From Aliarcobacter cibarius (GTDB lineage: Bacteria > Campylobacterota > Campylobacteria > Campylobacterales > Arcobacteraceae), in contig NZ_CP054051.1 of NCBI RefSeq assembly GCF_013372265.1, forward strand, positions 632,263-696,262: a DNA stretch of 64,000 nucleotides, written 5' to 3'. The notes beneath the pieces are model-generated. The model did no database searches. It saw only the letters and a list, made by a program, of their open reading frames with translations, and was not told the DNA's origin. This document shows positions 1 to 64,000 of this stretch, in pieces; the first letter of the stretch is position 1, and each line of letters starts with the position of its first letter. A program made the position numbers and the translations under genes.

Positions 1-226
1 TTTTAATCATAACACCAAAAATTGAAGACTTTTCGTCTTTTTTAATATTTAAAAAAATACCATTTACTAGCTCCTGTTCAAAACAAATAGATTCAATTGA
101 GTTCCAAACTCTTTTATAGCCTTTAATTTTTATAGGAATTAAATCTTCTTTTTTTAGCTCTCTATTCTTAAATGAGTTTTGAGCACTTTTTATATTTACT
201 AATGAACCAAATCCAAACAAATACAT
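1..226 (-). CDS. Gamma-glutamylcyclotransferase-like protein, N-terminal part (runs off the window)
   Basis: The reverse strand opens at 226 with an ATG preceded by a clear AGGAG ribosome site (234-238) and stays open for 75 codons to the window edge, so the C-terminus is missing. The product begins MYLFGFGSLVN, like the Y-G-S-L loop that starts proteins of the gamma-glutamylcyclotransferase/ChaC/AIG2 fold. These enzymes cyclise gamma-glutamyl groups to 5-oxoproline. The rest of the visible part (GYKRVWNS) also suits that fold. Substrate cannot be judged because the catalytic Glu region lies outside the window. Confidence 0.6.
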   Translation of the reverse strand, partial: MYLFGFGSLVNIKSAQNSFKNRELKKEDLIPIKIKGYKRVWNSIESICFEQELVNGIFLNIKKDEKSSIFGVMIK

Positions 227-443
227 AAAAAATCTCCTGATGAAAAATAATAATTTTATTGTATCAAAATATTAAATTTATCTCAAAAAGTCTATAACTG
301 ATAAAAATAATTATTTGGAATCTTAATAAAAATGCTAAATATTTTGATAAAATAGTAATTTTTGTATTTAGAATAAATATAAATTAATAAAAAATAATTT
401 AAATATTTAGTTATTTAATTAACTTTATGTGGGAGAAATGTAA

Positions 444-827
444 ATGAGTCAAGAGGTTAAATTATCAAAGGATACTATGATAGTTTCAGAAACAGATCCA
501 AAAGGAATTATTATATACGCAAATAGTGACTTTTGTTCTATTGCTGGATATGAAAAAGAGGAGTTGATTGGAAAACCTCACAATTTAGTAAGACATCCTG
601 ATATGCCAAAAGTAGCATTTAAAGACTTGTGGGAAACTATAAAAAGTGGTAAAGTTTGGAAGGGAATAGTTAAAAATAAAACAAAAGATGGAAGATACTA
701 CTGGGTAAATGCAACTGCTTATCCTTCTAAAAATAGTAAAGGTGAACTTAGATATGTCTCTATTAGAATAAAGCCAACTGATGATGAAATTAATAATGCT
801 ATTTCGTTATATAAAACTTTAGTTTAA
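444..827 (+). CDS. Single PAS-domain sensor protein (Aer/CetB-like)
   Basis: A 127-residue protein made almost entirely of one PAS domain. Residues about 20-110 carry the PAS signature: TDPKGIIIYAN, the GYEKEELIGKPHNLVRHPDMP stretch, and a PAC-like WVNATAYP segment. The H-N-L-V-R-H-P-D-M-P motif is typical of Aer-type aerotaxis PAS domains that bind FAD. There is no transmembrane segment, HAMP or output domain, so it probably works with a separate partner, as Campylobacter CetB works with CetA. No such partner lies next to it. The start follows a GGGAGA ribosome site at 431-436. Cofactor and partner are inferred. Confidence 0.75.
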   Translation: MSQEVKLSKDTMIVSETDPKGIIIYANSDFCSIAGYEKEELIGKPHNLVRHPDMPKVAFKDLWETIKSGKVWKGIVKNKTKDGRYYWVNATAYPSKNSKGELRYVSIRIKPTDDEINNAISLYKTLV

Positions 828-849
828 GAATTTAATATGATTCTTAAAC
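822..849 (+). terminator. Hairpin at the end of the PAS gene
   Basis: GTTTAAGAAT (822-831) pairs perfectly with ATTCTTAAAC (840-849) across an 8-nt loop. It includes the stop codon of the PAS gene and lies between convergent genes. There is no good T-tract after it, so termination is only likely. Confidence 0.4.
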
Positions 850-886
850 CAAGATGAGGTTAAAGTTAAATCAACAATAAAATAAT

Positions 887-2032
887 TTATGAATGATACT
901 TCTTATAAAATATCATGCATAAAATAGCTCCTAAAAATGCCATAAAAGCACCAACTAAAGCTGGATAATTATAGTTAAATCCAAACAGTAAAGGTATTCC
1001 TCCAAATAGAGCTCCCAAAGAGTTTGCTACATTAAAAGCAGCTTGTATAAAAGCAGCTCCTAGCATTTCTGAATTTTTTGCATTTTTTACCATTACCATG
1101 TTTATTGGAGTTCCTATGCTCATAGCAAAAACACCACAAATAAAAGTTAAAACTAAAGATATAGTTTTATTTTCACTTAGAAAAAATACTAGTAATAAAA
1201 AGAAAACCATAAACGATAGAAGATAAATAGCAACTTTTATAGGGTCTTTTTTATCTGCTAAATAACCTCCAAGAATATTTCCTAAAACCATTCCTATTCC
1301 AGCAATTAGCATTAGGTATGAAATAGAACTTGGATCAAACTTTGAAACATTTATAAGTAATGGGGCAATATAACTAAACCATGCAAAAAGTCCACCAAAA
1401 CCAATTGCTACAATTAATATAATATTCCAAGCTTTAAATGTAAGAAAAAATTCAATTTCTTCTTTAAATGTTACAGTTTTAAGAGATTTTAATTTTGGCA
1501 TAAATTTAAATAATGATAAAACAGTAATTGCACCTAAAAATGAGACAGCAAAAAATGCCCATTTGTAGCTTGTTATATGTCCTATATAAGTTAAAATAGG
1601 AACAACAAAAAGTATGGCAAGAGTAAGACCTGTAAACATGGACGAAACTGCTTGAGCCTCTTTGCCTTTTGTTGCTAATTTAATTGCAACAATTGTTCCA
1701 ACACCAAAGAAAGCACCATGAGGAAGGCCAGCAAGAAATCTTGACATCAAAAGAGTGTTATAATCAGGCGCTACTATTGATAAAGCATTAAATAGTGTGA
1801 ATAAAATCATATAAACTATTAAAATATTTTTAGGTGGAAATTTTGAACTTAGAGCTACTAAAATAGGAGCCCCTACAACAACTCCAAATGCATAGGCAGA
1901 TATTAAATGACCAGCTACTGGAATAGATACTCCCAAATCTTTTGCTACATCAGGTAAAAGTCCCATAATAATAAATTCAGTTGTTCCAATAGCTAATCCA
2001 CCAATAGCCAAAGGCAATAATTGTTTTGTCAT
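887..2032 (-). CDS. MFS efflux transporter (AraJ/sugar-efflux type)
   Basis: A 381-residue, very hydrophobic protein with about 12 predicted membrane helices, the normal size for a major facilitator superfamily antiporter. The opening (LAIGGLAIGTTEFIIMGLLPDVAKDLGVS) and the later GRFLAG-like segment 'SRFLAGLPHGAFFG' are typical of the AraJ/arabinose-efflux group of inner-membrane drug and sugar exporters driven by the proton gradient. It lies 71 bp downstream of the hydrolase gene on the same strand and may share its promoter. The substrate cannot be predicted from sequence. Confidence 0.8.
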   Translation of the reverse strand: MTKQLLPLAIGGLAIGTTEFIIMGLLPDVAKDLGVSIPVAGHLISAYAFGVVVGAPILVALSSKFPPKNILIVYMILFTLFNALSIVAPDYNTLLMSRFLAGLPHGAFFGVGTIVAIKLATKGKEAQAVSSMFTGLTLAILFVVPILTYIGHITSYKWAFFAVSFLGAITVLSLFKFMPKLKSLKTVTFKEEIEFFLTFKAWNIILIVAIGFGGLFAWFSYIAPLLINVSKFDPSSISYLMLIAGIGMVLGNILGGYLADKKDPIKVAIYLLSFMVFFLLLVFFLSENKTISLVLTFICGVFAMSIGTPINMVMVKNAKNSEMLGAAFIQAAFNVANSLGALFGGIPLLFGFNYNYPALVGAFMAFLGAILCMIFYKKYHS

Positions 2033-2103
2033 AATTTACCTTATTTTAGATTTTAGTTTGCAATTCTATTGAAAAAAGCTAAAGCTAAAGTAATAACAAA
2101 TTT

Positions 2104-2865
2104 TTATATAGACCAAAACTCTATTTTAGATGCGAAAAAAATAGGACATTCTATCATTGGATAGTGTCCAGCTTCTTGACACTCTATAATTTCAACATCA
2201 TTAAAGATTTCGAAACATTTTGAAACTTCAGACTTTGAAAAAACAGGAAAATCATATTTACCTGTAATTATTTTTATTGGAATATCAATTTTAAGTTTGT
2301 TATCATTATTTAAATTAAAATTTATATTTAAATACATATTCATATAAGACACTCTAGCTTCTAGTAAAGAGCAATTATATGCTAAATTTATACGGTATTT
2401 TTTCCATGAATTATTATATCTTTGACTTGATTGTTCTACAATTTCTTCAATCTTTCCACTATTTTTTTTCATTTGTAAAAGTAGATTTTCTTTAGCTTTT
2501 GTAGTACTTTTTAAACCCAAATAGCTAATTGGAGTAATTAAAATTAGTTTATTTACTCTAACATCTTTACTTGCTATATGTTGAGCTATCATTGTAGACA
2601 TAGAGTGAGCAACTAATATATATTTTTTTAATTGTAAAAAAGATGCTAAATTAATAATATCACTTATAGATTCTTCTAAATTATATTTTCCTAAAATACT
2701 TTTTGAGTTTCCATATCCTCTTAAATCAACCATAAAACAACTAAAAATTTCTTTGTCAAAATAATTTATACAAGCTTCATAATTTGAAGAATCACCCATT
2801 AACTCATGTAAAAATATAATATTTTTTTTCCCATTTCCAAATTTCTTGTAAGTTAAAATTTCCAT
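2104..2865 (-). CDS. Alpha/beta-hydrolase fold enzyme
   Basis: A 253-residue single-domain hydrolase. The nucleophile elbow is AHSMS with Ser88. The probable acid is Asp205 (GKYDFPV) and the histidine is His234 (EAGHYPM), so the triad is complete. An oxyanion-type HELMGDSS motif sits near residue 20 and 'DLRGYGNS' at about 47-54 is also family-typical. No signal peptide, so cytoplasmic. Substrate unknown: esterase, lactonase or acyl-transfer activities are all possible. It is the first gene of a leftward pair with the MFS exporter and diverges from the str operon. Confidence 0.8.
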   Translation of the reverse strand: MEILTYKKFGNGKKNIIFLHELMGDSSNYEACINYFDKEIFSCFMVDLRGYGNSKSILGKYNLEESISDIINLASFLQLKKYILVAHSMSTMIAQHIASKDVRVNKLILITPISYLGLKSTTKAKENLLLQMKKNSGKIEEIVEQSSQRYNNSWKKYRINLAYNCSLLEARVSYMNMYLNINFNLNNDNKLKIDIPIKIITGKYDFPVFSKSEVSKCFEIFNDVEIIECQEAGHYPMIECPIFFASKIEFWSI

Positions 2866-2912
2866 TTAATTCCTTAACATTTTTTAGATTTTATTGAAAA
2901 AGAACTAAGAAG

Positions 2913-2918
2913 ATTATA
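2913..2918 (-). promoter_or_regulatory. Probable -10 box for the hydrolase gene
   Basis: On the minus strand this reads TATAAT, 48 bases before the hydrolase start codon. Campylobacterota sigma70 promoters often lack a -35 box, and none is obvious here. Confidence 0.45.
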
Positions 2919-2945
2919 ATAAAGGATATTTTAAAAAAAACTAGG

Positions 2946-2951
2946 TATAAT
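2946..2951 (+). promoter_or_regulatory. -10 box of the str operon promoter
   Basis: TATAAT follows AGG and is preceded by a long A/T-rich stretch, as in Campylobacterota sigma70 promoters. Transcription starting about 7 bases downstream would give an untranslated leader of roughly 120 bases before rpsL. A dedicated promoter fits the absence of rpoB/rpoC immediately upstream. Confidence 0.6.
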
Positions 2952-2980
2952 GCAAAACTTTTTTAGAAAACACTACAACA

Positions 2981-3061
2981 GGTTTCCTAGAATGGTAGTA
3001 TCGTTTCAAATATGTTTTGAAGTTTACGAGAAGCATGAGTAGGGCTATAGCTACTCAAACC
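2981..3061 (+). promoter_or_regulatory. Structured 5' leader of the rpsL-rpsG-fusA mRNA
   Basis: Three pairings are visible. GGTTT (2981-2985) can pair with AAACC (3057-3061). Inside it TTCAAA (3005-3010) pairs with TTTGAA (3016-3021), and GAGTAG (3037-3042) pairs with CTACTC (3051-3056). Together they form an 81-nt, multi-branched element ending about 20 bases before the rpsL start. Leaders of ribosomal-protein operons are often bound by one of the encoded proteins, but that role here is inference. It shares some layout with a tRNA (TA after the first 7 bases, GGTAG loop, 7-nt loop) but lacks a T-loop. Confidence 0.45.
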
Positions 3062-3081
3062 AAATTTTATAAAGGAAAGAA

Positions 3082-3462
3082 ATGCCTACAATTAATCAGC
3101 TTGTAAGAAATGAGCGAAAAAAAGTGATTGAAAAATCAAAATCACCAGCATTAAAAAAATGTCCACAAAGAAGAGGAGTATGTACAAGAGTATATACAAC
3201 AACTCCTAAAAAACCTAACTCGGCTTTAAGAAAAGTTGCAAAAGTTAGATTAACTACAGGATTTGAAGTAATTTCATACATCGGTGGAGAAGGACATAAC
3301 CTTCAAGAGCACTCAATCGTGCTAGTAAGAGGGGGAAGAGTAAAAGATTTACCTGGGGTTAAATACCACATTGTAAGAGGTGCGTTAGATTCAGCTGGTG
3401 TAAATAACAGAACTGTATCTAGATCTAAATATGGTACAAAAAGACCAAAAGCTAAAAAATAA
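3082..3462 (+). CDS. rpsL: 30S ribosomal protein S12
   Basis: The 126-residue product is a full-length S12 with the invariant N-terminus ([12 protein letters not shown]), the decoding-site loop [19 protein letters not shown], and the [10 protein letters not shown] segment. S12 sits at the decoding centre of the small subunit and monitors codon-anticodon pairing. Lys at the PKKPNSA position is the streptomycin-sensitive type. It is the first gene of the str operon; the next gene starts 15 bases after its stop. GGAAAG before the ATG serves as ribosome site. Confidence 0.98.
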
Positions 3463-3474
3463 GTAGAAGGATAG

Positions 3475-3945
<471 letters not shown>

Positions 3946-3954
3946 GATATAGTT

Positions 3955-6063
3955 ATGGCAAGAAAAGTACCTTTAAATAGAGTTAGAAATATTGGTATTG
4001 CTGCACATATTGATGCAGGAAAAACAACAAGTACTGAAAGAATTTTATTCTATACAGGAGTTTCTCATAAAATTGGAGAAGTTCATGAAGGTGCTGCAAC
4101 AATGGACTGGATGGAACAAGAGCAAGAAAGAGGTATTACAATTACTTCTGCTGCTACAACTTGTTTCTGGACACATCCAAAAACAAATGAGCAATTACAA
4201 ATAAATATCATTGACACTCCGGGTCACGTTGACTTTACAATTGAAGTTGAGAGATCTATGAGGGTTCTTGATGGTGCTGTTGCTGTATTCTGTTCAGTTG
4301 GTGGAGTTCAACCACAATCTGAAACTGTTTGGAGACAAGCAAATAAGTATGGAGTTCCAAGAATTATTTATGTAAATAAAATGGATAGAACTGGAGCTAA
4401 CTTCTTTAATGTTATGAACCAAGTAAGAGATAGATTAAAAGCAAATCCGGTTCCACTTCAAATTCCAATTGGTGCAGAAGATCAATTTAGAGGAATGGTA
4501 GATTTAGTAAAAATGAAAGCTTATACATATAACCTAGATGCACAAGCTGGTGAAATGTATAAAATAGAAGAAATTCCTGCTGATTTAGTTGAATTAGCTA
4601 ATGAATACAGAGAAAAGCTTGTAGAAGCTGCTGCTGAATCAAGTGATGAATTAATGGATAAATATTTAGGTGGAGAAGAATTAACTGAGGAAGAAATCAC
4701 AGCTGGAATCAAAAAAAGATGTTTAGCTATGGAAGTAACTCCAATGGTTTGTGGAACTTCATTTAAAAACAAAGGTATCCAACCATTACTTGATGCTGTT
4801 GCTATGTATTTACCATCACCAACTGAAGTTGCTGATATTAAAGGTGAAACTCAAGATGGTGAAGCTGTAATCGTTCCTTCAACTGATAAAGGTGAAGTAG
4901 CTGCTTTAGCATTCAAAATTATGACTGACCCATTCGTTGGACAATTAACATTTACAAGAATTTATAGAGGAGTTCTAGAGTCTGGAACTTACGTATTAAA
5001 CTCTACAAAAATGAAAAAAGAGAGAATAGGAAGATTATTAAAAATGCATGCTAACTCTAGAGAAGAAGTTAAAGAACTTTATGCTGGAGAAATTGGTGCA
5101 GTTGTTGGTCTTAAAGATACAATTACAGGTGATACATTAGCAAGTGAAAAAGATCCAGTTATTCTAGAAAGAATGGATTTCCCAGAACCAGTTATCTCTG
5201 TTGCGGTTGAGCCAAAAACAAAAGCTGATCAAGAGAAAATGGGTATTGCATTAGGTAAACTTGCTGAAGAGGATCCATCATTTAAAGTATGGACTGATGA
5301 AGAAACTGGACAAACTATTATTGCAGGAATGGGTGAATTACACCTTGAAATTCTTGTAGATAGAATGAAAAGAGAATTTAAAGTTGAGGCTGAAGTAGGT
5401 GCTCCACAAGTTGCATATAGAGAAACTATCAGAAATGCTGTTAAGCAAGAGTATAAATATGCAAAACAATCTGGAGGTAAAGGTCAATATGGACATGTTT
5501 ACTTAGAGATTAAACCATTACCAGCAGGTAGTGAGCCAACATTTAAATTCAATAATGATATTAAAGGTGGGGTTGTACCAAAAGAGTATATTCCAGCTGT
5601 TGAAAAAGGTGCATTTGAAGCTATGCAAGGTGGTATTCTTGCAGGTTATCCAATGGTTGATATCGAAGTTACTCTTTATGATGGAAGCTACCATGAAGTG
5701 GATTCATCTGAGATGGCATTTAAATTAGCTGCTTCAATGGGATTCAAACAAGGGTGTAGAAGTGCAGCTGCAGGTGCAGTTTTACTTGAGCCAATGATGA
5801 AAGTTGAAATTGAAACTCCTGAAGATTATATGGGAGATGTTATTGGTGACTGTAACAAAAGAAGAGGACAAGTTCAATCTATGGATGACAGAGCAGGTAT
5901 CAAACTTGTTACTGCAATGATTCCATTATCTGAAATGTTCGGATATTCAACAGATTTAAGATCTATGTCTCAAGGAAGAGCAACATATTCTATGATATTT
6001 GACTCTTACCAAGAAGTTCCTAGAAATGTATCTGAAGAGATTATGAAAAAAAGAAATGGTTAA
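3955..6063 (+). CDS. fusA: Elongation factor G
   Basis: A 702-residue translational GTPase that drives translocation and, with RRF, ribosome recycling. The G domain has the P-loop [14 protein letters not shown], switch [10 protein letters not shown] and NKMD. Domain IV-V motifs such as GGKGQYGHV and [16 protein letters not shown] are intact. It ends the str operon and is followed directly by a strong terminator, so tufA is not co-transcribed here as it is in enterobacteria. Confidence 0.98.
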
Positions 6064-6084
6064 TCCATTTTAGATTTTTATTAG

Positions 6085-6117
6085 AAAGGGATGTGCTAGT
6101 GCATGTCCCTTTTTTTA
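6085..6117 (+). terminator. Rho-independent terminator of the str operon
   Basis: AAAGGGATGTGC (6085-6096) pairs with GCATGTCCCTTT (6101-6112) over a TAGT loop, with two G-U pairs, and is followed by a run of T. It lies 21 bases after the fusA stop. Confidence 0.85.
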
Positions 6118-6182
6118 TTAGATTTATATAATTAATCTACTAAAATGATTTTTTATATAAGTTTATTAATAAAGAGGAAGTA

Positions 6183-7049
6183 TTGAGATTAGAAAGAAGT
6201 TGTAAACACTTAGATAAAATCGAAAATATTGGAGTGATTCTTAGACCACAAAGTCCAGAGTTGAAAAATGTATATTTTAAAATTGAAGCTATGTTTTTAG
6301 AAAAAAATATAAATTTAATACTTGAAGAAAACTCTGCTAATATGATAGAAAAACAAGGAATTGATTTTGATACTTTGTGTAAAAAAGTAGATTTCTTAAT
6401 AAGTATTGGAGGAGATGGAACTCTTTTAGGATTAGCAAGAAAAGCTTTTAAGTATGATTTGCCAGTTTTAGGAATAAATCTAGGAACATTAGGTTTTTTA
6501 ACAGATTTAAGTATGGAACAACTTCCAAAATTTATCGATGACTTAGTAAAAGATGATTATAAAATTAATCCTAGAATGATAATTGAAGGGCAAATAAAAG
6601 ATAAAAAATTTATAGCTTTTAATGATATTGTAATATCTAGAAAAAATCTTTCAACTATGCTTGAAGTTAGAGCAAAAATTGATAAAAAAGCTTTTAATAC
6701 ATATTTTGGAGATGGACTTATTGTTTCAACACCTAGTGGTTCAACTGCCTATAATTTATCTGTTGGTGGACCAATAGTCTATCCACTAACAAATGCTTTT
6801 ATAATAACTCCAATAGCACCGCATTCACTAACTCAAAGACCAATAGTTGTACCTGCTGATTTTGAAATTGAATTTAAAGTTACAAAAAATACAGGAGCAG
6901 TTGTAATTATTGATGGACAAGAATTATATGATTTAAATAAAGATGAAATTATAAAAATAAAAATAGCTACAAAAAAATCAAAAATGCTACATAGAAGTAG
7001 TAGAGATTTTTTTGAAGTTTTAAGTGAAAAATTAAGATGGGGAAATTAG
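6183..7049 (+). CDS. nadK: NAD kinase
   Basis: A 288-residue ATP-NAD kinase that makes NADP from NAD. The GGDGT nucleotide motif is at residues 76-80 and the substrate loop reads STPSGSTAYNLSVGGP. The start is a TTG with AGAGGAAG just upstream; the spacing is short, but the N-terminus MRLERSCKHLDKIENIG fits the family well. It is translationally linked to recN, whose TTG begins one base after its stop. Confidence 0.93.
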   Translation: MRLERSCKHLDKIENIGVILRPQSPELKNVYFKIEAMFLEKNINLILEENSANMIEKQGIDFDTLCKKVDFLISIGGDGTLLGLARKAFKYDLPVLGINLGTLGFLTDLSMEQLPKFIDDLVKDDYKINPRMIIEGQIKDKKFIAFNDIVISRKNLSTMLEVRAKIDKKAFNTYFGDGLIVSTPSGSTAYNLSVGGPIVYPLTNAFIITPIAPHSLTQRPIVVPADFEIEFKVTKNTGAVVIIDGQELYDLNKDEIIKIKIATKKSKMLHRSSRDFFEVLSEKLRWGN

Positions 7050-7050
7050 T

Positions 7051-8580
7051 TTGATTAATAGAATTTATATTAAAAATTGTCTTAGTTTTAAAGAAGTAAA
7101 TCTAGAGTTTCAAAAAGGTTTGAATATTTTCAGTGGTCCTAGTGGAGCAGGAAAATCTGTTTTAATGCAAGAGATTTTAGCATTATTTGCTTTTAATGAT
7201 GTAAAAAGTGAATTAAGTGAACTTGAATTTACAAATAATAGTTTAGAAGATTTTACATATGGAATTGAAATTGGTGATGATTTAATCATAAAAAACATCA
7301 AAAAAGAGAAAGTAAGATATTTTTTAAATAATCAATCAATATCAAAAAAGAATTTACAAAACATCTCTTCGAAGTTGATAAAACAATTAAATTTAAAAGA
7401 TACTAGTGATTTTGAAAGTCAAAGAATAATAGAGTTTTTAGATAGGTTATCTTCAAAAAACAGTATAGAATTCAAAAATATAAAAAAATTATTTGATGAT
7501 AAATTTAAAGAGTTTTCTAGTATAAAAAAAGAGTTAAATAAACTATACGAAGATGAAAAAAAAATAGAAGATTTAAAAGATTTTGTAAAATTTGAGATAA
7601 AAAAAATAGAGGATATTGATCCAAAAGAGGATGAATATGAAAAACTAAATTCTATAAAAAAATCTTTAGCAAAAAAAGAAAAAATAGAAAAAGCTATGAA
7701 TAGAGCAAGTACAATTTTTGAATTAAATAATAGCGTTACTGATTTATTACAGCTTTTAGAAATAGATTCTACATTTTTTGATGAAGCTATGAATGAACTA
7801 AATAATATTTTTGAAAAATCAAGTGATAGTTTAAATGAGCTTGACGATATAAATATTGAGGAAGTTTTAAATAGAATTGAAAAAATATCTAGTTTACAAA
7901 AGAGATTTGGTTCGATTAAAGAAGCTTTAGAATATAAAGAAGAAAAGAAATTAGAGTTAGAATCTTATATGAATATATCTTTTTCTAAAACTCGTTTAGA
8001 AAAAGAGTTCTCTTCATTAGAAATTGAAATTCAAAATATAGCTCAACAAATCAGCGAGTTTAGAAAAAGTAGCTTGCTTTTATTAGAAGATAAGATTAAT
8101 TATTATTTAAAGTTTTTATATTTAAATAATGCAAAAATAGATTTAATTAACAAAGAGTTAGATTTTACAGGAATGGATGAAATATTATTTGAGTTAAATG
8201 AAGTTTCTCTTGATACTATTAGTTCTGGTGAGTATAATAGACTTAGGCTTGCTCTTTTAAGTGCTATTTCAGAGTTTGATATTGGAGAAAATGGAGTTCT
8301 GTTTTTAGATGAAATTGATGCAAATTTAAGTGGAAAAGAGAGTGATGCAATATCAAAAGTATTAATATCTCTTAGTAAAAATTATCAAATTTTTGCAATT
8401 TCACATCAACCTCAATTAACATCAAGTGCAAATCAGCATTTTTTAGTTGATAAAAAAGATGGAGTTTCGACTGTAAAATTATTAAATAGTAGTGAAAAAA
8501 TAATTGAAATTGCAAGAATGATTAGTGGTGAAAGTGTAACAAATGAGGCTATAGAATTTGCAAAAAATCTTCTGAAATAA
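7051..8580 (+). CDS. recN: DNA repair ATPase RecN
   Basis: A 509-residue SMC-like protein of double-strand break repair, slightly shorter than the usual ~550. The Walker A motif GPSGAGKS is at 29-36, long coiled-coil arms fill about 150-370, and the C-terminal head has the SSGEYNRLRLAL signature, the Walker B LFLDEIDANLSG and the ISHQPQL switch. Begins with TTG one base after nadK, a pairing seen in many bacteria. Confidence 0.92.
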   Translation: MINRIYIKNCLSFKEVNLEFQKGLNIFSGPSGAGKSVLMQEILALFAFNDVKSELSELEFTNNSLEDFTYGIEIGDDLIIKNIKKEKVRYFLNNQSISKKNLQNISSKLIKQLNLKDTSDFESQRIIEFLDRLSSKNSIEFKNIKKLFDDKFKEFSSIKKELNKLYEDEKKIEDLKDFVKFEIKKIEDIDPKEDEYEKLNSIKKSLAKKEKIEKAMNRASTIFELNNSVTDLLQLLEIDSTFFDEAMNELNNIFEKSSDSLNELDDINIEEVLNRIEKISSLQKRFGSIKEALEYKEEKKLELESYMNISFSKTRLEKEFSSLEIEIQNIAQQISEFRKSSLLLLEDKINYYLKFLYLNNAKIDLINKELDFTGMDEILFELNEVSLDTISSGEYNRLRLALLSAISEFDIGENGVLFLDEIDANLSGKESDAISKVLISLSKNYQIFAISHQPQLTSSANQHFLVDKKDGVSTVKLLNSSEKIIEIARMISGESVTNEAIEFAKNLLK

Positions 8581-8611
8581 TAATCAAATATATCTTTCTC
8601 CTATTTTTCGC

Positions 8612-8617
8612 TATAAT
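8612..8617 (+). promoter_or_regulatory. -10 box for the double-Cache chemoreceptor
   Basis: TATAAT 30 bases before the ATG, with a T-rich run upstream. CTGGAG at 8636-8641 is the ribosome site. Confidence 0.55.
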
Positions 8618-8646
8618 GAGAAACGACCAAAAAATCTGGAGAAACG

Positions 8647-11526
8647 ATGTTTAAAAACTTGTCATTAAAATCGAAAGTTTTAATCCTATCATTTGTTACC
8701 ATAATTGCTATATCATTTGCAATAGCAGTTGATGCAATATACTCAATTAAGAGTTTTTCAAATGAGAGTATTGAAAGTTATAAAAAAGAGGCTTACGCAA
8801 AAAAAGAGCAAGAGTTACAAAATTATGTATCTTTGGCGATAAAAACTGTTGAAGCTTATCATTCTAGAACATCTACTGATAAACTTAAACTAGAAGTTCA
8901 AGAAGAACTTGTAAAACAGACTAATTTTTTGTTTTCTATATTAGAGGCAGAGTATGAAAGAAATAAGAATTCTCTTTCTGAAGAAGCTTTAAAAGATAGA
9001 TTAAAATCTATTGTAAACGCTACAAGATATGGTAAAACAGGATATTTCTGGATAAATGATTTTGATGCTGTTGTTTTAGTGCATCCAATAAATCAAAAAC
9101 TTAACAATCAAAATATGCATGATTATAAAGACCCAAATGGAAAACAAATTTTTAAAGAATTTGCTGATTTAGCAAAGAAAAGTAAAGAAGGATTTGTTGA
9201 CTATGTATGGCCAAAACCAGGATTTGATAAACCACAAGAAAAAGTATCTTTTGTAAAGCTTTTTAAACCATATAATTGGGTTATCGGTACTGGAGAGTAT
9301 GTTGATAACTTGACAGCAAAAATTCAAGAAGAAGCACTAAAGACAATTTCAGAAATGAGATATGCTAATAATGACTATTTCTGGATAAATGATTCTAATC
9401 CAAAAATGATAATGCATCCAATGAATCAAAAATTAAATGGTTCAGACTTGAGTTCTTATGTAGATCCGTATGGTACAAAACTTTTTGTTGAAATGGTAAA
9501 AGTTGCAAATGCAAAATCTGAGGGTGGACTTGTAAAATATTATTGGGATAAACCAAATAAACCAAATGATCCAAAAGCTAAATTTTCATATGTACAAAAA
9601 TTTGGACCATGGGATTGGATAATTGGAACAGGTGCCTATGTTGATGACATTGAAACTCAAATAGCTTCAATGGAAGATAATACTGCAAAAGAGATAAATA
9701 CAATAATCTTTAGTATTGCTATTTTTACTTTAATATCAATAATTATTGCTTCAATAGTTTATAATATTTTTATAAAACAAACTTTGATTAGACCTTTAGA
9801 AGATTTAGATGAAGCGATTATAAAAATCAAAAATGCTGATGGTGAAACTGATCATATTGAAAAAAAATCAAATGATGAGATAGGTAAAGTTGTTGATAGT
9901 TTCAATAGTTATATTGCATCATTAAAAGAAGGATATATAGAGGATTCTAAAGTTATTGCTAATGTTGAAGAAGTAATTGAAAAAGTAATAAATGGTTTCT
10001 ATGTTTATAAAGTTGAACAAAATTCTTCAAATCCTCAAATTAGAAAATTAAGAGATTCTATAAATACGATGATTGAAAGAACAAACCAAAACTTAGTTGG
10101 ATTAAATAACATATTGATTGAATATGGTAATTCAAACTTTTCTATTGGTGATTCAAAAATTGATACATCAAAAGTTAATGGAATTATTTCTTCTTTAGCT
10201 GCTAGTACGCAGTTAATTGGAGTTACAGTTTCAGAATTCTTATCTATGATTGTTGGAAGTGGTAGACAGTTAAATGAAGATACAAATACTCTATCTCAAG
10301 CAGCAAATAGATTATCTGCTTCAGCAAATGAGCAAGCTGCTTCGTTAGAAGAGACAGCGGCTGCAATAGAAGAGATTACGTCTATTGTAAAATCAAGTGT
10401 TCAAAAAACAACTCAGATGTCAACTTTAGCTAAGCATTTACAACAATCTTCGATGGAAGGGGAGTCTCTTGCTACTAAGACAAATTATGCAATGGAAGAG
10501 ATTGATAAGCAAGTAAGATCAATAAATGAAGCAATAAGCATAATTGACCAAATTGCTTTCCAAACAAATATTCTTTCATTAAATGCAGCTGTTGAAGCTG
10601 CAACTGCAGGAGAAGCTGGAAAAGGATTTGCAGTAGTTGCACAAGAGGTAAGAAATCTAGCAGCTAGAAGTGCGGAAGCTGCAAAAGATATTAAAAATAT
10701 TGTTGAGATTGCAACTTCAAAAGCAAATGAAGGTAAAGATATTGCAAATGAGATGATAAATGGTTATTCAACATTAAATGCAAAAATTAATGAAACAATA
10801 AATCTAATTGAAGATGTATCTCAAGGTAGCAAAGAAGAAGAAAAAGGAATTATTCAAATAAATGATACTATAAATATTTTGGATAAAGCTACTCAAGTAA
10901 ATGCAAATCAAGCTACAGTAATTAGTGATTTAGCAAGTGAAGTTGCGAATTTATCTACAAATCTTCTAAAAATTGCTGATAGAGCAAAATTTAAAGAATT
11001 TAGTCATAAAGAGATAGAAGATATAGATTTAGTATTTAAAGTTTCAAAATTAAAAAATGATCATATTAGATTTAAACTTGTAAATTTTGATAAAGTAGGG
11101 CAAACAAAAACTGCATGGACTGTTACTAAACCAACTGATTGTGATTTAGGAAAATGGATAGCAGAGCAAGAGAGCTTAAATAATCCATTTACAAAAACTC
11201 AAAACTGGAAAGATCTAAAAGTAAATCATGAAATAGTTCATAACAGTGTTCAAAAATATATAAATGAAGATTGTAAAGACAATGTAGATAATGAATTATT
11301 AAATACTTTATCTAAAGAGCTTGATCAAGCAACTTTTGAAGTATTTAAATCTTTAGATCAATTAAAAAAAGATAATATACTTGAACAAAATAATTTTTCA
11401 AAACCAACTATAGAAAACAAACAAAATATTGAGATAAAATCTTCTAAAATAGAGTTGAAACCTCAAGAAAAAACTACTAAAGTTATAGCTTCAAAAACAA
11501 ATGATGATGAGTGGGAGAGCTTTTAA
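8647..11526 (+). CDS. Methyl-accepting chemotaxis protein: two Cache modules, HAMP, CZB and C-terminal pentapeptide
   Basis: A 959-residue membrane chemoreceptor. Membrane helix 1 is at about 10-30 and helix 2 at about 351-374. The periplasmic part has two similar Cache_2-type modules, each with a YFWIND motif (about 134 and 244) and a closing GTGxYVD motif. HAMP follows, then the methylation helices and the signalling tip [17 protein letters not shown] (about 639). A CZB zinc-binding domain lies at about 805-880 (His, Cys in DCDLGKW, and two later His). A flexible tail ends in EWESF, matching the W-x-x-F pentapeptide that docks CheR/CheB. Ligand unknown; Cache_2 receptors often bind small carboxylates. 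Confidence 0.93.
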   Translation: MFKNLSLKSKVLILSFVTIIAISFAIAVDAIYSIKSFSNESIESYKKEAYAKKEQELQNYVSLAIKTVEAYHSRTSTDKLKLEVQEELVKQTNFLFSILEAEYERNKNSLSEEALKDRLKSIVNATRYGKTGYFWINDFDAVVLVHPINQKLNNQNMHDYKDPNGKQIFKEFADLAKKSKEGFVDYVWPKPGFDKPQEKVSFVKLFKPYNWVIGTGEYVDNLTAKIQEEALKTISEMRYANNDYFWINDSNPKMIMHPMNQKLNGSDLSSYVDPYGTKLFVEMVKVANAKSEGGLVKYYWDKPNKPNDPKAKFSYVQKFGPWDWIIGTGAYVDDIETQIASMEDNTAKEINTIIFSIAIFTLISIIIASIVYNIFIKQTLIRPLEDLDEAIIKIKNADGETDHIEKKSNDEIGKVVDSFNSYIASLKEGYIEDSKVIANVEEVIEKVINGFYVYKVEQNSSNPQIRKLRDSINTMIERTNQNLVGLNNILIEYGNSNFSIGDSKIDTSKVNGIISSLAASTQLIGVTVSEFLSMIVGSGRQLNEDTNTLSQAANRLSASANEQAASLEETAAAIEEITSIVKSSVQKTTQMSTLAKHLQQSSMEGESLATKTNYAMEEIDKQVRSINEAISIIDQIAFQTNILSLNAAVEAATAGEAGKGFAVVAQEVRNLAARSAEAAKDIKNIVEIATSKANEGKDIANEMINGYSTLNAKINETINLIEDVSQGSKEEEKGIIQINDTINILDKATQVNANQATVISDLASEVANLSTNLLKIADRAKFKEFSHKEIEDIDLVFKVSKLKNDHIRFKLVNFDKVGQTKTAWTVTKPTDCDLGKWIAEQESLNNPFTKTQNWKDLKVNHEIVHNSVQKYINEDCKDNVDNELLNTLSKELDQATFEVFKSLDQLKKDNILEQNNFSKPTIENKQNIEIKSSKIELKPQEKTTKVIASKTNDDEWESF

Positions 11527-11581
11527 GCTCTACACTTATTCTACAAAATATTCACAAACAAAACATTTATTAAAAAATAGA

Positions 11582-11587
11582 TATAAT
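11582..11587 (+). promoter_or_regulatory. -10 box for the U32 protein gene
   Basis: TATAAT 48 bases upstream of the start codon in an A/T-rich gap. Confidence 0.5.
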
Positions 11588-11635
11588 CTACACTTAATTT
11601 AAATAAAAATATATAAAAATAATCAAAGGAATTTT

Positions 11636-12925
11636 ATGAGTAAGCAAAAAGTTGAGTTGCTTAGCCCAGCTGGAAATTTAGAAAAATTGAAAATAGCTAT
11701 AAATTATGGAGCAGATGCTGTTTATGCAGGTGTTAGCCATTTTAGTTTAAGAATAAGAGCATCAAAAGAGTTTACATTTGAAACTTTTAAAGAAGGAATA
11801 GAATATGCACATGCTAGAGGTAAAAAGGTATATGCAACAATAAATGGTTTTCCTTTTAACTCTCAGATAGAATTATTAAAAAAACATATAGCAACAATGG
11901 CGGCTTTAAAACCAGATGCTTTCATAGTTGCTGCACCAGGTGTAGTACAATTATGTAGAGAAATAGCACCAGAAATTGATATTCATTTATCAACTCAAGC
12001 AAACGTTTTAAATTATCTTGATGCAAAAGTTTATTGGGATATGGGAGTTAGAAGAATAGTTGTAGCAAGAGAGATATCATTAAAAGATGTAGTTGAAATA
12101 AAAAAATATCTTCCAGATATGGAAATAGAGATTTTTGTTCATGGTTCTATGTGTTTTGCTTATTCAGGAAGATGTTTAATTAGTGCTGTTCAAATGGGAA
12201 GAGTTCCAAATAGAGGAAGTTGTGCAAATGATTGCAGATTTGAGTATACTCTTTATGCAGGAAATGATGATCATGGAACACTATTTAGACTTGAAGAAGA
12301 GCCAGGAGTTGGAACATATATTTTTAATTCAAAAGATATGAATTTAGCTTCTCACATAAAAGAAATTTTAGATAGTGGTGCAGTTGATAGTTTAAAAATA
12401 GAAGGAAGAACAAAATCTCCATATTATGCTGCAGTTACAGCAAAAGCTTATAGAGAAGCTATTGATGATTATTATGATGGAAAATTTGAACCTGAGAAAT
12501 ACCAAAGAGAGTTACATACTACAAAAAATAGAGGCTTTACTGATGCTTATTTAATTCATAGACCATTTGAAAAAGTAGATTCTCAAAATCATGATTATGC
12601 TTTAAGTAAAGGAAGTTACGAAGTAACTGGTCTTGTAACAGAAGATGAAGAACATTTTTATTGTAAATACAAAGTTTATCCAAATGAAGATATAGAAATT
12701 TTTACTCCCCATAATACAGTTTTACAAGAGTGTGATAATGAAATAGGAAAAGTGTTCAAAAAAGAAGATGGACTTTATTATATAAACTTTAAAAAGATTT
12801 TAACAGATACAAATAAAGAGTTAGAAAGCGTTCACAGTGGAAATGTGAATAAAATAAAACTTCCTTGTAAATTGCCATATTTAACAATGTTTAGGATAGA
12901 AAATACAGAGACAAATATTGATTAA
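11636..12925 (+). CDS. U32-family protein, likely tRNA hydroxylation protein (TrhP/YegQ-like)
   Basis: The 429-residue product is a full-length 'peptidase U32' protein. It has the N-terminal LLSPAGNLEKLKIAINYGADAVYAG TIM-barrel start and a four-Cys signature built from CFAYSGRC and GSCANDCR. E. coli TrhP (YegQ) uses this architecture with prephenate to make 5-hydroxyuridine at tRNA position 34, and these cysteines are thought to hold an iron-sulfur cluster. The length matches TrhP rather than the longer RlhA or shorter UbiU/UbiV. The older name 'collagenase' should be avoided. Confidence 0.85.
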   Translation: MSKQKVELLSPAGNLEKLKIAINYGADAVYAGVSHFSLRIRASKEFTFETFKEGIEYAHARGKKVYATINGFPFNSQIELLKKHIATMAALKPDAFIVAAPGVVQLCREIAPEIDIHLSTQANVLNYLDAKVYWDMGVRRIVVAREISLKDVVEIKKYLPDMEIEIFVHGSMCFAYSGRCLISAVQMGRVPNRGSCANDCRFEYTLYAGNDDHGTLFRLEEEPGVGTYIFNSKDMNLASHIKEILDSGAVDSLKIEGRTKSPYYAAVTAKAYREAIDDYYDGKFEPEKYQRELHTTKNRGFTDAYLIHRPFEKVDSQNHDYALSKGSYEVTGLVTEDEEHFYCKYKVYPNEDIEIFTPHNTVLQECDNEIGKVFKKEDGLYYINFKKILTDTNKELESVHSGNVNKIKLPCKLPYLTMFRIENTETNID

Positions 12926-12936
12926 GTTACAGTAAA

Positions 12937-14193
12937 ATGATTTTCTTTAGAGTTACAAATAATATAAATATAAAAACAACAGATGGTTCTTTAGTGAAGT
13001 ATTTCAGATTTAAAGCACCGGCTAGTTTACCTAATGAAACAGTTTATATTTCTACTTATGATGATTATTGTGATTTAAATGCAGTTTTTGGAAGAATAGA
13101 TAAAAGCAAATATTTCACAAAAATCTTAAATGAAGATAATGTAAGATCAAATAAAGATTTCCCAATTGAGCTTGGGATTTCAACAAAAAATGAATTTAAC
13201 AGAGATAAAAATCAAAGAGCAGAAGAGTTTATTAATTTAGATGCTGTTGATTTATATAAACAAGTAAAATATACAAATAAAGATAATATAAAAGTTGCAA
13301 TAATTGGTGGAATGTCTACGGGTATTGGTAAAACTATTGCGTCTTGTACTGCTTTAAGAATTTTGCATCAAAAACTAAGTGAAATATTTAAAAGTGTAAA
13401 AATTGATATATATATTAATGCTTCAAATAATAGTTATTTTACTAGGGATAAAGATATATATAAAACACAAGATTATTTGAATGATATTTTACCTTTAAGT
13501 ATAACTACAAAACAGCTTTGTGAATATGATTATTTTATTGATAATAGTGTTGATTTTACTAAACTTTTAGATTTAAATTATGTTGATGCTTGGCTTTATA
13601 AATTTGGAATTAATTACAAAAAAATTAGTCCAGAAGAAAAATATAACTCTTTGGAAACAAAACATTTTAATATAGATTCAGGCTTAAAGAATAAAATTTC
13701 TGAAGCAAAAAGTAGAGGAAAACTTTTACTTTTCCATCCTTACAGTGCAAATATAAATAAATCAATTCCACAAATAATAGCTATTGATTTATTAAAAGAA
13801 CTTCTTTTAAAATTGGAAGATTATACTGTTGTAACTACTCTTCAAATTGATTTAAAAATTAAAGCTGATAATCTATTAGACTTATCAAAAGATTCTAGAA
13901 CAATAAATGATTTTATATATATTATCTCTTGTATGGATAAAGTAATAACTACAAATACATCAGCTTTTCATATATGTGATGCTTTTATGATTCCAACGAT
14001 TACTTTTTTTGTTGAAGATAATTTTGAAGAGATAAGTAAATATTATAAATATAATAATTCTATTTATTTAAAAGATCAATCAAAAAATTTATCAAAATTT
14101 ATTTATGAAAATGAAGTATTAACAATCTACAAGTTAGAAGCCTGGAGAAGTTTGAAAGTTTCGAAGATTATAAAGTTATTAGAAAAAATTTGA
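12937..14193 (+). CDS. Hypothetical protein, possible GT-B glycosyltransferase (GT9-like)
   Basis: A 418-residue protein I do not recognise with certainty. The C-terminal half reads like a heptosyltransferase-type GT-B domain: 'LLLFHPYSANINKS' resembles the sugar-binding start of GT9 proteins, and 'CMDKVITTNTSAFHICDAFMIPTITFF' resembles their 'D..I..DTG..H.A...G.P...LF' motif. A glycine-rich turn (GGMSTGIGKT, about 131-140) begins the N-terminal Rossmann-like part but is spaced wrongly for a Walker A. No membrane helix or signal peptide. It starts 11 bases after the U32 gene, so the two are probably co-transcribed. Confidence 0.5.
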   Translation: MIFFRVTNNINIKTTDGSLVKYFRFKAPASLPNETVYISTYDDYCDLNAVFGRIDKSKYFTKILNEDNVRSNKDFPIELGISTKNEFNRDKNQRAEEFINLDAVDLYKQVKYTNKDNIKVAIIGGMSTGIGKTIASCTALRILHQKLSEIFKSVKIDIYINASNNSYFTRDKDIYKTQDYLNDILPLSITTKQLCEYDYFIDNSVDFTKLLDLNYVDAWLYKFGINYKKISPEEKYNSLETKHFNIDSGLKNKISEAKSRGKLLLFHPYSANINKSIPQIIAIDLLKELLLKLEDYTVVTTLQIDLKIKADNLLDLSKDSRTINDFIYIISCMDKVITTNTSAFHICDAFMIPTITFFVEDNFEEISKYYKYNNSIYLKDQSKNLSKFIYENEVLTIYKLEAWRSLKVSKIIKLLEKI

Positions 14194-14199
14194 TATAAT
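14194..14199 (+). promoter_or_regulatory. Extended -10 box for the purE operon
   Basis: TGATATAAT, an extended -10, overlaps the stop region of the preceding gene and lies 33 bases before the purE start. Confidence 0.6.
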
Positions 14200-14231
14200 C
14201 TGCGAATTTAAAAAATTATAAAGGTAAAAAA

Positions 14232-14726
14232 ATGAAATTCGTTTCGATAATAATGGGTAGTAAATCTGATTATGAAATTATGAAAAATTGTGCTGATACT
14301 TTTGAACAATTCAATGTTAAATATGAGTTAATTATATCTTCTGCTCACAGAAGTCCTGAAAGAACTAAAGAGTATGTAAAAGAAGCTGAAGAAAAAGGTG
14401 CAATTGCTTTCATAGCAGCAGCTGGAATGGCAGCACACTTAGCAGGAGCATTAGCAGCAACTACAACTAAACCAATCATTGGAGTACCTATGAAAGGTGG
14501 TGCAATGGATGGTATGGATGCTATGCTTTCAACTGTTCAAATGCCTGCAGGTATGCCTGTTGCTACTGTAGCACTTGGAAAAGCTGGAGCTATAAATGCT
14601 GCTTATTTAGCAATGCAAATCTTAGCAATTAGTGATAAAGATTTAGCTGTTAAATTAAAAGAAGATAGAATGGTTAAAGCTAAAGCTGTTGAGAGTGATT
14701 CTAAAGATATTGAAGTAATTCTATAA
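14232..14726 (+). CDS. purE: 5-(carboxyamino)imidazole ribonucleotide mutase
   Basis: A 164-residue class I PurE, moving the carboxylate of N5-CAIR to give CAIR in purine synthesis. Visible motifs are MGSKSDYE, SAHRSPERT (catalytic His) and the glycine-rich AAAGMAAHLAGALAA plus PMKGGAMDGMDAMLS. It heads a tight series: the glutaredoxin gene shares one base with its stop codon, followed by glyQ after 1 base and nif3-like after 1 base. Confidence 0.96.
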   Translation: MKFVSIIMGSKSDYEIMKNCADTFEQFNVKYELIISSAHRSPERTKEYVKEAEEKGAIAFIAAAGMAAHLAGALAATTTKPIIGVPMKGGAMDGMDAMLSTVQMPAGMPVATVALGKAGAINAAYLAMQILAISDKDLAVKLKEDRMVKAKAVESDSKDIEVIL

Positions 14727-14956
14727 TGAAGCCAATTGCACTATTTACACTACCTAATTGTAAATGGTGCAAAGAGGCCATTATCTACTTAAAAAGTAAA
14801 AAACTAAAATTTAATCAAATTGATTTAACAAAAAATGCTAGTGCTTTAAAAGATTGTCAAAAAAGATGTTCCGGTGCTCCAGTTATTCTAATTGGAAATA
14901 GTTGGATTTGTGGTTTTGACAAAGAAAAAATAAATAAAGAGTTAGGAATAAAATAA
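14726..14956 (+). CDS. Glutaredoxin-like protein
   Basis: A 76-residue thioredoxin-fold protein, the usual size for a monomeric glutaredoxin. The redox motif CKWC is at about 13-16, the cis-proline is in GAPVI and the C-terminal motif ICGFDKE is present. It is expected to reduce disulfides or mixed disulfides in the cytoplasm. An additional Cys pair (DCQKRC) precedes the cis-Pro. Starts in the purE stop codon (TAATG). Confidence 0.88.
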
Positions 14957-14957
14957 A

Positions 14958-15842
14958 ATGCTTACTTTTTCACAAATGTTATTAAAACTTCAAGAGTTTT
15001 GGGCAAAAGAAGGGTGTAATATTGTTCAACCATATGATATTCCAGCAGGGGCTGGAACTTTTCATCCAGCTACACTTTTAAGAAGTTTAGATAGCACTCC
15101 TTGGAGTGTTGCTTATGTTGCACCTTCAAGAAGACCAACAGATGGAAGATATGGTGAAAACCCAAATAGATTAGGAAGCTATTATCAGTTTCAAGTATTA
15201 ATAAAACCAAGTTTAGAAAATATTCAAGATTTATATTTACAATCTTTAGAATATTTAGGTTTGGATTTAAAAAAGCATGATATTAGATTTGTAGAAGACA
15301 ACTGGGAATCACCAACTTTAGGAGCTTGGGGATTAGGATGGGAAGTTTGGCTTGATGGCATGGAAGTTACACAATTTACATATTTCCAACAAGTTGGAGG
15401 TTTGGCTTGTGATCCTGTTGCTGTAGAGATAACTTATGGAACAGAAAGACTTGCTATGTATCTACAAGGTGTTGATACTGTTTTTGATATAGTTTGGAAT
15501 GAAAATAAATTTGGAAAAACAACATATGCAGATGTTCATAAAGAAGGAGAATATCAATTTTCTAAGTATAATTTTGAAGTAGCAAATACAACTAAATTAT
15601 TTAGAGATTTTGAAGAAGCGTTTAATGAATGTAAAGCTTGTTTAGAAGCAAATCTTCCGCTTCCTGCATATGATCAATGTATGGTAGCAAGTCATGCTTT
15701 TAATACATTAGATGCTAGAAAAGCAATAAGTGTAACTGAAAGACAAAATTACATTTTAAAAGTACGTGAACTTGCACAAGCTTGTGCTGTTATGTATAAA
15801 GAACAGGAAGAATCAAGACTTAAAAGAGTAGGAAGATTATAA
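14958..15842 (+). CDS. glyQ: Glycyl-tRNA synthetase alpha subunit
   Basis: A 294-residue GlyQ, the catalytic subunit of the alpha2beta2 bacterial glycyl-tRNA synthetase. It opens [18 protein letters not shown] and has the [18 protein letters not shown] active-site segment. glyS, the beta subunit gene, is not adjacent and is not in this window. It lies between glutaredoxin and the Nif3-like gene with 1-base gaps, so it should be translationally coupled. Confidence 0.97.
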
Positions 15843-15843
15843 T

Positions 15844-16599
15844 TTGAAAATAAGAGATATCTACGAGTTTTTGAATTCTTTTAGCCCATTTGAACTTCAA
15901 GAAAAATGGGATAATTCAGGACTTATTGTAGGAAATATGAATGATACTTTTGAAAACTTGTATTTGAGTATGGATTTAGATTTAGAGTTAGTAAAAAATT
16001 TAAAAGAAAATTCTTTAGTAATTACTCATCATCCATTGATTTTTAGTGGATTAAAAAAAGTAAACTATGATACATACTCTTCAAAAATTTTAAAAGAGCT
16101 TATAAAAAAAGATATCTCTTTAATTTCTATGCATACAAATATAGATAAAACACATTTAAATAGATTTGTAACAGAAGAAATTCTAGGATTTAAAATAGAA
16201 AATCAAAATGAGTTTATTGCAAATTGCAGTGTTGATATGAGTTTTGATGATCTTTTAAAGCATTTAAACAAAAGATTAAATTTAAAACATATAAAGTTTG
16301 TAAAAATAAAAGAGTATATTAAAACTTTATCGATTTGTACAGGTTCTGCAATGAGTTTAATTGATGCAGTTGATACAGATTGTTTTATAACAGGTGATAT
16401 AAAATATCATGATGCTATGGAAGCAAAAGCTAGAGGTTTGTCTTTAATTGATATTAGACATTATGAGAGTGAAAACTACTTTAATATACTTTTAGAAGAA
16501 CTATTAAAAGAGTATTTGAAAAAAAATAAATTAAAAGCTATAATAACAGCTTCAAAAAATCCATTTGAGTTTTTTATAGAAGGAGAAAACATTGAATAA
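15844..16599 (+). CDS. Nif3-like dinuclear metal centre protein (YbgI/DUF34)
   Basis: A 251-residue member of the Nif3/YbgI family with the metal ligands of THHPLIFSG and the MHTNIDK motif, plus the C-terminal TGDIKYHDA and DIRHYESE motifs. The protein forms hexameric rings with two metals per active site; GTP cyclohydrolase-like activity has been suggested for relatives, but the physiological role is not settled. Starts at TTG right after glyQ and overlaps the next gene by 8 bases. Confidence 0.9.
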   Translation: MKIRDIYEFLNSFSPFELQEKWDNSGLIVGNMNDTFENLYLSMDLDLELVKNLKENSLVITHHPLIFSGLKKVNYDTYSSKILKELIKKDISLISMHTNIDKTHLNRFVTEEILGFKIENQNEFIANCSVDMSFDDLLKHLNKRLNLKHIKFVKIKEYIKTLSICTGSAMSLIDAVDTDCFITGDIKYHDAMEAKARGLSLIDIRHYESENYFNILLEELLKEYLKKNKLKAIITASKNPFEFFIEGENIE

Positions 16600-17320
16600 G
16601 TATTTAGAGGATTTAATAAAGTTATCAAAGTATGATACAAGTATTAGTCAATTTGAACCAAAAATTGAAAATCAAAAAGCAAAGTTAGCAACTTTTGTTG
16701 AGACAGCTGAAGCTATAAAAGTAGGTATTAACTCAACATATTTAGAAATTGATGATTTAAAATCAAAAAGAACAAAAAATAATATTCACTTGAGTGAATT
16801 AAAAACAAAATTAGACTCAATTGCTAAAAAAAATAAAGATGTAACAAATGAAAAAGAGTTAAAAGCTTTACAATTAGAAGAAGAGATTGCTAAAGAGCAA
16901 GTTAGCTTTGCAAATGAAGAGATTGAAAGACTTGATAAATTAACTGCTGCTAAAGAAGAAAAATTAAAAGAATTTCAAGAAAAATTAAAAGTAGAAGAAG
17001 AAGATATTAAAGAGATTAGAGTTGTTGTTGAAGATACAATTGCTCAAATTAATAATGAAAGAAATGAAGTTTATGCAAAAAGAAGCGAATTATTAAGTCA
17101 ATTTGATAACAAAATTTTAACTTTCTATGAAAAAATAAAAAGATGGGCAAAAGATACTGCGGTAGTTCCTGTAAAAAAACAAGCGTGTTACGGATGTTTT
17201 ATGAAAATAAATGATAAAACTTATGCTGAAGTTTTAAGAGGAGAAGAAATTGTAAATTGTCTTCACTGTGGAAGAATTCTTTATAAAGGTGAAGAAGAAA
17301 CAGTTACAACAGAGGCTTAA
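16592..17320 (+). CDS. Coiled-coil protein with C4 zinc ribbon, FlgZ (HP0958)-like
   Basis: A 242-residue protein: a long helical hairpin (about 10-180) followed by a zinc ribbon CYGC...CLHC (about 198-226). This architecture and length match Helicobacter pylori HP0958 (FlgZ), which stabilises sigma54 and binds flagellin mRNA, and Campylobacter Cj0706. The same family is found in species without flagella, so function is inferred. Starts at TTG with AAGGAG upstream, inside the end of the Nif3-like gene. Confidence 0.85.
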   Translation: MNKYLEDLIKLSKYDTSISQFEPKIENQKAKLATFVETAEAIKVGINSTYLEIDDLKSKRTKNNIHLSELKTKLDSIAKKNKDVTNEKELKALQLEEEIAKEQVSFANEEIERLDKLTAAKEEKLKEFQEKLKVEEEDIKEIRVVVEDTIAQINNERNEVYAKRSELLSQFDNKILTFYEKIKRWAKDTAVVPVKKQACYGCFMKINDKTYAEVLRGEEIVNCLHCGRILYKGEEETVTTEA

Positions 17321-17331
17321 TTTGAGCCTCT
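17311..17331 (+). promoter_or_regulatory. Hairpin that covers the waaA ribosome site
   Basis: AGAGGCT (17311-17317) pairs with AGCCTCT (17325-17331). The left arm holds the waaA ribosome site AGAGG, the loop holds the upstream stop and most of the TTG start, and the right arm is the next codons. A T-rich run follows, so it could also act as a weak terminator. It should couple waaA translation to the upstream gene. Confidence 0.5.
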
Positions 17332-18470
17332 TTGCTCTTTTTTATAATTTTATTTTAATTCTAATTTATATACTTTTTATTCCATATTTATTATATAAGT
17401 CAAGAACTAAAAAATATAAGCTAGCTATTCCTGCAAAGTTTTTTTTAAGAAATAACCCAAAATTTGATTTAAATGGTGTTTGGTTTCATTCTTGTTCTAT
17501 GGGTGAAGTAAGAGCAATTAAACCATTAATAAAAGAGTTTGAAGATGAAGCCAATATTAGTGTAATTACAAATACTGGTTTTGATGAAGCAAAAAGTATT
17601 AGTTCAAATGTGAGATTTTTGCCTTTTGAATTCTTCCTACCATTTTGGATAACTAAACAAAAAGTTTTAGTAGTTATGGAAGCTGAACTTTGGTATATGC
17701 TATTTTTAGTTGCTAAGAAAAAAGGTGCAAAAACCTTACTTATAAATGCAAGAATTTCTGATAAATCTTATAAATCATATTTAAGATTTAGATTTTTTTA
17801 TAAAAAGATATTTTCAAATATAGATAAGGTTTTTGCACAAAGTGAAATTGATAAAATAAGACTTTTACAATTAGGTGCAAAGGATGTTGAGGTTATTGGA
17901 AATATAAAATTAGCTCAACTTCCACAAAAAAAGCAGAACTTTGAAAAACCTGATGGTATAGTAATAACTGCTGCAAGTACCCATGAAGGTGAAGAAGAAT
18001 TAATATTGTCTGCTTTTAATAAAGAGTTTGGGAAACTAATAATTGTTCCTAGGCATCCTGAAAGATTTTTAAAAGTTGATGAGTTAATTAAAAATTATAT
18101 CAAAGGTAAGAATATTTCCTATCACAAATATAGTATTAAAGAAGATTTTAGCAGTGATATTGTTTTAATTGATAAAATGGGGATTTTAAATGATATTTAT
18201 GCAATAAGTGATATTACTATTTTAGGTGGAGCATTTGCTAAAGTAGGGGGACATAATCCAATTGAACCTGCTTATTTTGGAAATGTGATAATTAGTGGAA
18301 AAAATATTTTTAATCAAAAATCACTTTTTGAGTGTATAAAAAATTATTATTTAATAGAAAATTATGAATTAAAAGAGTATTTAAAAAAAGCGGGTACTCT
18401 TTTAAAACCAGAATTAACAAAAGAAGGTTCATTTGAACCTATAATTAAGGAGATGAAAAAATGGCTGTAG
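17322..18470 (+). CDS. waaA: 3-deoxy-D-manno-octulosonic acid (Kdo) transferase
   Basis: Adds Kdo to lipid A precursor at the inner membrane. It has the N-terminal membrane anchor, the WFHSCSMGEVRAIKPLI acceptor-side motif, the 'AASTHEGEEELIL' segment and the GGHNPIEPAYFG nucleotide-sugar motif of GT30. I chose TTG at 17322 (382 residues), which has AGAGG 6 bases upstream and begins LSLFALFYN. An in-frame ATG at 17268 would overlap the FlgZ-like gene by 53 bases and add a charged, non-family N-terminus. Confidence 0.9.
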   Translation: MSLFALFYNFILILIYILFIPYLLYKSRTKKYKLAIPAKFFLRNNPKFDLNGVWFHSCSMGEVRAIKPLIKEFEDEANISVITNTGFDEAKSISSNVRFLPFEFFLPFWITKQKVLVVMEAELWYMLFLVAKKKGAKTLLINARISDKSYKSYLRFRFFYKKIFSNIDKVFAQSEIDKIRLLQLGAKDVEVIGNIKLAQLPQKKQNFEKPDGIVITAASTHEGEEELILSAFNKEFGKLIIVPRHPERFLKVDELIKNYIKGKNISYHKYSIKEDFSSDIVLIDKMGILNDIYAISDITILGGAFAKVGGHNPIEPAYFGNVIISGKNIFNQKSLFECIKNYYLIENYELKEYLKKAGTLLKPELTKEGSFEPIIKEMKKWL

Positions 18471-19213
18471 AATATGATAAAGCTTATAAACTTTTAGCAA
18501 TTCAGGAAAAAATTTCTAATGCTAAAGCAAAAGATTTGATTGATAGAGGATTAGTAAAAGTTGGTGATAAAAAAGTTATGATTGCTAGGGGAGAAATTAG
18601 AACAGATACAAAATTTAACGTAAAAGAACTAGCAAAAACAAAAGTTATTTTTGAAGATGATAATATTTTAGTTGTTGATAAACCAGCATTTATTACTGCT
18701 GATGAAGTTGCAAAAACTTTTAAAAATGCAATACTTTTAAATAGACTTGATAAAGAAACAAGTGGTGTTATGATGTTTGCAAAAAATGAAGATTTTCAGA
18801 AAAAAGCTATTAAAGAATTTGCACAAAATAGAGTTTATAAAGAATATGTAGCAATTGTTGAAGGTAAAGTTATTGAAGAAATAGTTATTGATAAACCTAT
18901 TATTACTATAAAAGATAAAGGTGTAGCAAAATCAAAAATTGATAAAAATGGGAAAAGTGCAAAAACAACTGTTTATCCACTTTTAGTAGAGGGAAATAAA
19001 TCAAAAATAAAACTTGTGATAGAAAGTGGAAGAACTCATCAAATTAGAGTTCATTTGAATTCTGTAGGTTTACCTATAATTGGAGATGCTATTTATGGAA
19101 GAACAGCTTCAAATGTAAATAGAGTTTTATTACATTCTAAAATTACAAAAATCTTTGATTATACTTTTGAAGCAAAAGAACCAAAAGAATTTAAAGTATA
19201 TGATTTTAGCTAA
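18461..19213 (+). CDS. RluA-family pseudouridine synthase
   Basis: The 250-residue protein has a short S4-like N-terminus and the RluA catalytic motif NRLDKETSGVMMFAK, in which the Asp attacks uridine; GRTHQIRVHL and GDAIYGR follow. It isomerises uridine in rRNA or tRNA; the exact target cannot be read from sequence. It overlaps waaA by 10 bases, so the two are co-translated. Confidence 0.9.
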   Translation: MAVEYDKAYKLLAIQEKISNAKAKDLIDRGLVKVGDKKVMIARGEIRTDTKFNVKELAKTKVIFEDDNILVVDKPAFITADEVAKTFKNAILLNRLDKETSGVMMFAKNEDFQKKAIKEFAQNRVYKEYVAIVEGKVIEEIVIDKPIITIKDKGVAKSKIDKNGKSAKTTVYPLLVEGNKSKIKLVIESGRTHQIRVHLNSVGLPIIGDAIYGRTASNVNRVLLHSKITKIFDYTFEAKEPKEFKVYDFS

Positions 19214-19317
19214 TATTAAGTTGTTTAGAAAGCAAAAGCTCATTTTAAAGGGCTTTCGAGAAAAAAATAAGCTAAAACAAAACTTAAAATGATGATATTG
19301 ATTAATCTATTTTAAAG

Positions 19318-19323
19318 TATAAT
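19318..19323 (+). promoter_or_regulatory. -10 box for ffh
   Basis: TATAAT 40 bases before the TTG start of ffh, in the 149-base gap that separates ffh from the pseudouridine synthase gene. GAAAGC (19228) and GCTTTC (19252-19257) earlier in the gap may pair as a terminator but the loop is large. Confidence 0.55.
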
Positions 19324-19362
19324 TTAAATAAAATCCAAAAATAAAAAATATGGAGAAGTATC

Positions 19363-20715
19363 TTGTTTGATTCAATAACGGGCTCGCTTAGAGGAATAAT
19401 AGGAAAAATTAGACATCAAGATGATGTTGCATCACTTAGCAGAGCTATAAGTGAACTAAAAAAAGCTTTCTTAAAAGCAGATGTTCATCATAAAACTACT
19501 AAAGACCTATTAAATGCTATTGAATTAGAAACTAAAAAAATTGGAATTGGTCAAGATAATTTCATAAAAGTGTTAAAACAAGAACTAGAAAAAGTTTTAA
19601 CTGCTAATGGAAATCAAGGATTTGTATTTTCTTCTACTCCTCCTACAGTTGTTTTAATGACAGGACTTCAAGGAAGTGGTAAAACAACAACAACTGGAAA
19701 ATTGGCAAACTATTTAAAAACAAGAAAGAAAAAAGTTTTAGTTGCAGCTTGTGATTTACAAAGACTTGCAGCAGTTGAACAGTTAAAACAGATTGCTAAA
19801 CAAATTGATGTTGATATCTATTTTGATGATAATGAAAAAGATCCTATTAAAATTGCTCTTGCTGCTAAACAAAAAGCTACAAGAGAGTTATATGATGTAC
19901 TTTTAGTAGATACTGCTGGAAGACTTGCAATTGATGAAGAGTTAATGCTTCAATTAAAAGATATAAAAAATGCTATTAATCCAAATGAAATTTTTTATGT
20001 TGCAGATGCTTTAACAGGTCATGATGCTACAAAAACTGCGACAACATTTAAAGAAAAAATTGGAATAGATGGAGTTATTCTATCAAAATATGATGGTGAT
20101 ACAAAAGGTGGAGTTGCTTTAAGTATCGCAGATCAAGTAAATGTTCCTCTTAGATTTATAGGTATTGGTGAAAAAATGCCTGATCTAGAAGTTTTTATTC
20201 CTGATAGAATTGTTTCTAGACTTTTGGGTCTTGGAGATATTGCAGGCCTTGCTGAAAAAACTGCAAATATAATTGATGAGAAAAAAGCAAAAGAAGTTAG
20301 TAAAAAGATTAAAAAAGGTGAGTTTAATTTTAATGACTTCTTAGAACAACTATCAATGATGAGTAAATTAGGAAGCTTAAAATCAATTATTGGAATGATA
20401 CCTGGTATGTCTGCTATGGCACCAGCTTTAAAAGATATGGATTTCGAGAACTCAAAGGAAATTATTAGAATAAAAGCACTTATTAGTTCTATGACACCAA
20501 AAGAAAGAGAAAATCCAGATTTACTAAATCCTAGTAGAAAAAAAAGAATATCTATGGGGTCAGGGCTTAGTGAAGTTCAAGTAAATAAAATATTAAAGCA
20601 GTTTAAAAATGCTTCGAAAATGGCTAAACAACTTTCAAGTAAAGGTGGAATGAAAGGTTTACAAAATATGTTGTCTCAAATGGGACCAAATGGAATGCCA
20701 AAAATTCCAAGATAA
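19363..20715 (+). CDS. ffh: Signal recognition particle protein Ffh
   Basis: The SRP GTPase that binds signal sequences and 4.5S RNA and delivers ribosomes to FtsY. 450 residues with N domain, Walker A GLQGSGKT (101-108), DTAGR, the SKYDGDTKGG loop and a methionine-rich M domain ending MGPNGMPKIPR. The TTG start gives the normal N-terminus MFDSITGSLRGI, with TGGAGAAG 8-12 bases before it. Confidence 0.96.
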   Translation: MFDSITGSLRGIIGKIRHQDDVASLSRAISELKKAFLKADVHHKTTKDLLNAIELETKKIGIGQDNFIKVLKQELEKVLTANGNQGFVFSSTPPTVVLMTGLQGSGKTTTTGKLANYLKTRKKKVLVAACDLQRLAAVEQLKQIAKQIDVDIYFDDNEKDPIKIALAAKQKATRELYDVLLVDTAGRLAIDEELMLQLKDIKNAINPNEIFYVADALTGHDATKTATTFKEKIGIDGVILSKYDGDTKGGVALSIADQVNVPLRFIGIGEKMPDLEVFIPDRIVSRLLGLGDIAGLAEKTANIIDEKKAKEVSKKIKKGEFNFNDFLEQLSMMSKLGSLKSIIGMIPGMSAMAPALKDMDFENSKEIIRIKALISSMTPKERENPDLLNPSRKKRISMGSGLSEVQVNKILKQFKNASKMAKQLSSKGGMKGLQNMLSQMGPNGMPKIPR

Positions 20716-20723
20716 CAATAAAA

Positions 20724-20769
20724 ATAGTATTGAGCTGTAAACTTATTGGAGTTTAGAATTCAATACTAT
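20724..20769 (+). promoter_or_regulatory. Two-stem RNA element between ffh and rpsP
   Basis: ATAGTATTGA (20724-20733) pairs perfectly with TCAATACTAT (20760-20769). Inside, TAAACT (20738-20743) pairs with AGTTTA (20750-20755) around a TATTGG loop. The element fills most of the 77-base gap and ends about 24 bases before the rpsP start. It could terminate ffh, mark a processing site or act as a ribosomal-protein leader. Confidence 0.5.
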
Positions 20770-20792
20770 AAATTAAAAAAAGGAAAGAAAAC

Positions 20793-21020
20793 ATGACAGT
20801 GATTAGATTAACAAGAATGGGAAGAAATAAAAAACCATTTTATAGAATAGTTGTAACAGATTCAAGAAAAAGAAGAGATTCAGGATGGATTGAATCAATT
20901 GGTTACTTTAACCCAGTTGTTGAGCCACAAGTTCTAAAAATTGATGAAGATAGATATAACTATTGGTTAAGTGTTGGTGCTAAACCATCAGAAAAAGTTA
21001 AAAAATTAGCTTCAAGATAA
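20793..21020 (+). CDS. rpsP: 30S ribosomal protein S16
   Basis: A 75-residue S16 with the invariant start ([20 protein letters not shown]) and the [19 protein letters not shown] segment. S16 helps assemble the 5' domain of 16S rRNA. GGAAAG is the ribosome site. It is followed 15 bases later by khpA and then rimM, the usual order, but trmD and rplS do not follow. Confidence 0.97.
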
Positions 21021-21035
21021 TATTTTAGATTAAAT

Positions 21036-21275
21036 ATGATAATAAATTTTATACAAAACTATGCAAAACTAATTGTTGCAGTACCAGAAGATGTTGTTGT
21101 TACAAAAGAGCAAATAGATGAAAATTTTGTTGAAATTACAATAAGTGTAAATAGTGTTGATATTGGAAAACTTATTGGAAAAAATGGAAATATGATAAAT
21201 GCTCTTAAGACAATAGCAAATGGATGTAAAGCTAAAGATGGAATATCTTATAAAATACAAGTAGTTACAAAGTAG
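21036..21275 (+). CDS. khpA: KH-domain RNA-binding protein KhpA
   Basis: A 79-residue single KH domain with the RNA-binding GKNG loop in IGKLIGKNGNMINALKTI. KhpA proteins bind many RNAs and in other bacteria partner with KhpB/EloR. Position between rpsP and rimM is conserved widely. Its stop is directly followed by the rimM ATG. Confidence 0.92.
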   Translation: MIINFIQNYAKLIVAVPEDVVVTKEQIDENFVEITISVNSVDIGKLIGKNGNMINALKTIANGCKAKDGISYKIQVVTK

Positions 21276-21803
21276 ATGAATAAAGTTTATGTTGCAAAGC
21301 TAGGAAAAGCAGTAGGTCTTCAAGGTCATTTAAGACTTTTTATTGACTCTGATTTTCCTGAGCAATTTAAAAAAGGTGCTATTTTTACTACAAATAGAAA
21401 TTTGATTTTAAAAGTTCTTGAGTGTAATTTAAATAAAGATTTAATAAAGTTCGAGGATTATGAAGATGTAGATTTAGCAAAAAAACTTACAAATAGTGAA
21501 CTTTTTACAACTGAAGAAGCTACTAAAGAATATTGTAAATTAAAAGAGAATGAATTTTTTTGGTTTGATTTAATTTCTTGTGAAGTTTTTGAAGATGATT
21601 TAAAATTAGGAAAAGTAAAAGATATTCATAGGTATCCACTAAATGATTATCTTGAAGTTGAGACAGATTTTAATCTTGTAGAAAGAAAACTCCCAAAAAA
21701 CTTCTTAATACCGCATATATTTGGTGATTTTATAGATAAAGTTGATATTGAAAATAAGAAAATATTTGTAAAAAATTCTTTTGATATTTTAGAAAATTCT
21801 TAA
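21276..21803 (+). CDS. rimM: 16S rRNA processing protein RimM
   Basis: A 175-residue 30S maturation factor: N-terminal RimM domain (VAKLGKAVGLQGHLRLFIDSD) and C-terminal PRC-barrel with GKVKDIHRYPLNDYLEVE and LIPHIFGDFIDKVD. It aids assembly of the 30S head around S19. Last gene of the ffh-rpsP-khpA-rimM series, converging on the SPOR-like gene. Confidence 0.95.
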   Translation: MNKVYVAKLGKAVGLQGHLRLFIDSDFPEQFKKGAIFTTNRNLILKVLECNLNKDLIKFEDYEDVDLAKKLTNSELFTTEEATKEYCKLKENEFFWFDLISCEVFEDDLKLGKVKDIHRYPLNDYLEVETDFNLVERKLPKNFLIPHIFGDFIDKVDIENKKIFVKNSFDILENS

Positions 21804-21812
21804 TATTTTCTA
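21790..21812 (+). terminator. Weak bidirectional terminator after rimM
   Basis: TAGAAAAT (21790-21797) pairs with ATTTTCTA (21805-21812). It overlaps the rimM stop and lies between convergent genes. Confidence 0.4.
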
Positions 21813-21813
21813 T

Positions 21814-22755
21814 TTAGTAATTACATCGTTTATTAAACTCTTCTTTAGTCATTTCAAGTTCATATGCTTGTGAAAAACCATTTTTAATAAGTTTATTTAA
21901 TAATTCTTCTCTTGTTTCATTATTTTCAAATGGACCGTAATATAATTCAATTCTATTTAAATCATCTCTACAAAGATGAATATTAGGATTAATATTCGTA
22001 GCTTTGTCTAAATATTTTTTATACAAAGTCCCTTTTATTTTAGCTACATTTATCAATTTTAAAAATGCTGTATCACTGCTATTTGTAGCTTTTGTTTCAT
22101 CTTCTATAACTTCTTTGTTTTGAGTTATATTTTCAATTTGTTTTTCATCTTGCTTATTTTCTATTCTATTATCTTCTTCTTTAAAAATTTTATCAGGAGT
22201 AAGATTTGTATTTTGAGCTTTTAACAATTCTTCTTTTGCAAGTAGTGCTTCTTCTTTCAATGCTTCAAGTTTCTTCATTTCTATTTCTAATTCAATTTTC
22301 TTTTCTTCTAAAGATTCTTTTTGCTTTAAAACCATTGCTTCTTCAATTTTAAGTGACTCTTCTTCTATTCTTTTTTGTTCTTCAAGAATTCTCCTTGTTT
22401 CTTCATTTTCAACTATATTATAACTTTCATTTACAATATGCTTATTTGTTAAAGCTTCTAGTTGTTCATTTAATTTTTGAGAATTTATACTACTTAAATC
22501 AAATTTAACTTCTGGCTCACTCTGTTCTGGAATTGTTTCTTCTTTTGTAGCTAAATTTGTTTCTTGAATAGGAGCCTCAACTACAACTTCTTCTTTTGGT
22601 GTTAAAATTATTAAAGAAATACCTATAACTAGTAGTAAAACTAATAAAGCAATTACTGAAATAAGAATAACTTTTAAAGAAGGTTTTTTAAATTTCTTAT
22701 TTGGAGATATAATCTCTTGTTCAGCTACCTTTATCTCTTCATTTTCTTGTGCCAT
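21814..22755 (-). CDS. Membrane-anchored coiled-coil protein with SPOR-like C-terminus
   Basis: A 313-residue protein of unknown function. A short cytoplasmic N-terminus is followed by one membrane helix (about 28-50, VILISVIALLVLLLVIGISL), so the rest is probably periplasmic. Residues about 120-185 form a Glu/Lys-rich coiled coil. The last ~75 residues ('KIKGTLYKKYLDK...IELYYGPFENNETREELLNKLIKNGF') look like a SPOR domain, which binds denuded peptidoglycan glycan strands. It is the third gene of the leftward flgG operon, so a role in anchoring the flagellum to the cell wall is possible but inferred. Confidence 0.6.
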   Translation of the reverse strand: MAQENEEIKVAEQEIISPNKKFKKPSLKVILISVIALLVLLLVIGISLIILTPKEEVVVEAPIQETNLATKEETIPEQSEPEVKFDLSSINSQKLNEQLEALTNKHIVNESYNIVENEETRRILEEQKRIEEESLKIEEAMVLKQKESLEEKKIELEIEMKKLEALKEEALLAKEELLKAQNTNLTPDKIFKEEDNRIENKQDEKQIENITQNKEVIEDETKATNSSDTAFLKLINVAKIKGTLYKKYLDKATNINPNIHLCRDDLNRIELYYGPFENNETREELLNKLIKNGFSQAYELEMTKEEFNKRCNY

Positions 22756-22762
22756 ATTCTAC

Positions 22763-23134
22763 TCACTTTGTTTGCTTTATTTTTTTTATTCTCTGATAAT
22801 ATTCTTGTCTATAAGCTTTTAACTCTTCTTTTTTTTTCTCTCTATATTCTTTATCATATCTTAATCTTTTTTCTTTGTTTTGCTCGTAATACTCTTTTTT
22901 ATCTTCTTTGTACTTTTCGATTTTTTGTACTATTGATTCTTTTCTTTTATCAACATACTCTTTTTGTTTATGAGCTATTTCTTTAATTTTAATTAAAAAA
23001 TCACCATTTTCAAATTCTGCTTGATAATCATATACTTGCTTTTTTATTTTACTCTTTTGATAATAAGCCTTCTTTTTTTGCTTATGAGCTAGAAAGTTTT
23101 GTTCTCGTCTTTTTTTTAACTCTTCTAAATTCAT
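22763..23134 (-). CDS. Small, highly charged coiled-coil protein of unknown function
   Basis: A 123-residue protein with extreme Lys/Glu/Tyr content and repeated 'KEYREKKKEEL'-type segments, predicted as one long helix. I do not recognise it. It starts 15 bases after flgG and ends 7 bases before the SPOR-like gene, so all three should be one transcript. Its size and helical nature recall the export chaperone FliJ, which is otherwise missing here, but no FliJ motif is visible and the net positive charge is unusually high. Confidence 0.55.
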   Translation of the reverse strand: MNLEELKKRREQNFLAHKQKKKAYYQKSKIKKQVYDYQAEFENGDFLIKIKEIAHKQKEYVDKRKESIVQKIEKYKEDKKEYYEQNKEKRLRYDKEYREKKKEELKAYRQEYYQRIKKIKQTK

Positions 23135-23149
23135 TTTAATAAATTAAAA

Positions 23150-23938
23150 TTAATTTTTAAGTCTATTTACAATATCTAGCATATTATCAGCTGTAGTAAT
23201 TGCTTTAGAATTTGCTTCATAAGCTCTTTGAGCAGTAATTAAATCAACCATTTCATTTACTAGTTTAACATTTGATAATTCTATCATACCTTGTTGAAGG
23301 CTTCCAAATTGTTCTGTTGTTGGATCTCCTTCAAGTACCTCTCCAGATGCATCACTTTGCATAAAAAGTGATTCTCCAAGAGGAATTAAACCTGCTGGAT
23401 TTATAAAATCTGCTAAAGTAATTTGACCCAACTCAACTGTATCACCAGTTTGTGCATCAGTTGCTGTTACAAGACCGTCTTTTCCTATTGTTAAATCTCT
23501 AGTATTATCTGGAACAACAATTTCAGGAGATAAAGTGTAACCATTTCCATTTACAATAGATCCATCAGCATTTAGTTTAAAATTACCATTTCTTGAATAA
23601 GCAACCTCACCACTAGGAAGAGTTATTTGAAAAAATCCTTTTCCTTGTATAGCAACATCAAGTGGATTTGAAGTAAGTTTCATATCCCCTTCAGTAAAGT
23701 TTTTCTGGATATTTGAAATTCTTACTCCCAGACCAACATCGATTCCAGTAGGATTTAATGTAGTTTGAGTAGTTTGTCCTGCTGTATAGTTCAAACTCTC
23801 ATACATCAAGTCTTGAAACTCTGCTCTATCTTGTTTAAAGCCTGTTGTATTAACATTTGCAATATTGTTAGATGTAACATCAATTTGATGTTGCATAGAG
23901 TTCATTCCCGTTGCTGCTGTGTATAATCCTCTAATCAT
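23150..23938 (-). CDS. flgG: Flagellar distal rod protein FlgG
   Basis: A 262-residue FlgG: N-terminal rod signature MIRGLYTAATGMNSMQHQIDVTSNNIANVNTTGFK (read in parts), the GKGFFQITLP motif, and the C-terminal helix LITAQRAYEANSKAITTAD. It forms the distal rod crossing peptidoglycan and outer membrane. It is first in a leftward operon with two unknown proteins, divergent from cheY and about 1.5 kb from flgF. Confidence 0.96.
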   Translation of the reverse strand: MIRGLYTAATGMNSMQHQIDVTSNNIANVNTTGFKQDRAEFQDLMYESLNYTAGQTTQTTLNPTGIDVGLGVRISNIQKNFTEGDMKLTSNPLDVAIQGKGFFQITLPSGEVAYSRNGNFKLNADGSIVNGNGYTLSPEIVVPDNTRDLTIGKDGLVTATDAQTGDTVELGQITLADFINPAGLIPLGESLFMQSDASGEVLEGDPTTEQFGSLQQGMIELSNVKLVNEMVDLITAQRAYEANSKAITTADNMLDIVNRLKN

Positions 23939-23966
23939 AGAAAATCCTTTTAATTACGTATCTTTA

Positions 23967-23972
23967 ATTATA
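23967..23972 (-). promoter_or_regulatory. -10 box for the flgG operon
   Basis: Minus-strand TATAAT 28 bases before the flgG start. No sigma54 or sigma28 element is visible in the 164-base divergent gap. Confidence 0.5.
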
Positions 23973-24049
23973 TTTCAGCAATGTTTAAAAGTTGATAAAG
24001 TGATAAATTATTTTAAATAATATTAAGTAAAAATTTAAAACAAATTCTA

Positions 24050-24055
24050 TATAAT
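24050..24055 (+). promoter_or_regulatory. -10 box upstream of cheY
   Basis: TATAAT in TCTATATAATGC, 47 bases before the cheY start. It is the first rightward promoter of the flagellar island. Confidence 0.6.
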
Positions 24056-24102
24056 GCATAATTATTGAAAATTATACACTTACAAAATAGAGGAAAAAAA
24101 GA

Positions 24103-24474
24103 ATGAAGATTCTAATAGTTGATGATAGCTCTACAATGAGAAGAATTATCGGAAATGTAGTTATGCAATTAGGATTTGGAAAAGATAATTTTGATGAAGC
24201 TGAAGATGGTGTAAAAGCTTGGAAACTTCTTACTGAAGCTCATTATGATGTTATTTTAACAGATTGGAATATGCCAAATATGAATGGACTTGAGCTTGTA
24301 AAAAAAATAAGAAGTGAGGGAACACATCAGAAAACTCCGATTATTATGATTACAACTGAAGGTGGAAAAAATGAGGTTATAACTGCTTTAAAATCGGGAG
24401 TTAATAACTATATAGTTAAACCGTTTAGTGCAGAAGTTCTAAAAGAAAAGCTTGATGGAGTTTTAAAAAAATAA
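24103..24474 (+). CDS. cheY: Chemotaxis response regulator CheY
   Basis: A 123-residue single receiver domain. Acid pocket Asp7-Asp8, phosphoacceptor Asp54 (LTDWNMPNMNG), the conserved Thr in MITTEGG and Lys106 (VKPFS) are all present. When phosphorylated by CheA it binds the flagellar switch to change rotation. It is directly followed by cheZ (13 bases), so the signal and its phosphatase are co-expressed. Confidence 0.96.
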   Translation: MKILIVDDSSTMRRIIGNVVMQLGFGKDNFDEAEDGVKAWKLLTEAHYDVILTDWNMPNMNGLELVKKIRSEGTHQKTPIIMITTEGGKNEVITALKSGVNNYIVKPFSAEVLKEKLDGVLKK

Positions 24475-24487
24475 ATAAGGTTTTATT

Positions 24488-25387
24488 ATGAGTATGAGTC
24501 AAGAAGAAATCGAAGCTTTAATGAATGGTTTAGATATCGTTGAAGATAAATCTGAACCTGAGGCAGTAGAGATTGAAGAACCTATAAAAGTTGACACAAA
24601 AGAGATTGAAGAATTAATTTCTCAGACAAAAGATATTGATGCTGCTAATGAAGATAATAGAGTATTAACTAATACAGATGAAATAGAGAATCTTTTAAAA
24701 GATATTGAGTCATCGTCTGTTTTTGAAAATGAAGAAGATGTAAAAGAAGATTTTCAAGAAAATATAAAATATGAAGATTTTTCTGAGCAAAAGAATCAAA
24801 TAAGCGAGGATGATATTGTGAAAAATTGGACATCATCTAAGATAAAAGAAGGAATTATTCCAACTCCTGCGCATAGTGATACTAAAGTAGTGAGTCAGTT
24901 AACTCAAGTAGCAAATGATTCTGAAGAAAAAGTTTCAAAGATATTCGATGTATTAAGTTTAGCTTTAGATAACAATAATGTAGTTAGAAATAATTTTAAA
25001 GAGTGCGAAAATTATTTAGAATCACAGGCATCTTTATTAAATAGTTTGAGTAAAAAGTTTCCTAATATTAAAGTCTTTTCTGAACATTTAGAAAATATGA
25101 ATAAGATAAATGAATCAATTGGAAATTTAAAAAATGTATTAAATGATGAAGATAACTCTATATTCCAAGCTATGGAGTTAATGCAGTTTAATGATATAAA
25201 CAGACAAAAAATAGAGAGAGTTATGTTTGTAATCAGAAAATTATCTCTATATTTAAACAATCTTTTTGAAGATGGAGAAAATACAAAGTTTACACCTGTT
25301 GCTAAACATATCCATGGTGATAATAATGATGATTTAGCTGGAGATGATTTAGATAAATTAATAGAAGAATTTTCAAAAAATAGTTAG
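24488..25387 (+). CDS. cheZ: CheZ-type CheY phosphatase with three FliM-like CheY-binding motifs
   Basis: A 299-residue remote CheZ. The phosphatase helix reads AMELMQFNDINRQKIERVM (228-246); Asp236 and Gln240 keep the D-x3-Q spacing of the E. coli catalytic pair D143/Q147. The C-terminus DDLDKLIEEF resembles the CheY-binding tail. Unlike E. coli CheZ it has a ~130-residue acidic N-terminal region. This begins SMSQEEIEALMNGL, very like the FliM N-peptide (SQxEIDALLNG), and repeats the core at 38-44 (KEIEELI) and 64-70 (DEIENLL). CheY-P docking by these motifs is inferred. Confidence 0.85.
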   Translation: MSMSQEEIEALMNGLDIVEDKSEPEAVEIEEPIKVDTKEIEELISQTKDIDAANEDNRVLTNTDEIENLLKDIESSSVFENEEDVKEDFQENIKYEDFSEQKNQISEDDIVKNWTSSKIKEGIIPTPAHSDTKVVSQLTQVANDSEEKVSKIFDVLSLALDNNNVVRNNFKECENYLESQASLLNSLSKKFPNIKVFSEHLENMNKINESIGNLKNVLNDEDNSIFQAMELMQFNDINRQKIERVMFVIRKLSLYLNNLFEDGENTKFTPVAKHIHGDNNDDLAGDDLDKLIEEFSKNS

Positions 25388-25396
25388 GAGAGGTTT

Positions 25397-26116
25397 ATGA
25401 ATCAAGGGGTTTATCCATTAGCAGCTTCAATGATTAATCAAATAAATAGATTAGATCAAATAAGTAATAATTTAGCTAATACGAATACTTACGGTTTTAA
25501 ACAAGAGGGGACTACAGAAACAACTTTTAATTATTATTTAAAAAGAGCACAAGAGTCAAATGAAAACCCAACAAAGGTAAATGTTGTAACAAATAATATT
25601 CCAAAAATTGATTCCAGATATATAAATGGTGAAATGGGACCTATTATAATGACTGGAAACAATTTGGATTTTGCATTAAACGATCCTGATACATTTTTTA
25701 AAATTCAAAATGAAAAAGGTGATATAGTATATACAAGAGATGGTGCATTTAAAAATTTAGATGGATTTTTGGTTGATAGTAATGGAAATAACGTGTTAAA
25801 CCAAGATAATGAACCAATTGTAATTGAAGATGGTTTTGTTGCTCAAATAGGTGTTACAAGAACACCATATACAAATCTTGATAAAATAGGTAATAATACT
25901 TATATGCCAAAAAATCAAAATGAGTTGGAAGTAATTGAAAATAATGATAATATGATTGTTCAAGGAGCAGTTGAGAGTTCAAATGTTAATTCTGTTTCAG
26001 CTATGGTTGAATTAATAGATGCTCATAGAAGATTTGATCAATCACAAAGAGCTATGAAAAGTATAGACGAGATAAATGCTGGACTTATAGATAAAATTGG
26101 AGGAAATACTAGATAA
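25397..26116 (+). CDS. flgF: Flagellar proximal rod protein FlgF
   Basis: A 239-residue FlgF/FlgG-family rod protein with N-terminal NQGVYPLAASMINQ and DQISNNLANTNTYGFKQEG, a YTRDGAF beta segment and C-terminal SAMVELIDAHRRFDQSQRAM helix. Shorter and more divergent than the FlgG at 23150, so FlgF is the better name. Its stop overlaps the flgB start by one base. Confidence 0.88.
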   Translation: MNQGVYPLAASMINQINRLDQISNNLANTNTYGFKQEGTTETTFNYYLKRAQESNENPTKVNVVTNNIPKIDSRYINGEMGPIIMTGNNLDFALNDPDTFFKIQNEKGDIVYTRDGAFKNLDGFLVDSNGNNVLNQDNEPIVIEDGFVAQIGVTRTPYTNLDKIGNNTYMPKNQNELEVIENNDNMIVQGAVESSNVNSVSAMVELIDAHRRFDQSQRAMKSIDEINAGLIDKIGGNTR

Positions 26117-26520
26117 TGAACGCAAGTAAAATATCGGGTACTCTTTTTGAGCAATTAAATTTTAGAGCTGAAAGACAAAAAGTAATATCTAGTAATATTG
26201 CGAATGTAAATACTCCTGATTATAAAACAAAAGAGTTGGTTTTTGATGATGAATTAAATTTAGCTATGAAAAACTCTTTACAAATGAATCAAACAAATAG
26301 AATGCATATGAATAATATTGATATTAATTCAAGATTATCGAATCCAAGATTAGTTGAAGTAAAAGGTTTACAAGAACAGAATGATGGAAATAATGTAAAT
26401 TTAGACTCACAAATAAGTGAGCAATCTAAAAATAAAGTTATACTTGATGCAATTCAAACAGCAATCAAAAGAGATTCAAGATTATTTAGAAATATGATTG
26501 ATTCATCTTCAAAAATTTAA
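26116..26520 (+). CDS. flgB: Flagellar proximal rod protein FlgB
   Basis: A 134-residue FlgB with the rod signature RAERQKVISSNIANVNTPDYKTKEL and a C-terminal helix. It forms the most proximal rod layer with FlgC and FliE, which are encoded 16 kb away at 41748-42533 rather than next to it as in most bacteria. Starts in the flgF stop codon (TAATG). Confidence 0.92.
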   Translation: MNASKISGTLFEQLNFRAERQKVISSNIANVNTPDYKTKELVFDDELNLAMKNSLQMNQTNRMHMNNIDINSRLSNPRLVEVKGLQEQNDGNNVNLDSQISEQSKNKVILDAIQTAIKRDSRLFRNMIDSSSKI

Positions 26521-26537
26521 TTTAATATAGGGTATTT

Positions 26538-28283
26538 ATGGATCAACTTTTAAAGTTTGTAAATAATTTAAATACAGCTCAAAGAGCAGTAATAATTGGA
26601 GGAGTCTCTTTATTATTTATAGTATTAGTTGGTTTCTTAGTATATTCAAATATTAAAGCTGAGGATAAAAAGCTAAATTATACAATAGCTTCTAATCTTA
26701 CAAAATCTCAAGTTATGTTGGCAAGTGAAGAACTTGAAGCAGCAGGGATACAATTTTCTGTTATAGGAACAGGAAATAATTTAACTCTTAAAACTTCAAA
26801 AGAATTTGTAAATATTGCAAAAATAAAATTAGTTACAAGTGAAGCAGCAACAAGTAAACATGTAGGCTGGGAAATCTTTGAAAAATCATCATTGGGAACT
26901 ACTAATTTTGAAAATAAAGTAAAATATTTAAGAGCTTTAGAAGGCGAACTTAGTCGTTCATTAGAAGCTTTAAATGGTGTATTAAAAGCAAGTGTTAAGA
27001 TAGCCATACCAAAAGATACTATATTTACAGAAAAAAAAGGTTTAACTACAGCTTCTGCTATTTTATCAATTAAACCAGGTATTTTTTTAACACAAAAACA
27101 AATAGATGGTATTAAAAATTTTATAGCATCAGCAGTTCCTGATTTAAAGCAAGAAAATATTCAGTTAATAGATCAAGATGGAAGTTTACTTGAACTTTCT
27201 AATGAAGATGAAAATAACCAAAAATCAATAACTCAAACAAAATATAAAGATACATTAGAAGAGGATTACTCTAAAAAAATAGTAGCATTACTTGAACCAT
27301 TTGTAGGTGTTGGAAGAGTTGTTGCTAAAGTTACTTTATCTTTAGATTTTATTAAAAAAGATATTGAAGAAGAGATTTATAATCCAGAGGGAACTATAAG
27401 ATCTCAACAAGTAATAGAGAATAATAGTTCAGCACAAGGAATGCCAAATAATTCAGGTGGAGTAGCTGGAGTTGATAATAATATTCAAGAACCAGCAAAT
27501 GCAAATGGTGGTTCAAATATTGCTTCAAATACAGAAGGTACAAATACTGTAACGAACTATGAGATATCTAGAAAATTTGTATCTCAAAAAGATTACAATT
27601 ATACAAATATAAAAAGAATTACTGCTGCTGTTACATTTGATTCTAGTGTTTTAAAAGATATCCCAAATAAAGATGAATTTATAGCTTCTCTTGAATCAAT
27701 AGTTCAAAATACAATTGGATACGATCAAGCTAGAGGAGATCAAGTTACTGTTAAAGATTTCAAATTTATTGGAGTTAAACCTTTAGAACAAGTTGAACAA
27801 GTAATTGATGAAAATGGTAATGTTGTTGTTAAAGACAGTGAATCTGTTGATACTTTAAGTCAAATAAAAGCATTTTTGCAAGAGTTTGGAGATTATATTC
27901 AATATCTAATAGCAGCAATATTGCTATTTATATTCTACAAAAAATTTATAGCTTCAAATGAAATAGTTGTTTTGGGAGATGGAGTTACAAATTCTAAAGG
28001 AAAAGGTTCTAAAAAGCAATCAGGTAATGATGATGGACTTATTGATGATATGCTTTCAAATTTAGAACAGGAATTTGAAATAAGTAGTGCTCAAGGTAGA
28101 CTTAAATCAAAAGTAAAAAGTCAAATATTAAATAATATTGATGGTCTTGATGAAGAATCTGCAGCTAAGTATGAAGTATTTATCGAAGAATTAGACAAAG
28201 AAATAAATAATAATCCAGCAGAAGTAGCAAGAATGATAGAGTTGCTATTAACTGAAGGAAACAATAACTTCAGAAAAAGGTAG
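26538..28283 (+). CDS. fliF: Flagellar MS-ring protein FliF
   Basis: A 581-residue FliF with two membrane helices (about 19-41 and 451-468), periplasmic ring-building domains between them, a Ser/Asn/Gly-rich loop (about 300-340) and the C-terminal FliG-binding tail (EEVARMIELLLTEG-like). It houses the export gate and is the first ring assembled. Starts an MS/C-ring block fliF-fliG-fliH. Confidence 0.96.
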   Translation: MDQLLKFVNNLNTAQRAVIIGGVSLLFIVLVGFLVYSNIKAEDKKLNYTIASNLTKSQVMLASEELEAAGIQFSVIGTGNNLTLKTSKEFVNIAKIKLVTSEAATSKHVGWEIFEKSSLGTTNFENKVKYLRALEGELSRSLEALNGVLKASVKIAIPKDTIFTEKKGLTTASAILSIKPGIFLTQKQIDGIKNFIASAVPDLKQENIQLIDQDGSLLELSNEDENNQKSITQTKYKDTLEEDYSKKIVALLEPFVGVGRVVAKVTLSLDFIKKDIEEEIYNPEGTIRSQQVIENNSSAQGMPNNSGGVAGVDNNIQEPANANGGSNIASNTEGTNTVTNYEISRKFVSQKDYNYTNIKRITAAVTFDSSVLKDIPNKDEFIASLESIVQNTIGYDQARGDQVTVKDFKFIGVKPLEQVEQVIDENGNVVVKDSESVDTLSQIKAFLQEFGDYIQYLIAAILLFIFYKKFIASNEIVVLGDGVTNSKGKGSKKQSGNDDGLIDDMLSNLEQEFEISSAQGRLKSKVKSQILNNIDGLDEESAAKYEVFIEELDKEINNNPAEVARMIELLLTEGNNNFRKR

Positions 28284-28286
28284 AAA

Positions 28287-29291
28287 ATGACGAGAGTACT
28301 TGAAGATGACATTCTAAGAGGAATGTCAATGATGGAAAAAGTTGCAAGATTCTTTGTTTTAATAGGTGAAGATTCAACTGTAAAAATTTTTCAACATCTA
28401 CCAAAAGAGTTAGTTGAAGCTATATCAACAGCAATTACTCAAATTTCATCTATAAATAAAGATGTTTCATTAGCTGTTTTAGAAGAGTTTCATCTTTATA
28501 CTAGAAGTAAAAGTTTTATTAGTTCTGGTGGATATGATTTTGCAAAAGATATTTTATATAAATCTTTAGGAAAAGAAGAAGCGGATGAGGTCCTAGCAAA
28601 ACTTTCAAGAATGAAATTAGCTTCTCAAGCTTTTGCATATCTTGATGGAATAAATCCAAAACAGCTTAGTGATTTTATAAAAGATGAATCTCCACATACA
28701 ATAGCTGTTATTTTAGCTCATATGGATCCTTCAAAAGCATCTGAAGTTTTAATGCAATTAGATGAAGAAGTAAGAGTAAAAGTTACAATTCAAGTTGCTA
28801 CAATAAAGGACGTTTCACCTGATGTTGTAAGAACAATTTCATCTGTTTTAGAAAAGAAACTAGAGTCTTTATTATCTTCAATTGTTGATGTTGGTGGTGT
28901 AAGAGTTGTTGCTGATATGTTAAATAAGATGGGACCAAAAGCACAAGATATACTAAAAAATATAAATGGTATTGATACTGTACTTGCAACAAAGATTAAA
29001 GATAATATGTTTGTATTTGAAGATTTATTGAATTTAGATGCTGAATATATTATGAAAATATTACAAGGTGTTGAATCTACTGAAGTTGCAATTGCAATGA
29101 AAAATACAACAGAAGAACAAATAGAAAAAGTTACAAGTGCTATGAGTCAAAGAGTAAAAGAGAGATTTTTAGAAGAAAGTGAGATGTTAACAAAAGTGAA
29201 AATTAAGGACATAGAAGCTGCTCAAAGAAAAATGCTTGATATTGCACAAAAGATGATAGAAGAAGGTATTATTGAAAGAGAGAGCAACTAA
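28287..29291 (+). CDS. fliG: Flagellar switch protein FliG
   Basis: A 334-residue FliG with three helical domains. It contains the EHPHTIAVILAHM-like segment (here DESPHTIAVILAHMDPSKASEVL) and a C-terminal domain with the charged residues that contact the stator. Four bases after fliF, and its stop overlaps fliH by one base, which matches the co-folding of FliF and FliG. Confidence 0.96.
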   Translation: MTRVLEDDILRGMSMMEKVARFFVLIGEDSTVKIFQHLPKELVEAISTAITQISSINKDVSLAVLEEFHLYTRSKSFISSGGYDFAKDILYKSLGKEEADEVLAKLSRMKLASQAFAYLDGINPKQLSDFIKDESPHTIAVILAHMDPSKASEVLMQLDEEVRVKVTIQVATIKDVSPDVVRTISSVLEKKLESLLSSIVDVGGVRVVADMLNKMGPKAQDILKNINGIDTVLATKIKDNMFVFEDLLNLDAEYIMKILQGVESTEVAIAMKNTTEEQIEKVTSAMSQRVKERFLEESEMLTKVKIKDIEAAQRKMLDIAQKMIEEGIIERESN

Positions 29292-29950
29292 TGGCTGATA
29301 ATGTTTACTCAAATGCAAAAGTTATAAATAATGAAGAAAATATACAAAAATTTGAGTTGGGAACATTTGTAAGTAATGGTATTGAATCAAGTATTGTAGA
29401 AAATTCAAATACAATTTTAAATGATAAAAATATAAATGGAAGAGTTGATCCAGTTTTATTAGAAATAAGAAATATAAATGAAAAGTTAAATCAAATTTCA
29501 GAAAAAGTTATAAGTATTGAAAATGATGGTATAAAAGGTAAAGATATAGATGCCCAGGTTGTCCAAGCAATAAAAGATTTAAAACAGTATGCTGCTTTTT
29601 TTGAACAAGCAACTTTTCAAATGGAAACTAAATTATTAAAGACTTCTATCGCATTAGCACAGAAGATAATTTCTATAGAAGTTGGAGAAAATTCAGCAAA
29701 AATAGCAAAGCAGACAATAATATTTTTATTAGAAAAAATAAAAGCAGCGTCTAAAGTACAAATACATTTAAATCCGAAAGATTATGAAATTTTAAAAAAT
29801 GAATTAAATTTAGAATCGTTTATTGAATTGTTAAAAGATCCAAATGTTGTTGCAGGTGGAGTGGTAATTGCAAGTGATTTAGGTAATTTTGATGGAAGCA
29901 TAGAATCTAAAGTTTCTTCAATGCTTGAAACCTTAGATTTAGTAATATAA
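29291..29950 (+). CDS. fliH: Flagellar export ATPase regulator FliH
   Basis: A 219-residue FliH. The N-terminal half is low in conservation and helical; the C-terminal half (about 110-219) has the FliH/HrpE signature with LLKTSIALAQKIISIE, KVQIHLNPKDYEIL and VVAGGVVIASDLGNFDGSIESK. It links the ATPase FliI, encoded at 48339, to the C-ring FliN. Position right after fliG is conserved. Confidence 0.88.
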   Translation: MADNVYSNAKVINNEENIQKFELGTFVSNGIESSIVENSNTILNDKNINGRVDPVLLEIRNINEKLNQISEKVISIENDGIKGKDIDAQVVQAIKDLKQYAAFFEQATFQMETKLLKTSIALAQKIISIEVGENSAKIAKQTIIFLLEKIKAASKVQIHLNPKDYEILKNELNLESFIELLKDPNVVAGGVVIASDLGNFDGSIESKVSSMLETLDLVI

Positions 29951-29976
29951 ATATTACTTAATAACGAAAATTATGA

Positions 29977-29982
29977 TATAAT
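29977..29982 (+). promoter_or_regulatory. Internal extended -10 box upstream of fliN
   Basis: TGATATAAT 26 bases before the fliN start in a 57-base gap. TTTAAC (29982-29987) and GTTAAA (29992-29997) just after it can form a small hairpin. Confidence 0.5.
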
Positions 29983-30007
29983 TTAACAAATGTTAAAAAG
30001 AGTTTAA

Positions 30008-30295
30008 ATGGAAATTAGTGAAAGAGATTATGATTTACTTGTAGATACCGAAATAGTTGTAGATGTTATGCTAGGAAGTACAAATATAAGTATTGGAGAA
30101 TTTATTAAGCTAACAGAAGGTGATATAGTTTCACTACATAAGCCAGGTGGTTCAGGTGGTGAGATTTATGTTAATTCAAGAATTATTGGAACTGGTGACA
30201 TTATAGTAATGGATGACAAATTAGCAGTTAGAGTTCAAGATGCTATGGATTCAGATAATGTTGTTCGATATTTCTTTGAAGAACATATGATTTAA
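30008..30295 (+). CDS. fliN: Flagellar switch protein FliN
   Basis: A 95-residue protein that is essentially one SPOA/FliMN C-terminal domain (VDVMLGSTNISIGEFIKLTEGDIVSL, then EIYVNSRIIGTGDIIVMDDKLAVRV). It builds the base of the C-ring. A second SPOA protein, FliY, is encoded at 37460. The gene order fliH-fliN-flgD is unusual. Confidence 0.9.
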   Translation: MEISERDYDLLVDTEIVVDVMLGSTNISIGEFIKLTEGDIVSLHKPGGSGGEIYVNSRIIGTGDIIVMDDKLAVRVQDAMDSDNVVRYFFEEHMI

Positions 30296-30306
30296 GGAGG
30301 ATTAAA

Positions 30307-30993
30307 ATGGCTGAAATTAGTGGTGTAAGCACAAATACTGGAATTGATGGTAGTACATATACGTCAAGTGTAAGCAATGACTCTCTTTCTACAAATGATT
30401 TTTTAAAATTGATGATTCAAGAACTTAAGCTTCAAGATCCAACAAAACCTATGGATTCTGCAAGAATGCTTGAAACTCAAATGCAAATGTCAACATTAAA
30501 TTCGAATATGAGTATGGTGAAAACTCTTGAATCAATTCAAAAAGCTTTTACTCAATCTTCAATATCAACGGCAACTGGAGTTATAGGAAAGCATGTTGAA
30601 AATGGAACTGTAGCAGAAGATGGAGTTACAAATAAGGCATTTATTGTAAGAAGTATTGAAAATATTGAGGGTGATATAAAAGCTACTGTTCAAAGAATGT
30701 TATATTTAGAACAAGTTGTAACAATTCCAGATCCATCTGATTCATCAAAAACTAAGATGGTGAATTATGATGCATCTGGATATATTTATAATGACGAAGG
30801 TAAGAAAACAGGTCAAAAAGTAGCTTTATCTGATCCAGGAACACCTCTTGTAAAAGAAGGAAAACTTGTGATATTAGATGAAGATGGTAATGAAGTTTCA
30901 ACTCATGATTTTAAATTAAGTGGACAATCTATGCCAGTTTATTCTGATGCTACAGAGCAAATTCCATTTTCTTCAATTACTAAGATTTTTTAG
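30307..30993 (+). CDS. flgD: Flagellar hook-cap protein FlgD
   Basis: A 228-residue FlgD with the N-terminal export/assembly motif NDFLKLMIQELKLQDPTKPMDSARMLETQMQMS read in parts, then a beta-rich core. It caps the growing hook and allows addition of hook subunits. It is preceded by GGAGG and followed 8 bases later by the first of two hook-protein genes. Confidence 0.93.
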   Translation: MAEISGVSTNTGIDGSTYTSSVSNDSLSTNDFLKLMIQELKLQDPTKPMDSARMLETQMQMSTLNSNMSMVKTLESIQKAFTQSSISTATGVIGKHVENGTVAEDGVTNKAFIVRSIENIEGDIKATVQRMLYLEQVVTIPDPSDSSKTKMVNYDASGYIYNDEGKKTGQKVALSDPGTPLVKEGKLVILDEDGNEVSTHDFKLSGQSMPVYSDATEQIPFSSITKIF

Positions 30994-31001
30994 GAATTTA
31001 A

Positions 31002-32480
31002 ATGATAGGTGCTCTTTGGAATGGAATGTCTGGAATTATTGCTTACGATAAGGGTATATCCGTTGAATCTAATAATGCTGCAAATATAAGTACTGTTGGG
31101 CATAAAAGAGACTCTATAACTTTTGAAGATATTTTATACTCTTATGATTATGGAAAAGGTGTAAACACACAAAGTATATCAAAAGATTTTGAACAAGGAA
31201 ATATTCGACCTACGAATTCAAATATTGATGTTGCAATAGACGGAAAAGGTTTTTTTATTGTACAAGATAAATCTGGACAAAATTTTTACACAAGAGCGGG
31301 AAATTTTATTCAGGCAGAAGATGGTTTTTTAAAAACTCAGGATAATTTAAATGTTATGGGGCTTATTCCTCAACAAAAAAGAGTAATTTCTTCTAACCCA
31401 GCTGAAAATATTTTTACAGATGATTATATTAAAAATCTTAGCTCAATAACTGTTAATTCTAATACTACGGCTTATAATATCAATGCTAGAGCGACAAATT
31501 ATATCAATAGTGCACAAAGTGATTTAATGGCACAAAGTGGAGATAACTATAAAACATCTGGAACAAAAATAAGTGATGTTGAAGCGACTTTATCTGATTA
31601 TAATCAAAAACTAAAGCTTTTTCAAACAAGCCCTAATGCAACATCAACTCCTTCAACAAATCAAATATCTAAAATAGATTATTCAAATGTTTTAAGCGAT
31701 TTAAATAACGAGAATGATTTTATAAGTGTTACTATTGATAATAATGTGGTTAGACAAAATTTTGATACAGATTTAGCCACAACACTAAAAAAACTTTCTG
31801 ATAAAGTTTCAAATTTAGAGGGTTTTTCTTCTATAGTTGATGCCACAACAGGTGTTTTTACAATAGAAAAATTAGTTCCAGGAAAAGAGTTTAAAGTTTA
31901 TGATGCAATAGTAAATAATAATAATACTCTAAGTCAAGTTAACACTACAAAAGCTCAAGATGCAAAACAAGGAAGTGGTTTAGCTATGATTGAGTCATCA
32001 AGAGATGCTTTAAAAAAAGCTTTAGAAAGGGCTGATGCAAAATTTTTAGAAGTTACAAATATTTTATCATATGGTGCAAATTTAGGATTTACTGCTAGTG
32101 GAATAAATACAAGATTGGATGCACAAACTTTGGTGAAAGATGCAAAGGGAGATATAACTATAAGTGATGATGGATTCGTTTTTGTTGGAATAGAAGGAAA
32201 TAAATTTTTAGTTGGGAAAATAGGAACAGCAAATTTTAAAAATGAAGATGGTTTAAAGGCTGAAGGGAATAATCTTTATTCAGCTACAAAAGAATCTGGA
32301 CCAGCAACAAATGCTGATAATACAAATAAACTTATATCAAATTTTTTGGAAAATGCAAATGTGAATATGGGTGATACTTTAAGTATGTTAATGATTTATC
32401 AAAAAGCTTTTGAAGCAAATTCAAAATCAATTACAACATCAGATGAATTTTTACAAACAGCAATGAATATGATTAAGTAA
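31002..32480 (+). CDS. Flagellar hook protein, FlgE paralogue 1
   Basis: A 492-residue hook-basal-body protein starting MIGALWNGMSGIIAYDKGISVESNNAANISTVG. It has the IDGKGFFIVQD motif and YTRAGNF, and ends with the helix LSMLMIYQKAFEANSKSITTSDEFLQ. It shares start, middle and end motifs with the next gene but is 213 residues shorter. Two FlgE-type genes are also known in Helicobacter and Campylobacter; one may be a minor hook or junction component. Which is the structural hook cannot be decided here. Confidence 0.85.
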   Translation: MIGALWNGMSGIIAYDKGISVESNNAANISTVGHKRDSITFEDILYSYDYGKGVNTQSISKDFEQGNIRPTNSNIDVAIDGKGFFIVQDKSGQNFYTRAGNFIQAEDGFLKTQDNLNVMGLIPQQKRVISSNPAENIFTDDYIKNLSSITVNSNTTAYNINARATNYINSAQSDLMAQSGDNYKTSGTKISDVEATLSDYNQKLKLFQTSPNATSTPSTNQISKIDYSNVLSDLNNENDFISVTIDNNVVRQNFDTDLATTLKKLSDKVSNLEGFSSIVDATTGVFTIEKLVPGKEFKVYDAIVNNNNTLSQVNTTKAQDAKQGSGLAMIESSRDALKKALERADAKFLEVTNILSYGANLGFTASGINTRLDAQTLVKDAKGDITISDDGFVFVGIEGNKFLVGKIGTANFKNEDGLKAEGNNLYSATKESGPATNADNTNKLISNFLENANVNMGDTLSMLMIYQKAFEANSKSITTSDEFLQTAMNMIK

Positions 32481-32516
32481 GTTTATATTTTTGTATTAAA
32501 AATTTAATATAAAGAT

Positions 32517-32533
32517 ATGAACTTTAAGTTCAT
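32517..32533 (+). promoter_or_regulatory. 17-bp palindrome upstream of the main hook gene
   Basis: ATGAACTTTAAGTTCAT is a perfect inverted repeat of 8 bases around one T, 24 bases before the hook gene ATG and just after an AATATAAAG stretch that could be a -10 box. It may be an operator or a small hairpin separating the two hook genes. Confidence 0.45.
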
Positions 32534-32557
32534 TTACCTTAAAACAAAGGATATACC

Positions 32558-34675
32558 ATGATCGGTGCACTATGGACAGGGATCTCAGGATTGTCTTCAC
32601 ATCAAAAAGCATTGGATAATGAATCTAATAATATAGCAAACGTAAATACAGTAGGTTATAAATCGTCAAGAATTTCTTTTGCAGATCAAATGTATCAAAG
32701 TAAAATAGGGAAAGGGTCTATTGTACAAGATGCAGAGAAGTTGTATGTTCAAGGGAATACAAAAATAACTGGTGTAGAGTATGATATGATGCTAGAAGGG
32801 GATGGATTTTTTACAGTAGTAAATAAAAATACATTGGGAACAGCAGAGTCATTTTATACAAGAGCTGGGAACTTTAGAATGGGTGATAATGGAACTTTGC
32901 AAGATGCAGGGGGAAATGAAGTACAAGGTTGGATAATGGCTCCAATAGATACTTCTACTGATGTAACTAGTACAAATCCAAATACAAGTGTTTTTACAAA
33001 TATATATAATAAAATGCTTGGCTCAAAAATAATAAGACATGGAACTTATGTAGAAACTGTAACAGCAAAAGCAACAGATTATAACCTTACAGCAAAATCT
33101 GATTCCACAACAGTGTTTAGTGGAGATGGAGCAAAAAGTAAATCTTCAAAAGTTGCAGATATAGAGAATGCAATAAAAGATTATAATAATTGGCTGCAAA
33201 AATTAAAAGAAGAACCAGATGCAAGCTCAGCAAACTCATTGGCACAAGTATCACAAATAGATTTTAAATCAGGTACGGATTCAATAATAGGAAAAGATGG
33301 AGATAGGATTTATGCAGTAATAGATGGACAAACAATATCAACAAATTTTATAGTAACAAATGCAACACAACAATTTAGAGAAGATCTTTGGAAACAACTA
33401 ACTAATAATGGAACTAGTACTGCTCCAGCAATTGCTGAAGGTTTAGTTGACCCAACAACTGGAACACCAGCAGGTTCAAATTTAACTCCAGCAGAAATAG
33501 CAGCTTATGATAGAGCTGCAGGAAAAATAGAAACTTATAAAGCATTAGCTGATTTAATATCAAATAGATTACCTGTAGAAGCTACAATGGCAATAGATGC
33601 TGCAGAAATAGGAACATTTAATACAAATACAGCCTATAAAAGCTCAACAAATTATAAAGATATGTTAAAAGGGATAATCCAAATAAAATCTTTGATTCCA
33701 GGACAAGAGTTTAAAATAACAGAAGTTGCAGAACAAAGTGGGACAAAGATAGCACAAGGTAATTATCAATCAACAGCAATAGCAACAAAAGGTTCAGGTA
33801 TAGCTGCAGTTCAAACATCAAAGGATGCATTATCAAAACTAATTTCAGGTAAACAACAAGATGTTTATACTCAAAGTGAATTAGGTATTGGGACAAGTGA
33901 AAAGTTAGAATATTCAATAACAATTTATGATAAAGAATTAGGAATAAATCTACCAATTCCAAATACTGGAGCAAACCCACCTGTAGCTGCTCCCGTAGAG
34001 GTTGTTCCAACTGCACCAGCAACAACTTTAACTCTAGAAGATATTATTACTAAGCTTAATGCTGATGCAACATTGAATAAATATGTTGAAGCTAGAAATG
34101 TAAATGGGAATTTAGTAATTCAAACAAAAAATGATAACTATGATGTTGAATTTACTGGTAACCTTGAAATTACAGCACCAACTCCTAAAGTAGTTGAAGC
34201 AAACAAAGACTACTCAGGAAGAGAGGGAGCTGGTGCTGAGTTTCTAGAAATAGTTACAAAAGTAGATCAGATGGCTTCAAAAGGAAGTATTCAATTAAGA
34301 CTTGATACTTTAAATATCTCTGATTCTCCTTTTGGTGAATTTTCAGTAGATAATACAGGTCTTATAACTATGAAACAAGATGGAGCTGAATTTGCTATAG
34401 GACAAGTTGCAATTGCAAGATTTAATAATAATAGAGGATTAAATCCTGAAGGTAATAATCTATATGGAAAAACAACTCAATCAGGAGATCCAATTTATAA
34501 TATAAATAATAATAAAACAGCAGAAGTAAGAGGGAAAGCCTTAGAACTATCAAATGCTGATTTAAGTGAGAGCTTGGTAAATCTTATGATTTTCCAAAGA
34601 GCATTTGAAGCAAATGCAAAATCTATTACAACTTCTGATGAGTTATTAAACACACTTATTAACTTAAAAAGATAG
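32558..34675 (+). CDS. flgE: Flagellar hook protein FlgE
   Basis: A 705-residue hook protein starting MIGALWTGISGLSSHQKALDNESNNIANVNTVGYK, with LEGDGFFTVV, YTRAGNF, and a C-terminal SLVNLMIFQRAFEANAKSITTSDELL. The length and large variable middle (about 180-560) match the long FlgE of Campylobacterota. A proline-rich stretch at about 470-490 (PNTGANPPVAAPVEVVPTAP) breaks the middle domain. It has its own 77-base upstream gap with a palindrome and likely promoter, so it can be made separately from the shorter paralogue. Confidence 0.92.
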   Translation: MIGALWTGISGLSSHQKALDNESNNIANVNTVGYKSSRISFADQMYQSKIGKGSIVQDAEKLYVQGNTKITGVEYDMMLEGDGFFTVVNKNTLGTAESFYTRAGNFRMGDNGTLQDAGGNEVQGWIMAPIDTSTDVTSTNPNTSVFTNIYNKMLGSKIIRHGTYVETVTAKATDYNLTAKSDSTTVFSGDGAKSKSSKVADIENAIKDYNNWLQKLKEEPDASSANSLAQVSQIDFKSGTDSIIGKDGDRIYAVIDGQTISTNFIVTNATQQFREDLWKQLTNNGTSTAPAIAEGLVDPTTGTPAGSNLTPAEIAAYDRAAGKIETYKALADLISNRLPVEATMAIDAAEIGTFNTNTAYKSSTNYKDMLKGIIQIKSLIPGQEFKITEVAEQSGTKIAQGNYQSTAIATKGSGIAAVQTSKDALSKLISGKQQDVYTQSELGIGTSEKLEYSITIYDKELGINLPIPNTGANPPVAAPVEVVPTAPATTLTLEDIITKLNADATLNKYVEARNVNGNLVIQTKNDNYDVEFTGNLEITAPTPKVVEANKDYSGREGAGAEFLEIVTKVDQMASKGSIQLRLDTLNISDSPFGEFSVDNTGLITMKQDGAEFAIGQVAIARFNNNRGLNPEGNNLYGKTTQSGDPIYNINNNKTAEVRGKALELSNADLSESLVNLMIFQRAFEANAKSITTSDELLNTLINLKR

Positions 34676-34683
34676 TTAAAAAA

Positions 34684-34711
34684 TTAATAGAGGAAAAAAT
34701 TCCTCTATTAA
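34684..34711 (+). terminator. Perfect hairpin after flgE
   Basis: TTAATAGAGGAA (34684-34695) and TTCCTCTATTAA (34700-34711) form a 12-bp stem with an AAAA loop, 9 bases after the flgE stop. The downstream tract is AAAATTATTTT, so termination is plausible but may be partial. Confidence 0.6.
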
Positions 34712-34734
34712 AAAATTATTTTAGGAAAAGATTT

Positions 34735-35064
34735 TTGGAGAATTTTTTATTAATATCAGTATTGGGTATATTGTTACTATACTTTTTTTCAACAGCAAGT
34801 ATTTATAAATCTTTGTATAAAAAAGTAAATGAAGAAAAAAATATAATTCAAGAAGATATGGCAAGATTAGAAAGTATCATTGATAGATATGAAAAGCAAG
34901 TAAAAATTAGTGCAAATACTTTAAAAAACAGTCAGGGAAATCTTGAAGTTGCAAGAAATGACCTTCAAGAATTAAGAATAGAAAATATAAATTTAAAAAA
35001 TAGAGTTGATGAACTAGAAAAAAGAAATGAAGAGTTATATGCTCAAGTAAATGTTATGGTTTAA
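34735..35064 (+). CDS. Small membrane-anchored coiled-coil protein
   Basis: A 109-residue unknown protein with one N-terminal membrane helix (about 4-22) followed by a continuous coiled coil (about 30-107) rich in heptads such as LKNRVDELEKRNEELYAQV. The start is TTG with AGGAAA upstream. Topology cannot be fixed, but it lies 12 bases before a secreted TPR protein gene, so the two may act together. The size and build resemble FtsB/FtsL-type scaffold proteins; no family match is claimed. Confidence 0.6.
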   Translation: MENFLLISVLGILLLYFFSTASIYKSLYKKVNEEKNIIQEDMARLESIIDRYEKQVKISANTLKNSQGNLEVARNDLQELRIENINLKNRVDELEKRNEELYAQVNVMV

Positions 35065-35076
35065 ATTGAGATAATC

Positions 35077-37074
35077 ATGAAATTTGTATATAAAATAGTT
35101 TTAAGTTTTTTCTTATTAATAAATATTTTATATGCAAATAATGATTTAATAGAGTCTCAGCCTGAGATTTTATTTCAATTCGAAAAACTAAAAAAATCTC
35201 AAGAAAATTTAGCATTACAAGTTGATTTTAATAAAGCAGTACTTCATTTAAATAGAAAAGAGTATGAAGAAGCTATAAGACTTTTTTTAAAAACGGCAAA
35301 AATTCTAGAAGTTCCTTCTTATCTTAATATGGGAATTGCTTATTTTAAATTAAATCAAGTAGATAAAGCAATTTTGTATTTAAATAAAATCCATGAAAAT
35401 GAGAGTATCGCAAAAAATCAAAGTTATTCTTATTTATCGGCTTGTTATTATCTTTATTCTATTTCTAAAGATAATAAATACCTAGATACTATAGTAAGAG
35501 TTGCAAGAAAAGATAAAAATTTATCTAGTAATTCAAAAAGAATGCTTGCAGATACTTATGTGATTTTGAAAGATTATGAAGCTGCATTGGAAGTTCTAGG
35601 CACAATAGATTTTAATGTTGATCTTAAAAAAGCACTTTTAAATATTAAACTAAAGAACTATGAAAAAGCATCTTTATTATTAAATCAAGCAAAAGAAAAA
35701 ACGCAAAATCCAAATACTATTGATAAAATTTTATGGATAAGTGCTTTTGTTGATTTGAAGTTAAATAGGCTGGATAAATTAAAAGAAACTTTAGATTTAA
35801 TTAATAATAGAAAACTGACGTTTAAAGCAAATATAGAATTACCTTTAGAGATGTATTTTAATAAAAACAAGTTTACATCAGCTGAATATCTAAATTCTGT
35901 ATTATCTTTTGATAGCAATAGAAAAGTTGATTTTCTTTTTTATTTTGCTCCTTTTGTTTTTTCCGATTCTCAAGAAATTATTTATGATAGTATAAAAGGT
36001 TTTATCTATAATGATAAAGATAATATCTTAAATTTAGAAGGAATGGTTGAATACAATGCAAAATTTTTAGCTCTAGTAAAAGGTGATCCTATTTTAAGAG
36101 TTGTAAAATTAAAAGAGATGTTAAAAGATGATACAAAATCTTATATTTATTATAATTTAGCACTTTCTTATGCACAAATAAATGATTATAATAATGCTTA
36201 CAAATATTTTGAAAAAGCTTATAAATTAAATCCTGGGAATAAATTGTATTTAGCATTATATCTAGTTTCAGCAAATAAGATAAATGCAACTATAAAAGAC
36301 AGAGAATATATAGAAAATTCTATGAAATCTGATAGTGGAATGTATAATTATTTTGGTAAAGAAATTTATAAGCAATTTGTTAATTCAGAATTTGTATTTA
36401 CAAATAAAGCAGAAAATTTTGAAAATACTATATTTTTTCAAGCTTTAGATTTCTTAAAAGCTATGGATGAGAAAAAAAATTTATTATCACATCCTCTTTT
36501 GAATGAATATATAAAAGATCCATTTACTCTTTTAATAAGATTAGTACAAAGAAAACCTAAAGAGAATGATTTTGATTATTATGCTAGGCTTCAAGATACG
36601 ATACCACTTACTTTGAATAATTATTTTTTAGAAGGACCATTAGTTGTTACAAAATATTATGTAGATATCTTAAAATCTTTAGGGATATTTAATAAAGCTG
36701 ATATGAAAATAGTTGGTGGAAAATCTCCATCATATTTAAGAACAAAAGCTATTAGAGATCTTCATTATAACCTTCCAAATGAAACAATTAAAACATTAGA
36801 ATATTTACAAAATGAGTATAATTTAGAAGATAAGTATACTATGTATTTAATTGTAGCTGCACTATTAGAGGCTGGAAGATATAATGATGCTTCAATTCAA
36901 ATAACTCTTATAAAATCTTTATTGAATGATCAAGATGCAGACTTTTTAACTGCAATTCAATTAATTCAAGATTTGAAAATTTTTAGTGCTAAACAATTTT
37001 TAAATAAACCATATTTAGATTCTTTAATAGATTTTAGATTAGTTGGTTTTGATGAGTACTTAGAATCTTTATAA
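35077..37074 (+). CDS. Secreted TPR-repeat protein 1 (possible flagellar motor scaffold)
   Basis: A 665-residue protein with a clear signal peptide (MKFVYKIVLSFFLLINILYA, cut before NND) and several TPR-like helical pairs, e.g. AVLHLNRKEYEEAIRLFLKTA (about 55-75), YLNMGIAYFKLNQVDKAILYL and YYNLALSYAQINDYNNAYKYFEKAY. It should be periplasmic. Campylobacter motors carry periplasmic disks built with the TPR proteins PflA and PflB; location inside this island and architecture suggest an equivalent, but I cannot assign either name by sequence alone. Confidence 0.65.
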   Translation: MKFVYKIVLSFFLLINILYANNDLIESQPEILFQFEKLKKSQENLALQVDFNKAVLHLNRKEYEEAIRLFLKTAKILEVPSYLNMGIAYFKLNQVDKAILYLNKIHENESIAKNQSYSYLSACYYLYSISKDNKYLDTIVRVARKDKNLSSNSKRMLADTYVILKDYEAALEVLGTIDFNVDLKKALLNIKLKNYEKASLLLNQAKEKTQNPNTIDKILWISAFVDLKLNRLDKLKETLDLINNRKLTFKANIELPLEMYFNKNKFTSAEYLNSVLSFDSNRKVDFLFYFAPFVFSDSQEIIYDSIKGFIYNDKDNILNLEGMVEYNAKFLALVKGDPILRVVKLKEMLKDDTKSYIYYNLALSYAQINDYNNAYKYFEKAYKLNPGNKLYLALYLVSANKINATIKDREYIENSMKSDSGMYNYFGKEIYKQFVNSEFVFTNKAENFENTIFFQALDFLKAMDEKKNLLSHPLLNEYIKDPFTLLIRLVQRKPKENDFDYYARLQDTIPLTLNNYFLEGPLVVTKYYVDILKSLGIFNKADMKIVGGKSPSYLRTKAIRDLHYNLPNETIKTLEYLQNEYNLEDKYTMYLIVAALLEAGRYNDASIQITLIKSLLNDQDADFLTAIQLIQDLKIFSAKQFLNKPYLDSLIDFRLVGFDEYLESL

Positions 37075-37103
37075 AATAACTAATTTATTTAATAATTTTT
37101 GGA

Positions 37104-37109
37104 TATAAT
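37104..37109 (+). promoter_or_regulatory. Internal -10 box upstream of the FlaG-like gene
   Basis: TATAAT in TGGATATAATAA, 30 bases before the ATG; a strong TTGGAGG ribosome site follows. Confidence 0.5.
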
Positions 37110-37138
37110 AATTTACAATCGTTACTTGGAGGTTTATC

Positions 37139-37450
37139 ATGCAAATTGGAAAAATACCTGATATTGATAATGCAAAAGAGAATGTGATACAAAAAAATCA
37201 GAAATTATCGGAAACTAAAGAAGAATCAAAATTAATAGATAAAGATGAATATAAAAAAGCTTTATCTACTAATGTAGCTAATAAAAGTGAAGTTATTATT
37301 GATAATATTACATTTGGATATAACAAAGAATCAAAAGATTTTTTTGTAAAAGTAACTAGAGGGGATGTAGAGCTAAAATTCCCAACAGAAGATATGATGA
37401 GATTAAAAGCTTATTTGTTAGAAGAACTTGAAAAAAATAATAGTATATAA
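37139..37450 (+). CDS. FlaG-like protein
   Basis: A 103-residue protein. The second half, 'VIIDNITFGYNKESKDFFVKV...LKFPTEDMMRLKAYLLEELE', follows the FlaG pattern of a beta hairpin (L.F..d...g...V.v.d) followed by the 'iP.e..l.l...l' helix. FlaG affects filament length in Campylobacter. The N-terminal half is charged and disordered. It is unusual that it sits before fliY rather than beside flagellin/fliD genes. Assignment rests on pattern only. Confidence 0.5.
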   Translation: MQIGKIPDIDNAKENVIQKNQKLSETKEESKLIDKDEYKKALSTNVANKSEVIIDNITFGYNKESKDFFVKVTRGDVELKFPTEDMMRLKAYLLEELEKNNSI

Positions 37451-37459
37451 GGTAAGAAA

Positions 37460-38323
37460 TTGGCATCAGATTTATCAAATATTTTAAAAGATGAATTAGC
37501 AAACACTTTAGAACAGCTACTTGGTAAGAAAGCAAAAGTTGATAGTGTAAACTCTTTTGATTCTTTAAAGTTTCAAGGGCAACAAGCAATATTATGTGAA
37601 GTGAAATTTGATTTTAAAAATGATTCATCTTCAATTAAATTTTTCATACCTACTAAAACAGCTGCAAATTTTGAATTTTTGATGTTAGGTGGAATGGGAG
37701 ATTTAAAAGAAAATTTAGATGATGAAACCTTAGACGCATTAAATGAGATAGTGTCAAATATTTGTGGAAGCTTTTGTACAGTTACTAATGCTCAAGGTTT
37801 TTCTGATATAGGAAAAGTAAAATTTGATATAAAAAATAAAGAAATTACTGAAATAAGCTTAATACCAACGACAAATAGCTTTGAATTGAATGTTATGTTG
37901 GATGGGGAAAGTAATCCATTAGTAATATCTTTTTCTCCAGAGATTGCTTCATATTTTTCACAAATCACTGGAGCTACTAAAAAAACTATAGTTGAAGAAG
38001 AACCTAAAATAAAAGCACAAACTTTAGCACCAACAGCTCATAGTTCAGTACAATTTGTACCAAAGAATTTAGAACTTTTACAAAGTGTAAAATTAAAATT
38101 AAGTGTACGACTTGGAACAAAAGTAGTTTTACTAAAAGATATCTTAAGATGGGATGTTGGAGAAATTATAGAGCTTGAACAAATGGTAAATGAACCATTA
38201 GAAGTCTTGGTTAATGGTGTAAAGATTGGTGAAGGTGAAGCAGTTATTGTTGAAGGAAAATTTGGATTAAAAATTAAAAAAATTGGTAATGAAGAATTAA
38301 AATTTGCTCAAATAGGATTATAA
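37460..38323 (+). CDS. fliY: Flagellar switch protein FliY
   Basis: A 287-residue FliY: an N-terminal CheC-like domain (about 1-170), a linker, and a C-terminal SPOA/FliN domain (about 205-285; VKLKLSVRLGTKVVLLKDILRWDVGEIIELEQ). In the CheC-like domain the expected E-x2-N active-site pattern reads L-N-E-I-V-S-N-I-C-G-S-F, with Ser where CheC has Asn, so phosphatase activity is doubtful. It has no N-terminal FliM-like CheY peptide. TTG start after GGTAAG. Confidence 0.85.
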   Translation: MASDLSNILKDELANTLEQLLGKKAKVDSVNSFDSLKFQGQQAILCEVKFDFKNDSSSIKFFIPTKTAANFEFLMLGGMGDLKENLDDETLDALNEIVSNICGSFCTVTNAQGFSDIGKVKFDIKNKEITEISLIPTTNSFELNVMLDGESNPLVISFSPEIASYFSQITGATKKTIVEEEPKIKAQTLAPTAHSSVQFVPKNLELLQSVKLKLSVRLGTKVVLLKDILRWDVGEIIELEQMVNEPLEVLVNGVKIGEGEAVIVEGKFGLKIKKIGNEELKFAQIGL

Positions 38324-38324
38324 A

Positions 38325-38624
38325 ATGGAAATAAATAGTAGCAATTTAGTAAACAAAGATATTTTAAATACTAAGAAGTTTGATAATTTAAATGTTGATG
38401 AAATAAAAGATGAAGAGAAGTTAAGAGAAATTAGCAATGATTTTGAATCTTTTTTTATAAATCAAATTATGGATGTGTCTTTAAGAAGTAGTAATATTGC
38501 TGGAGAAGAAGTAGGTTCTGATATTGTAAAAAGCATGTATATTCAAGCAATTGCAGATAAATCATCTGGAACTTTTGGAATTAGTGATATGCTTTTTGAC
38601 TTTTTAAGTAAAAATAATAAGTAA
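38325..38624 (+). CDS. flgJ: Rod-binding protein FlgJ (no muramidase domain)
   Basis: A 99-residue protein matching only the N-terminal rod-cap domain of FlgJ: ISNDFESFFINQIMDVSLRSSN and SDIVKSMYIQAIADKSSGTFGISDML. The C-terminal peptidoglycan hydrolase found in enterobacterial FlgJ is absent, as usual in Campylobacterota. One base after fliY and two before the FlgN-like gene. Confidence 0.88.
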   Translation: MEINSSNLVNKDILNTKKFDNLNVDEIKDEEKLREISNDFESFFINQIMDVSLRSSNIAGEEVGSDIVKSMYIQAIADKSSGTFGISDMLFDFLSKNNK

Positions 38625-38626
38625 GG

Positions 38627-39010
38627 ATGTCTATGATAAATGATGTTGTTGCAAAAATGAATTTAAAAATAGATAACTTAAAAAAGCTTATTAATGAGGA
38701 TATTTCTGATATAAAAGAGGCAAATCACGAAACTCTTTTAAAAAGAAATGAATTAAAACAAACTTTAATTGATGATATTATTTTTTGTAAATCAGAGTTA
38801 AATAAAGAGTTAGTATTAGAAATTCAAAAAGGTGTAGATGTAAATATTTATAGAGCAAAAGTTGATGAATTAGAAAATAATATTAAAAGTTTATATGAGC
38901 TAAATAGAAAATTATCAGCTATTGTTTTACCTATACAAAATATGTATAAAGAGTTAGTAAATGAGTTCAGTAGTGTAAATGGAGGAAGAATATTTGATAT
39001 TAAAGCTTAG
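38627..39010 (+). CDS. FlgN-like export chaperone
   Basis: A 127-residue all-helical protein with the FlgN layout: N-terminal helices with repeated 'ETLLKRNELKQTLIDDI' and a C-terminal amphipathic helix. FlgN keeps the hook-filament junction proteins FlgK and FlgL export-ready. Position next to flgJ supports the call, since flgN often neighbours flgJ/flgK in Campylobacterota. Similarity is low, so the symbol is left open. The next gene's ribosome site and TTG lie inside its last codons. Confidence 0.55.
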   Translation: MSMINDVVAKMNLKIDNLKKLINEDISDIKEANHETLLKRNELKQTLIDDIIFCKSELNKELVLEIQKGVDVNIYRAKVDELENNIKSLYELNRKLSAIVLPIQNMYKELVNEFSSVNGGRIFDIKA

Positions 39011-39389
39011 TTTTCTAACTATATTATTAAATATTTCGCTGTTTGCTGTTAGTGTTGTGATGACAAAGGAACCTATTAAGTTAGACGAGCAAATAGTTGC
39101 TTCAAAATTAAAAGTTCAAAATGTACCTAGCGTTAATAAGGCTTGTGAACCTATAGGGCTGAATGACATAAAAAATGAAATTTATGTAGCAACTCATTAT
39201 ATAAACAAAAATACTATAATCTGTAAAAAAGATATAAAAAGATTTCAAGATGAAACAATAATTTTTAGTTTTGGTGGACTTCAAATAGAAAAAAAAGGTA
39301 AAATAATCTATGAAAACAATGAGTTTATTAGATTTAAAAATCTTGATGGAACAGTTGAGCAAATATACAAAGATGGAAGATTAAAATGA
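38994..39389 (+). CDS. Short FlgA-like protein with signal peptide and SAF-like segment
   Basis: I chose TTG at 38994 (131 residues), which has GGAGGA 7 bases upstream and begins LILKLSFLTILLNISLFAVS, a signal peptide. An ATG at 38979 would place charged residues before it. The mature part has 'NEIYVATHYINKNTIICKKDIKRF', resembling the SAF motif (V.vA..di..G..i...dl) of FlgA, the P-ring assembly chaperone. FlgA is usually over 200 residues, so this is at best a reduced form. It overlaps the FlgN-like gene by 17 bases and flhF by 4. Confidence 0.5.
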   Translation: MILKLSFLTILLNISLFAVSVVMTKEPIKLDEQIVASKLKVQNVPSVNKACEPIGLNDIKNEIYVATHYINKNTIICKKDIKRFQDETIIFSFGGLQIEKKGKIIYENNEFIRFKNLDGTVEQIYKDGRLK

Positions 39390-40531
39390 ATATGCTCTCT
39401 TTTTTAGGTGAAACTCCTACTATTGCTTTAGCACTTGCACAAAAAGAGTGTGGAGAGGATGCAATAGTTTTATCAACTAAAAAAGTATCAAATGCACTTG
39501 AAAATGGGCAAGATATGTATGAAATTGTTGTAGCAATTGAGGACAATTTTAAGAAAAAAGAGACAAAAGAAAAACCAATAGTTATCAAAAAAAGTGTTGA
39601 AACTTATGGTGGTGCAAAAACATATGATTTTAAAGAAGAGATTTTAAAAATGCAATCTGCTTTAGAACAAGTACAAAAATCTCTTTGGAATCCAAAAAGC
39701 CAATTATATGATTTGACAATTCCTCCTGAATTTGCATCTATGTATAATATTTTTGAGCAAAATGAATTTGATGCCGAAATGACTTATACTATTATGAAAA
39801 AAACTATAAAGCAACTACCTTTAGCATTTAAATCAAATCCAAAGAAAATTGATGATTTTTTTAGATTGATTCTAAGAAGAGTTATTCCTATAAAACATGA
39901 AGTTCCATTAAGAAGATTTCAAAGAAAAGTTATCATGATGGTTGGGCCAACAGGAGTTGGAAAAACGACAACAATTTCAAAATTAGCTGCTAGATATGCA
40001 TATAAACTAGGACAAAATTATAAAGTTGGTGTAATAACATTAGATTCTTATAGAGTTGGTGCTATTGAACAACTTCAAGCATATACAAATATTATGAGAC
40101 TTCCTTTGGAAATAGTTAGAAATCCTGAGGATTTTGCAGAGGCTCTTTTAAGATTAAAAGATTGTAACTATATTTTTATAGATACAGCTGGTTCTAGTCA
40201 ATATGATATTGATAAAATAGAGCTTATAAATGAATATCAAAAGAGAGTTGAAGAATTAAATATTGAAAAAATATTGGTACTTCCAGCAAATGTAAAATAT
40301 AGTGATTTATTAGAAATTTATAAAACTTATTCTAGATTGGATATAGATTATTTAACATTTACAAAATTAGATGAAACTAAAAGTTTTGGTAATTTAATAT
40401 CATTTGCATATAAAACAAAGAAATCAATTACATATTTTTCAATAGGACAAAATGTTCCTGATGATTTGATTGTATCTGATTCAAATTTTTTAATAGATTG
40501 TTTTATGAATAATAAGTGCGTGAGAAGATAA
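39386..40531 (+). CDS. flhF: Flagellar GTPase FlhF
   Basis: A 381-residue SRP-type GTPase that sets flagellar number and place. N-terminal B domain (MNMLSFLGETPTIALALAQKEC), then the NG domain with GPTGVGKTTT (about 187-196), LDSYRVGAIEQLQAY and DTAGSSQYD. The ATG overlaps the previous stop as ATGA. Followed 3 bases later by flhG, the usual pair. Confidence 0.95.
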   Translation: MNMLSFLGETPTIALALAQKECGEDAIVLSTKKVSNALENGQDMYEIVVAIEDNFKKKETKEKPIVIKKSVETYGGAKTYDFKEEILKMQSALEQVQKSLWNPKSQLYDLTIPPEFASMYNIFEQNEFDAEMTYTIMKKTIKQLPLAFKSNPKKIDDFFRLILRRVIPIKHEVPLRRFQRKVIMMVGPTGVGKTTTISKLAARYAYKLGQNYKVGVITLDSYRVGAIEQLQAYTNIMRLPLEIVRNPEDFAEALLRLKDCNYIFIDTAGSSQYDIDKIELINEYQKRVEELNIEKILVLPANVKYSDLLEIYKTYSRLDIDYLTFTKLDETKSFGNLISFAYKTKKSITYFSIGQNVPDDLIVSDSNFLIDCFMNNKCVRR

Positions 40532-40534
40532 AAG

Positions 40535-41353
40535 TTGTATAATAATGTTTCTTTACAAGCAAGTAAGCTTGTAGAACTTGCAAATGGAGTAAAAAAAAAC
40601 TCTTATAGAACCAAACTTATAACAATAACATCTGGAAAAGGTGGTGTTGGGAAATCTACAATTACATCAAATTTAGCATTTTTGTTGAGTAAAAAAGGTT
40701 ATAAAGTTGCCGTGTTAGATGCAGATATTGGTTTGGCAAATTTGCAAGTTTTATTTGATGTAAAACCTCGAAATAGCTTTTTTGATTATATAGAAGGAAA
40801 AAGTAGATTAGAAGATACTATAACAAAAACTTCATATGAAAATATCTATTTATTTGCTGGAATTAGCTCTTTTGAATATAGTTCATTTAAAAATAGTTTT
40901 GTCTTTTCAAATTTTATAAAAGATATTTTAGCTTTGGATAGTTTTGATTTTTTATTAGTTGATACAGGTGCTGGATTAAATGATTATGTAAAAGAGTTTC
41001 TTGCAATTTCTGATAATATAGTTGCTATTACTTCAACTGATCCTAGTGCTTTAACTGATGTTTATGCTTTAATAAAGATGCTTTCATTAAATAAATCAAA
41101 GTTGATGTTATGTTTTAATCATACAAAAAGTTATCAAATTGGAGAGACTATTAGTAACTCTTTAATAACTTTAGGTAAAAAGAATAGTCTAAAAGCAGAT
41201 TTTATGGTAAAATATTTAGGAAATATTTCAAGTTGTACAAATGTTGCAACTACGAGTCGGCTTAGAAAAATTTTTGCAAATGAGTTTGCAAATGATGAGG
41301 TTACTCTACAAATGGAATTGGTGCTTAGAAGTTTATTACTAAATATAGGATGA
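40535..41353 (+). CDS. flhG: MinD-like ATPase FlhG
   Basis: A 272-residue ParA/MinD-family ATPase with the deviant Walker A TSGKGGVGKST (about 31-41), the DADIGLANLQVLF switch I and DTGAGLN switch II. FlhG counters FlhF and limits flagellar number. TTG start. In Campylobacter and Helicobacter flhG is followed by a small membrane protein, fliA and fliM; here the small membrane protein is present, but fliA and fliM are replaced by fliE-flgC-fliK. Confidence 0.93.
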   Translation: MYNNVSLQASKLVELANGVKKNSYRTKLITITSGKGGVGKSTITSNLAFLLSKKGYKVAVLDADIGLANLQVLFDVKPRNSFFDYIEGKSRLEDTITKTSYENIYLFAGISSFEYSSFKNSFVFSNFIKDILALDSFDFLLVDTGAGLNDYVKEFLAISDNIVAITSTDPSALTDVYALIKMLSLNKSKLMLCFNHTKSYQIGETISNSLITLGKKNSLKADFMVKYLGNISSCTNVATTSRLRKIFANEFANDEVTLQMELVLRSLLLNIG

Positions 41354-41406
41354 AGGTTAGTTTTGCTAAAAAATATTTATTATTATCTTTGCATTGTTGG
41401 TAAAAA

Positions 41407-41739
41407 ATGGTAATAGAACGATTTTCACAAAATTTGATGAATAGTGGCTTATTTAAAACATATATTGCTACTGGATTTTTTGCAACATTACTTTTTTTTC
41501 TATTTAATTCAGAGCTATTTACGCCAATAGAGATGTTAGTGGGTATTATTTTTATAACTCTTCTTTTAAAAGGTTTGAGTAATATTATGATATCATTAAT
41601 AATAAGTTTATTTAGTTTAGAAAATAAAAGAAAAGAGTTTGATTTCAAATATAATGAAGATAAGATAAATGCAATGCTAAATGAGCTTGTAGTAAAAGAT
41701 ATTATTGATTCAAATAGTAAAGATAGTAAACAACAATAG
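41407..41739 (+). CDS. Small membrane protein between flhG and fliE
   Basis: A 110-residue protein with two membrane helices (about 20-35 and 42-69) and a charged C-terminal tail. I do not recognise a domain. It occupies the place of Campylobacter jejuni Cj0062c / H. pylori HP1033, small membrane proteins after flhG; correspondence is by position, not proven homology. The 53-base gap after flhG holds no obvious promoter. Confidence 0.6.
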   Translation: MVIERFSQNLMNSGLFKTYIATGFFATLLFFLFNSELFTPIEMLVGIIFITLLLKGLSNIMISLIISLFSLENKRKEFDFKYNEDKINAMLNELVVKDIIDSNSKDSKQQ

Positions 41740-41747
41740 GATATAAA

Positions 41748-42053
41748 ATGAATGTATCATCGATTATAAATTCTTTAAATGATGTTAAGTTAGATCAATC
41801 AAATAAAATAGCACAGCCTTTATCAGGTAATACAAAATCTTTCCAAGAGTTATTAAATAATTCGTTAAATGAATTAAATGATGAACAAATAGAAGGATAC
41901 AATGCAATGCAAGGAATTGCAACAGGTAAAGTTACTAATCTTCAAGAAGCAGTTCAAAGAATTGAAGAAGCAGAACTTTCTTTGAAATTAGCGTTAGAAG
42001 TTAAAAATAAAGCAATAAATGCTTATAAAGAAATTACAAGAATGCAAATCTAA
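41748..42053 (+). CDS. fliE: Flagellar hook-basal body protein FliE
   Basis: A 101-residue FliE, the adapter between MS-ring and rod. Family motifs are SFQELLNNSLNELND, TNLQEAVQRIEEAELSLKLALEVKNKAINAYKEITRMQI read in parts. GGATAT precedes the ATG. Followed 15 bases later by flgC, as commonly seen; flgB, the third usual partner, lies far upstream at 26116. Confidence 0.93.
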   Translation: MNVSSIINSLNDVKLDQSNKIAQPLSGNTKSFQELLNNSLNELNDEQIEGYNAMQGIATGKVTNLQEAVQRIEEAELSLKLALEVKNKAINAYKEITRMQI

Positions 42054-42068
42054 TAAAAGGGGCATATT

Positions 42069-42533
42069 ATGGGTTTTTTTGATGGTTATAATGTCTCAAG
42101 TTCAGGAATGTCAGCTCAAAGAACAAGAATAAATGTTGTAAGTGCAAATATTGCAAATGCAAAAACTACTCATACGGCTGAAGGTGGTCCATATAAAAAG
42201 CAACAGGTTGTTTTTCAGGATATCTTACTTGCTAATTCTAATCAAAAAGCAAACTCAAATGATGTTGAAGCTACAAATGATAAAAATTCTGATATTGCAT
42301 TAAGAGGAGTTGGTGTTAAATCTATAATCCAAAGTGATGCAAAACCAGTTTTAAGATATGACCCAACTCATCCAGATGCAAATCCCGAAGGATATGTTGC
42401 TTATCCTGATATTAATCCAGTTATAGAAATGGTTGATTTAATAGAAGCTATGAGATCTTATGAGGCAAATGTTAGTGCATTTAACACTCATAAAGCAATT
42501 GATTCTAAAACATTAGACATCTTAAATGCGTAA
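42069..42533 (+). CDS. flgC: Flagellar proximal rod protein FlgC
   Basis: A 154-residue FlgC with YNVSSSGMSAQRTRINVVSANIANAKTT read in parts, the DPTHPDANPEGYVAYPDINPV motif and the C-terminal MVDLIEAMRSYEANVSAF helix. Normal length. Together with FlgB and FlgF it builds the proximal rod. Confidence 0.96.
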   Translation: MGFFDGYNVSSSGMSAQRTRINVVSANIANAKTTHTAEGGPYKKQQVVFQDILLANSNQKANSNDVEATNDKNSDIALRGVGVKSIIQSDAKPVLRYDPTHPDANPEGYVAYPDINPVIEMVDLIEAMRSYEANVSAFNTHKAIDSKTLDILNA

Positions 42534-42544
42534 AAGAGTGTGAA

Positions 42545-44530
42545 ATGCAAGCAATAGATATTTTTACACCAGAAGGATCTTCTCTTGAGAGTGGAACTTC
42601 TCTTTTAGGTGGACAAAAAGAAGAGAAAAATGGTCCTTCTCTTTTTGATTCTATATTAAAAAGTAGTATAGATTCAAAAAACTTAAATTCAACAGGTGAA
42701 GAAGTCATCTCAGATTCATTAAAAGTAGCAAATACAATGGAAAATAATCTTACTACGACATCAGGTATGGGTTCACTTTTAGATAAATTAATAATCAGTG
42801 CAAAGGAGACCATAAGTCAAAATGGCGCAGAAACTATAAGTAATGAAATCTCAAGTGATCAATTAGATAATGTAGATTTAAAAGATAAAACTAAATTTGT
42901 TGATACATTAAAAAATATTATACAAACAAATTCAACTGTATCTGTAGATGAATCAGTAATAGAATCAGAAGTAAATGTAGTAGAAGCTGAGACATCAACT
43001 TCTCTTTTAGATAAATTAGTAAGTGATGCAAAAAAAGATATTTTTGATAGTGATGTTGTTAAAACAAATTCAATTGAAACTACAAGTAATCAAAATGTAG
43101 AATCAGATGTAAAAGTAGTAGAAACGGGGACATCAATATCTCTTCTAGATAGATTAGTAAGTGATGTAAAAAAAGATATTTTAGATAGTGATACTGTTAA
43201 AATAAATTCAACTATACCTATGGAAGAGCTATCTAGTAGTTTAAAAATAGAATCAGAAGTAAAATTAGTAGAAGAGAGTACGCCTACATCTCTTTTAGAT
43301 AAATTAATAAGTGATGCAAAAAATAAAATTATTGAAGATAAAAATAATTTAAAAGAACAAAATATTAAAAATGTAGAAACTTCTGTAGTGAAAAATTTGA
43401 CAGAAGAATTAGTTGTAACTAATATTAGTGAAAGTAATATAACTCTAGATGAATCTAATAATATTATTAAAAGTGAAAATTCTGATATAGAGAATGTATT
43501 TATAAATAATCTTTCAAAAGAAATCATCGGAGGTTTAGAAAATAAAAATCCAGAAAATAACGATTTAGAAGCGACCCTTATTGAAAAAGCAGTTGATAAA
43601 CCAAAATCTCTTATGGATGCTTTGATTCAGAATAGTGTGAAAAAACAAGAAGAGTTTTTGGCTAAAAATTCTGATTTAACTAACGTTGATGTAAAACAAA
43701 AAGAAATAGTTTCAAGTATATATTTAAGTGAACAAAAAAATCAATTAAATACCCAACTTAATTTTAATAAATCAGAAGCTTTGAATCTTTTAAAGGATGG
43801 TGCAAGTTTAGATGATATTAAAAAAAGTGCATCTATTTTAGATTTAGGTTTAGAAGAAGTAGATGTTGAAAAAGCTTTGAGTTTAGATGATGTTATTAAG
43901 AAAAATAGTTTAAGAGATTTAAATGATAGAAAACAAATTTTAGATACTTTATTAAATGAAAAAAATATTAGAAGTGTTGATGTAAAAAATTTGATAACAA
44001 AGTCAGTAGAGGCAAGTTCAGCTTTACTTGAGAATAAATTAAATTTTGTTGAAGATAGTGTTTTAAATGTTAACTCTCCTTTGTCATTTAATATTCAAAC
44101 GAAAATAATTGGTGCTAGACAACAAATGTCAAATATGATGTCTGATATTGCAAAACAGATGTATGAAAATTATAGACCTCCCGTTACAGTATTTAGAATT
44201 AATCTTAATCCTGAAAACTTAGGAAGTATTGCAATTATGATGAAGAGTGAGAAAAATAGTGATGTTTCTATTAGTATGAGTGTTTCAAGTCAGGCTACTT
44301 TGGATGCATTAGTTGAAAATCAAAATTTACTAAGAAACTCTTTAGTTAAAACTTTTGAAGAAAATACAAAATTTAATCTTGATTTTAGTTCACAAGAGAG
44401 AAATCAAAATAATCAAGATCAGCAAAAACAAGAAGACCATAAAAATCAGGATGAATATATAGATACAACAACTATTTTAAAGTTACAAGAAGAGAATAAA
44501 GAAATTGATGATAAATTCGACTATATGTAA
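42545..44530 (+). CDS. fliK: Flagellar hook-length control protein FliK
   Basis: A 661-residue protein. The C-terminal ~120 residues form the Flg_hook domain that switches export specificity (VFRINLNPENLGSIAIMMKSEKNSDVSISMSV read in parts). The long acidic, Asn/Ser-rich N-terminal region would act as the ruler and holds three copies of a 31-residue unit ending in SLLDKLVSDAKKDI-like sequence. A single C-to-N order of repeat, ruler and switch is typical of FliK. One base precedes the fliR start. Confidence 0.88.
   Translation: MQAIDIFTPEGSSLESGTSLLGGQKEEKNGPSLFDSILKSSIDSKNLNSTGEEVISDSLKVANTMENNLTTTSGMGSLLDKLIISAKETISQNGAETISNEISSDQLDNVDLKDKTKFVDTLKNIIQTNSTVSVDESVIESEVNVVEAETSTSLLDKLVSDAKKDIFDSDVVKTNSIETTSNQNVESDVKVVETGTSISLLDRLVSDVKKDILDSDTVKINSTIPMEELSSSLKIESEVKLVEESTPTSLLDKLISDAKNKIIEDKNNLKEQNIKNVETSVVKNLTEELVVTNISESNITLDESNNIIKSENSDIENVFINNLSKEIIGGLENKNPENNDLEATLIEKAVDKPKSLMDALIQNSVKKQEEFLAKNSDLTNVDVKQKEIVSSIYLSEQKNQLNTQLNFNKSEALNLLKDGASLDDIKKSASILDLGLEEVDVEKALSLDDVIKKNSLRDLNDRKQILDTLLNEKNIRSVDVKNLITKSVEASSALLENKLNFVEDSVLNVNSPLSFNIQTKIIGARQQMSNMMSDIAKQMYENYRPPVTVFRINLNPENLGSIAIMMKSEKNSDVSISMSVSSQATLDALVENQNLLRNSLVKTFEENTKFNLDFSSQERNQNNQDQQKQEDHKNQDEYIDTTTILKLQEENKEIDDKFDYM
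42962..43342 (+). repeat. Imperfect in-frame repeats inside fliK
   Basis: Three related units begin at 42962, 43100 and 43250 (spacing 138 and 150 bases, so 46 and 50 codons). Each starts ESEV/ESDV and runs into SLLDKL-SDAKK. A more distant fourth copy of the SLLDKL part starts at 42773. All keep the reading frame. Confidence 0.75.
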
Positions 44531-45280
44531 ATGGAAGCTTTATTATCTTTATTAAACGAAACTGTTTTATTTCAGTTTTTACTTCTATTTGCTAGAGTTG
44601 TCTCTTTTATGGCTTTCATGCCAGTTTTTGGGCATGCTGCTGTAAGTCCAAGAATAAGAGTCTCTTTAGCTCTATTTTTTACATTTTTTATATATCCTTT
44701 AGTTGATATTCAAAGTAATATAAATCAGGATAATTTTATACTGGCTCTTTTTTCAGAGATTACTTTAGGTTTAGTTGCTTCGATGTTTGTAAATATAATT
44801 TTTTCAGCAGTAAGAGTTATTGGAGAGTTTGTTGAATATTCAACTGCTTTATCGATGGCATCTATGTTTGATCCAACAACCGGTTCGCAAGAGGGTTTAG
44901 TCGCAAAAATGTTGTTTTGGATAGCAATAGTACTGTTTTTTCAAACAGGAATGTATGAAATGACTTTGGTTATACTGGTAAAAAGTTTTTCAGTTATACA
45001 TCTAGGAACTTTTGATATCTTTTCATATAATGGAATCCAGTTGGCTATTGATGAAGTAAAAAGAATGTTTACTTTTGCTTTTGCTTTTGCTTTACCTCTA
45101 TTTTTTATAGGTTTTATAATGGATGTATATTATGGATATGGTACAAAATCCATGCCAGCTTTCTCACCTTTCATTATAACTTTTCAGCTTAAATTTGCAT
45201 TGATTTTTATTTTTTTGATTTTAGGAATGGAAATTTTTGCAGATGCTTTTACACAATATTTTATAGATAAATTTCAATAG
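44531..45280 (+). CDS. fliR: Flagellar export gate protein FliR
   Basis: A 249-residue integral membrane protein with about six helices and the FliR segment ARVVSFMAFMPVFGHAAVSPRIRVSLALF read in parts. With FliP and FliQ, not encoded here, it forms the export pore; FlhB wraps the pore and is encoded 11 bases downstream. Confidence 0.93.
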   Translation: MEALLSLLNETVLFQFLLLFARVVSFMAFMPVFGHAAVSPRIRVSLALFFTFFIYPLVDIQSNINQDNFILALFSEITLGLVASMFVNIIFSAVRVIGEFVEYSTALSMASMFDPTTGSQEGLVAKMLFWIAIVLFFQTGMYEMTLVILVKSFSVIHLGTFDIFSYNGIQLAIDEVKRMFTFAFAFALPLFFIGFIMDVYYGYGTKSMPAFSPFIITFQLKFALIFIFLILGMEIFADAFTQYFIDKFQ

Positions 45281-45291
45281 GAACTTAAGTC

Positions 45292-46341
45292 ATGGCTGAT
45301 GATGAAGAAAAAACTGAAGAACCCACATCCAAAAAGATAGAAGATGCAAAAAAGGAAGGAAATGTAGGTAAATCTACAGAAGTTGTCGGTGCAGCTGTAC
45401 TTCTTTTTGGCTCAGTTTATATACTGTTTTTTTCAACATTTTCATTAATGGAAATAAAGAAATTAATGCTATATTCTTATAGTTTTATTGGTGAAGAGAT
45501 GAATGATAATGTTTATTATACAATAGTTTATTCTGTTGGTATTACACTTTTAAAATCTTTAGCCCCACTGTTTATATTAGTTTTTATTTTGGTGCTTGCA
45601 GGTAATTGGATGCAATTTGGTTTTATTTCTGTCCCTTTAAAATTTGATTTACAAAAATTAAATCCAATAAAAGGTTTACAAAATATTTTTAGTTTTAAAA
45701 AACTTTTAGAAGCTTTAAAATTAACTGCAAAATTAACAATTATTGTTGCTGTTATGTTTTTACTTTTTTCTTTAACCTACAAAGATATTTTATATATGAT
45801 GAATCAGGATACTAATTCAACTTTAAAAAGTATAGTTGATTTGAGTATTTACTTCATTTTAACAATTCTTTTTATTATTATTATTTTTGCTATAATGGAT
45901 TTCTACTTTACTAAGTTTTATTATATGAAGTCTTTAAAAATGAGTAAACAAGAGATTAAAGATGAGTATAAAAATATGGAGGGAGATCCTCAAGTAAAGG
46001 GAAGAATACGAAGAATTCAGATGCAAATGGCGCAAAAGAGAATGATGAGTAATGTTCCTAGTGCAGATGTTATTATTACAAATCCAACACACTATGCTGT
46101 TGCTTTGAGTTATGATAATGAAAAGAATAAAGCTCCTGTTGTTGTTGCAAAAGGAATAGATTTTATAGCTATTAGAATAAAAGAAGTTGCGAGAGAAAAT
46201 GATATTCCTATAATTGAAAACCCAGCACTTGCAAGAAGTTTATTTGAACAAATTGATTTAGATAGAGAAATTCCAAATGATTTTTATAAAGCTATGGCAG
46301 AGATTTTCTCTTATGTTTATGAATTAAAAAGAAAAAGGTAA
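45292..46341 (+). CDS. flhB: Flagellar export switch protein FlhB
   Basis: A 349-residue FlhB with four membrane helices and a cytoplasmic domain carrying the autocleavage motif NPTH (Asn264-Pro265), cut when export switches from hook to filament substrates. The N-terminus DDEEKTEEPTSKKIEDAKKEGN is canonical. FliK, which triggers the switch, is encoded two genes upstream. Confidence 0.96.
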   Translation: MADDEEKTEEPTSKKIEDAKKEGNVGKSTEVVGAAVLLFGSVYILFFSTFSLMEIKKLMLYSYSFIGEEMNDNVYYTIVYSVGITLLKSLAPLFILVFILVLAGNWMQFGFISVPLKFDLQKLNPIKGLQNIFSFKKLLEALKLTAKLTIIVAVMFLLFSLTYKDILYMMNQDTNSTLKSIVDLSIYFILTILFIIIIFAIMDFYFTKFYYMKSLKMSKQEIKDEYKNMEGDPQVKGRIRRIQMQMAQKRMMSNVPSADVIITNPTHYAVALSYDNEKNKAPVVVAKGIDFIAIRIKEVARENDIPIIENPALARSLFEQIDLDREIPNDFYKAMAEIFSYVYELKRKR

Positions 46342-46344
46342 AGT

Positions 46345-48342
46345 TTGAAAATATTATTAGTTTTGTTTATTTTTTTAAATATATTAAATGCTCAAAAAGA
46401 TTTTTATTATAGTTTTATTGATTCTAACGGGAAACAAATTTCAGAAGAGACGAAGCAGACAATAAAAGATGGATTTGATATTATAGAAAATATAAAATAC
46501 CTTGCAAGAAATGACAAAATAGATGAAGCATTTACACAAATTAAAGAGTTAAAAGAGAAAAATAAACTTAAAATCTTAACTTCTGATATTATTATTTTAT
46601 ATTCTGAATTAGTCTTAAAAAAAGACAATAAACGACTTCTTCTAGAAGCTTCTGATGATTTAGAAAAAGCAATAAATTCTTCACAAATAAATGAAGAAGA
46701 TTTATCAAATGCATATATGCTTTTAGTTGATTTAAAATTAGCAATAAATAAAACAAGTGATGCAAAATATTTTGCGCAAATAATAATTGACAATTTTGAT
46801 AATCCTCTTACTAAAACTTATGGAAAAATAGCTTTAGCTAAAGTTTATAAACATCAAAAAGATTATAAAAGATCAGCTTCCTCTTTATATGAAATCTTAT
46901 CTACAACAAAAGATAAAACTATTGCTACACTTGTGGCCGATGAACTTTTTGATGTTTATATATTAGAAGGTGATGTTGCAAAAGCAAGTAATTTAATAAG
47001 TCAAGTTTTAAAAACTAATGTTGAATTTTATGCTGTTGATACTTACTTAGCAAATAAAAAAATAAATAAACTTTTAAAAGCAAATATGCCTGAATATGCT
47101 GCTGAAATATTAATTGAATTATTAAATACAACTACAAAAGAAGAGCAAATAGAAAGTTATAAGTATAAATTAGCAAATACTTATATGCGAATGTATGATA
47201 AAACAAATTACTATTTAGAGAAAGCAAAAGAGCTTTACAAAGAAATTATAAATGATTATGAAAATGGATTATATTCAAAAAGTTCTTCTATTTATTTAGA
47301 TGAAATTTTAATGAGACAAGGTTCTATTGCACCATCAGTGATTGCAGAAAAATATCAAGATAGCGAAGAGATGCAGCAAAAAGCTTTAATGCAAGAATTA
47401 ATGATTGATAAAAGAGATAAAAAATATGAAAACATTTTAAAAATGCAAGGTGTTTATAGAAAGATCTCAAATGATGTTGCAAAAAGATTTGGTTATAAAA
47501 ATATGGATGAAGTATTTAGTGAAATTGATTTAGAGATAATTAAAGACAAAATTAAAGATTCTGAGTGTTCAGAATTAAGTCAAATTTTACAAAATGCTAG
47601 CAATGAAACATATTCTAAAATAGTAGAGGATGAAGCTTTAAAATATAGCTTTTTTGAATGTATGGTAGAGACTTCAAATGAAAAAGCTTATTATCAGTTA
47701 AAAGAGATATTTAATACAAATAAAGATGCAAATATATATTTATATTTAGAAAGAATGGCTTTAGCCCTTAATAAATTAGATGAGGCATTAGATTTTTCAG
47801 CAAAAGTTGAAATGACAAATGATAAAAAAGTTTTGGCAAGTGAATTTATAGTTAGATATCAGATAAATAAAGCAAACAATAATCCAAATTCAATGGAGAA
47901 GTTTTTTATATATGCAGACTATAATCCAGATTTTATTAAGCAAAGTGAAATAAATCCTTCAATTATAGATTTTTATCATGATTATTATTTATATTTGATA
48001 TCTAAAGGTCAAGAAAAAAAAGCTAATGAAATGTTAGAAAAACTGTATTTAAAGCAAAAAGATTATAAAGCATTTGTTTATTCTCCTTTTGTTGAAATAG
48101 AGTTAGCAAAAATAGCAAAAGATAATAACAATAAACAAAAAGCTCTAGATTTATTGTTGAGCGGTTTAAGTAATGCTAGAAAAATGGCTCCAAATGATGA
48201 AGTTAAGATTTATTATGATGTGTTGATTTTATATGATAACTTGGGAAATAAAAATAAAAAAACTGAATATTTGAATAAATGTAAAGCTGTAGAAAATACA
48301 ACAGATAGTTTATATAAAAAAATGTGTGATGAGATGAAATGA
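46345..48342 (+). CDS. Secreted TPR-like protein 2 (PflA-like candidate)
   Basis: A 665-residue protein, by chance the same length as the TPR protein at 35077 but with different sequence. A short signal peptide (MKILLVLFIFLNILNA, cut before QKD) is followed by a unique 'FYYSFIDSNGKQISEETKQTIKDGF' segment and then helical TPR/SEL1-like repeats across the whole length. This layout fits PflA, the periplasmic TPR protein of the Campylobacter motor's proximal disk (about 790 residues), though it is shorter. TTG start; the next gene, fliI, overlaps by 4 bases. Confidence 0.6.
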   Translation: MKILLVLFIFLNILNAQKDFYYSFIDSNGKQISEETKQTIKDGFDIIENIKYLARNDKIDEAFTQIKELKEKNKLKILTSDIIILYSELVLKKDNKRLLLEASDDLEKAINSSQINEEDLSNAYMLLVDLKLAINKTSDAKYFAQIIIDNFDNPLTKTYGKIALAKVYKHQKDYKRSASSLYEILSTTKDKTIATLVADELFDVYILEGDVAKASNLISQVLKTNVEFYAVDTYLANKKINKLLKANMPEYAAEILIELLNTTTKEEQIESYKYKLANTYMRMYDKTNYYLEKAKELYKEIINDYENGLYSKSSSIYLDEILMRQGSIAPSVIAEKYQDSEEMQQKALMQELMIDKRDKKYENILKMQGVYRKISNDVAKRFGYKNMDEVFSEIDLEIIKDKIKDSECSELSQILQNASNETYSKIVEDEALKYSFFECMVETSNEKAYYQLKEIFNTNKDANIYLYLERMALALNKLDEALDFSAKVEMTNDKKVLASEFIVRYQINKANNNPNSMEKFFIYADYNPDFIKQSEINPSIIDFYHDYYLYLISKGQEKKANEMLEKLYLKQKDYKAFVYSPFVEIELAKIAKDNNNKQKALDLLLSGLSNARKMAPNDEVKIYYDVLILYDNLGNKNKKTEYLNKCKAVENTTDSLYKKMCDEMK

Positions 48343-49643
48343 ATATAGATGATATTTTAAATAAAATAGATCCTACAAATCTTACAATTGCTTTTGGAAA
48401 GATTACAAATATATCAGCAATAACTTTGACAGGTACAGGATTAGAAGTTGCTGTTGGAGATATTGTGAGAATTGAATCTGTTCAAAAAATTTATACCGTT
48501 TTAGGAATGGTAACAACAATTGATGGAGCTTTTTTTACAATAGTACCTTTTTCATTTATTGACGGATTTAAGATAAATGATAAAATCTTCTTACAAAGAG
48601 ACGGACTTACTGTAAAGTGTGGATATGGACTTTTAGGAAGAGTTGTAAATGCTTTAGGAGAGCCAATTGATGACAAAGGCAAGATAAGAGATATTGAGGG
48701 ATATACTTCTATAAACAAATTATCCATGCCACCCTTAGAAAGAGGAATTATTGATAAAAAATTTGCAACGGGAGTAAAACCCATTGATGCAATGCTTACA
48801 TGTGGAAAAGGTCAAAAAGTAGGTATCTTTGCAGGAAGTGGAGTAGGAAAGTCAACTTTAATGGGGATGATTGTAAAAGGTTGTGAAGCTCAAATAAAAG
48901 TTGTTGCACTAATTGGAGAAAGGGGAAGAGAAATTCCAGAATTTATTCATTACAATCTTGGTGGAAATTTAGATAATACTGTACTTGTAACTGCAACTTC
49001 TGATGAATCTGCTTTGATGAGAAAATATGGAGCTTTTACTGCTATGAGTATTGCCGAGTATTTTAGAGATAAAGGACATGATGTTCTTTTGATGATGGAT
49101 AGTGTTACAAGATTTGCTATGGCTCAAAGAGAAATAGGATTAAGTACTGGAGAACCGCCTGTAAGTAGGGGATATCCTCCTTCAGTTTTTGCTCTTTTAC
49201 CTCAATTAATGGAAAGAGCTGGAAACAATCAATTAGGCTCAATTACAGCATTTTTTACCGTTTTAGTTGATGGAGATGATTTAAATGATCCTATTGCAGA
49301 TCAAAGTAGGTCCATTTTAGATGGACATATTGTTCTTACAAGAGATTTAACAGAACAAGGATTTTATCCTCCTGTAAACATATTAAAATCAGCTTCTAGG
49401 GTTATGGACAAGGTTGTTACAAAAGATCAATATAATGACTTTTTAAAGTTAAAAAGAGTATTATCATTGATAAAAGAGAATGAAGTTTTAGTAAGAGTTG
49501 GTGCATACAAACCGGGTATGGATTTAGAATTAGATGCAGCAATGTCCAAAAAAGAGAAAATTAGAGAGTTCTTAACACAAGACTCTCAAGAAGTAGTACC
49601 TTATGAAGATATGCTGACTAGATTTAAAAAGGCTTTAGAATGA
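48339..49643 (+). CDS. fliI: Flagellar export ATPase FliI
   Basis: A 434-residue F1-beta-like ATPase with Walker A GIFAGSGVGKST (about 162-173), GERGREIPEF and the LLMMDSVTRFAMAQREIGLSTGEPP segment read in parts. It energises export with FliH. Four-base overlaps (ATGA) at both ends, with the TPR protein and flgL, indicate translational coupling. Confidence 0.96.
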   Translation: MNIDDILNKIDPTNLTIAFGKITNISAITLTGTGLEVAVGDIVRIESVQKIYTVLGMVTTIDGAFFTIVPFSFIDGFKINDKIFLQRDGLTVKCGYGLLGRVVNALGEPIDDKGKIRDIEGYTSINKLSMPPLERGIIDKKFATGVKPIDAMLTCGKGQKVGIFAGSGVGKSTLMGMIVKGCEAQIKVVALIGERGREIPEFIHYNLGGNLDNTVLVTATSDESALMRKYGAFTAMSIAEYFRDKGHDVLLMMDSVTRFAMAQREIGLSTGEPPVSRGYPPSVFALLPQLMERAGNNQLGSITAFFTVLVDGDDLNDPIADQSRSILDGHIVLTRDLTEQGFYPPVNILKSASRVMDKVVTKDQYNDFLKLKRVLSLIKENEVLVRVGAYKPGMDLELDAAMSKKEKIREFLTQDSQEVVPYEDMLTRFKKALE

Positions 49644-50800
49644 TTAGTCAAGTTGAACAAACAATATACAGATTAAATAACCTTGATAAGACTCAGCAAA
49701 AACTAAATTATCAACTTAGTACAAAGCAACAGCTTGAAAATGGAAGTGATGATTCTGTTTTATTTGGAAGAATAACTTCAGCACAAGATAAAGTTAGAAC
49801 TTTTGAAGGTATTAAAACAATAGTTGAAAGAACAAAAGTTCAAAATGATATGTCAGATTCGAGTTTAAAAGAAGCAAAAAATCTTCTGACATTTATAAAA
49901 TCAGAGCTTATGAAAGCAAATACTGATACAACAGGTGATGATGGTCTTAAGTCTATAGCTGTTGTACTAGCTGGAACTAGAGAGAATTTATTAACTCTTG
50001 CTAATACTCAAGTTGAAGGAGAATATCTTTTTTCTGGAAGTGATTCTTCAAAAAAACCTTTTGTGGAAGTAAATGGAAAAATTTCTTATGTGGGAGATAA
50101 TAAATTAAGAAGAGTAGCAGTAGAAGAGGGCTCTTATAGAGATAGAGGTGTAAATGGTTTTGATGCTATGATGTATAGTTCTTCTGTTGCATATAAAGGT
50201 AATGATTTGATATTTACTGAAACTGATAGAATCTTAGACCAAGATGGAAATGAGTGGAAATTAGATATGAATTCAGCTACTCCCCCAAGTCCAGCTTTAC
50301 CTTTAACTCTTAGAAAATATGATTTGGATGGTAATTCAACAATTAATACGATAACTCCTGTAACATTTGATGGGACAACAAATACTTATACTATTACAAC
50401 ACCAAGTGATGTAGGTACAAAGTTTGAGGCTAAAACTAGTATTTTTGATTTAATGAATAGTGTTATTAATACTTTAAATATGGTTGATGAGGTTGGTAAT
50501 CCAATATCAAGAGATATAGTAAGGGATAATTTAGCAAAACAAATAGATGCTATTGATCAATCTTTTGATGATATGAATATTACTCATGCTGATTTAGGAG
50601 CAAAAAACAAAGTTTTTGAAACAGCTTTAGAATCAATTGATTCTAAATTAGTTCAATATAAAAAACTTGAAGAAGCACTCAGTTCTGCAGATTTAACTGA
50701 AGTTGCAATCCAGATAAAAGCTTTAGAACTAACATATACAGCAATGTATTCAACAGTTGCAAGAACTAATGAGTTATCATTAGTTAATTTTATGAAATAA
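49640..50800 (+). CDS. flgL: Hook-filament junction protein FlgL
   Basis: A 386-residue FlgL with the flagellin-like N-terminal helix (SQVEQTIYRLNNLDKTQQKLNYQLSTKQ read in parts), the 'NTQVEGEYLFSGSDSSKKPF' motif and a C-terminal helix ending ELSLVNFMK. It joins hook to filament. Its usual partner flgK is not in the window. 19 bases before flhA. Confidence 0.9.
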   Translation: MISQVEQTIYRLNNLDKTQQKLNYQLSTKQQLENGSDDSVLFGRITSAQDKVRTFEGIKTIVERTKVQNDMSDSSLKEAKNLLTFIKSELMKANTDTTGDDGLKSIAVVLAGTRENLLTLANTQVEGEYLFSGSDSSKKPFVEVNGKISYVGDNKLRRVAVEEGSYRDRGVNGFDAMMYSSSVAYKGNDLIFTETDRILDQDGNEWKLDMNSATPPSPALPLTLRKYDLDGNSTINTITPVTFDGTTNTYTITTPSDVGTKFEAKTSIFDLMNSVINTLNMVDEVGNPISRDIVRDNLAKQIDAIDQSFDDMNITHADLGAKNKVFETALESIDSKLVQYKKLEEALSSADLTEVAIQIKALELTYTAMYSTVARTNELSLVNFMK

Positions 50801-50819
50801 AAAAAGATTTAAGTAATTT

Positions 50820-52934
50820 ATGAAGTTTGATTTTAGGAGCATTTTCTCTAGAGACTTAATAGCTGTAGGATTGTTTTTAGCAATACTTGCTATTATTATT
50901 GTTCCTTTAAATCAAACTGCAATTGACTTTTTTATATCACTTTCACTAGCAATCTCATTTCTTATACTTTTAATTTCTTTATATATCCAAAAACCTGCGG
51001 ATTTAACCACATTTCCAACTTTACTTTTAATATTGGTTATATTTAGACTTGCTTTAAGTATTGCAACAACCAGGTCTATCTTATCTGAAGGACATAATGG
51101 ACCAGATGCAGTAAGTACTATTATTTCTGCATTTGGGGAGTTTGTTGTTGGTGGAAATATGGTTATAGGTGTTATTATTTTTATAATATTAGTACTTATA
51201 AATTTTATGGTTATCACAAAAGGTGCAACAAGGGTAGCTGAAGTTACTGCAAGATTTACACTTGACTCTATGCCTGGTAAACAAATGGCTATTGATGCAG
51301 ATTTAAATGCCGGATTTATTGACGATAAAGAAGCACAAGAAAGAAGAAAAGCATTAATTACAGAAGCAAACTTTTATGGAGCTATGGATGGATCTTCAAA
51401 GTTTGTTAAAGGTGATGCTATTGCTGGTATTATTATTACGATTGTAAATATTGTTGGAGGGCTTTTAGTTGGAATTTTTCAACATGATTTAGATATAGCA
51501 GAAGCTGGAGAAATTTATACAATTCTTACTATTGGGGATGGATTAGTTGCACAAATTCCTGCTTTATTAACTTCAACAGCAACAGCAATTATAATCACTA
51601 GGTCAAATACAGACGAGGAAAAATTTGCTTCTAAAGCTGTTAATCAGCTTATTAAAGATAGTAAATCTTTAATTTTAGTTGGTATAGGATTGATACTATT
51701 TGGTTTTGTTCCAGGGTTCCCAACAGGAATCTTAACTACTATGGGTGTTATGATGATGGCTATGGGATATACAATAGTTATGATTGAAAAAGGAGAAGAT
51801 AACGCTGTTACAAGGTTCTTTAGATCAAAAGATGCAAAAGTTAAAGTTCCTGCAAAACCTGAAGAACTAAGAGAGAAGAAAAAAGCTGCTGCTATTCCTG
51901 ATGAAACTCAAAATATTGAGAATATTATGAGATTAGAAGTTCTTGAATTAAAACTTGGAATTAGACTTTTACAACTTGTTCAGGGTAATTCAGAGCTTCT
52001 AGATAAAATTAAAGCTATTAGAAAGACAATTGCAGCGGAATTAGGATTTATTATTCCTCAAATTAGAATTTCTGATGATTCAACTTTAGGTGCAAACGAA
52101 TATGTGTTTAATTTAAAAAGAATACCGATTGCAAAAGGTAAAGTAGAAGTTGATAAGTTACTTGCTATGGGAGGCTTTGGTGAAAGTTTAGCAGGACAAA
52201 AGGTGAAAGAGCCAGTATTTAATATTGATGCTATTTGGATAAATCCTGATCAAAAAGATGATGCTTTAATGAAAGGCTTTACGGTTGTAGATGTTCCTTC
52301 GATTATATCAACACATATTTCTGAGATTATTAGAAGACATGCTGAAGATATCATAACTAGACAAGATATAGTAGATATTATAGATAGATTGAAAAAGGAT
52401 TTCCCAATTGTTGTAGAAGAGGCTATGAAAGTTACTTCTTATGGAAGCTTATTAAAAGTTTGTAAAGACTTGTTACATGAAAAAATACCAATCGTAGATA
52501 TGTTAACAATTGTCGAAGCAGTTGCAGATATTGCACAATTTACGAAAGCTCCTGAAATATTATTAGAACATGTAAGATCAAAATTATATAGACTAATTAC
52601 ACAAAAATTTAAAGATACAGATGGTATTTTACATATTATAACAATAAAACCAGAATTAGAACAGCAGTTTATTAGTAAACTTCAAGAACACCATGGGGTT
52701 TCTCAGCTGATGTTGTCTATTTCTGAAATAAATAATCTTGTAACAAAAACAAAACAACTTTTAGATGATGTTGAGAAAAAAGGATTTACAAAAATATCTA
52801 TGGTTGTTGATCCAGTTTTAAGAAAACGAATTTCAGAAATATATGAAAAATTTGGTCTTTCTATTCCAGTTTTATCTCATGCAGAACTTGATTCTAAAGC
52901 TAACTTTGCTATTGAAGGTACTTTAGAATTCTAA
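50820..52934 (+). CDS. flhA: Flagellar export gate protein FlhA
   Basis: A 704-residue FlhA: eight membrane helices in the first ~310 residues, the FHIPEP-family loop RFTLDSMPGKQMAIDADLNAG, and the cytoplasmic nonamer-ring domain that receives chaperone-substrate complexes. It is the last gene of the island and is followed by a terminator at 52941. Confidence 0.96.
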   Translation: MKFDFRSIFSRDLIAVGLFLAILAIIIVPLNQTAIDFFISLSLAISFLILLISLYIQKPADLTTFPTLLLILVIFRLALSIATTRSILSEGHNGPDAVSTIISAFGEFVVGGNMVIGVIIFIILVLINFMVITKGATRVAEVTARFTLDSMPGKQMAIDADLNAGFIDDKEAQERRKALITEANFYGAMDGSSKFVKGDAIAGIIITIVNIVGGLLVGIFQHDLDIAEAGEIYTILTIGDGLVAQIPALLTSTATAIIITRSNTDEEKFASKAVNQLIKDSKSLILVGIGLILFGFVPGFPTGILTTMGVMMMAMGYTIVMIEKGEDNAVTRFFRSKDAKVKVPAKPEELREKKKAAAIPDETQNIENIMRLEVLELKLGIRLLQLVQGNSELLDKIKAIRKTIAAELGFIIPQIRISDDSTLGANEYVFNLKRIPIAKGKVEVDKLLAMGGFGESLAGQKVKEPVFNIDAIWINPDQKDDALMKGFTVVDVPSIISTHISEIIRRHAEDIITRQDIVDIIDRLKKDFPIVVEEAMKVTSYGSLLKVCKDLLHEKIPIVDMLTIVEAVADIAQFTKAPEILLEHVRSKLYRLITQKFKDTDGILHIITIKPELEQQFISKLQEHHGVSQLMLSISEINNLVTKTKQLLDDVEKKGFTKISMVVDPVLRKRISEIYEKFGLSIPVLSHAELDSKANFAIEGTLEF

Positions 52935-52940
52935 TTTTTA

Positions 52941-52970
52941 ATAGTTTTTATTTGATTAAAAACTATTTTA
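52941..52970 (+). terminator. Terminator of the flagellar island
   Basis: ATAGTTTTTA (52941-52950) pairs with TAAAAACTAT (52957-52966), followed by TTTTATT. The IS4-like element is inserted directly in the T-tract. Confidence 0.75.
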
Positions 52971-52975
52971 TTAAC

Positions 52976-54340
52976 TTAACTTTCGCACCTAAAACCAAGT
53001 AGTTTTCCAGTCACATCTCTTAATAGATCGATTATTGCTGTAAAATCCTCATTTCTATTGACAACTTCTTCAATTTTTGCAATCTCATCTAAAATAGCTA
53101 AAAATGCTTGCATAGCAATTGCCAAGGTGTGAAGTTCACATTCTAGATCTTTAAACAATCCACCAATAGTTTTTGGTTCATTACTGATACGATTTATATA
53201 GCTAACAACATTGTATGTAAAAAATGAGAGTGTTATGCGAGCAATAAGTGCTTCATAAATTCGATTTTCTTCTTTACCAAACCCAAAGTGTTCACGAAGT
53301 TCTTTATACCCTTGTTCTATATCCCATCGTCGTTTGTAAATATCGATAATTTCTTCATCACTCAAGTCTAAGTTTGTAGATACAATAGGGATGAGATTCT
53401 CTTTGGTTTTTATAAAAACAATTTTTAATTTTCCTGCTTTTTTATGTTCAACTATGACCCCGAAGTATTCAAACTTTATCTTTTTGCCATATTGACCCAT
53501 CTTAATAGTTTTAAGCTTTTTAAACTTGTTATAGATACCATCAAGAGTTTTTTTCTCCCCTGTGAAGTTCCAGATTCTATCATTGTTTACCATTCTTGAA
53601 ATAACTTGCAATCCTAGCTCATTCATTGTTTCTATAAACACAGGTTTAGAATACCAACTATCCACAAGCAGATAATCTGCATATATACCACTAGCTACTG
53701 CTCTTTTAATCATCTCTATAGCAATTTGTGATTTCCCTTTTAAGCTTTCCAATCTTCGCTTATGTGCATTGGTTCGATGATCAATAATATTTGTAAACTC
53801 TTCTATCTTTACCCTTGCATAATTATTCATAGCAATTGCAAAGTCCAACATAAAATTTGAATAACCATCACTATAGTTTAGTGATACAACATTTACACCT
53901 CTGATTTTTCTCTTTGCTTTATTGCTCCAAAGGTTGTCACAACTTCCCTCTATATTTTTACCAACTTTATCTTCAACAGTATCATCAAGTATAAGAACTC
54001 TTACTAGCTTTGCATCTTGTACTTTATGAAGCAGTGATAAAATCTTTAAAGAACTAAGTGATAATAGTTTTCTCCAGTTGTAGTGAGCATTAGCAAGTAG
54101 TCTGTAATAGACATCTTTTTTAAAGCTATCATTACTCTGATCCATAAAAGTTGATATTTTTTTATTCATAACTAGCATATATACAAAGTGTAATACAACC
54201 ATATGAACAGCAACTCCCTCTTTTTTAGAAAAATTGCTCTTTGTTAAAATCGTTTTCATATTTAATAGTCGCAATGTTTCATAAATTGGATTCTTTAGTT
54301 TGTCGTTTATGATGCTTATTATCTTAGATTCTATCTGCAT
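52976..54340 (-). CDS. IS4-family-like DDE transposase
   Basis: A 454-residue transposase. Catalytic residues are visible: DD in VLILDDTVEDK, the second Asp in LLVDSWYSKPVF, and Glu in the YKRRWDIEQGYKELREHFG motif, which has the Y-x2-R-x3-E-x6-K pattern of IS4 relatives. Its stop codon lies within the left inverted repeat. The start ATG has AAAGGG upstream. Full length, no frameshift, so it may be active. Confidence 0.85.
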   Translation of the reverse strand: MQIESKIISIINDKLKNPIYETLRLLNMKTILTKSNFSKKEGVAVHMVVLHFVYMLVMNKKISTFMDQSNDSFKKDVYYRLLANAHYNWRKLLSLSSLKILSLLHKVQDAKLVRVLILDDTVEDKVGKNIEGSCDNLWSNKAKRKIRGVNVVSLNYSDGYSNFMLDFAIAMNNYARVKIEEFTNIIDHRTNAHKRRLESLKGKSQIAIEMIKRAVASGIYADYLLVDSWYSKPVFIETMNELGLQVISRMVNNDRIWNFTGEKKTLDGIYNKFKKLKTIKMGQYGKKIKFEYFGVIVEHKKAGKLKIVFIKTKENLIPIVSTNLDLSDEEIIDIYKRRWDIEQGYKELREHFGFGKEENRIYEALIARITLSFFTYNVVSYINRISNEPKTIGGLFKDLECELHTLAIAMQAFLAILDEIAKIEEVVNRNEDFTAIIDLLRDVTGKLLGFRCES

Positions 54341-54352
54341 TCTTACCCTTTA

Positions 54353-54370
54353 ATATAATAGATATTATAT
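54353..54370. promoter_or_regulatory. Symmetric -10 palindrome inside the IS4-like element
   Basis: ATATAATA-GA-TATTATAT reads the same on both strands and holds TATAAT in both directions. Leftward it is well placed for the transposase; rightward it points out of the IS toward the MFS gene about 200 bases away. Confidence 0.4.
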
Positions 54371-54516
54371 CTAAAAGTTCCTATTTAAGGGCTTTATTGA
54401 GAGTTCAAAATAGAAAAATATCATAGAAAAACAACTAAATTATTTTTATGTCAACAAGGATAATATTATTACCTATAGCAGTAATATTTTAGGGAGATTT
54501 AGCTACAATTTTAATC

Positions 54517-54540
54517 AACTTAACGTGCGAAAGTTAAGTT
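54517..54540. repeat. Hairpin at the right end of the IS4-like element
   Basis: AACTTAAC (54517-54524) and GTTAAGTT (54533-54540) are inverted around GTGCGAAA. The right arm covers the outer IS end and two bases of the target duplication. The left end has no such hairpin. Confidence 0.6.
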
Positions 54541-54574
54541 ATTAATTTATCAAGATATTTTATAAGGATATTTT

Positions 54575-55762
54575 TTGAAATATTATTACTCTTTTTTAAG
54601 AGATAATCCTACTATTAGAGGTTTGTCTTTAGTTAATTTTATTGCATCATTTGGTGCATGGTTTTCTACAGTTGCAATTTATACTATGGTTGTTGATTTT
54701 GGTTCAAGTGAATTAGCTATTGCAATTGTTACTGCTATGCATTTTATTCCCGCAATAATAATAGCACCTTTTAGTGGAGCAATAATTGATAGAATGAAGA
54801 TAAAACCTTTGATGGTATCTTTGTTATTTACTGAATTACTTATGACAGCTTCATTTTTAATGATTTCTAGTGCTGATGATATGTGGATGCTTTTACTTTT
54901 TATTTTTATTAGAATGAGTGCAGCTTCAATGTTTTTTTCTAGTGAAATGTCTCTTTTAGCAAAACTTTCAAGTGGTAAAGAACTTCAAACAGCAAATGAG
55001 ATTCAATCAATTATTTGGTCATTTACTTATGCCATTGGTATGGCTGTTAGTGGATTTATTGTAAATTTATATGGAGCAAAAACAGCAATTTTAATTGATG
55101 TTATTATTTTTATAATAGCATTTTTAGTTTTTATTCAAATAAAAATAAATCTTGAATACAAAAAAGTTGAAGAGAAAATTTTTGAACTTATGCTTGATGG
55201 ATTAAGATATATTAAAAACAACAAGATAATTTTACATTTAATATTTTTGCATGCGAGCGTAGGGCTTACTAGCTATGATGCTTTAATTACCATTTTGGCG
55301 AAAAATGAGTACAAAGAGTTAATTGCAGTACCACTTGCTATTGGATTATCAAATTCTGTTAGAGCAATTGCACTTTTTATTGGTCCTATGCTTCTAAATA
55401 AGATAATAAACAAAGATAATCTTCAATATCTTTTAACTTTTCAAGGATTAACAATAATTGTTTGGGCTTTTGCTCAAAAAGATTTTTATACTTCTTTGAT
55501 TGCTCTATTTTTTGTAGGATTTAGCACAGCATTTTTATGGTCATATACTTATGCACTTTTACAAAATAGATGTGAAAAAAGATATATAGGAAGAGTTATA
55601 TCTTATAACGATATGTTTTTTATGCTTACAAATGTTTTGACTACTTTATTTATTGGAACAATGGCGAATTTCACAACTACAACTATAATTACAATATGTT
55701 TAGGTGTTGCTTTTCTACTTTTTGCATATTACTATACAAGGATAAAAGGATTAATTGACTAA
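54575..55762 (+). CDS. MFS transporter (MFS_3/EntS-like)
   Basis: A 395-residue protein with about 12 membrane helices. The opening 'FLRDNPTIRGLSLVNFIASFGAWFSTVAIYTMVVD' and the 'SAASMFFSSEMSLLAKLSS' segment resemble the MFS_3 group that includes enterobactin exporter EntS. Substrate unknown. TTG start with AAGGA upstream. Only 29 bases separate it from the IS target duplication. Before the insertion it would have begun about 37 bases after the flhA terminator. Confidence 0.8.
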   Translation: MKYYYSFLRDNPTIRGLSLVNFIASFGAWFSTVAIYTMVVDFGSSELAIAIVTAMHFIPAIIIAPFSGAIIDRMKIKPLMVSLLFTELLMTASFLMISSADDMWMLLLFIFIRMSAASMFFSSEMSLLAKLSSGKELQTANEIQSIIWSFTYAIGMAVSGFIVNLYGAKTAILIDVIIFIIAFLVFIQIKINLEYKKVEEKIFELMLDGLRYIKNNKIILHLIFLHASVGLTSYDALITILAKNEYKELIAVPLAIGLSNSVRAIALFIGPMLLNKIINKDNLQYLLTFQGLTIIVWAFAQKDFYTSLIALFFVGFSTAFLWSYTYALLQNRCEKRYIGRVISYNDMFFMLTNVLTTLFIGTMANFTTTTIITICLGVAFLLFAYYYTRIKGLID

Positions 55763-55790
55763 AATCTTATAAAAAAATAAAGGATAGGTT

Positions 55791-56354
55791 TTGATTTTAG
55801 ATTATAAAGATATAAATGATTTAGATAGATATAAAATAATGTCAGGAAGTATAGTTCCAAGACCAATTGCTTGGATTGTTACTGATGATAATGGTGTTTT
55901 AAATGCTGCTCCATTTTCATATTTTATTCCTATTTCTACAAATCCTGCATTAGTAATTGTTGCTATTGGTAAAAAAGATGATGGAACACAAAAAGATACT
56001 TTAGCAAATATATTAAAAACAAAAAAAGCTACAATTTGTTTTCCAAATAAAGATAATGTTGAACTTGTACAAAAATGTGCTGCTCAACTTCCAAAAGATG
56101 CAAGTGAAATTGAAAAGTTTGAAATAGATGTTAGAAAAGAGATGCAAAGTTATCCACCAATTATCTCATCTACTCAAACTGCCTTATTTTGTGAATATTA
56201 TGATACTTATAACGTTGAAGGTGATACAACACCAGTAATATTAAAGATAAATTTTCAGTATATCGAAGATGATAGAATAAACGAAAGAAATCATACAAAA
56301 ATTGATAGTGTTGGAAGAGTTGGAGTGACTTTTAAAGCTATGATTGATTTATAA
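55791..56354 (+). CDS. Flavin reductase-like protein (FMN-binding split barrel)
   Basis: A 187-residue protein with the family start 'YKIMSGSIVPRPIAWIVTDD', NAAPFSYFIPIS and a C-terminal GRVGVTF segment. These proteins bind FMN and reduce free flavin or act as small oxidoreductases. Members near PRPIAWI are usually annotated flavin reductase. TTG start after AGGATAGG. It probably forms an operon with the MFS gene. Confidence 0.85.
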   Translation: MILDYKDINDLDRYKIMSGSIVPRPIAWIVTDDNGVLNAAPFSYFIPISTNPALVIVAIGKKDDGTQKDTLANILKTKKATICFPNKDNVELVQKCAAQLPKDASEIEKFEIDVRKEMQSYPPIISSTQTALFCEYYDTYNVEGDTTPVILKINFQYIEDDRINERNHTKIDSVGRVGVTFKAMIDL

Positions 56355-56383
56355 GAAGTAAAAATTATTTACTTCTTATTTTG
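56352..56383. terminator. Bidirectional terminator between flavin reductase and mscL
   Basis: ATAAGAAGTAAA (56352-56363) pairs perfectly with TTTACTTCTTAT (56369-56380) around AATTA, with T-runs on both sides. Confidence 0.75.
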
Positions 56384-56477
56384 TTAAACTGCACTGTTTC
56401 CGCAGTGTCCACATTTTTTTGCAGCTACTGGAATTTCCATTGCACAATCAGAACATACTTTTGTTTTAGGAGCTGGG
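56366..56477 (-). pseudogene. mscL: Out-of-frame C-terminal zinc ribbon of MscL
   Basis: This stretch encodes a ribbon with CSDC and CGHC ten residues apart, then ETVQFNKIRSK and a stop, but in the frame one base away from the MscL pore domain. It has no start codon or ribosome site of its own. The break falls at the GGG run 56475-56477. Confidence 0.7.
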
Positions 56478-56813
56478 AGCTTCTGAACCTTTTAGTTTAT
56501 TGTAAGATTTAATAAACATAAATACAACAAACCCTAATATTATAAATGAAATCGTATCATTCATAAATACACCAAGTTTAATTGCAGGTGCCCCAGCTTT
56601 TTCTAAATCTGCCAAAGTAGCGTAACTATTTCCATCTAAAGGTAAAAATAATTGTGAGAAATCAACTCTTCCAAGTAATAATCCAATAGGAGGCATAATA
56701 ACATTTTCTACAAGAGATTTTACAAATGTAGCGAACGCAGCACCAAATATAAAACCAATAGCCATATCAACAACATTTCCTGAAATTAGGAATTTTTTAA
56801 ATTCTTTTAACAT
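56466..56813 (-). CDS. mscL: Large-conductance mechanosensitive channel MscL (C-terminus frameshifted)
   Basis: A tension-gated channel that releases solutes on osmotic downshock. The start is ATG at 56813 (MLKEFKKFLISGNVVDMAIGF), with AAAGGA upstream. An in-frame ATG at 56840 overlaps the promoter TATAAT and is rejected. As read, it stops at 56466 after GSEAPSS (115 residues). One base out of frame the DNA continues APKTKVCSDCAMEIPVAAKKCGHC and on to a stop at 56366, a CxxC-x10-CxxC zinc ribbon known at the end of many MscL proteins. Removing one G from GGG at 56475-56477 joins them to 148 residues. Mutation, phase change or read error are all possible. Confidence 0.88.
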   Translation of the reverse strand: MLKEFKKFLISGNVVDMAIGFIFGAAFATFVKSLVENVIMPPIGLLLGRVDFSQLFLPLDGNSYATLADLEKAGAPAIKLGVFMNDTISFIILGFVVFMFIKSYNKLKGSEAPSS

Positions 56814-56838
56814 AATTTTTCCTTTGACTTTTTTTGAC

Positions 56839-56844
56839 ATTATA
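56839..56844 (-). promoter_or_regulatory. -10 box for mscL
   Basis: Minus-strand TATAAT, about 25 bases before the chosen ATG. It overlaps an upstream in-frame ATG, which therefore lies before the likely transcription start. Confidence 0.55.
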
Positions 56845-57021
56845 GTTAATTTATCTTTATAGATAATAAACTAACTTATTTTAGATTAAATAACTAAAAA
56901 ATAATTCTTAAATTACAAATTAGTTTCAACTTGATTACATTTTGATTACAGTAGTTTAAATATAACTTTACTTTAAATTATAAAGAATATATTTTCAAAA
57001 AATAATTTTTTAGGAAAAAAT

Positions 57022-57825
57022 ATGAATAATTTGAAACTAAGAGATAAAATTCTTTTAATATTAGTTTTACCAATATTAGCAGTTTTTTTGCTTTCATCTA
57101 TTTTAATTTCTCAAAAAATAGAAGAAGTTAAAAATATGAATAAAACTTCTAGTTATATGAATTTTACATTCAAGGTTTCTGAATTATTATCAAATATTCA
57201 AAAAGAGAGAGAATTGTCCATACTATATTTAAATAGTTATGGAAAAATTAAAAATGATGAGTTAGAAAAACAAATAAAAATAACTGATGAATCTGAAAGA
57301 AAATTTGAAGATTTTATAAGTAATTTTGATTTAATTAAAAAAGAGAACAACCTTTTAGAGAAAATAAATATTCAAAAAGATAGTTTAATAAAAATAAAAG
57401 AGCTTAGAACTAGTGTAAAAGAGCTTAGAGTAGATTTGAAATTTGCTGAAAATATTTACAATGTTAGTGTGGCTAATTTAATATCTTTTTTTGATGATTT
57501 ATTAATATACTCAAATAGTAAAGAGCTTACAAAAGCTTCTCAAGCATATGTTGCAATTATAAATACAATAGAAAAATCATATAAAGAGAAAGATTTAGTT
57601 AAAAATATTTTTGATTACAATGCTGTTTCAAATTCAAATTATAACAATTTTATTTCACTAATCATATTTCAAGATTCTCATATATATGATTTAAAAAAAA
57701 ATATATCAGTAGAAGAACTTGAATATGTAAATAATCAATTAAACAATGAAGTATTTAAAAAACTTGAAGATTATAGAGGATTGATTTTCCTAAAAATAGA
57801 TAAACCCGCATTATGCAATAGCTAA
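57022..57825 (+). pseudogene. NIT-domain chemoreceptor, 5' part, split by an IS
   Basis: The gene's own sequence runs 57022-57804 (261 codons); the reading frame then enters the IS for seven codons and stops. It encodes a membrane helix (about 11-30) and most of a nitrate/nitrite-sensing NIT domain, with the NIQKERELSILYLNSYGK motif. Without the IS and one copy of ATAAA it reads straight on as ...[21 protein letters not shown] into the 3' part, giving a 972-residue receptor. As it stands the product could anchor in the membrane but cannot signal. Confidence 0.88.
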
Positions 57826-59274
57826 ATAAGAATCTAAAATAAAGTACCATAAAATAACACTTCATAAGCATTCATAAGGAACACCAAATGGGTGAATTAA
57901 AAATTGAGTATTCTGATAAAAAAGTTACACCATTTGGTGGGATGAAATTATTAAAAAATTTTATAGATAAAACAAGAGTAATTGAAGATTTAAAAAGTGT
58001 AAATTTACCTATTGGATTTTCAAATAGAGCATATGATCCAATAAATATTATTCAAGGATTTTGGTTAGCTATATTTACAGGAGCAAGTAGATATATCCAT
58101 GCCGATTGGTTAAGATATGATACAACATTACAAACAATATTTGAAATAGATAAATTGCCAAGTCAATCAACATATAGCAGATTTTTTCATAAATTTAATA
58201 TTGAAAAGAATTCTGAAATATTTCCAATATTACAACAAAAATTCCTTTCACAACTAGATGTAGGACCACTAACAATTGATTTAGATTCAACAGTAATAAC
58301 AAGATATGGTGAACAAGAAGGAGCTAAGAAAGGTTATAACCCTAAAAAACCTGGTAGAAACTCACATCATCCAATTATTGCATTTATAGATCAAACAAAA
58401 ATGATAGCAAATACATGGATGAGAAGTGGTAATACTAGTTCACTTAATAATTATGACGCATTTTTAAATGAGACATTTGATATATGCTTAAAAGATAAAA
58501 AAGTTGGACTTGTAAGAGCAGATAGTGGATTTTATTCACAAGAATTCTTAGAATGGTTTGAAAAAAGAGGTATTAATTATATTGTGGCTGTAAAATTTTA
58601 TGAAAATATAAAATACACCATTGGAAATATAACTAAGTGGATTAAAATCACAAAAGGACTTGATGTAGCAAGCCTAAGATTTAAACCTGATAACGGAAGT
58701 GAAAGAAGATATATAATTGTTAGAAAATTAAGTGAAGAATACCCAAAATCAGGTGGTAAACTTCTATTCGATGAACCTATATATAGATATAGTGCTTATG
58801 TTACTAATATTGAACTGCCAGTTGATCAAATTTATAATATATATAACACAAGAGCTGATTGTGAAAATAGAATAAAAGAACTTAAATATGATTTTGGAGC
58901 TGATAACTTCTGCTTAAAAGATTTTTATGCCACAGAAGCCTCTTTTAGATTTATTATGATGGCATACAATATTATGGCACTTTTTAAACATGAAGTAGTA
59001 AATTCAAATATGATGCTTTCAACACTACGATCCTATTGCTTTGCATTAGGATCTTGGATAACAGAACATTCAAATCAAAAAGTACTAAAAATATCACTTC
59101 CACAAAAAAGAAGAACTTGGATGAATGGTTTATTTGAAAACGTAAAACAAAGTCAAATTCCCTTTAAGTATACATAGATAATTTTCAATAAAAATACTTA
59201 AAAATTACAGAGAAAATCTATAACTTTTAGTTATAAATAAATATTTTATTGCTTCTTCTATTGCATAATCTGGG
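57805..59274 (+). mobile_element. IS1380-family-like insertion sequence, 1470 bp
   Basis: Inverted repeats CCCGCATTATGCAATAG (57805-57821) and, reverse-complemented, CCCAGATTATGCAATAG (59258-59274) match at 15 of 17 bases. ATAAA flanks both ends (57800-57804 and 59275-59279). IS1380 elements begin with CC and make 4-5 bp duplications, as here. The single transposase gene is intact. The clean duplication suggests a recent event. Confidence 0.92.
57888..59177 (+). CDS. IS1380-family transposase
   Basis: A 429-residue DDE transposase. The motif DLDSTVITRYGEQEGAKKGYNPKKPGR (read in parts) with following SHHPIIAF is typical of IS1380. The second Asp is in LVRADSGFYS and the Glu in NTRADCENRIKELKYDFG. 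Complete, in the same orientation as the disrupted receptor. AAGGAACACC precedes the ATG. Confidence 0.92.
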   Translation: MGELKIEYSDKKVTPFGGMKLLKNFIDKTRVIEDLKSVNLPIGFSNRAYDPINIIQGFWLAIFTGASRYIHADWLRYDTTLQTIFEIDKLPSQSTYSRFFHKFNIEKNSEIFPILQQKFLSQLDVGPLTIDLDSTVITRYGEQEGAKKGYNPKKPGRNSHHPIIAFIDQTKMIANTWMRSGNTSSLNNYDAFLNETFDICLKDKKVGLVRADSGFYSQEFLEWFEKRGINYIVAVKFYENIKYTIGNITKWIKITKGLDVASLRFKPDNGSERRYIIVRKLSEEYPKSGGKLLFDEPIYRYSAYVTNIELPVDQIYNIYNTRADCENRIKELKYDFGADNFCLKDFYATEASFRFIMMAYNIMALFKHEVVNSNMMLSTLRSYCFALGSWITEHSNQKVLKISLPQKRRTWMNGLFENVKQSQIPFKYT

Positions 59275-59285
59275 ATAAAGAGAAT

Positions 59286-61415
59286 TTGATAAATAGCATA
59301 GAAGAATCTTTTGGATATGGAGGATTAATTTATTTTTATAATAACTTTATACTAACAAGTAATGAATCAATTTTAAATAGTATTCAAAAAAGTCATACAA
59401 AAATTCAAAGAGCAATTAGGGATTATAAGAAATTAGACCATTCAAATGAAGAGGCTGAGTTATTAAATAATATTCAAAATGCAATTGATACATATATGTC
59501 AAGAGCATATAACAATGATTATTCAACTGAAATTCAAAATTTAGATACTAAAACCTTTAAATCTTTAGAGAGTTTATCAAAAAATATTTATGGTGCAAAT
59601 AGTAATAATTGGGAAGATTTATATGAACAAAAGATTAAAATATATGAAGATATTAAAGAAAAAATAGTAAAAGATACACTTTTATATATTGATATAAATA
59701 TAGAAGAGTTGGATTCTCAAATTATTGTATTTTTTATATTTCTAATTTTGTTAATATTATTGATAATTGCCGTTATATTTGTAATGACAAGCAAAGTTAC
59801 TGAAGCTATTAAAAAATTTGAAGATAATTTAAATCAATTCTTCTCTTATTCTATGAAAGAAAAAGATAGCATAAAATTAAATCAGCTTGAAGGTAGAGAT
59901 GAATTTGCTTTAATGACAAAAAATATGAATACTCAAGTTGAAAAAATAGAAATAATTATAGAAAATGATAAAAATGTTATTCTTGAAATAACAGATGTTA
60001 TGGAAAAAGTTAACAATGGATTCTTTGAATATACAATAAAAACTAAATCTTCTACAAAAGAGCTACAAACATTAGTAGATATTATAAATAAAATGATAGA
60101 TAGAACTAGATTGAAAATAGATAGTTTAAATATGTTATTAAATAGTTATGCACAAGGTGATTATAAATTTAAATTAGATGAAATTCATAGTAAAGGAATG
60201 TATGGTGATTTTGGAATACTTTCAAATTCAACATTACTTTTAGGACAGTCATCTTCATCATTAATTGCTATGATTACAAATGCAGGTAAAAAATTAGAAG
60301 AAAATACTAAAATATTAACTAACTCTTCAAATGAATTATCAATTTCATCTTCAAATCAAGCTTTATCTTTGAAACAATCTTCTGTAGCTCTAGAGCAGAT
60401 AACACAAAATCTTAAAAATAATAATTCAAATATGAATCAAATGCTAAATATAGCTGATGAACTAAATAATTCAGCAATTTCTGGAAGTAATTCAGCTACT
60501 CAAACTTTTTCATCTATGGACGAAATTAGTAAAAAAGTTAAAGCTATAAATGAAGCAATAACTGTAATTGATCAAATAGCATTTCAAACAAATATATTAT
60601 CATTAAATGCAGCTGTTGAGGCTGCAACTGCAGGTGAGGCAGGAAAAGGATTTGCAGTAGTTGCACAAGAAGTTATAAATCTTGCAAATAGAAGTGCAGA
60701 AGCAGCAAGAGAGATAAAAAATTTAGTTGAAAGTGCTAATAAAGAGGCAATAGAAGGCAAAAATATAGCAGATACTATGATTCAAGGTTATGATAATTTA
60801 ACTTCAAAAATTTCTGAAACTAAAGATATAATTCACAATGTAACTATTTTTAGTAAAGAACAAGAGTTAGGAATAGTTCAAATAAATGAAACTGTTTCAA
60901 AACTTGATTTTGAAACACAAAAAAATGCCAAAACAGCTTCAAATATAGATAAATTATCAAATGAAGTATCTAATTTATCAAATAAACTTCTTCAAATTAC
61001 ATCAGCTTCAAAAATAGATGAAAAATTTTATGAAATGGTTGAAAATGTAGACTTAATAAAAGAGTTATCTAAATATAAAAATGATCATATAAATTTCAAA
61101 AAAAGATATTATAAAATTTTAGATAATTATGAAGATTGTAAAGTTGATAACTGTAAAACTTGTAATTTAGGTAGATGGATATCTATTTGTGAAGATAAGA
61201 ATACTCATTTTACTGGAAATATAAAATGGGAAGAGTTAAAACAAAATCACCAAGATGTTCATGATAGAATACAAGAATATGTTAAAAAAAATGCAAATAG
61301 AATAGAAAATCAGCATCTAAGACAAATAGCTAATGAAATAGAAAATTCAACTGTAAAAGTTTTTGATAGTTTAAATGATATTTTATTTTTAGAGTCAGAT
61401 TCAAATAAAAAGTAG
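59286..61415 (+). pseudogene. NIT-domain chemoreceptor, 3' part
   Basis: Receptor sequence resumes at 59280, after the second ATAAA; an in-frame TTG at 59286 could start translation (709 residues). It holds the end of the NIT domain, membrane helix 2 (about residue 410 of the restored protein), HAMP, the signalling tip [17 protein letters not shown] (about 696) and a CZB zinc-binding domain ([19 protein letters not shown] and later His). It ends SDSNKK with no CheR/CheB pentapeptide. If made, this fragment would keep helix 2 and the kinase-control tip without most of the sensor. Confidence 0.88.
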
Positions 61416-61431
61416 AAAACTACTTTTTATT
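61404..61431. terminator. Bidirectional terminator after the chemoreceptor
   Basis: AATAAAAAGTAG (61404-61415) and CTACTTTTTATT (61420-61431) form a perfect 12-bp stem with an AAAA loop, overlapping the ends of both convergent genes. Confidence 0.75.
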
Positions 61432-62266
61432 GAACTATTTGATGAAGTTTTGAACATTGTCCTAAATAAGTATCCATTCCACACATATCATTCATAATAT
61501 CTTGAAAACTATGCGCGTGAGCATTGTAAACATATACAAAAATTTCATCATCTTTTTTCAAAAAGTTTTTCTTTCCAAAATCTGTATAAGCTGTTGCTCC
61601 AGCAGCAATTAAAATACCTTTTGCATCTTTTGCTGCAACTTTTAGAAATTGTCCAAGCTCTTCAAGTGGTCCACAATCTTCTTGACAATTTAGTATATCA
61701 ATCATCCAATATTTTAGTTTATCAAAAAAATAACTATAAGATTTTACAGCACTAGTTGTTCCATAGTCATATACAATACCATCTCTTTTTATGAAAGAAG
61801 ATATGTGGTATTTACTTAAAACGCCTTTATCTGTAAAATTATCAATAGCAATTATATCTTGAGAGATTCCTTTAGTTTTTTCTCCCCAATTTTTTTTTGT
61901 ACTTAATTTATTTCCATCTTGAACTCTAATTGAACAGTCATTAAAGGCACTAAAATATTTTGGAATAATATCTATAACTTGATCATTTTCATATACAAAA
62001 TCACAAATTAATGCGACTTCGGCCTCAACTTGTAAATTATCATTTTCTCTTCCATGAGTTAAAATGATTTCATCACAAATAGGATAAGTTCCTAAAAAGC
62101 TATTGTGATTTTTTATATAAAATGGAAACATACCTTTTGGAGCATCTTTTTCTGTCGTTTTTATAACAGAAAACTCGTCAGCTTCTCCAGCTTCACCTAA
62201 ATGATTTGCAAAGTTTCCAGCAACAGCAAAACCTAAATAATCTTTTAAATCTTCTATTAAATTCAT
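61427..62266 (-). CDS. DUF5718-like protein
   Basis: A 279-residue cytoplasmic protein found mainly in Campylobacterota, to my knowledge; function unknown. It begins LIEDLKDYLGFAVAGNFANHLGEAGEADEF. The middle 'VEAEVALICDFVYEND' and 'FNDCSIR' segments recall the fumarylacetoacetate hydrolase fold, but its metal-binding E-x-E pattern is only partly visible. Clustered Cys near the C-terminus (CQEDC, MCGMDTYLGQC). A minus-strand TATAAT lies at 62315-62320. Confidence 0.6.
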   Translation of the reverse strand: MNLIEDLKDYLGFAVAGNFANHLGEAGEADEFSVIKTTEKDAPKGMFPFYIKNHNSFLGTYPICDEIILTHGRENDNLQVEAEVALICDFVYENDQVIDIIPKYFSAFNDCSIRVQDGNKLSTKKNWGEKTKGISQDIIAIDNFTDKGVLSKYHISSFIKRDGIVYDYGTTSAVKSYSYFFDKLKYWMIDILNCQEDCGPLEELGQFLKVAAKDAKGILIAAGATAYTDFGKKNFLKKDDEIFVYVYNAHAHSFQDIMNDMCGMDTYLGQCSKLHQIVQ

Positions 62267-62314
62267 ATTAATTTTCCTAATATATTTTCAAGTCAAATAT
62301 TATCAGAAAAAGTT

Positions 62315-62320
62315 ATTATA
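62315..62320 (-). promoter_or_regulatory. -10 box for the DUF5718-like gene
   Basis: Minus-strand TATAAT 48 bases before the start codon. Confidence 0.45.
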
Positions 62321-62373
62321 AAAGTCAAAAAAGGAATATAGTTTGTGTATGTAAGGGTAATTTAAGAAAAATA

Positions 62374-62400
62374 TTTACAAAGAGCAGGGCTCTTTGTAAA
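62374..62400 (-). terminator. Terminator after fumarate hydratase
   Basis: TTTACAAAGAGC (62374-62385) and GCTCTTTGTAAA (62389-62400) form a 12-bp stem. On the minus strand it is followed by a T-rich run, 8 bases after the fumarase stop. Confidence 0.8.
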
Positions 62401-62407
62401 ATTAGAT

Positions 62408-63907
62408 TTACTTATTAATAGTTCTCCATTTAGCAGGACCAGTAGTATGAATAGAGTTTCCTTCTGTATCAACGGCAACAGTTACAGGCATATCTTTTAC
62501 TTCAAATTCATAAATTGCTTCCATTCCAAGCTCTTCAAATGCTAAAGTTTTTGCACCTTTGATTGATTGAGCAATTAAATAAGCAGCTCCACCAGTTGCA
62601 ATTAAATAAATAGATTTGTACTCTTTAATTAAGTCGATTGTTGGTTGTTTTCTTTCACCTTTTCCAATCATTCCCATAATTCCAATTTCCATCATATCTT
62701 TTGTAAATTTATCCATTCTTGTAGATGTTGTTGGTCCTGCAGGTCCTACAACTTCATCTCTAACTGGATCAACTGGTCCAACGTAGTAGATGAATCTATC
62801 TTTTAAATCAACACCATTTGGAAGTGGTTTTCCAGCATTTTTGTACTCAACTATTTTTTTATGAGCAGCATCTCTTGCTGTTAAAATCTTTCCAGATAAT
62901 AATAAAGTATCTCCAGATTTAAATTGAGATAAATTTTCTTTTGTTAAATCTTCAATATTTACTCTTTTAATTGTATCCATTGGAAGAGTAACATCTGGCC
63001 ATAAATCTAAATCAGGTTTTTCAAATTTAGCAGGACCATTTCCATCTAATTCAAAGTGAATATGTCTTGTTGCTGCACAGTTTGGAATCATAGCAACTGG
63101 TAAAGAAGCAGCATGACATGGGTAATCTAAAATTTTAACATCTAAAACAGTTGTTAAACCACCAAGACCTTGTGCTCCAATTCCAAGTTTATTGATATCT
63201 TCATATAATTTTAATCTTAATTCTTCAAGTGGATTTTGAGGACCTCTTGCTTTTAATTCATGAATGTCAACGTGACCCATTAATGATTCTTTTGCTAAAA
63301 GCATAGATTTTTCAGGATTTCCACCAATTCCAATTCCTAAAATTCCAGGAGGACACCATCCCGCACCCATATCTTTTACATTTGCCATAACCCAGTCATA
63401 AATACTATCACTTGGATTTAAAACAGCGAATTTAGATTTATTTTCACTTCCTCCACCTTTAGCTGCAACTGTGATATCTAATTTATCAGAGTTATCAACG
63501 CTTACATGAATAACTGCTGGAGTATTGTTTTTTGTATTTGTTCTTTTTCCTGCAGGATCACTTACAACTGAAAATCTAAGAGTATTATCAGGATCTGTAT
63601 AACCTTTTGCAACACCTTCATTTAATAAATCTTCTAAATTTTTTGTAATGTCTAAGTTAGCTTTTAATCCAACTTTTACAAAAATATTAACACTTCCTGT
63701 ATCTTGACATAGAGGTCTATGTCCCATTGCACACATTTTTGAGTTGATTAATATTTGTCCAATTGCATTTTTTGCAGAGTCACTTTGCTCTTTTTCATAA
63801 GCTTCAACCATACCTTTTACAAAATCTTCTGGATGATAAAAAGATATAAATTGACATGCACTTGCAACTGAATCTATAATATCTTGTTCTGTGATTTTTT
63901 TACTCAT
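62408..63907 (-). CDS. fumA: Class I fumarate hydratase
   Basis: A 499-residue single-chain, oxygen-sensitive [4Fe-4S] fumarase that interconverts fumarate and malate in the TCA cycle. Cluster cysteines are likely those in CQDTGSVNI, GWCPPGILGIGIGG and NCAATRHIHFEL. The C-terminal beta-type domain has 'GRDAAHKK' (here TARDAAHKK) and VGPAGPTTSTRMD. This length suits single-polypeptide FumA/FumB-type enzymes. The symbol is generic, since fumA and fumB cannot be told apart here. Confidence 0.92.
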   Translation of the reverse strand: MSKKITEQDIIDSVASACQFISFYHPEDFVKGMVEAYEKEQSDSAKNAIGQILINSKMCAMGHRPLCQDTGSVNIFVKVGLKANLDITKNLEDLLNEGVAKGYTDPDNTLRFSVVSDPAGKRTNTKNNTPAVIHVSVDNSDKLDITVAAKGGGSENKSKFAVLNPSDSIYDWVMANVKDMGAGWCPPGILGIGIGGNPEKSMLLAKESLMGHVDIHELKARGPQNPLEELRLKLYEDINKLGIGAQGLGGLTTVLDVKILDYPCHAASLPVAMIPNCAATRHIHFELDGNGPAKFEKPDLDLWPDVTLPMDTIKRVNIEDLTKENLSQFKSGDTLLLSGKILTARDAAHKKIVEYKNAGKPLPNGVDLKDRFIYYVGPVDPVRDEVVGPAGPTTSTRMDKFTKDMMEIGIMGMIGKGERKQPTIDLIKEYKSIYLIATGGAAYLIAQSIKGAKTLAFEELGMEAIYEFEVKDMPVTVAVDTEGNSIHTTGPAKWRTINK

Positions 63908-63941
63908 AAATTTTTCCTTTGTTTATTTTAGAAATTTTTAA

Positions 63942-63947
63942 ATTATA
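63942..63947 (-). promoter_or_regulatory. Extended -10 box for the fumarase gene
   Basis: Minus strand reads TGATATAAT, an extended -10, 35 bases before the fumarase start. Confidence 0.55.
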
Positions 63948-64000
63948 TCAACGCAGTTTTAAAATTAGCCTTTTTATAAACTAAAAAATAAGATATTTCC

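Follow-up and report, generated by a model that had tools for sequence, protein, structure and literature searches.

We analyzed a 64,000-nucleotide stretch of DNA (hereafter, the window) in which flagellar genes surround a cheY-cheZ pair separated by 13 bases (Table 1). The cheY product matches the Pfam Response_reg family at 3e-30, and the AAGG tetranucleotide at 24477-24480 supports the ATG at 24488 as the cheZ start codon. The cheZ product was recognized by the NCBIfam model NF041271 (Phos_CheZ; E 1.7e-33, 116 bits over 240 positions) with a score that does not reach the equivalog cut-off of 350 bits, a threshold passed in just 27 of 397 genomes of the phylum; the Pfam CheZ model PF04344 yielded no match to it. 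Matches to NF041271 occurred in 97 of the 104 family genomes, while five genomes of 1.3-1.5 Mb (G036-G039 and G070) returned no CheZ match and possibly represent non-flagellated lineages. The window protein is probably an orthodox CheZ from the Arcobacteraceae, most likely from the genus Aliarcobacter. Beside the flagellar genes, a minus-strand 123-aa ORF rich in lysine and glutamate (22763-23134) has no Pfam match.

Table 1. Features of the cheY-cheZ locus, in window coordinates
Feature	Coordinates	Strand	Remarks
cheY (CheYz)	24103..24474	+	123 aa; would be both the substrate of CheZ and its docking partner
AAGG, ribosome-binding-like	24477..24480	+	seven bases 5' of the cheZ ATG; kept in relatives
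cheZ	24488..25387	+	299 aa, ATG start; stop codon included in coordinates
Motif 1, residues 3-14, MSQEEIEALMNG	24494..24529	+	FliM-N-like, phylum-conserved; AF2 helix 5-13
Motif 2, residues 36-46, DTKEIEELISQ	24593..24625	+	linker copy; AF2 helix 38-48
Motif 3, residues 62-73, NTDEIENLLKDI	24671..24706	+	linker copy; AF2 helix 63-74
Catalytic helical hairpin, residues 132-261	24881..25270	+	AF2 helices 132-190 and 195-261
Catalytic D236-x3-Q240	25193..25207	+	both residues unchanged throughout an alignment of 65 Campylobacterota CheZ; the segment lines up with FQDLTGQ of E. coli CheZ
Motif 4, residues 284-295, AGDDLDKLIEEF	25337..25372	+	C-terminal CheY-binding-type peptide by sequence; AF2 helix 287-297

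The first-pass annotation of this DNA had described an intact catalytic Asp236-x3-Gln240 near the CheZ C-terminus, and both residues are indeed in place and unvaried across the aligned proteins. AlphaFold2, run on an input of 65 sequences, predicted the long hairpin that carries them, the presumed half of a four-helix bundle, with pLDDT values of 80-97 from residue 141 onward. Profile alignment to E. coli CheZ (1kmi) gave an E value of 0.7; the fold matches listed for the model were generic long-helix proteins, with 1kmi not among them. CheY-P phosphatase activity has been shown for the H. pylori orthologue, according to work cited in PMC11237671. Besides the hairpin, the model contains five short helices (5-13, 38-48, 63-74, 107-120, and 287-297), so that, apart from helix 107-120, the remaining predicted helices are exactly four FliM-like motifs, each a short helix within a disordered tail. 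Helix 107-120 (24806-24847), N-terminal to the catalytic hairpin, is conserved in the genus, with an invariant Trp114 (DDIVKNWTSSKI).

The protein, as judged from its sequence, is a CheZ with repeated FliM-like peptides in four copies, two of them in an acidic linker of roughly 90 residues. Three of these, that is, the FliM-N-like N-terminus (residues 1-15 read M1-SMSQEEIEALMNGL-15), K38EIEELI44, and D64EIENLL70, lie at the residues where the first-pass annotation had placed them; it had overlooked the fourth (residues 284-295), which corresponds to the tail by which E. coli CheZ is known to bind CheY. The CheZ peptides conform to the pattern S-x-x-[DE]-[ILV]-[DE]-x-[LI]-[LIM] preceded by a hydrophobic residue. 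For comparison, the N-terminus of the FliM encoded in the same genome (1,944,285-1,945,253) reads MAEFLSQDEIDALL and, in the register of the linker copies, LSQDEIDALLDIAE. Motif 2 is devoid of a hydrophobic residue at +7, and most congeners carry K or Q at its −2 position.

Similarity searches in both directions upheld the likeness of the CheZ N-terminus to the FliM peptide. The FliM model run against the organism's own genome (E<=10) retrieved FliM, FliY, FliN, and two stretches of the window CheZ, one at the N-terminus (E 0.096) and a weak one from residue 62, that is, at motif 3 (E 5.95), and nothing else. These two matches cover only model positions 3-40 and 4-47, the FliM middle and C-terminal domains being absent from CheZ. 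Reciprocally, a profile of 17 CheZ N-termini searched against the PDB (177,635 sequences) gave the Salmonella FliM N-terminus as its single match (E 0.041). This comparison of N-termini spanned Campylobacterota CheZ and the E. coli CheZ in the PDB, the latter unmatched by the Campylobacterota profile. The equivalent C-terminal CheZ profile returned nothing from the PDB but short chance matches, none to a CheZ. A degenerate DNA scan of the genome for the full N-terminal pattern pointed, in flagellar context, just to FliM and CheZ, and the FliY of the window does not carry it. Three further scan matches read as unrelated proteins, and one more (L138) had no matching frame.

To what extent this arrangement is shared was read from CheZ proteins collected from Campylobacterota genomes (n = 100). 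FliM-like peptides occur at both the N- and the C-terminus of all of them (100/100), Helicobacter included. The N-terminus takes the form M[SG]M[ST]QE[ED]IE[AS]LM or MTQEEL[DN]x[LM][LIM] (two with an extra Met before it), and the C-terminus that of a [DE]-[ILM]-x-x-L-[IL] peptide, which in other Campylobacterota reads ASxDDIEALIASFG. The phylum-wide N-terminal motif rules out a one-off oddity of the window CheZ. As for the linker, a strict core was found 45 times in 31 Arcobacteraceae CheZ vs 1.47 +/- 1.18 times in shuffled linkers, and not once in 26 CheZ of other families, whose linkers are far shorter and for which the chance expectation is likewise none. With a relaxed core, the count rose to 75 in 36 Arcobacteraceae CheZ against 5.7 +/- 2.3 in shuffles, a thirteen-fold excess that persisted when redundancy was filtered more strictly (47 cores against 3.6 for a set of 24 proteins, and 15 against 1.3 for a set of 7). 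Since these core patterns were picked after part of the sequences had been inspected, we added a fixed-query test that scores linkers by BLOSUM62 to the FliM core SQEEIDALL, and this gave 58 instances vs 8.1 +/- 2.8 at a threshold of 18.

Copies in the linker range from 0 to 6 per Arcobacteraceae CheZ, with no core in 2 of the 36 linkers. Among the CheZ read, the extra linker copies are peculiar to this family, and their number varies. The layout, for which the first-pass annotation knew of no described precedent, is distinctive in its linker copies and ordinary in its N-terminal peptide. The CheZ of L075 has, at residues about 28-90, a linker of near-repeats (IDDLLAGIDGIVD), which suggests that the motif series grew by duplication. 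Some Arcobacteraceae (L220-L228, e.g., L220, L221, L223, and L224) also encode a second, short CheZ-like protein of 111-163 aa with a D-x3-Q segment and the C-terminal peptide; it retains an N-terminal MTQEELDALM in some genera and lacks this peptide in others. No such second protein was found in the window's own genome.

Within the genus, the motif copies are conserved islands amid a fast-changing acidic linker. Across 30 congeners, mean column entropy was 0.14 bits for motif 1 (residues 3-14), 0.53 bits for motif 2, 1.2 bits for motif 3 (with I66, L69, and L70 nearly invariant), and 0.24 bits for the C-terminal motif 4, as compared with 2.05-2.5 bits in the spacer linker flanking the motifs. 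Conservation of the EIExL cores in relatives, on which the first-pass annotation had staked its proposal, is borne out by both the excess of linker cores and the low column entropies; at the family level, these same two results rule out chance composition of the acidic linker. For motif 1, the 0.14 bits and the sole PDB match to FliM place the resemblance beyond chance. The linker of the window CheZ taken alone says less. Motifs 2 and 3 score 16 and 19, respectively, to SQEEIDALL, values that the maximum of shuffles of that same linker matched in about 34% and 7-17% of cases; these two motifs are within chance in the single protein, and the family comparison carries the case. The flanks of the cores add to it. 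Positions −5, −4, and +7 lay outside the relaxed search, which used six core positions; among the 75 relaxed linker cores, −5 is hydrophobic in 57 (23% expected from shuffled matches), −4 is S, T, N, or D in 62 (39% expected), and +7 is hydrophobic in 43 (22% expected). Binomial values for these flanks are too optimistic because the instances are related by descent.

We next consider the presumed ligand. The window CheY is 48% identical to E. coli CheY and keeps K92, Y106, V108, and K119, with I95 replaced by V (E. coli numbering); these five positions belong to the FliM face in the CheY-FliM complex. One and the same face of E. coli CheY receives both FliM and the C-terminal CheZ peptide (PMC3774744), and the C-terminus of Campylobacterota CheZ follows the pattern of that peptide. 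On the simplest reading, each of the four helices would dock CheY-P, the C-terminal one in the service of catalysis. For a docking model we used the cheY-cheZ read-through of a relative, L018, with the cheY stop read as Gly, as the two genes are out of frame in the window and in frame in three relatives. L018 CheY, closely related to that of the window, models as a CheY, its best PDB match being H. pylori CheY (3gwg, 1.4 A). From a shallow alignment (24 rows) and with CheY unphosphorylated, the three N-terminal motifs came out helical at pLDDT about 45-60 (10-residue blocks) and a pTM of 0.53. The helices thus form in the model, whereas at such pLDDT values the CheY contact envisaged for each motif is not confidently predicted, a result compatible with docking as well as with its absence.

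We favor, with somewhat better than balanced confidence, a multivalent CheY-P tether built on an ordinary CheZ. Beyond the motifs themselves, their conservation, distribution, and predicted helicity, and the intact catalytic residues, we infer CheY binding by each copy, multivalency, and any competition with FliM. A short amphipathic CheY-P-tethering helix would have been multiplied in Arcobacteraceae CheZ. The D236/Q240 hairpin would hydrolyse CheY-P as E. coli CheZ does, with the C-terminal peptide as the main tether, and the N-terminal peptide and the two linker copies, strung along a flexible acidic leash, would be additional sites where CheY-P could dock weakly by its alpha4-beta5-alpha5 face. 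A CheZ dimer could thereby present up to eight sites, raising the local concentration of CheY-P, which would be passed to the catalytic site. Against this reading weigh the low confidence of the docking model, the phosphatase function reported for H. pylori CheZ deprived of residues 1-39, the deviations of motif 2 at +7 and −2, and the two Arcobacteraceae linkers with no core. The added role of the N-terminal copies may be to concentrate CheY-P locally, to buffer it, to compete with FliM, or to bind another receiver. In the first-pass proposal, a phosphatase with several switch-type docking peptides would raise its affinity multivalently or compete with the motor; the conserved peptides sustain its premise, and competition we keep just as a hypothesis.

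Data from H. pylori bear on how these roles may be shared out. In PMC11237671, deletion of CheZ residues 1-39 reportedly leaves phosphatase function unaffected, deletion of the C-terminus reportedly abolishes it, and the function of the N-terminal region is described as unknown. These deletions would fit a division in which the C-terminal peptide serves catalysis and residues 1-39 are dispensable. The first deletion would also suit a scheme, which we hold to be unlikely, where the C-terminal peptide alone docks CheY for catalysis and the N-terminal and linker copies bind CheV, CheA-REC, another CheY paralogue, ChePep, or a polar scaffold, for localisation or cross-talk; Arcobacter genomes do hold further CheY copies (PMC9321776). 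Against it, the FliM core is common to all four peptides, which makes CheY the simplest ligand. Moreover, a 2015 H. pylori study reportedly assigned the polar localisation determinant of CheZ to its central domain. Improbable in our judgment, the N-terminal copies could instead act as a decoy or buffer that keeps CheY-P from FliM without faster hydrolysis and so sets the motor-switching threshold, an idea in line with both the closer resemblance of motif 1 to FliM than to the CheZ C-terminal tail and the catalytic dispensability of the H. pylori N-terminal region. That the linker copies are ligand-free by-products of an acidic low-complexity linker, with the terminal peptides alone mattering, agrees with the chance-level scores in the window CheZ and is nonetheless very improbable given the thirteen-fold family excess, the FliM-like flanks, and the low entropy beside a rapidly changing spacer.

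Returning to the multivalent tether, a bolder extension, which we regard as possible yet tentative, is that the CheZ of the Arcobacteraceae acts as a multivalent trap for CheY-P. The number of its FliM-mimic copies, about 2 to 8 in each chain with the terminal ones included, would then be an evolvable dial setting the strength of its competition with the motor switch for CheY-P. The phosphatase could then shape motor bias by a possible second route besides catalysis, and in the variable series of linker copies nature would have run its own experiment on holding a diffusible signal by several tethers at once. The FliM-type reading also gives the H. pylori CheZ N-terminal region, within the much-studied chemotaxis of this phylum, a concrete candidate ligand. 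Our literature search, which covered few subscription papers and is correspondingly weak as evidence, found no account of FliM-like peptides at the N-terminus or in the linker of CheZ; a FliM-like peptide on CheZ is already known from the E. coli C-terminus, and the N-terminal and linker copies may be new.

Collectively, the window CheZ relates to three known systems. With E. coli CheZ (PDB 1kmi) it shares the helical hairpin, the D-x3-Q pair, and a C-terminal CheY-binding peptide (ASQDQVDDLLDSLGF in E. coli), but E. coli CheZ has one known docking peptide, whereas the window protein displays four FliM-like peptides and the long acidic linker. The H. pylori-type CheZ (NF041271) is alike in its N-terminal MTQEELDALM, catalytic pair, and C-terminal DDIEALIASFG, and unlike in its linker, which in the CheZ from outside the Arcobacteraceae runs for about 17-41 aa past residue 20 and holds no further copy. 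Finally, the peptides follow the [hydrophobic]-S-Q-x-E-I-D-x-L-L pattern of the FliM N-terminal CheY-binding peptide, although, in contrast to FliM, they sit on a phosphatase lacking the FliM middle domain and C-terminus.
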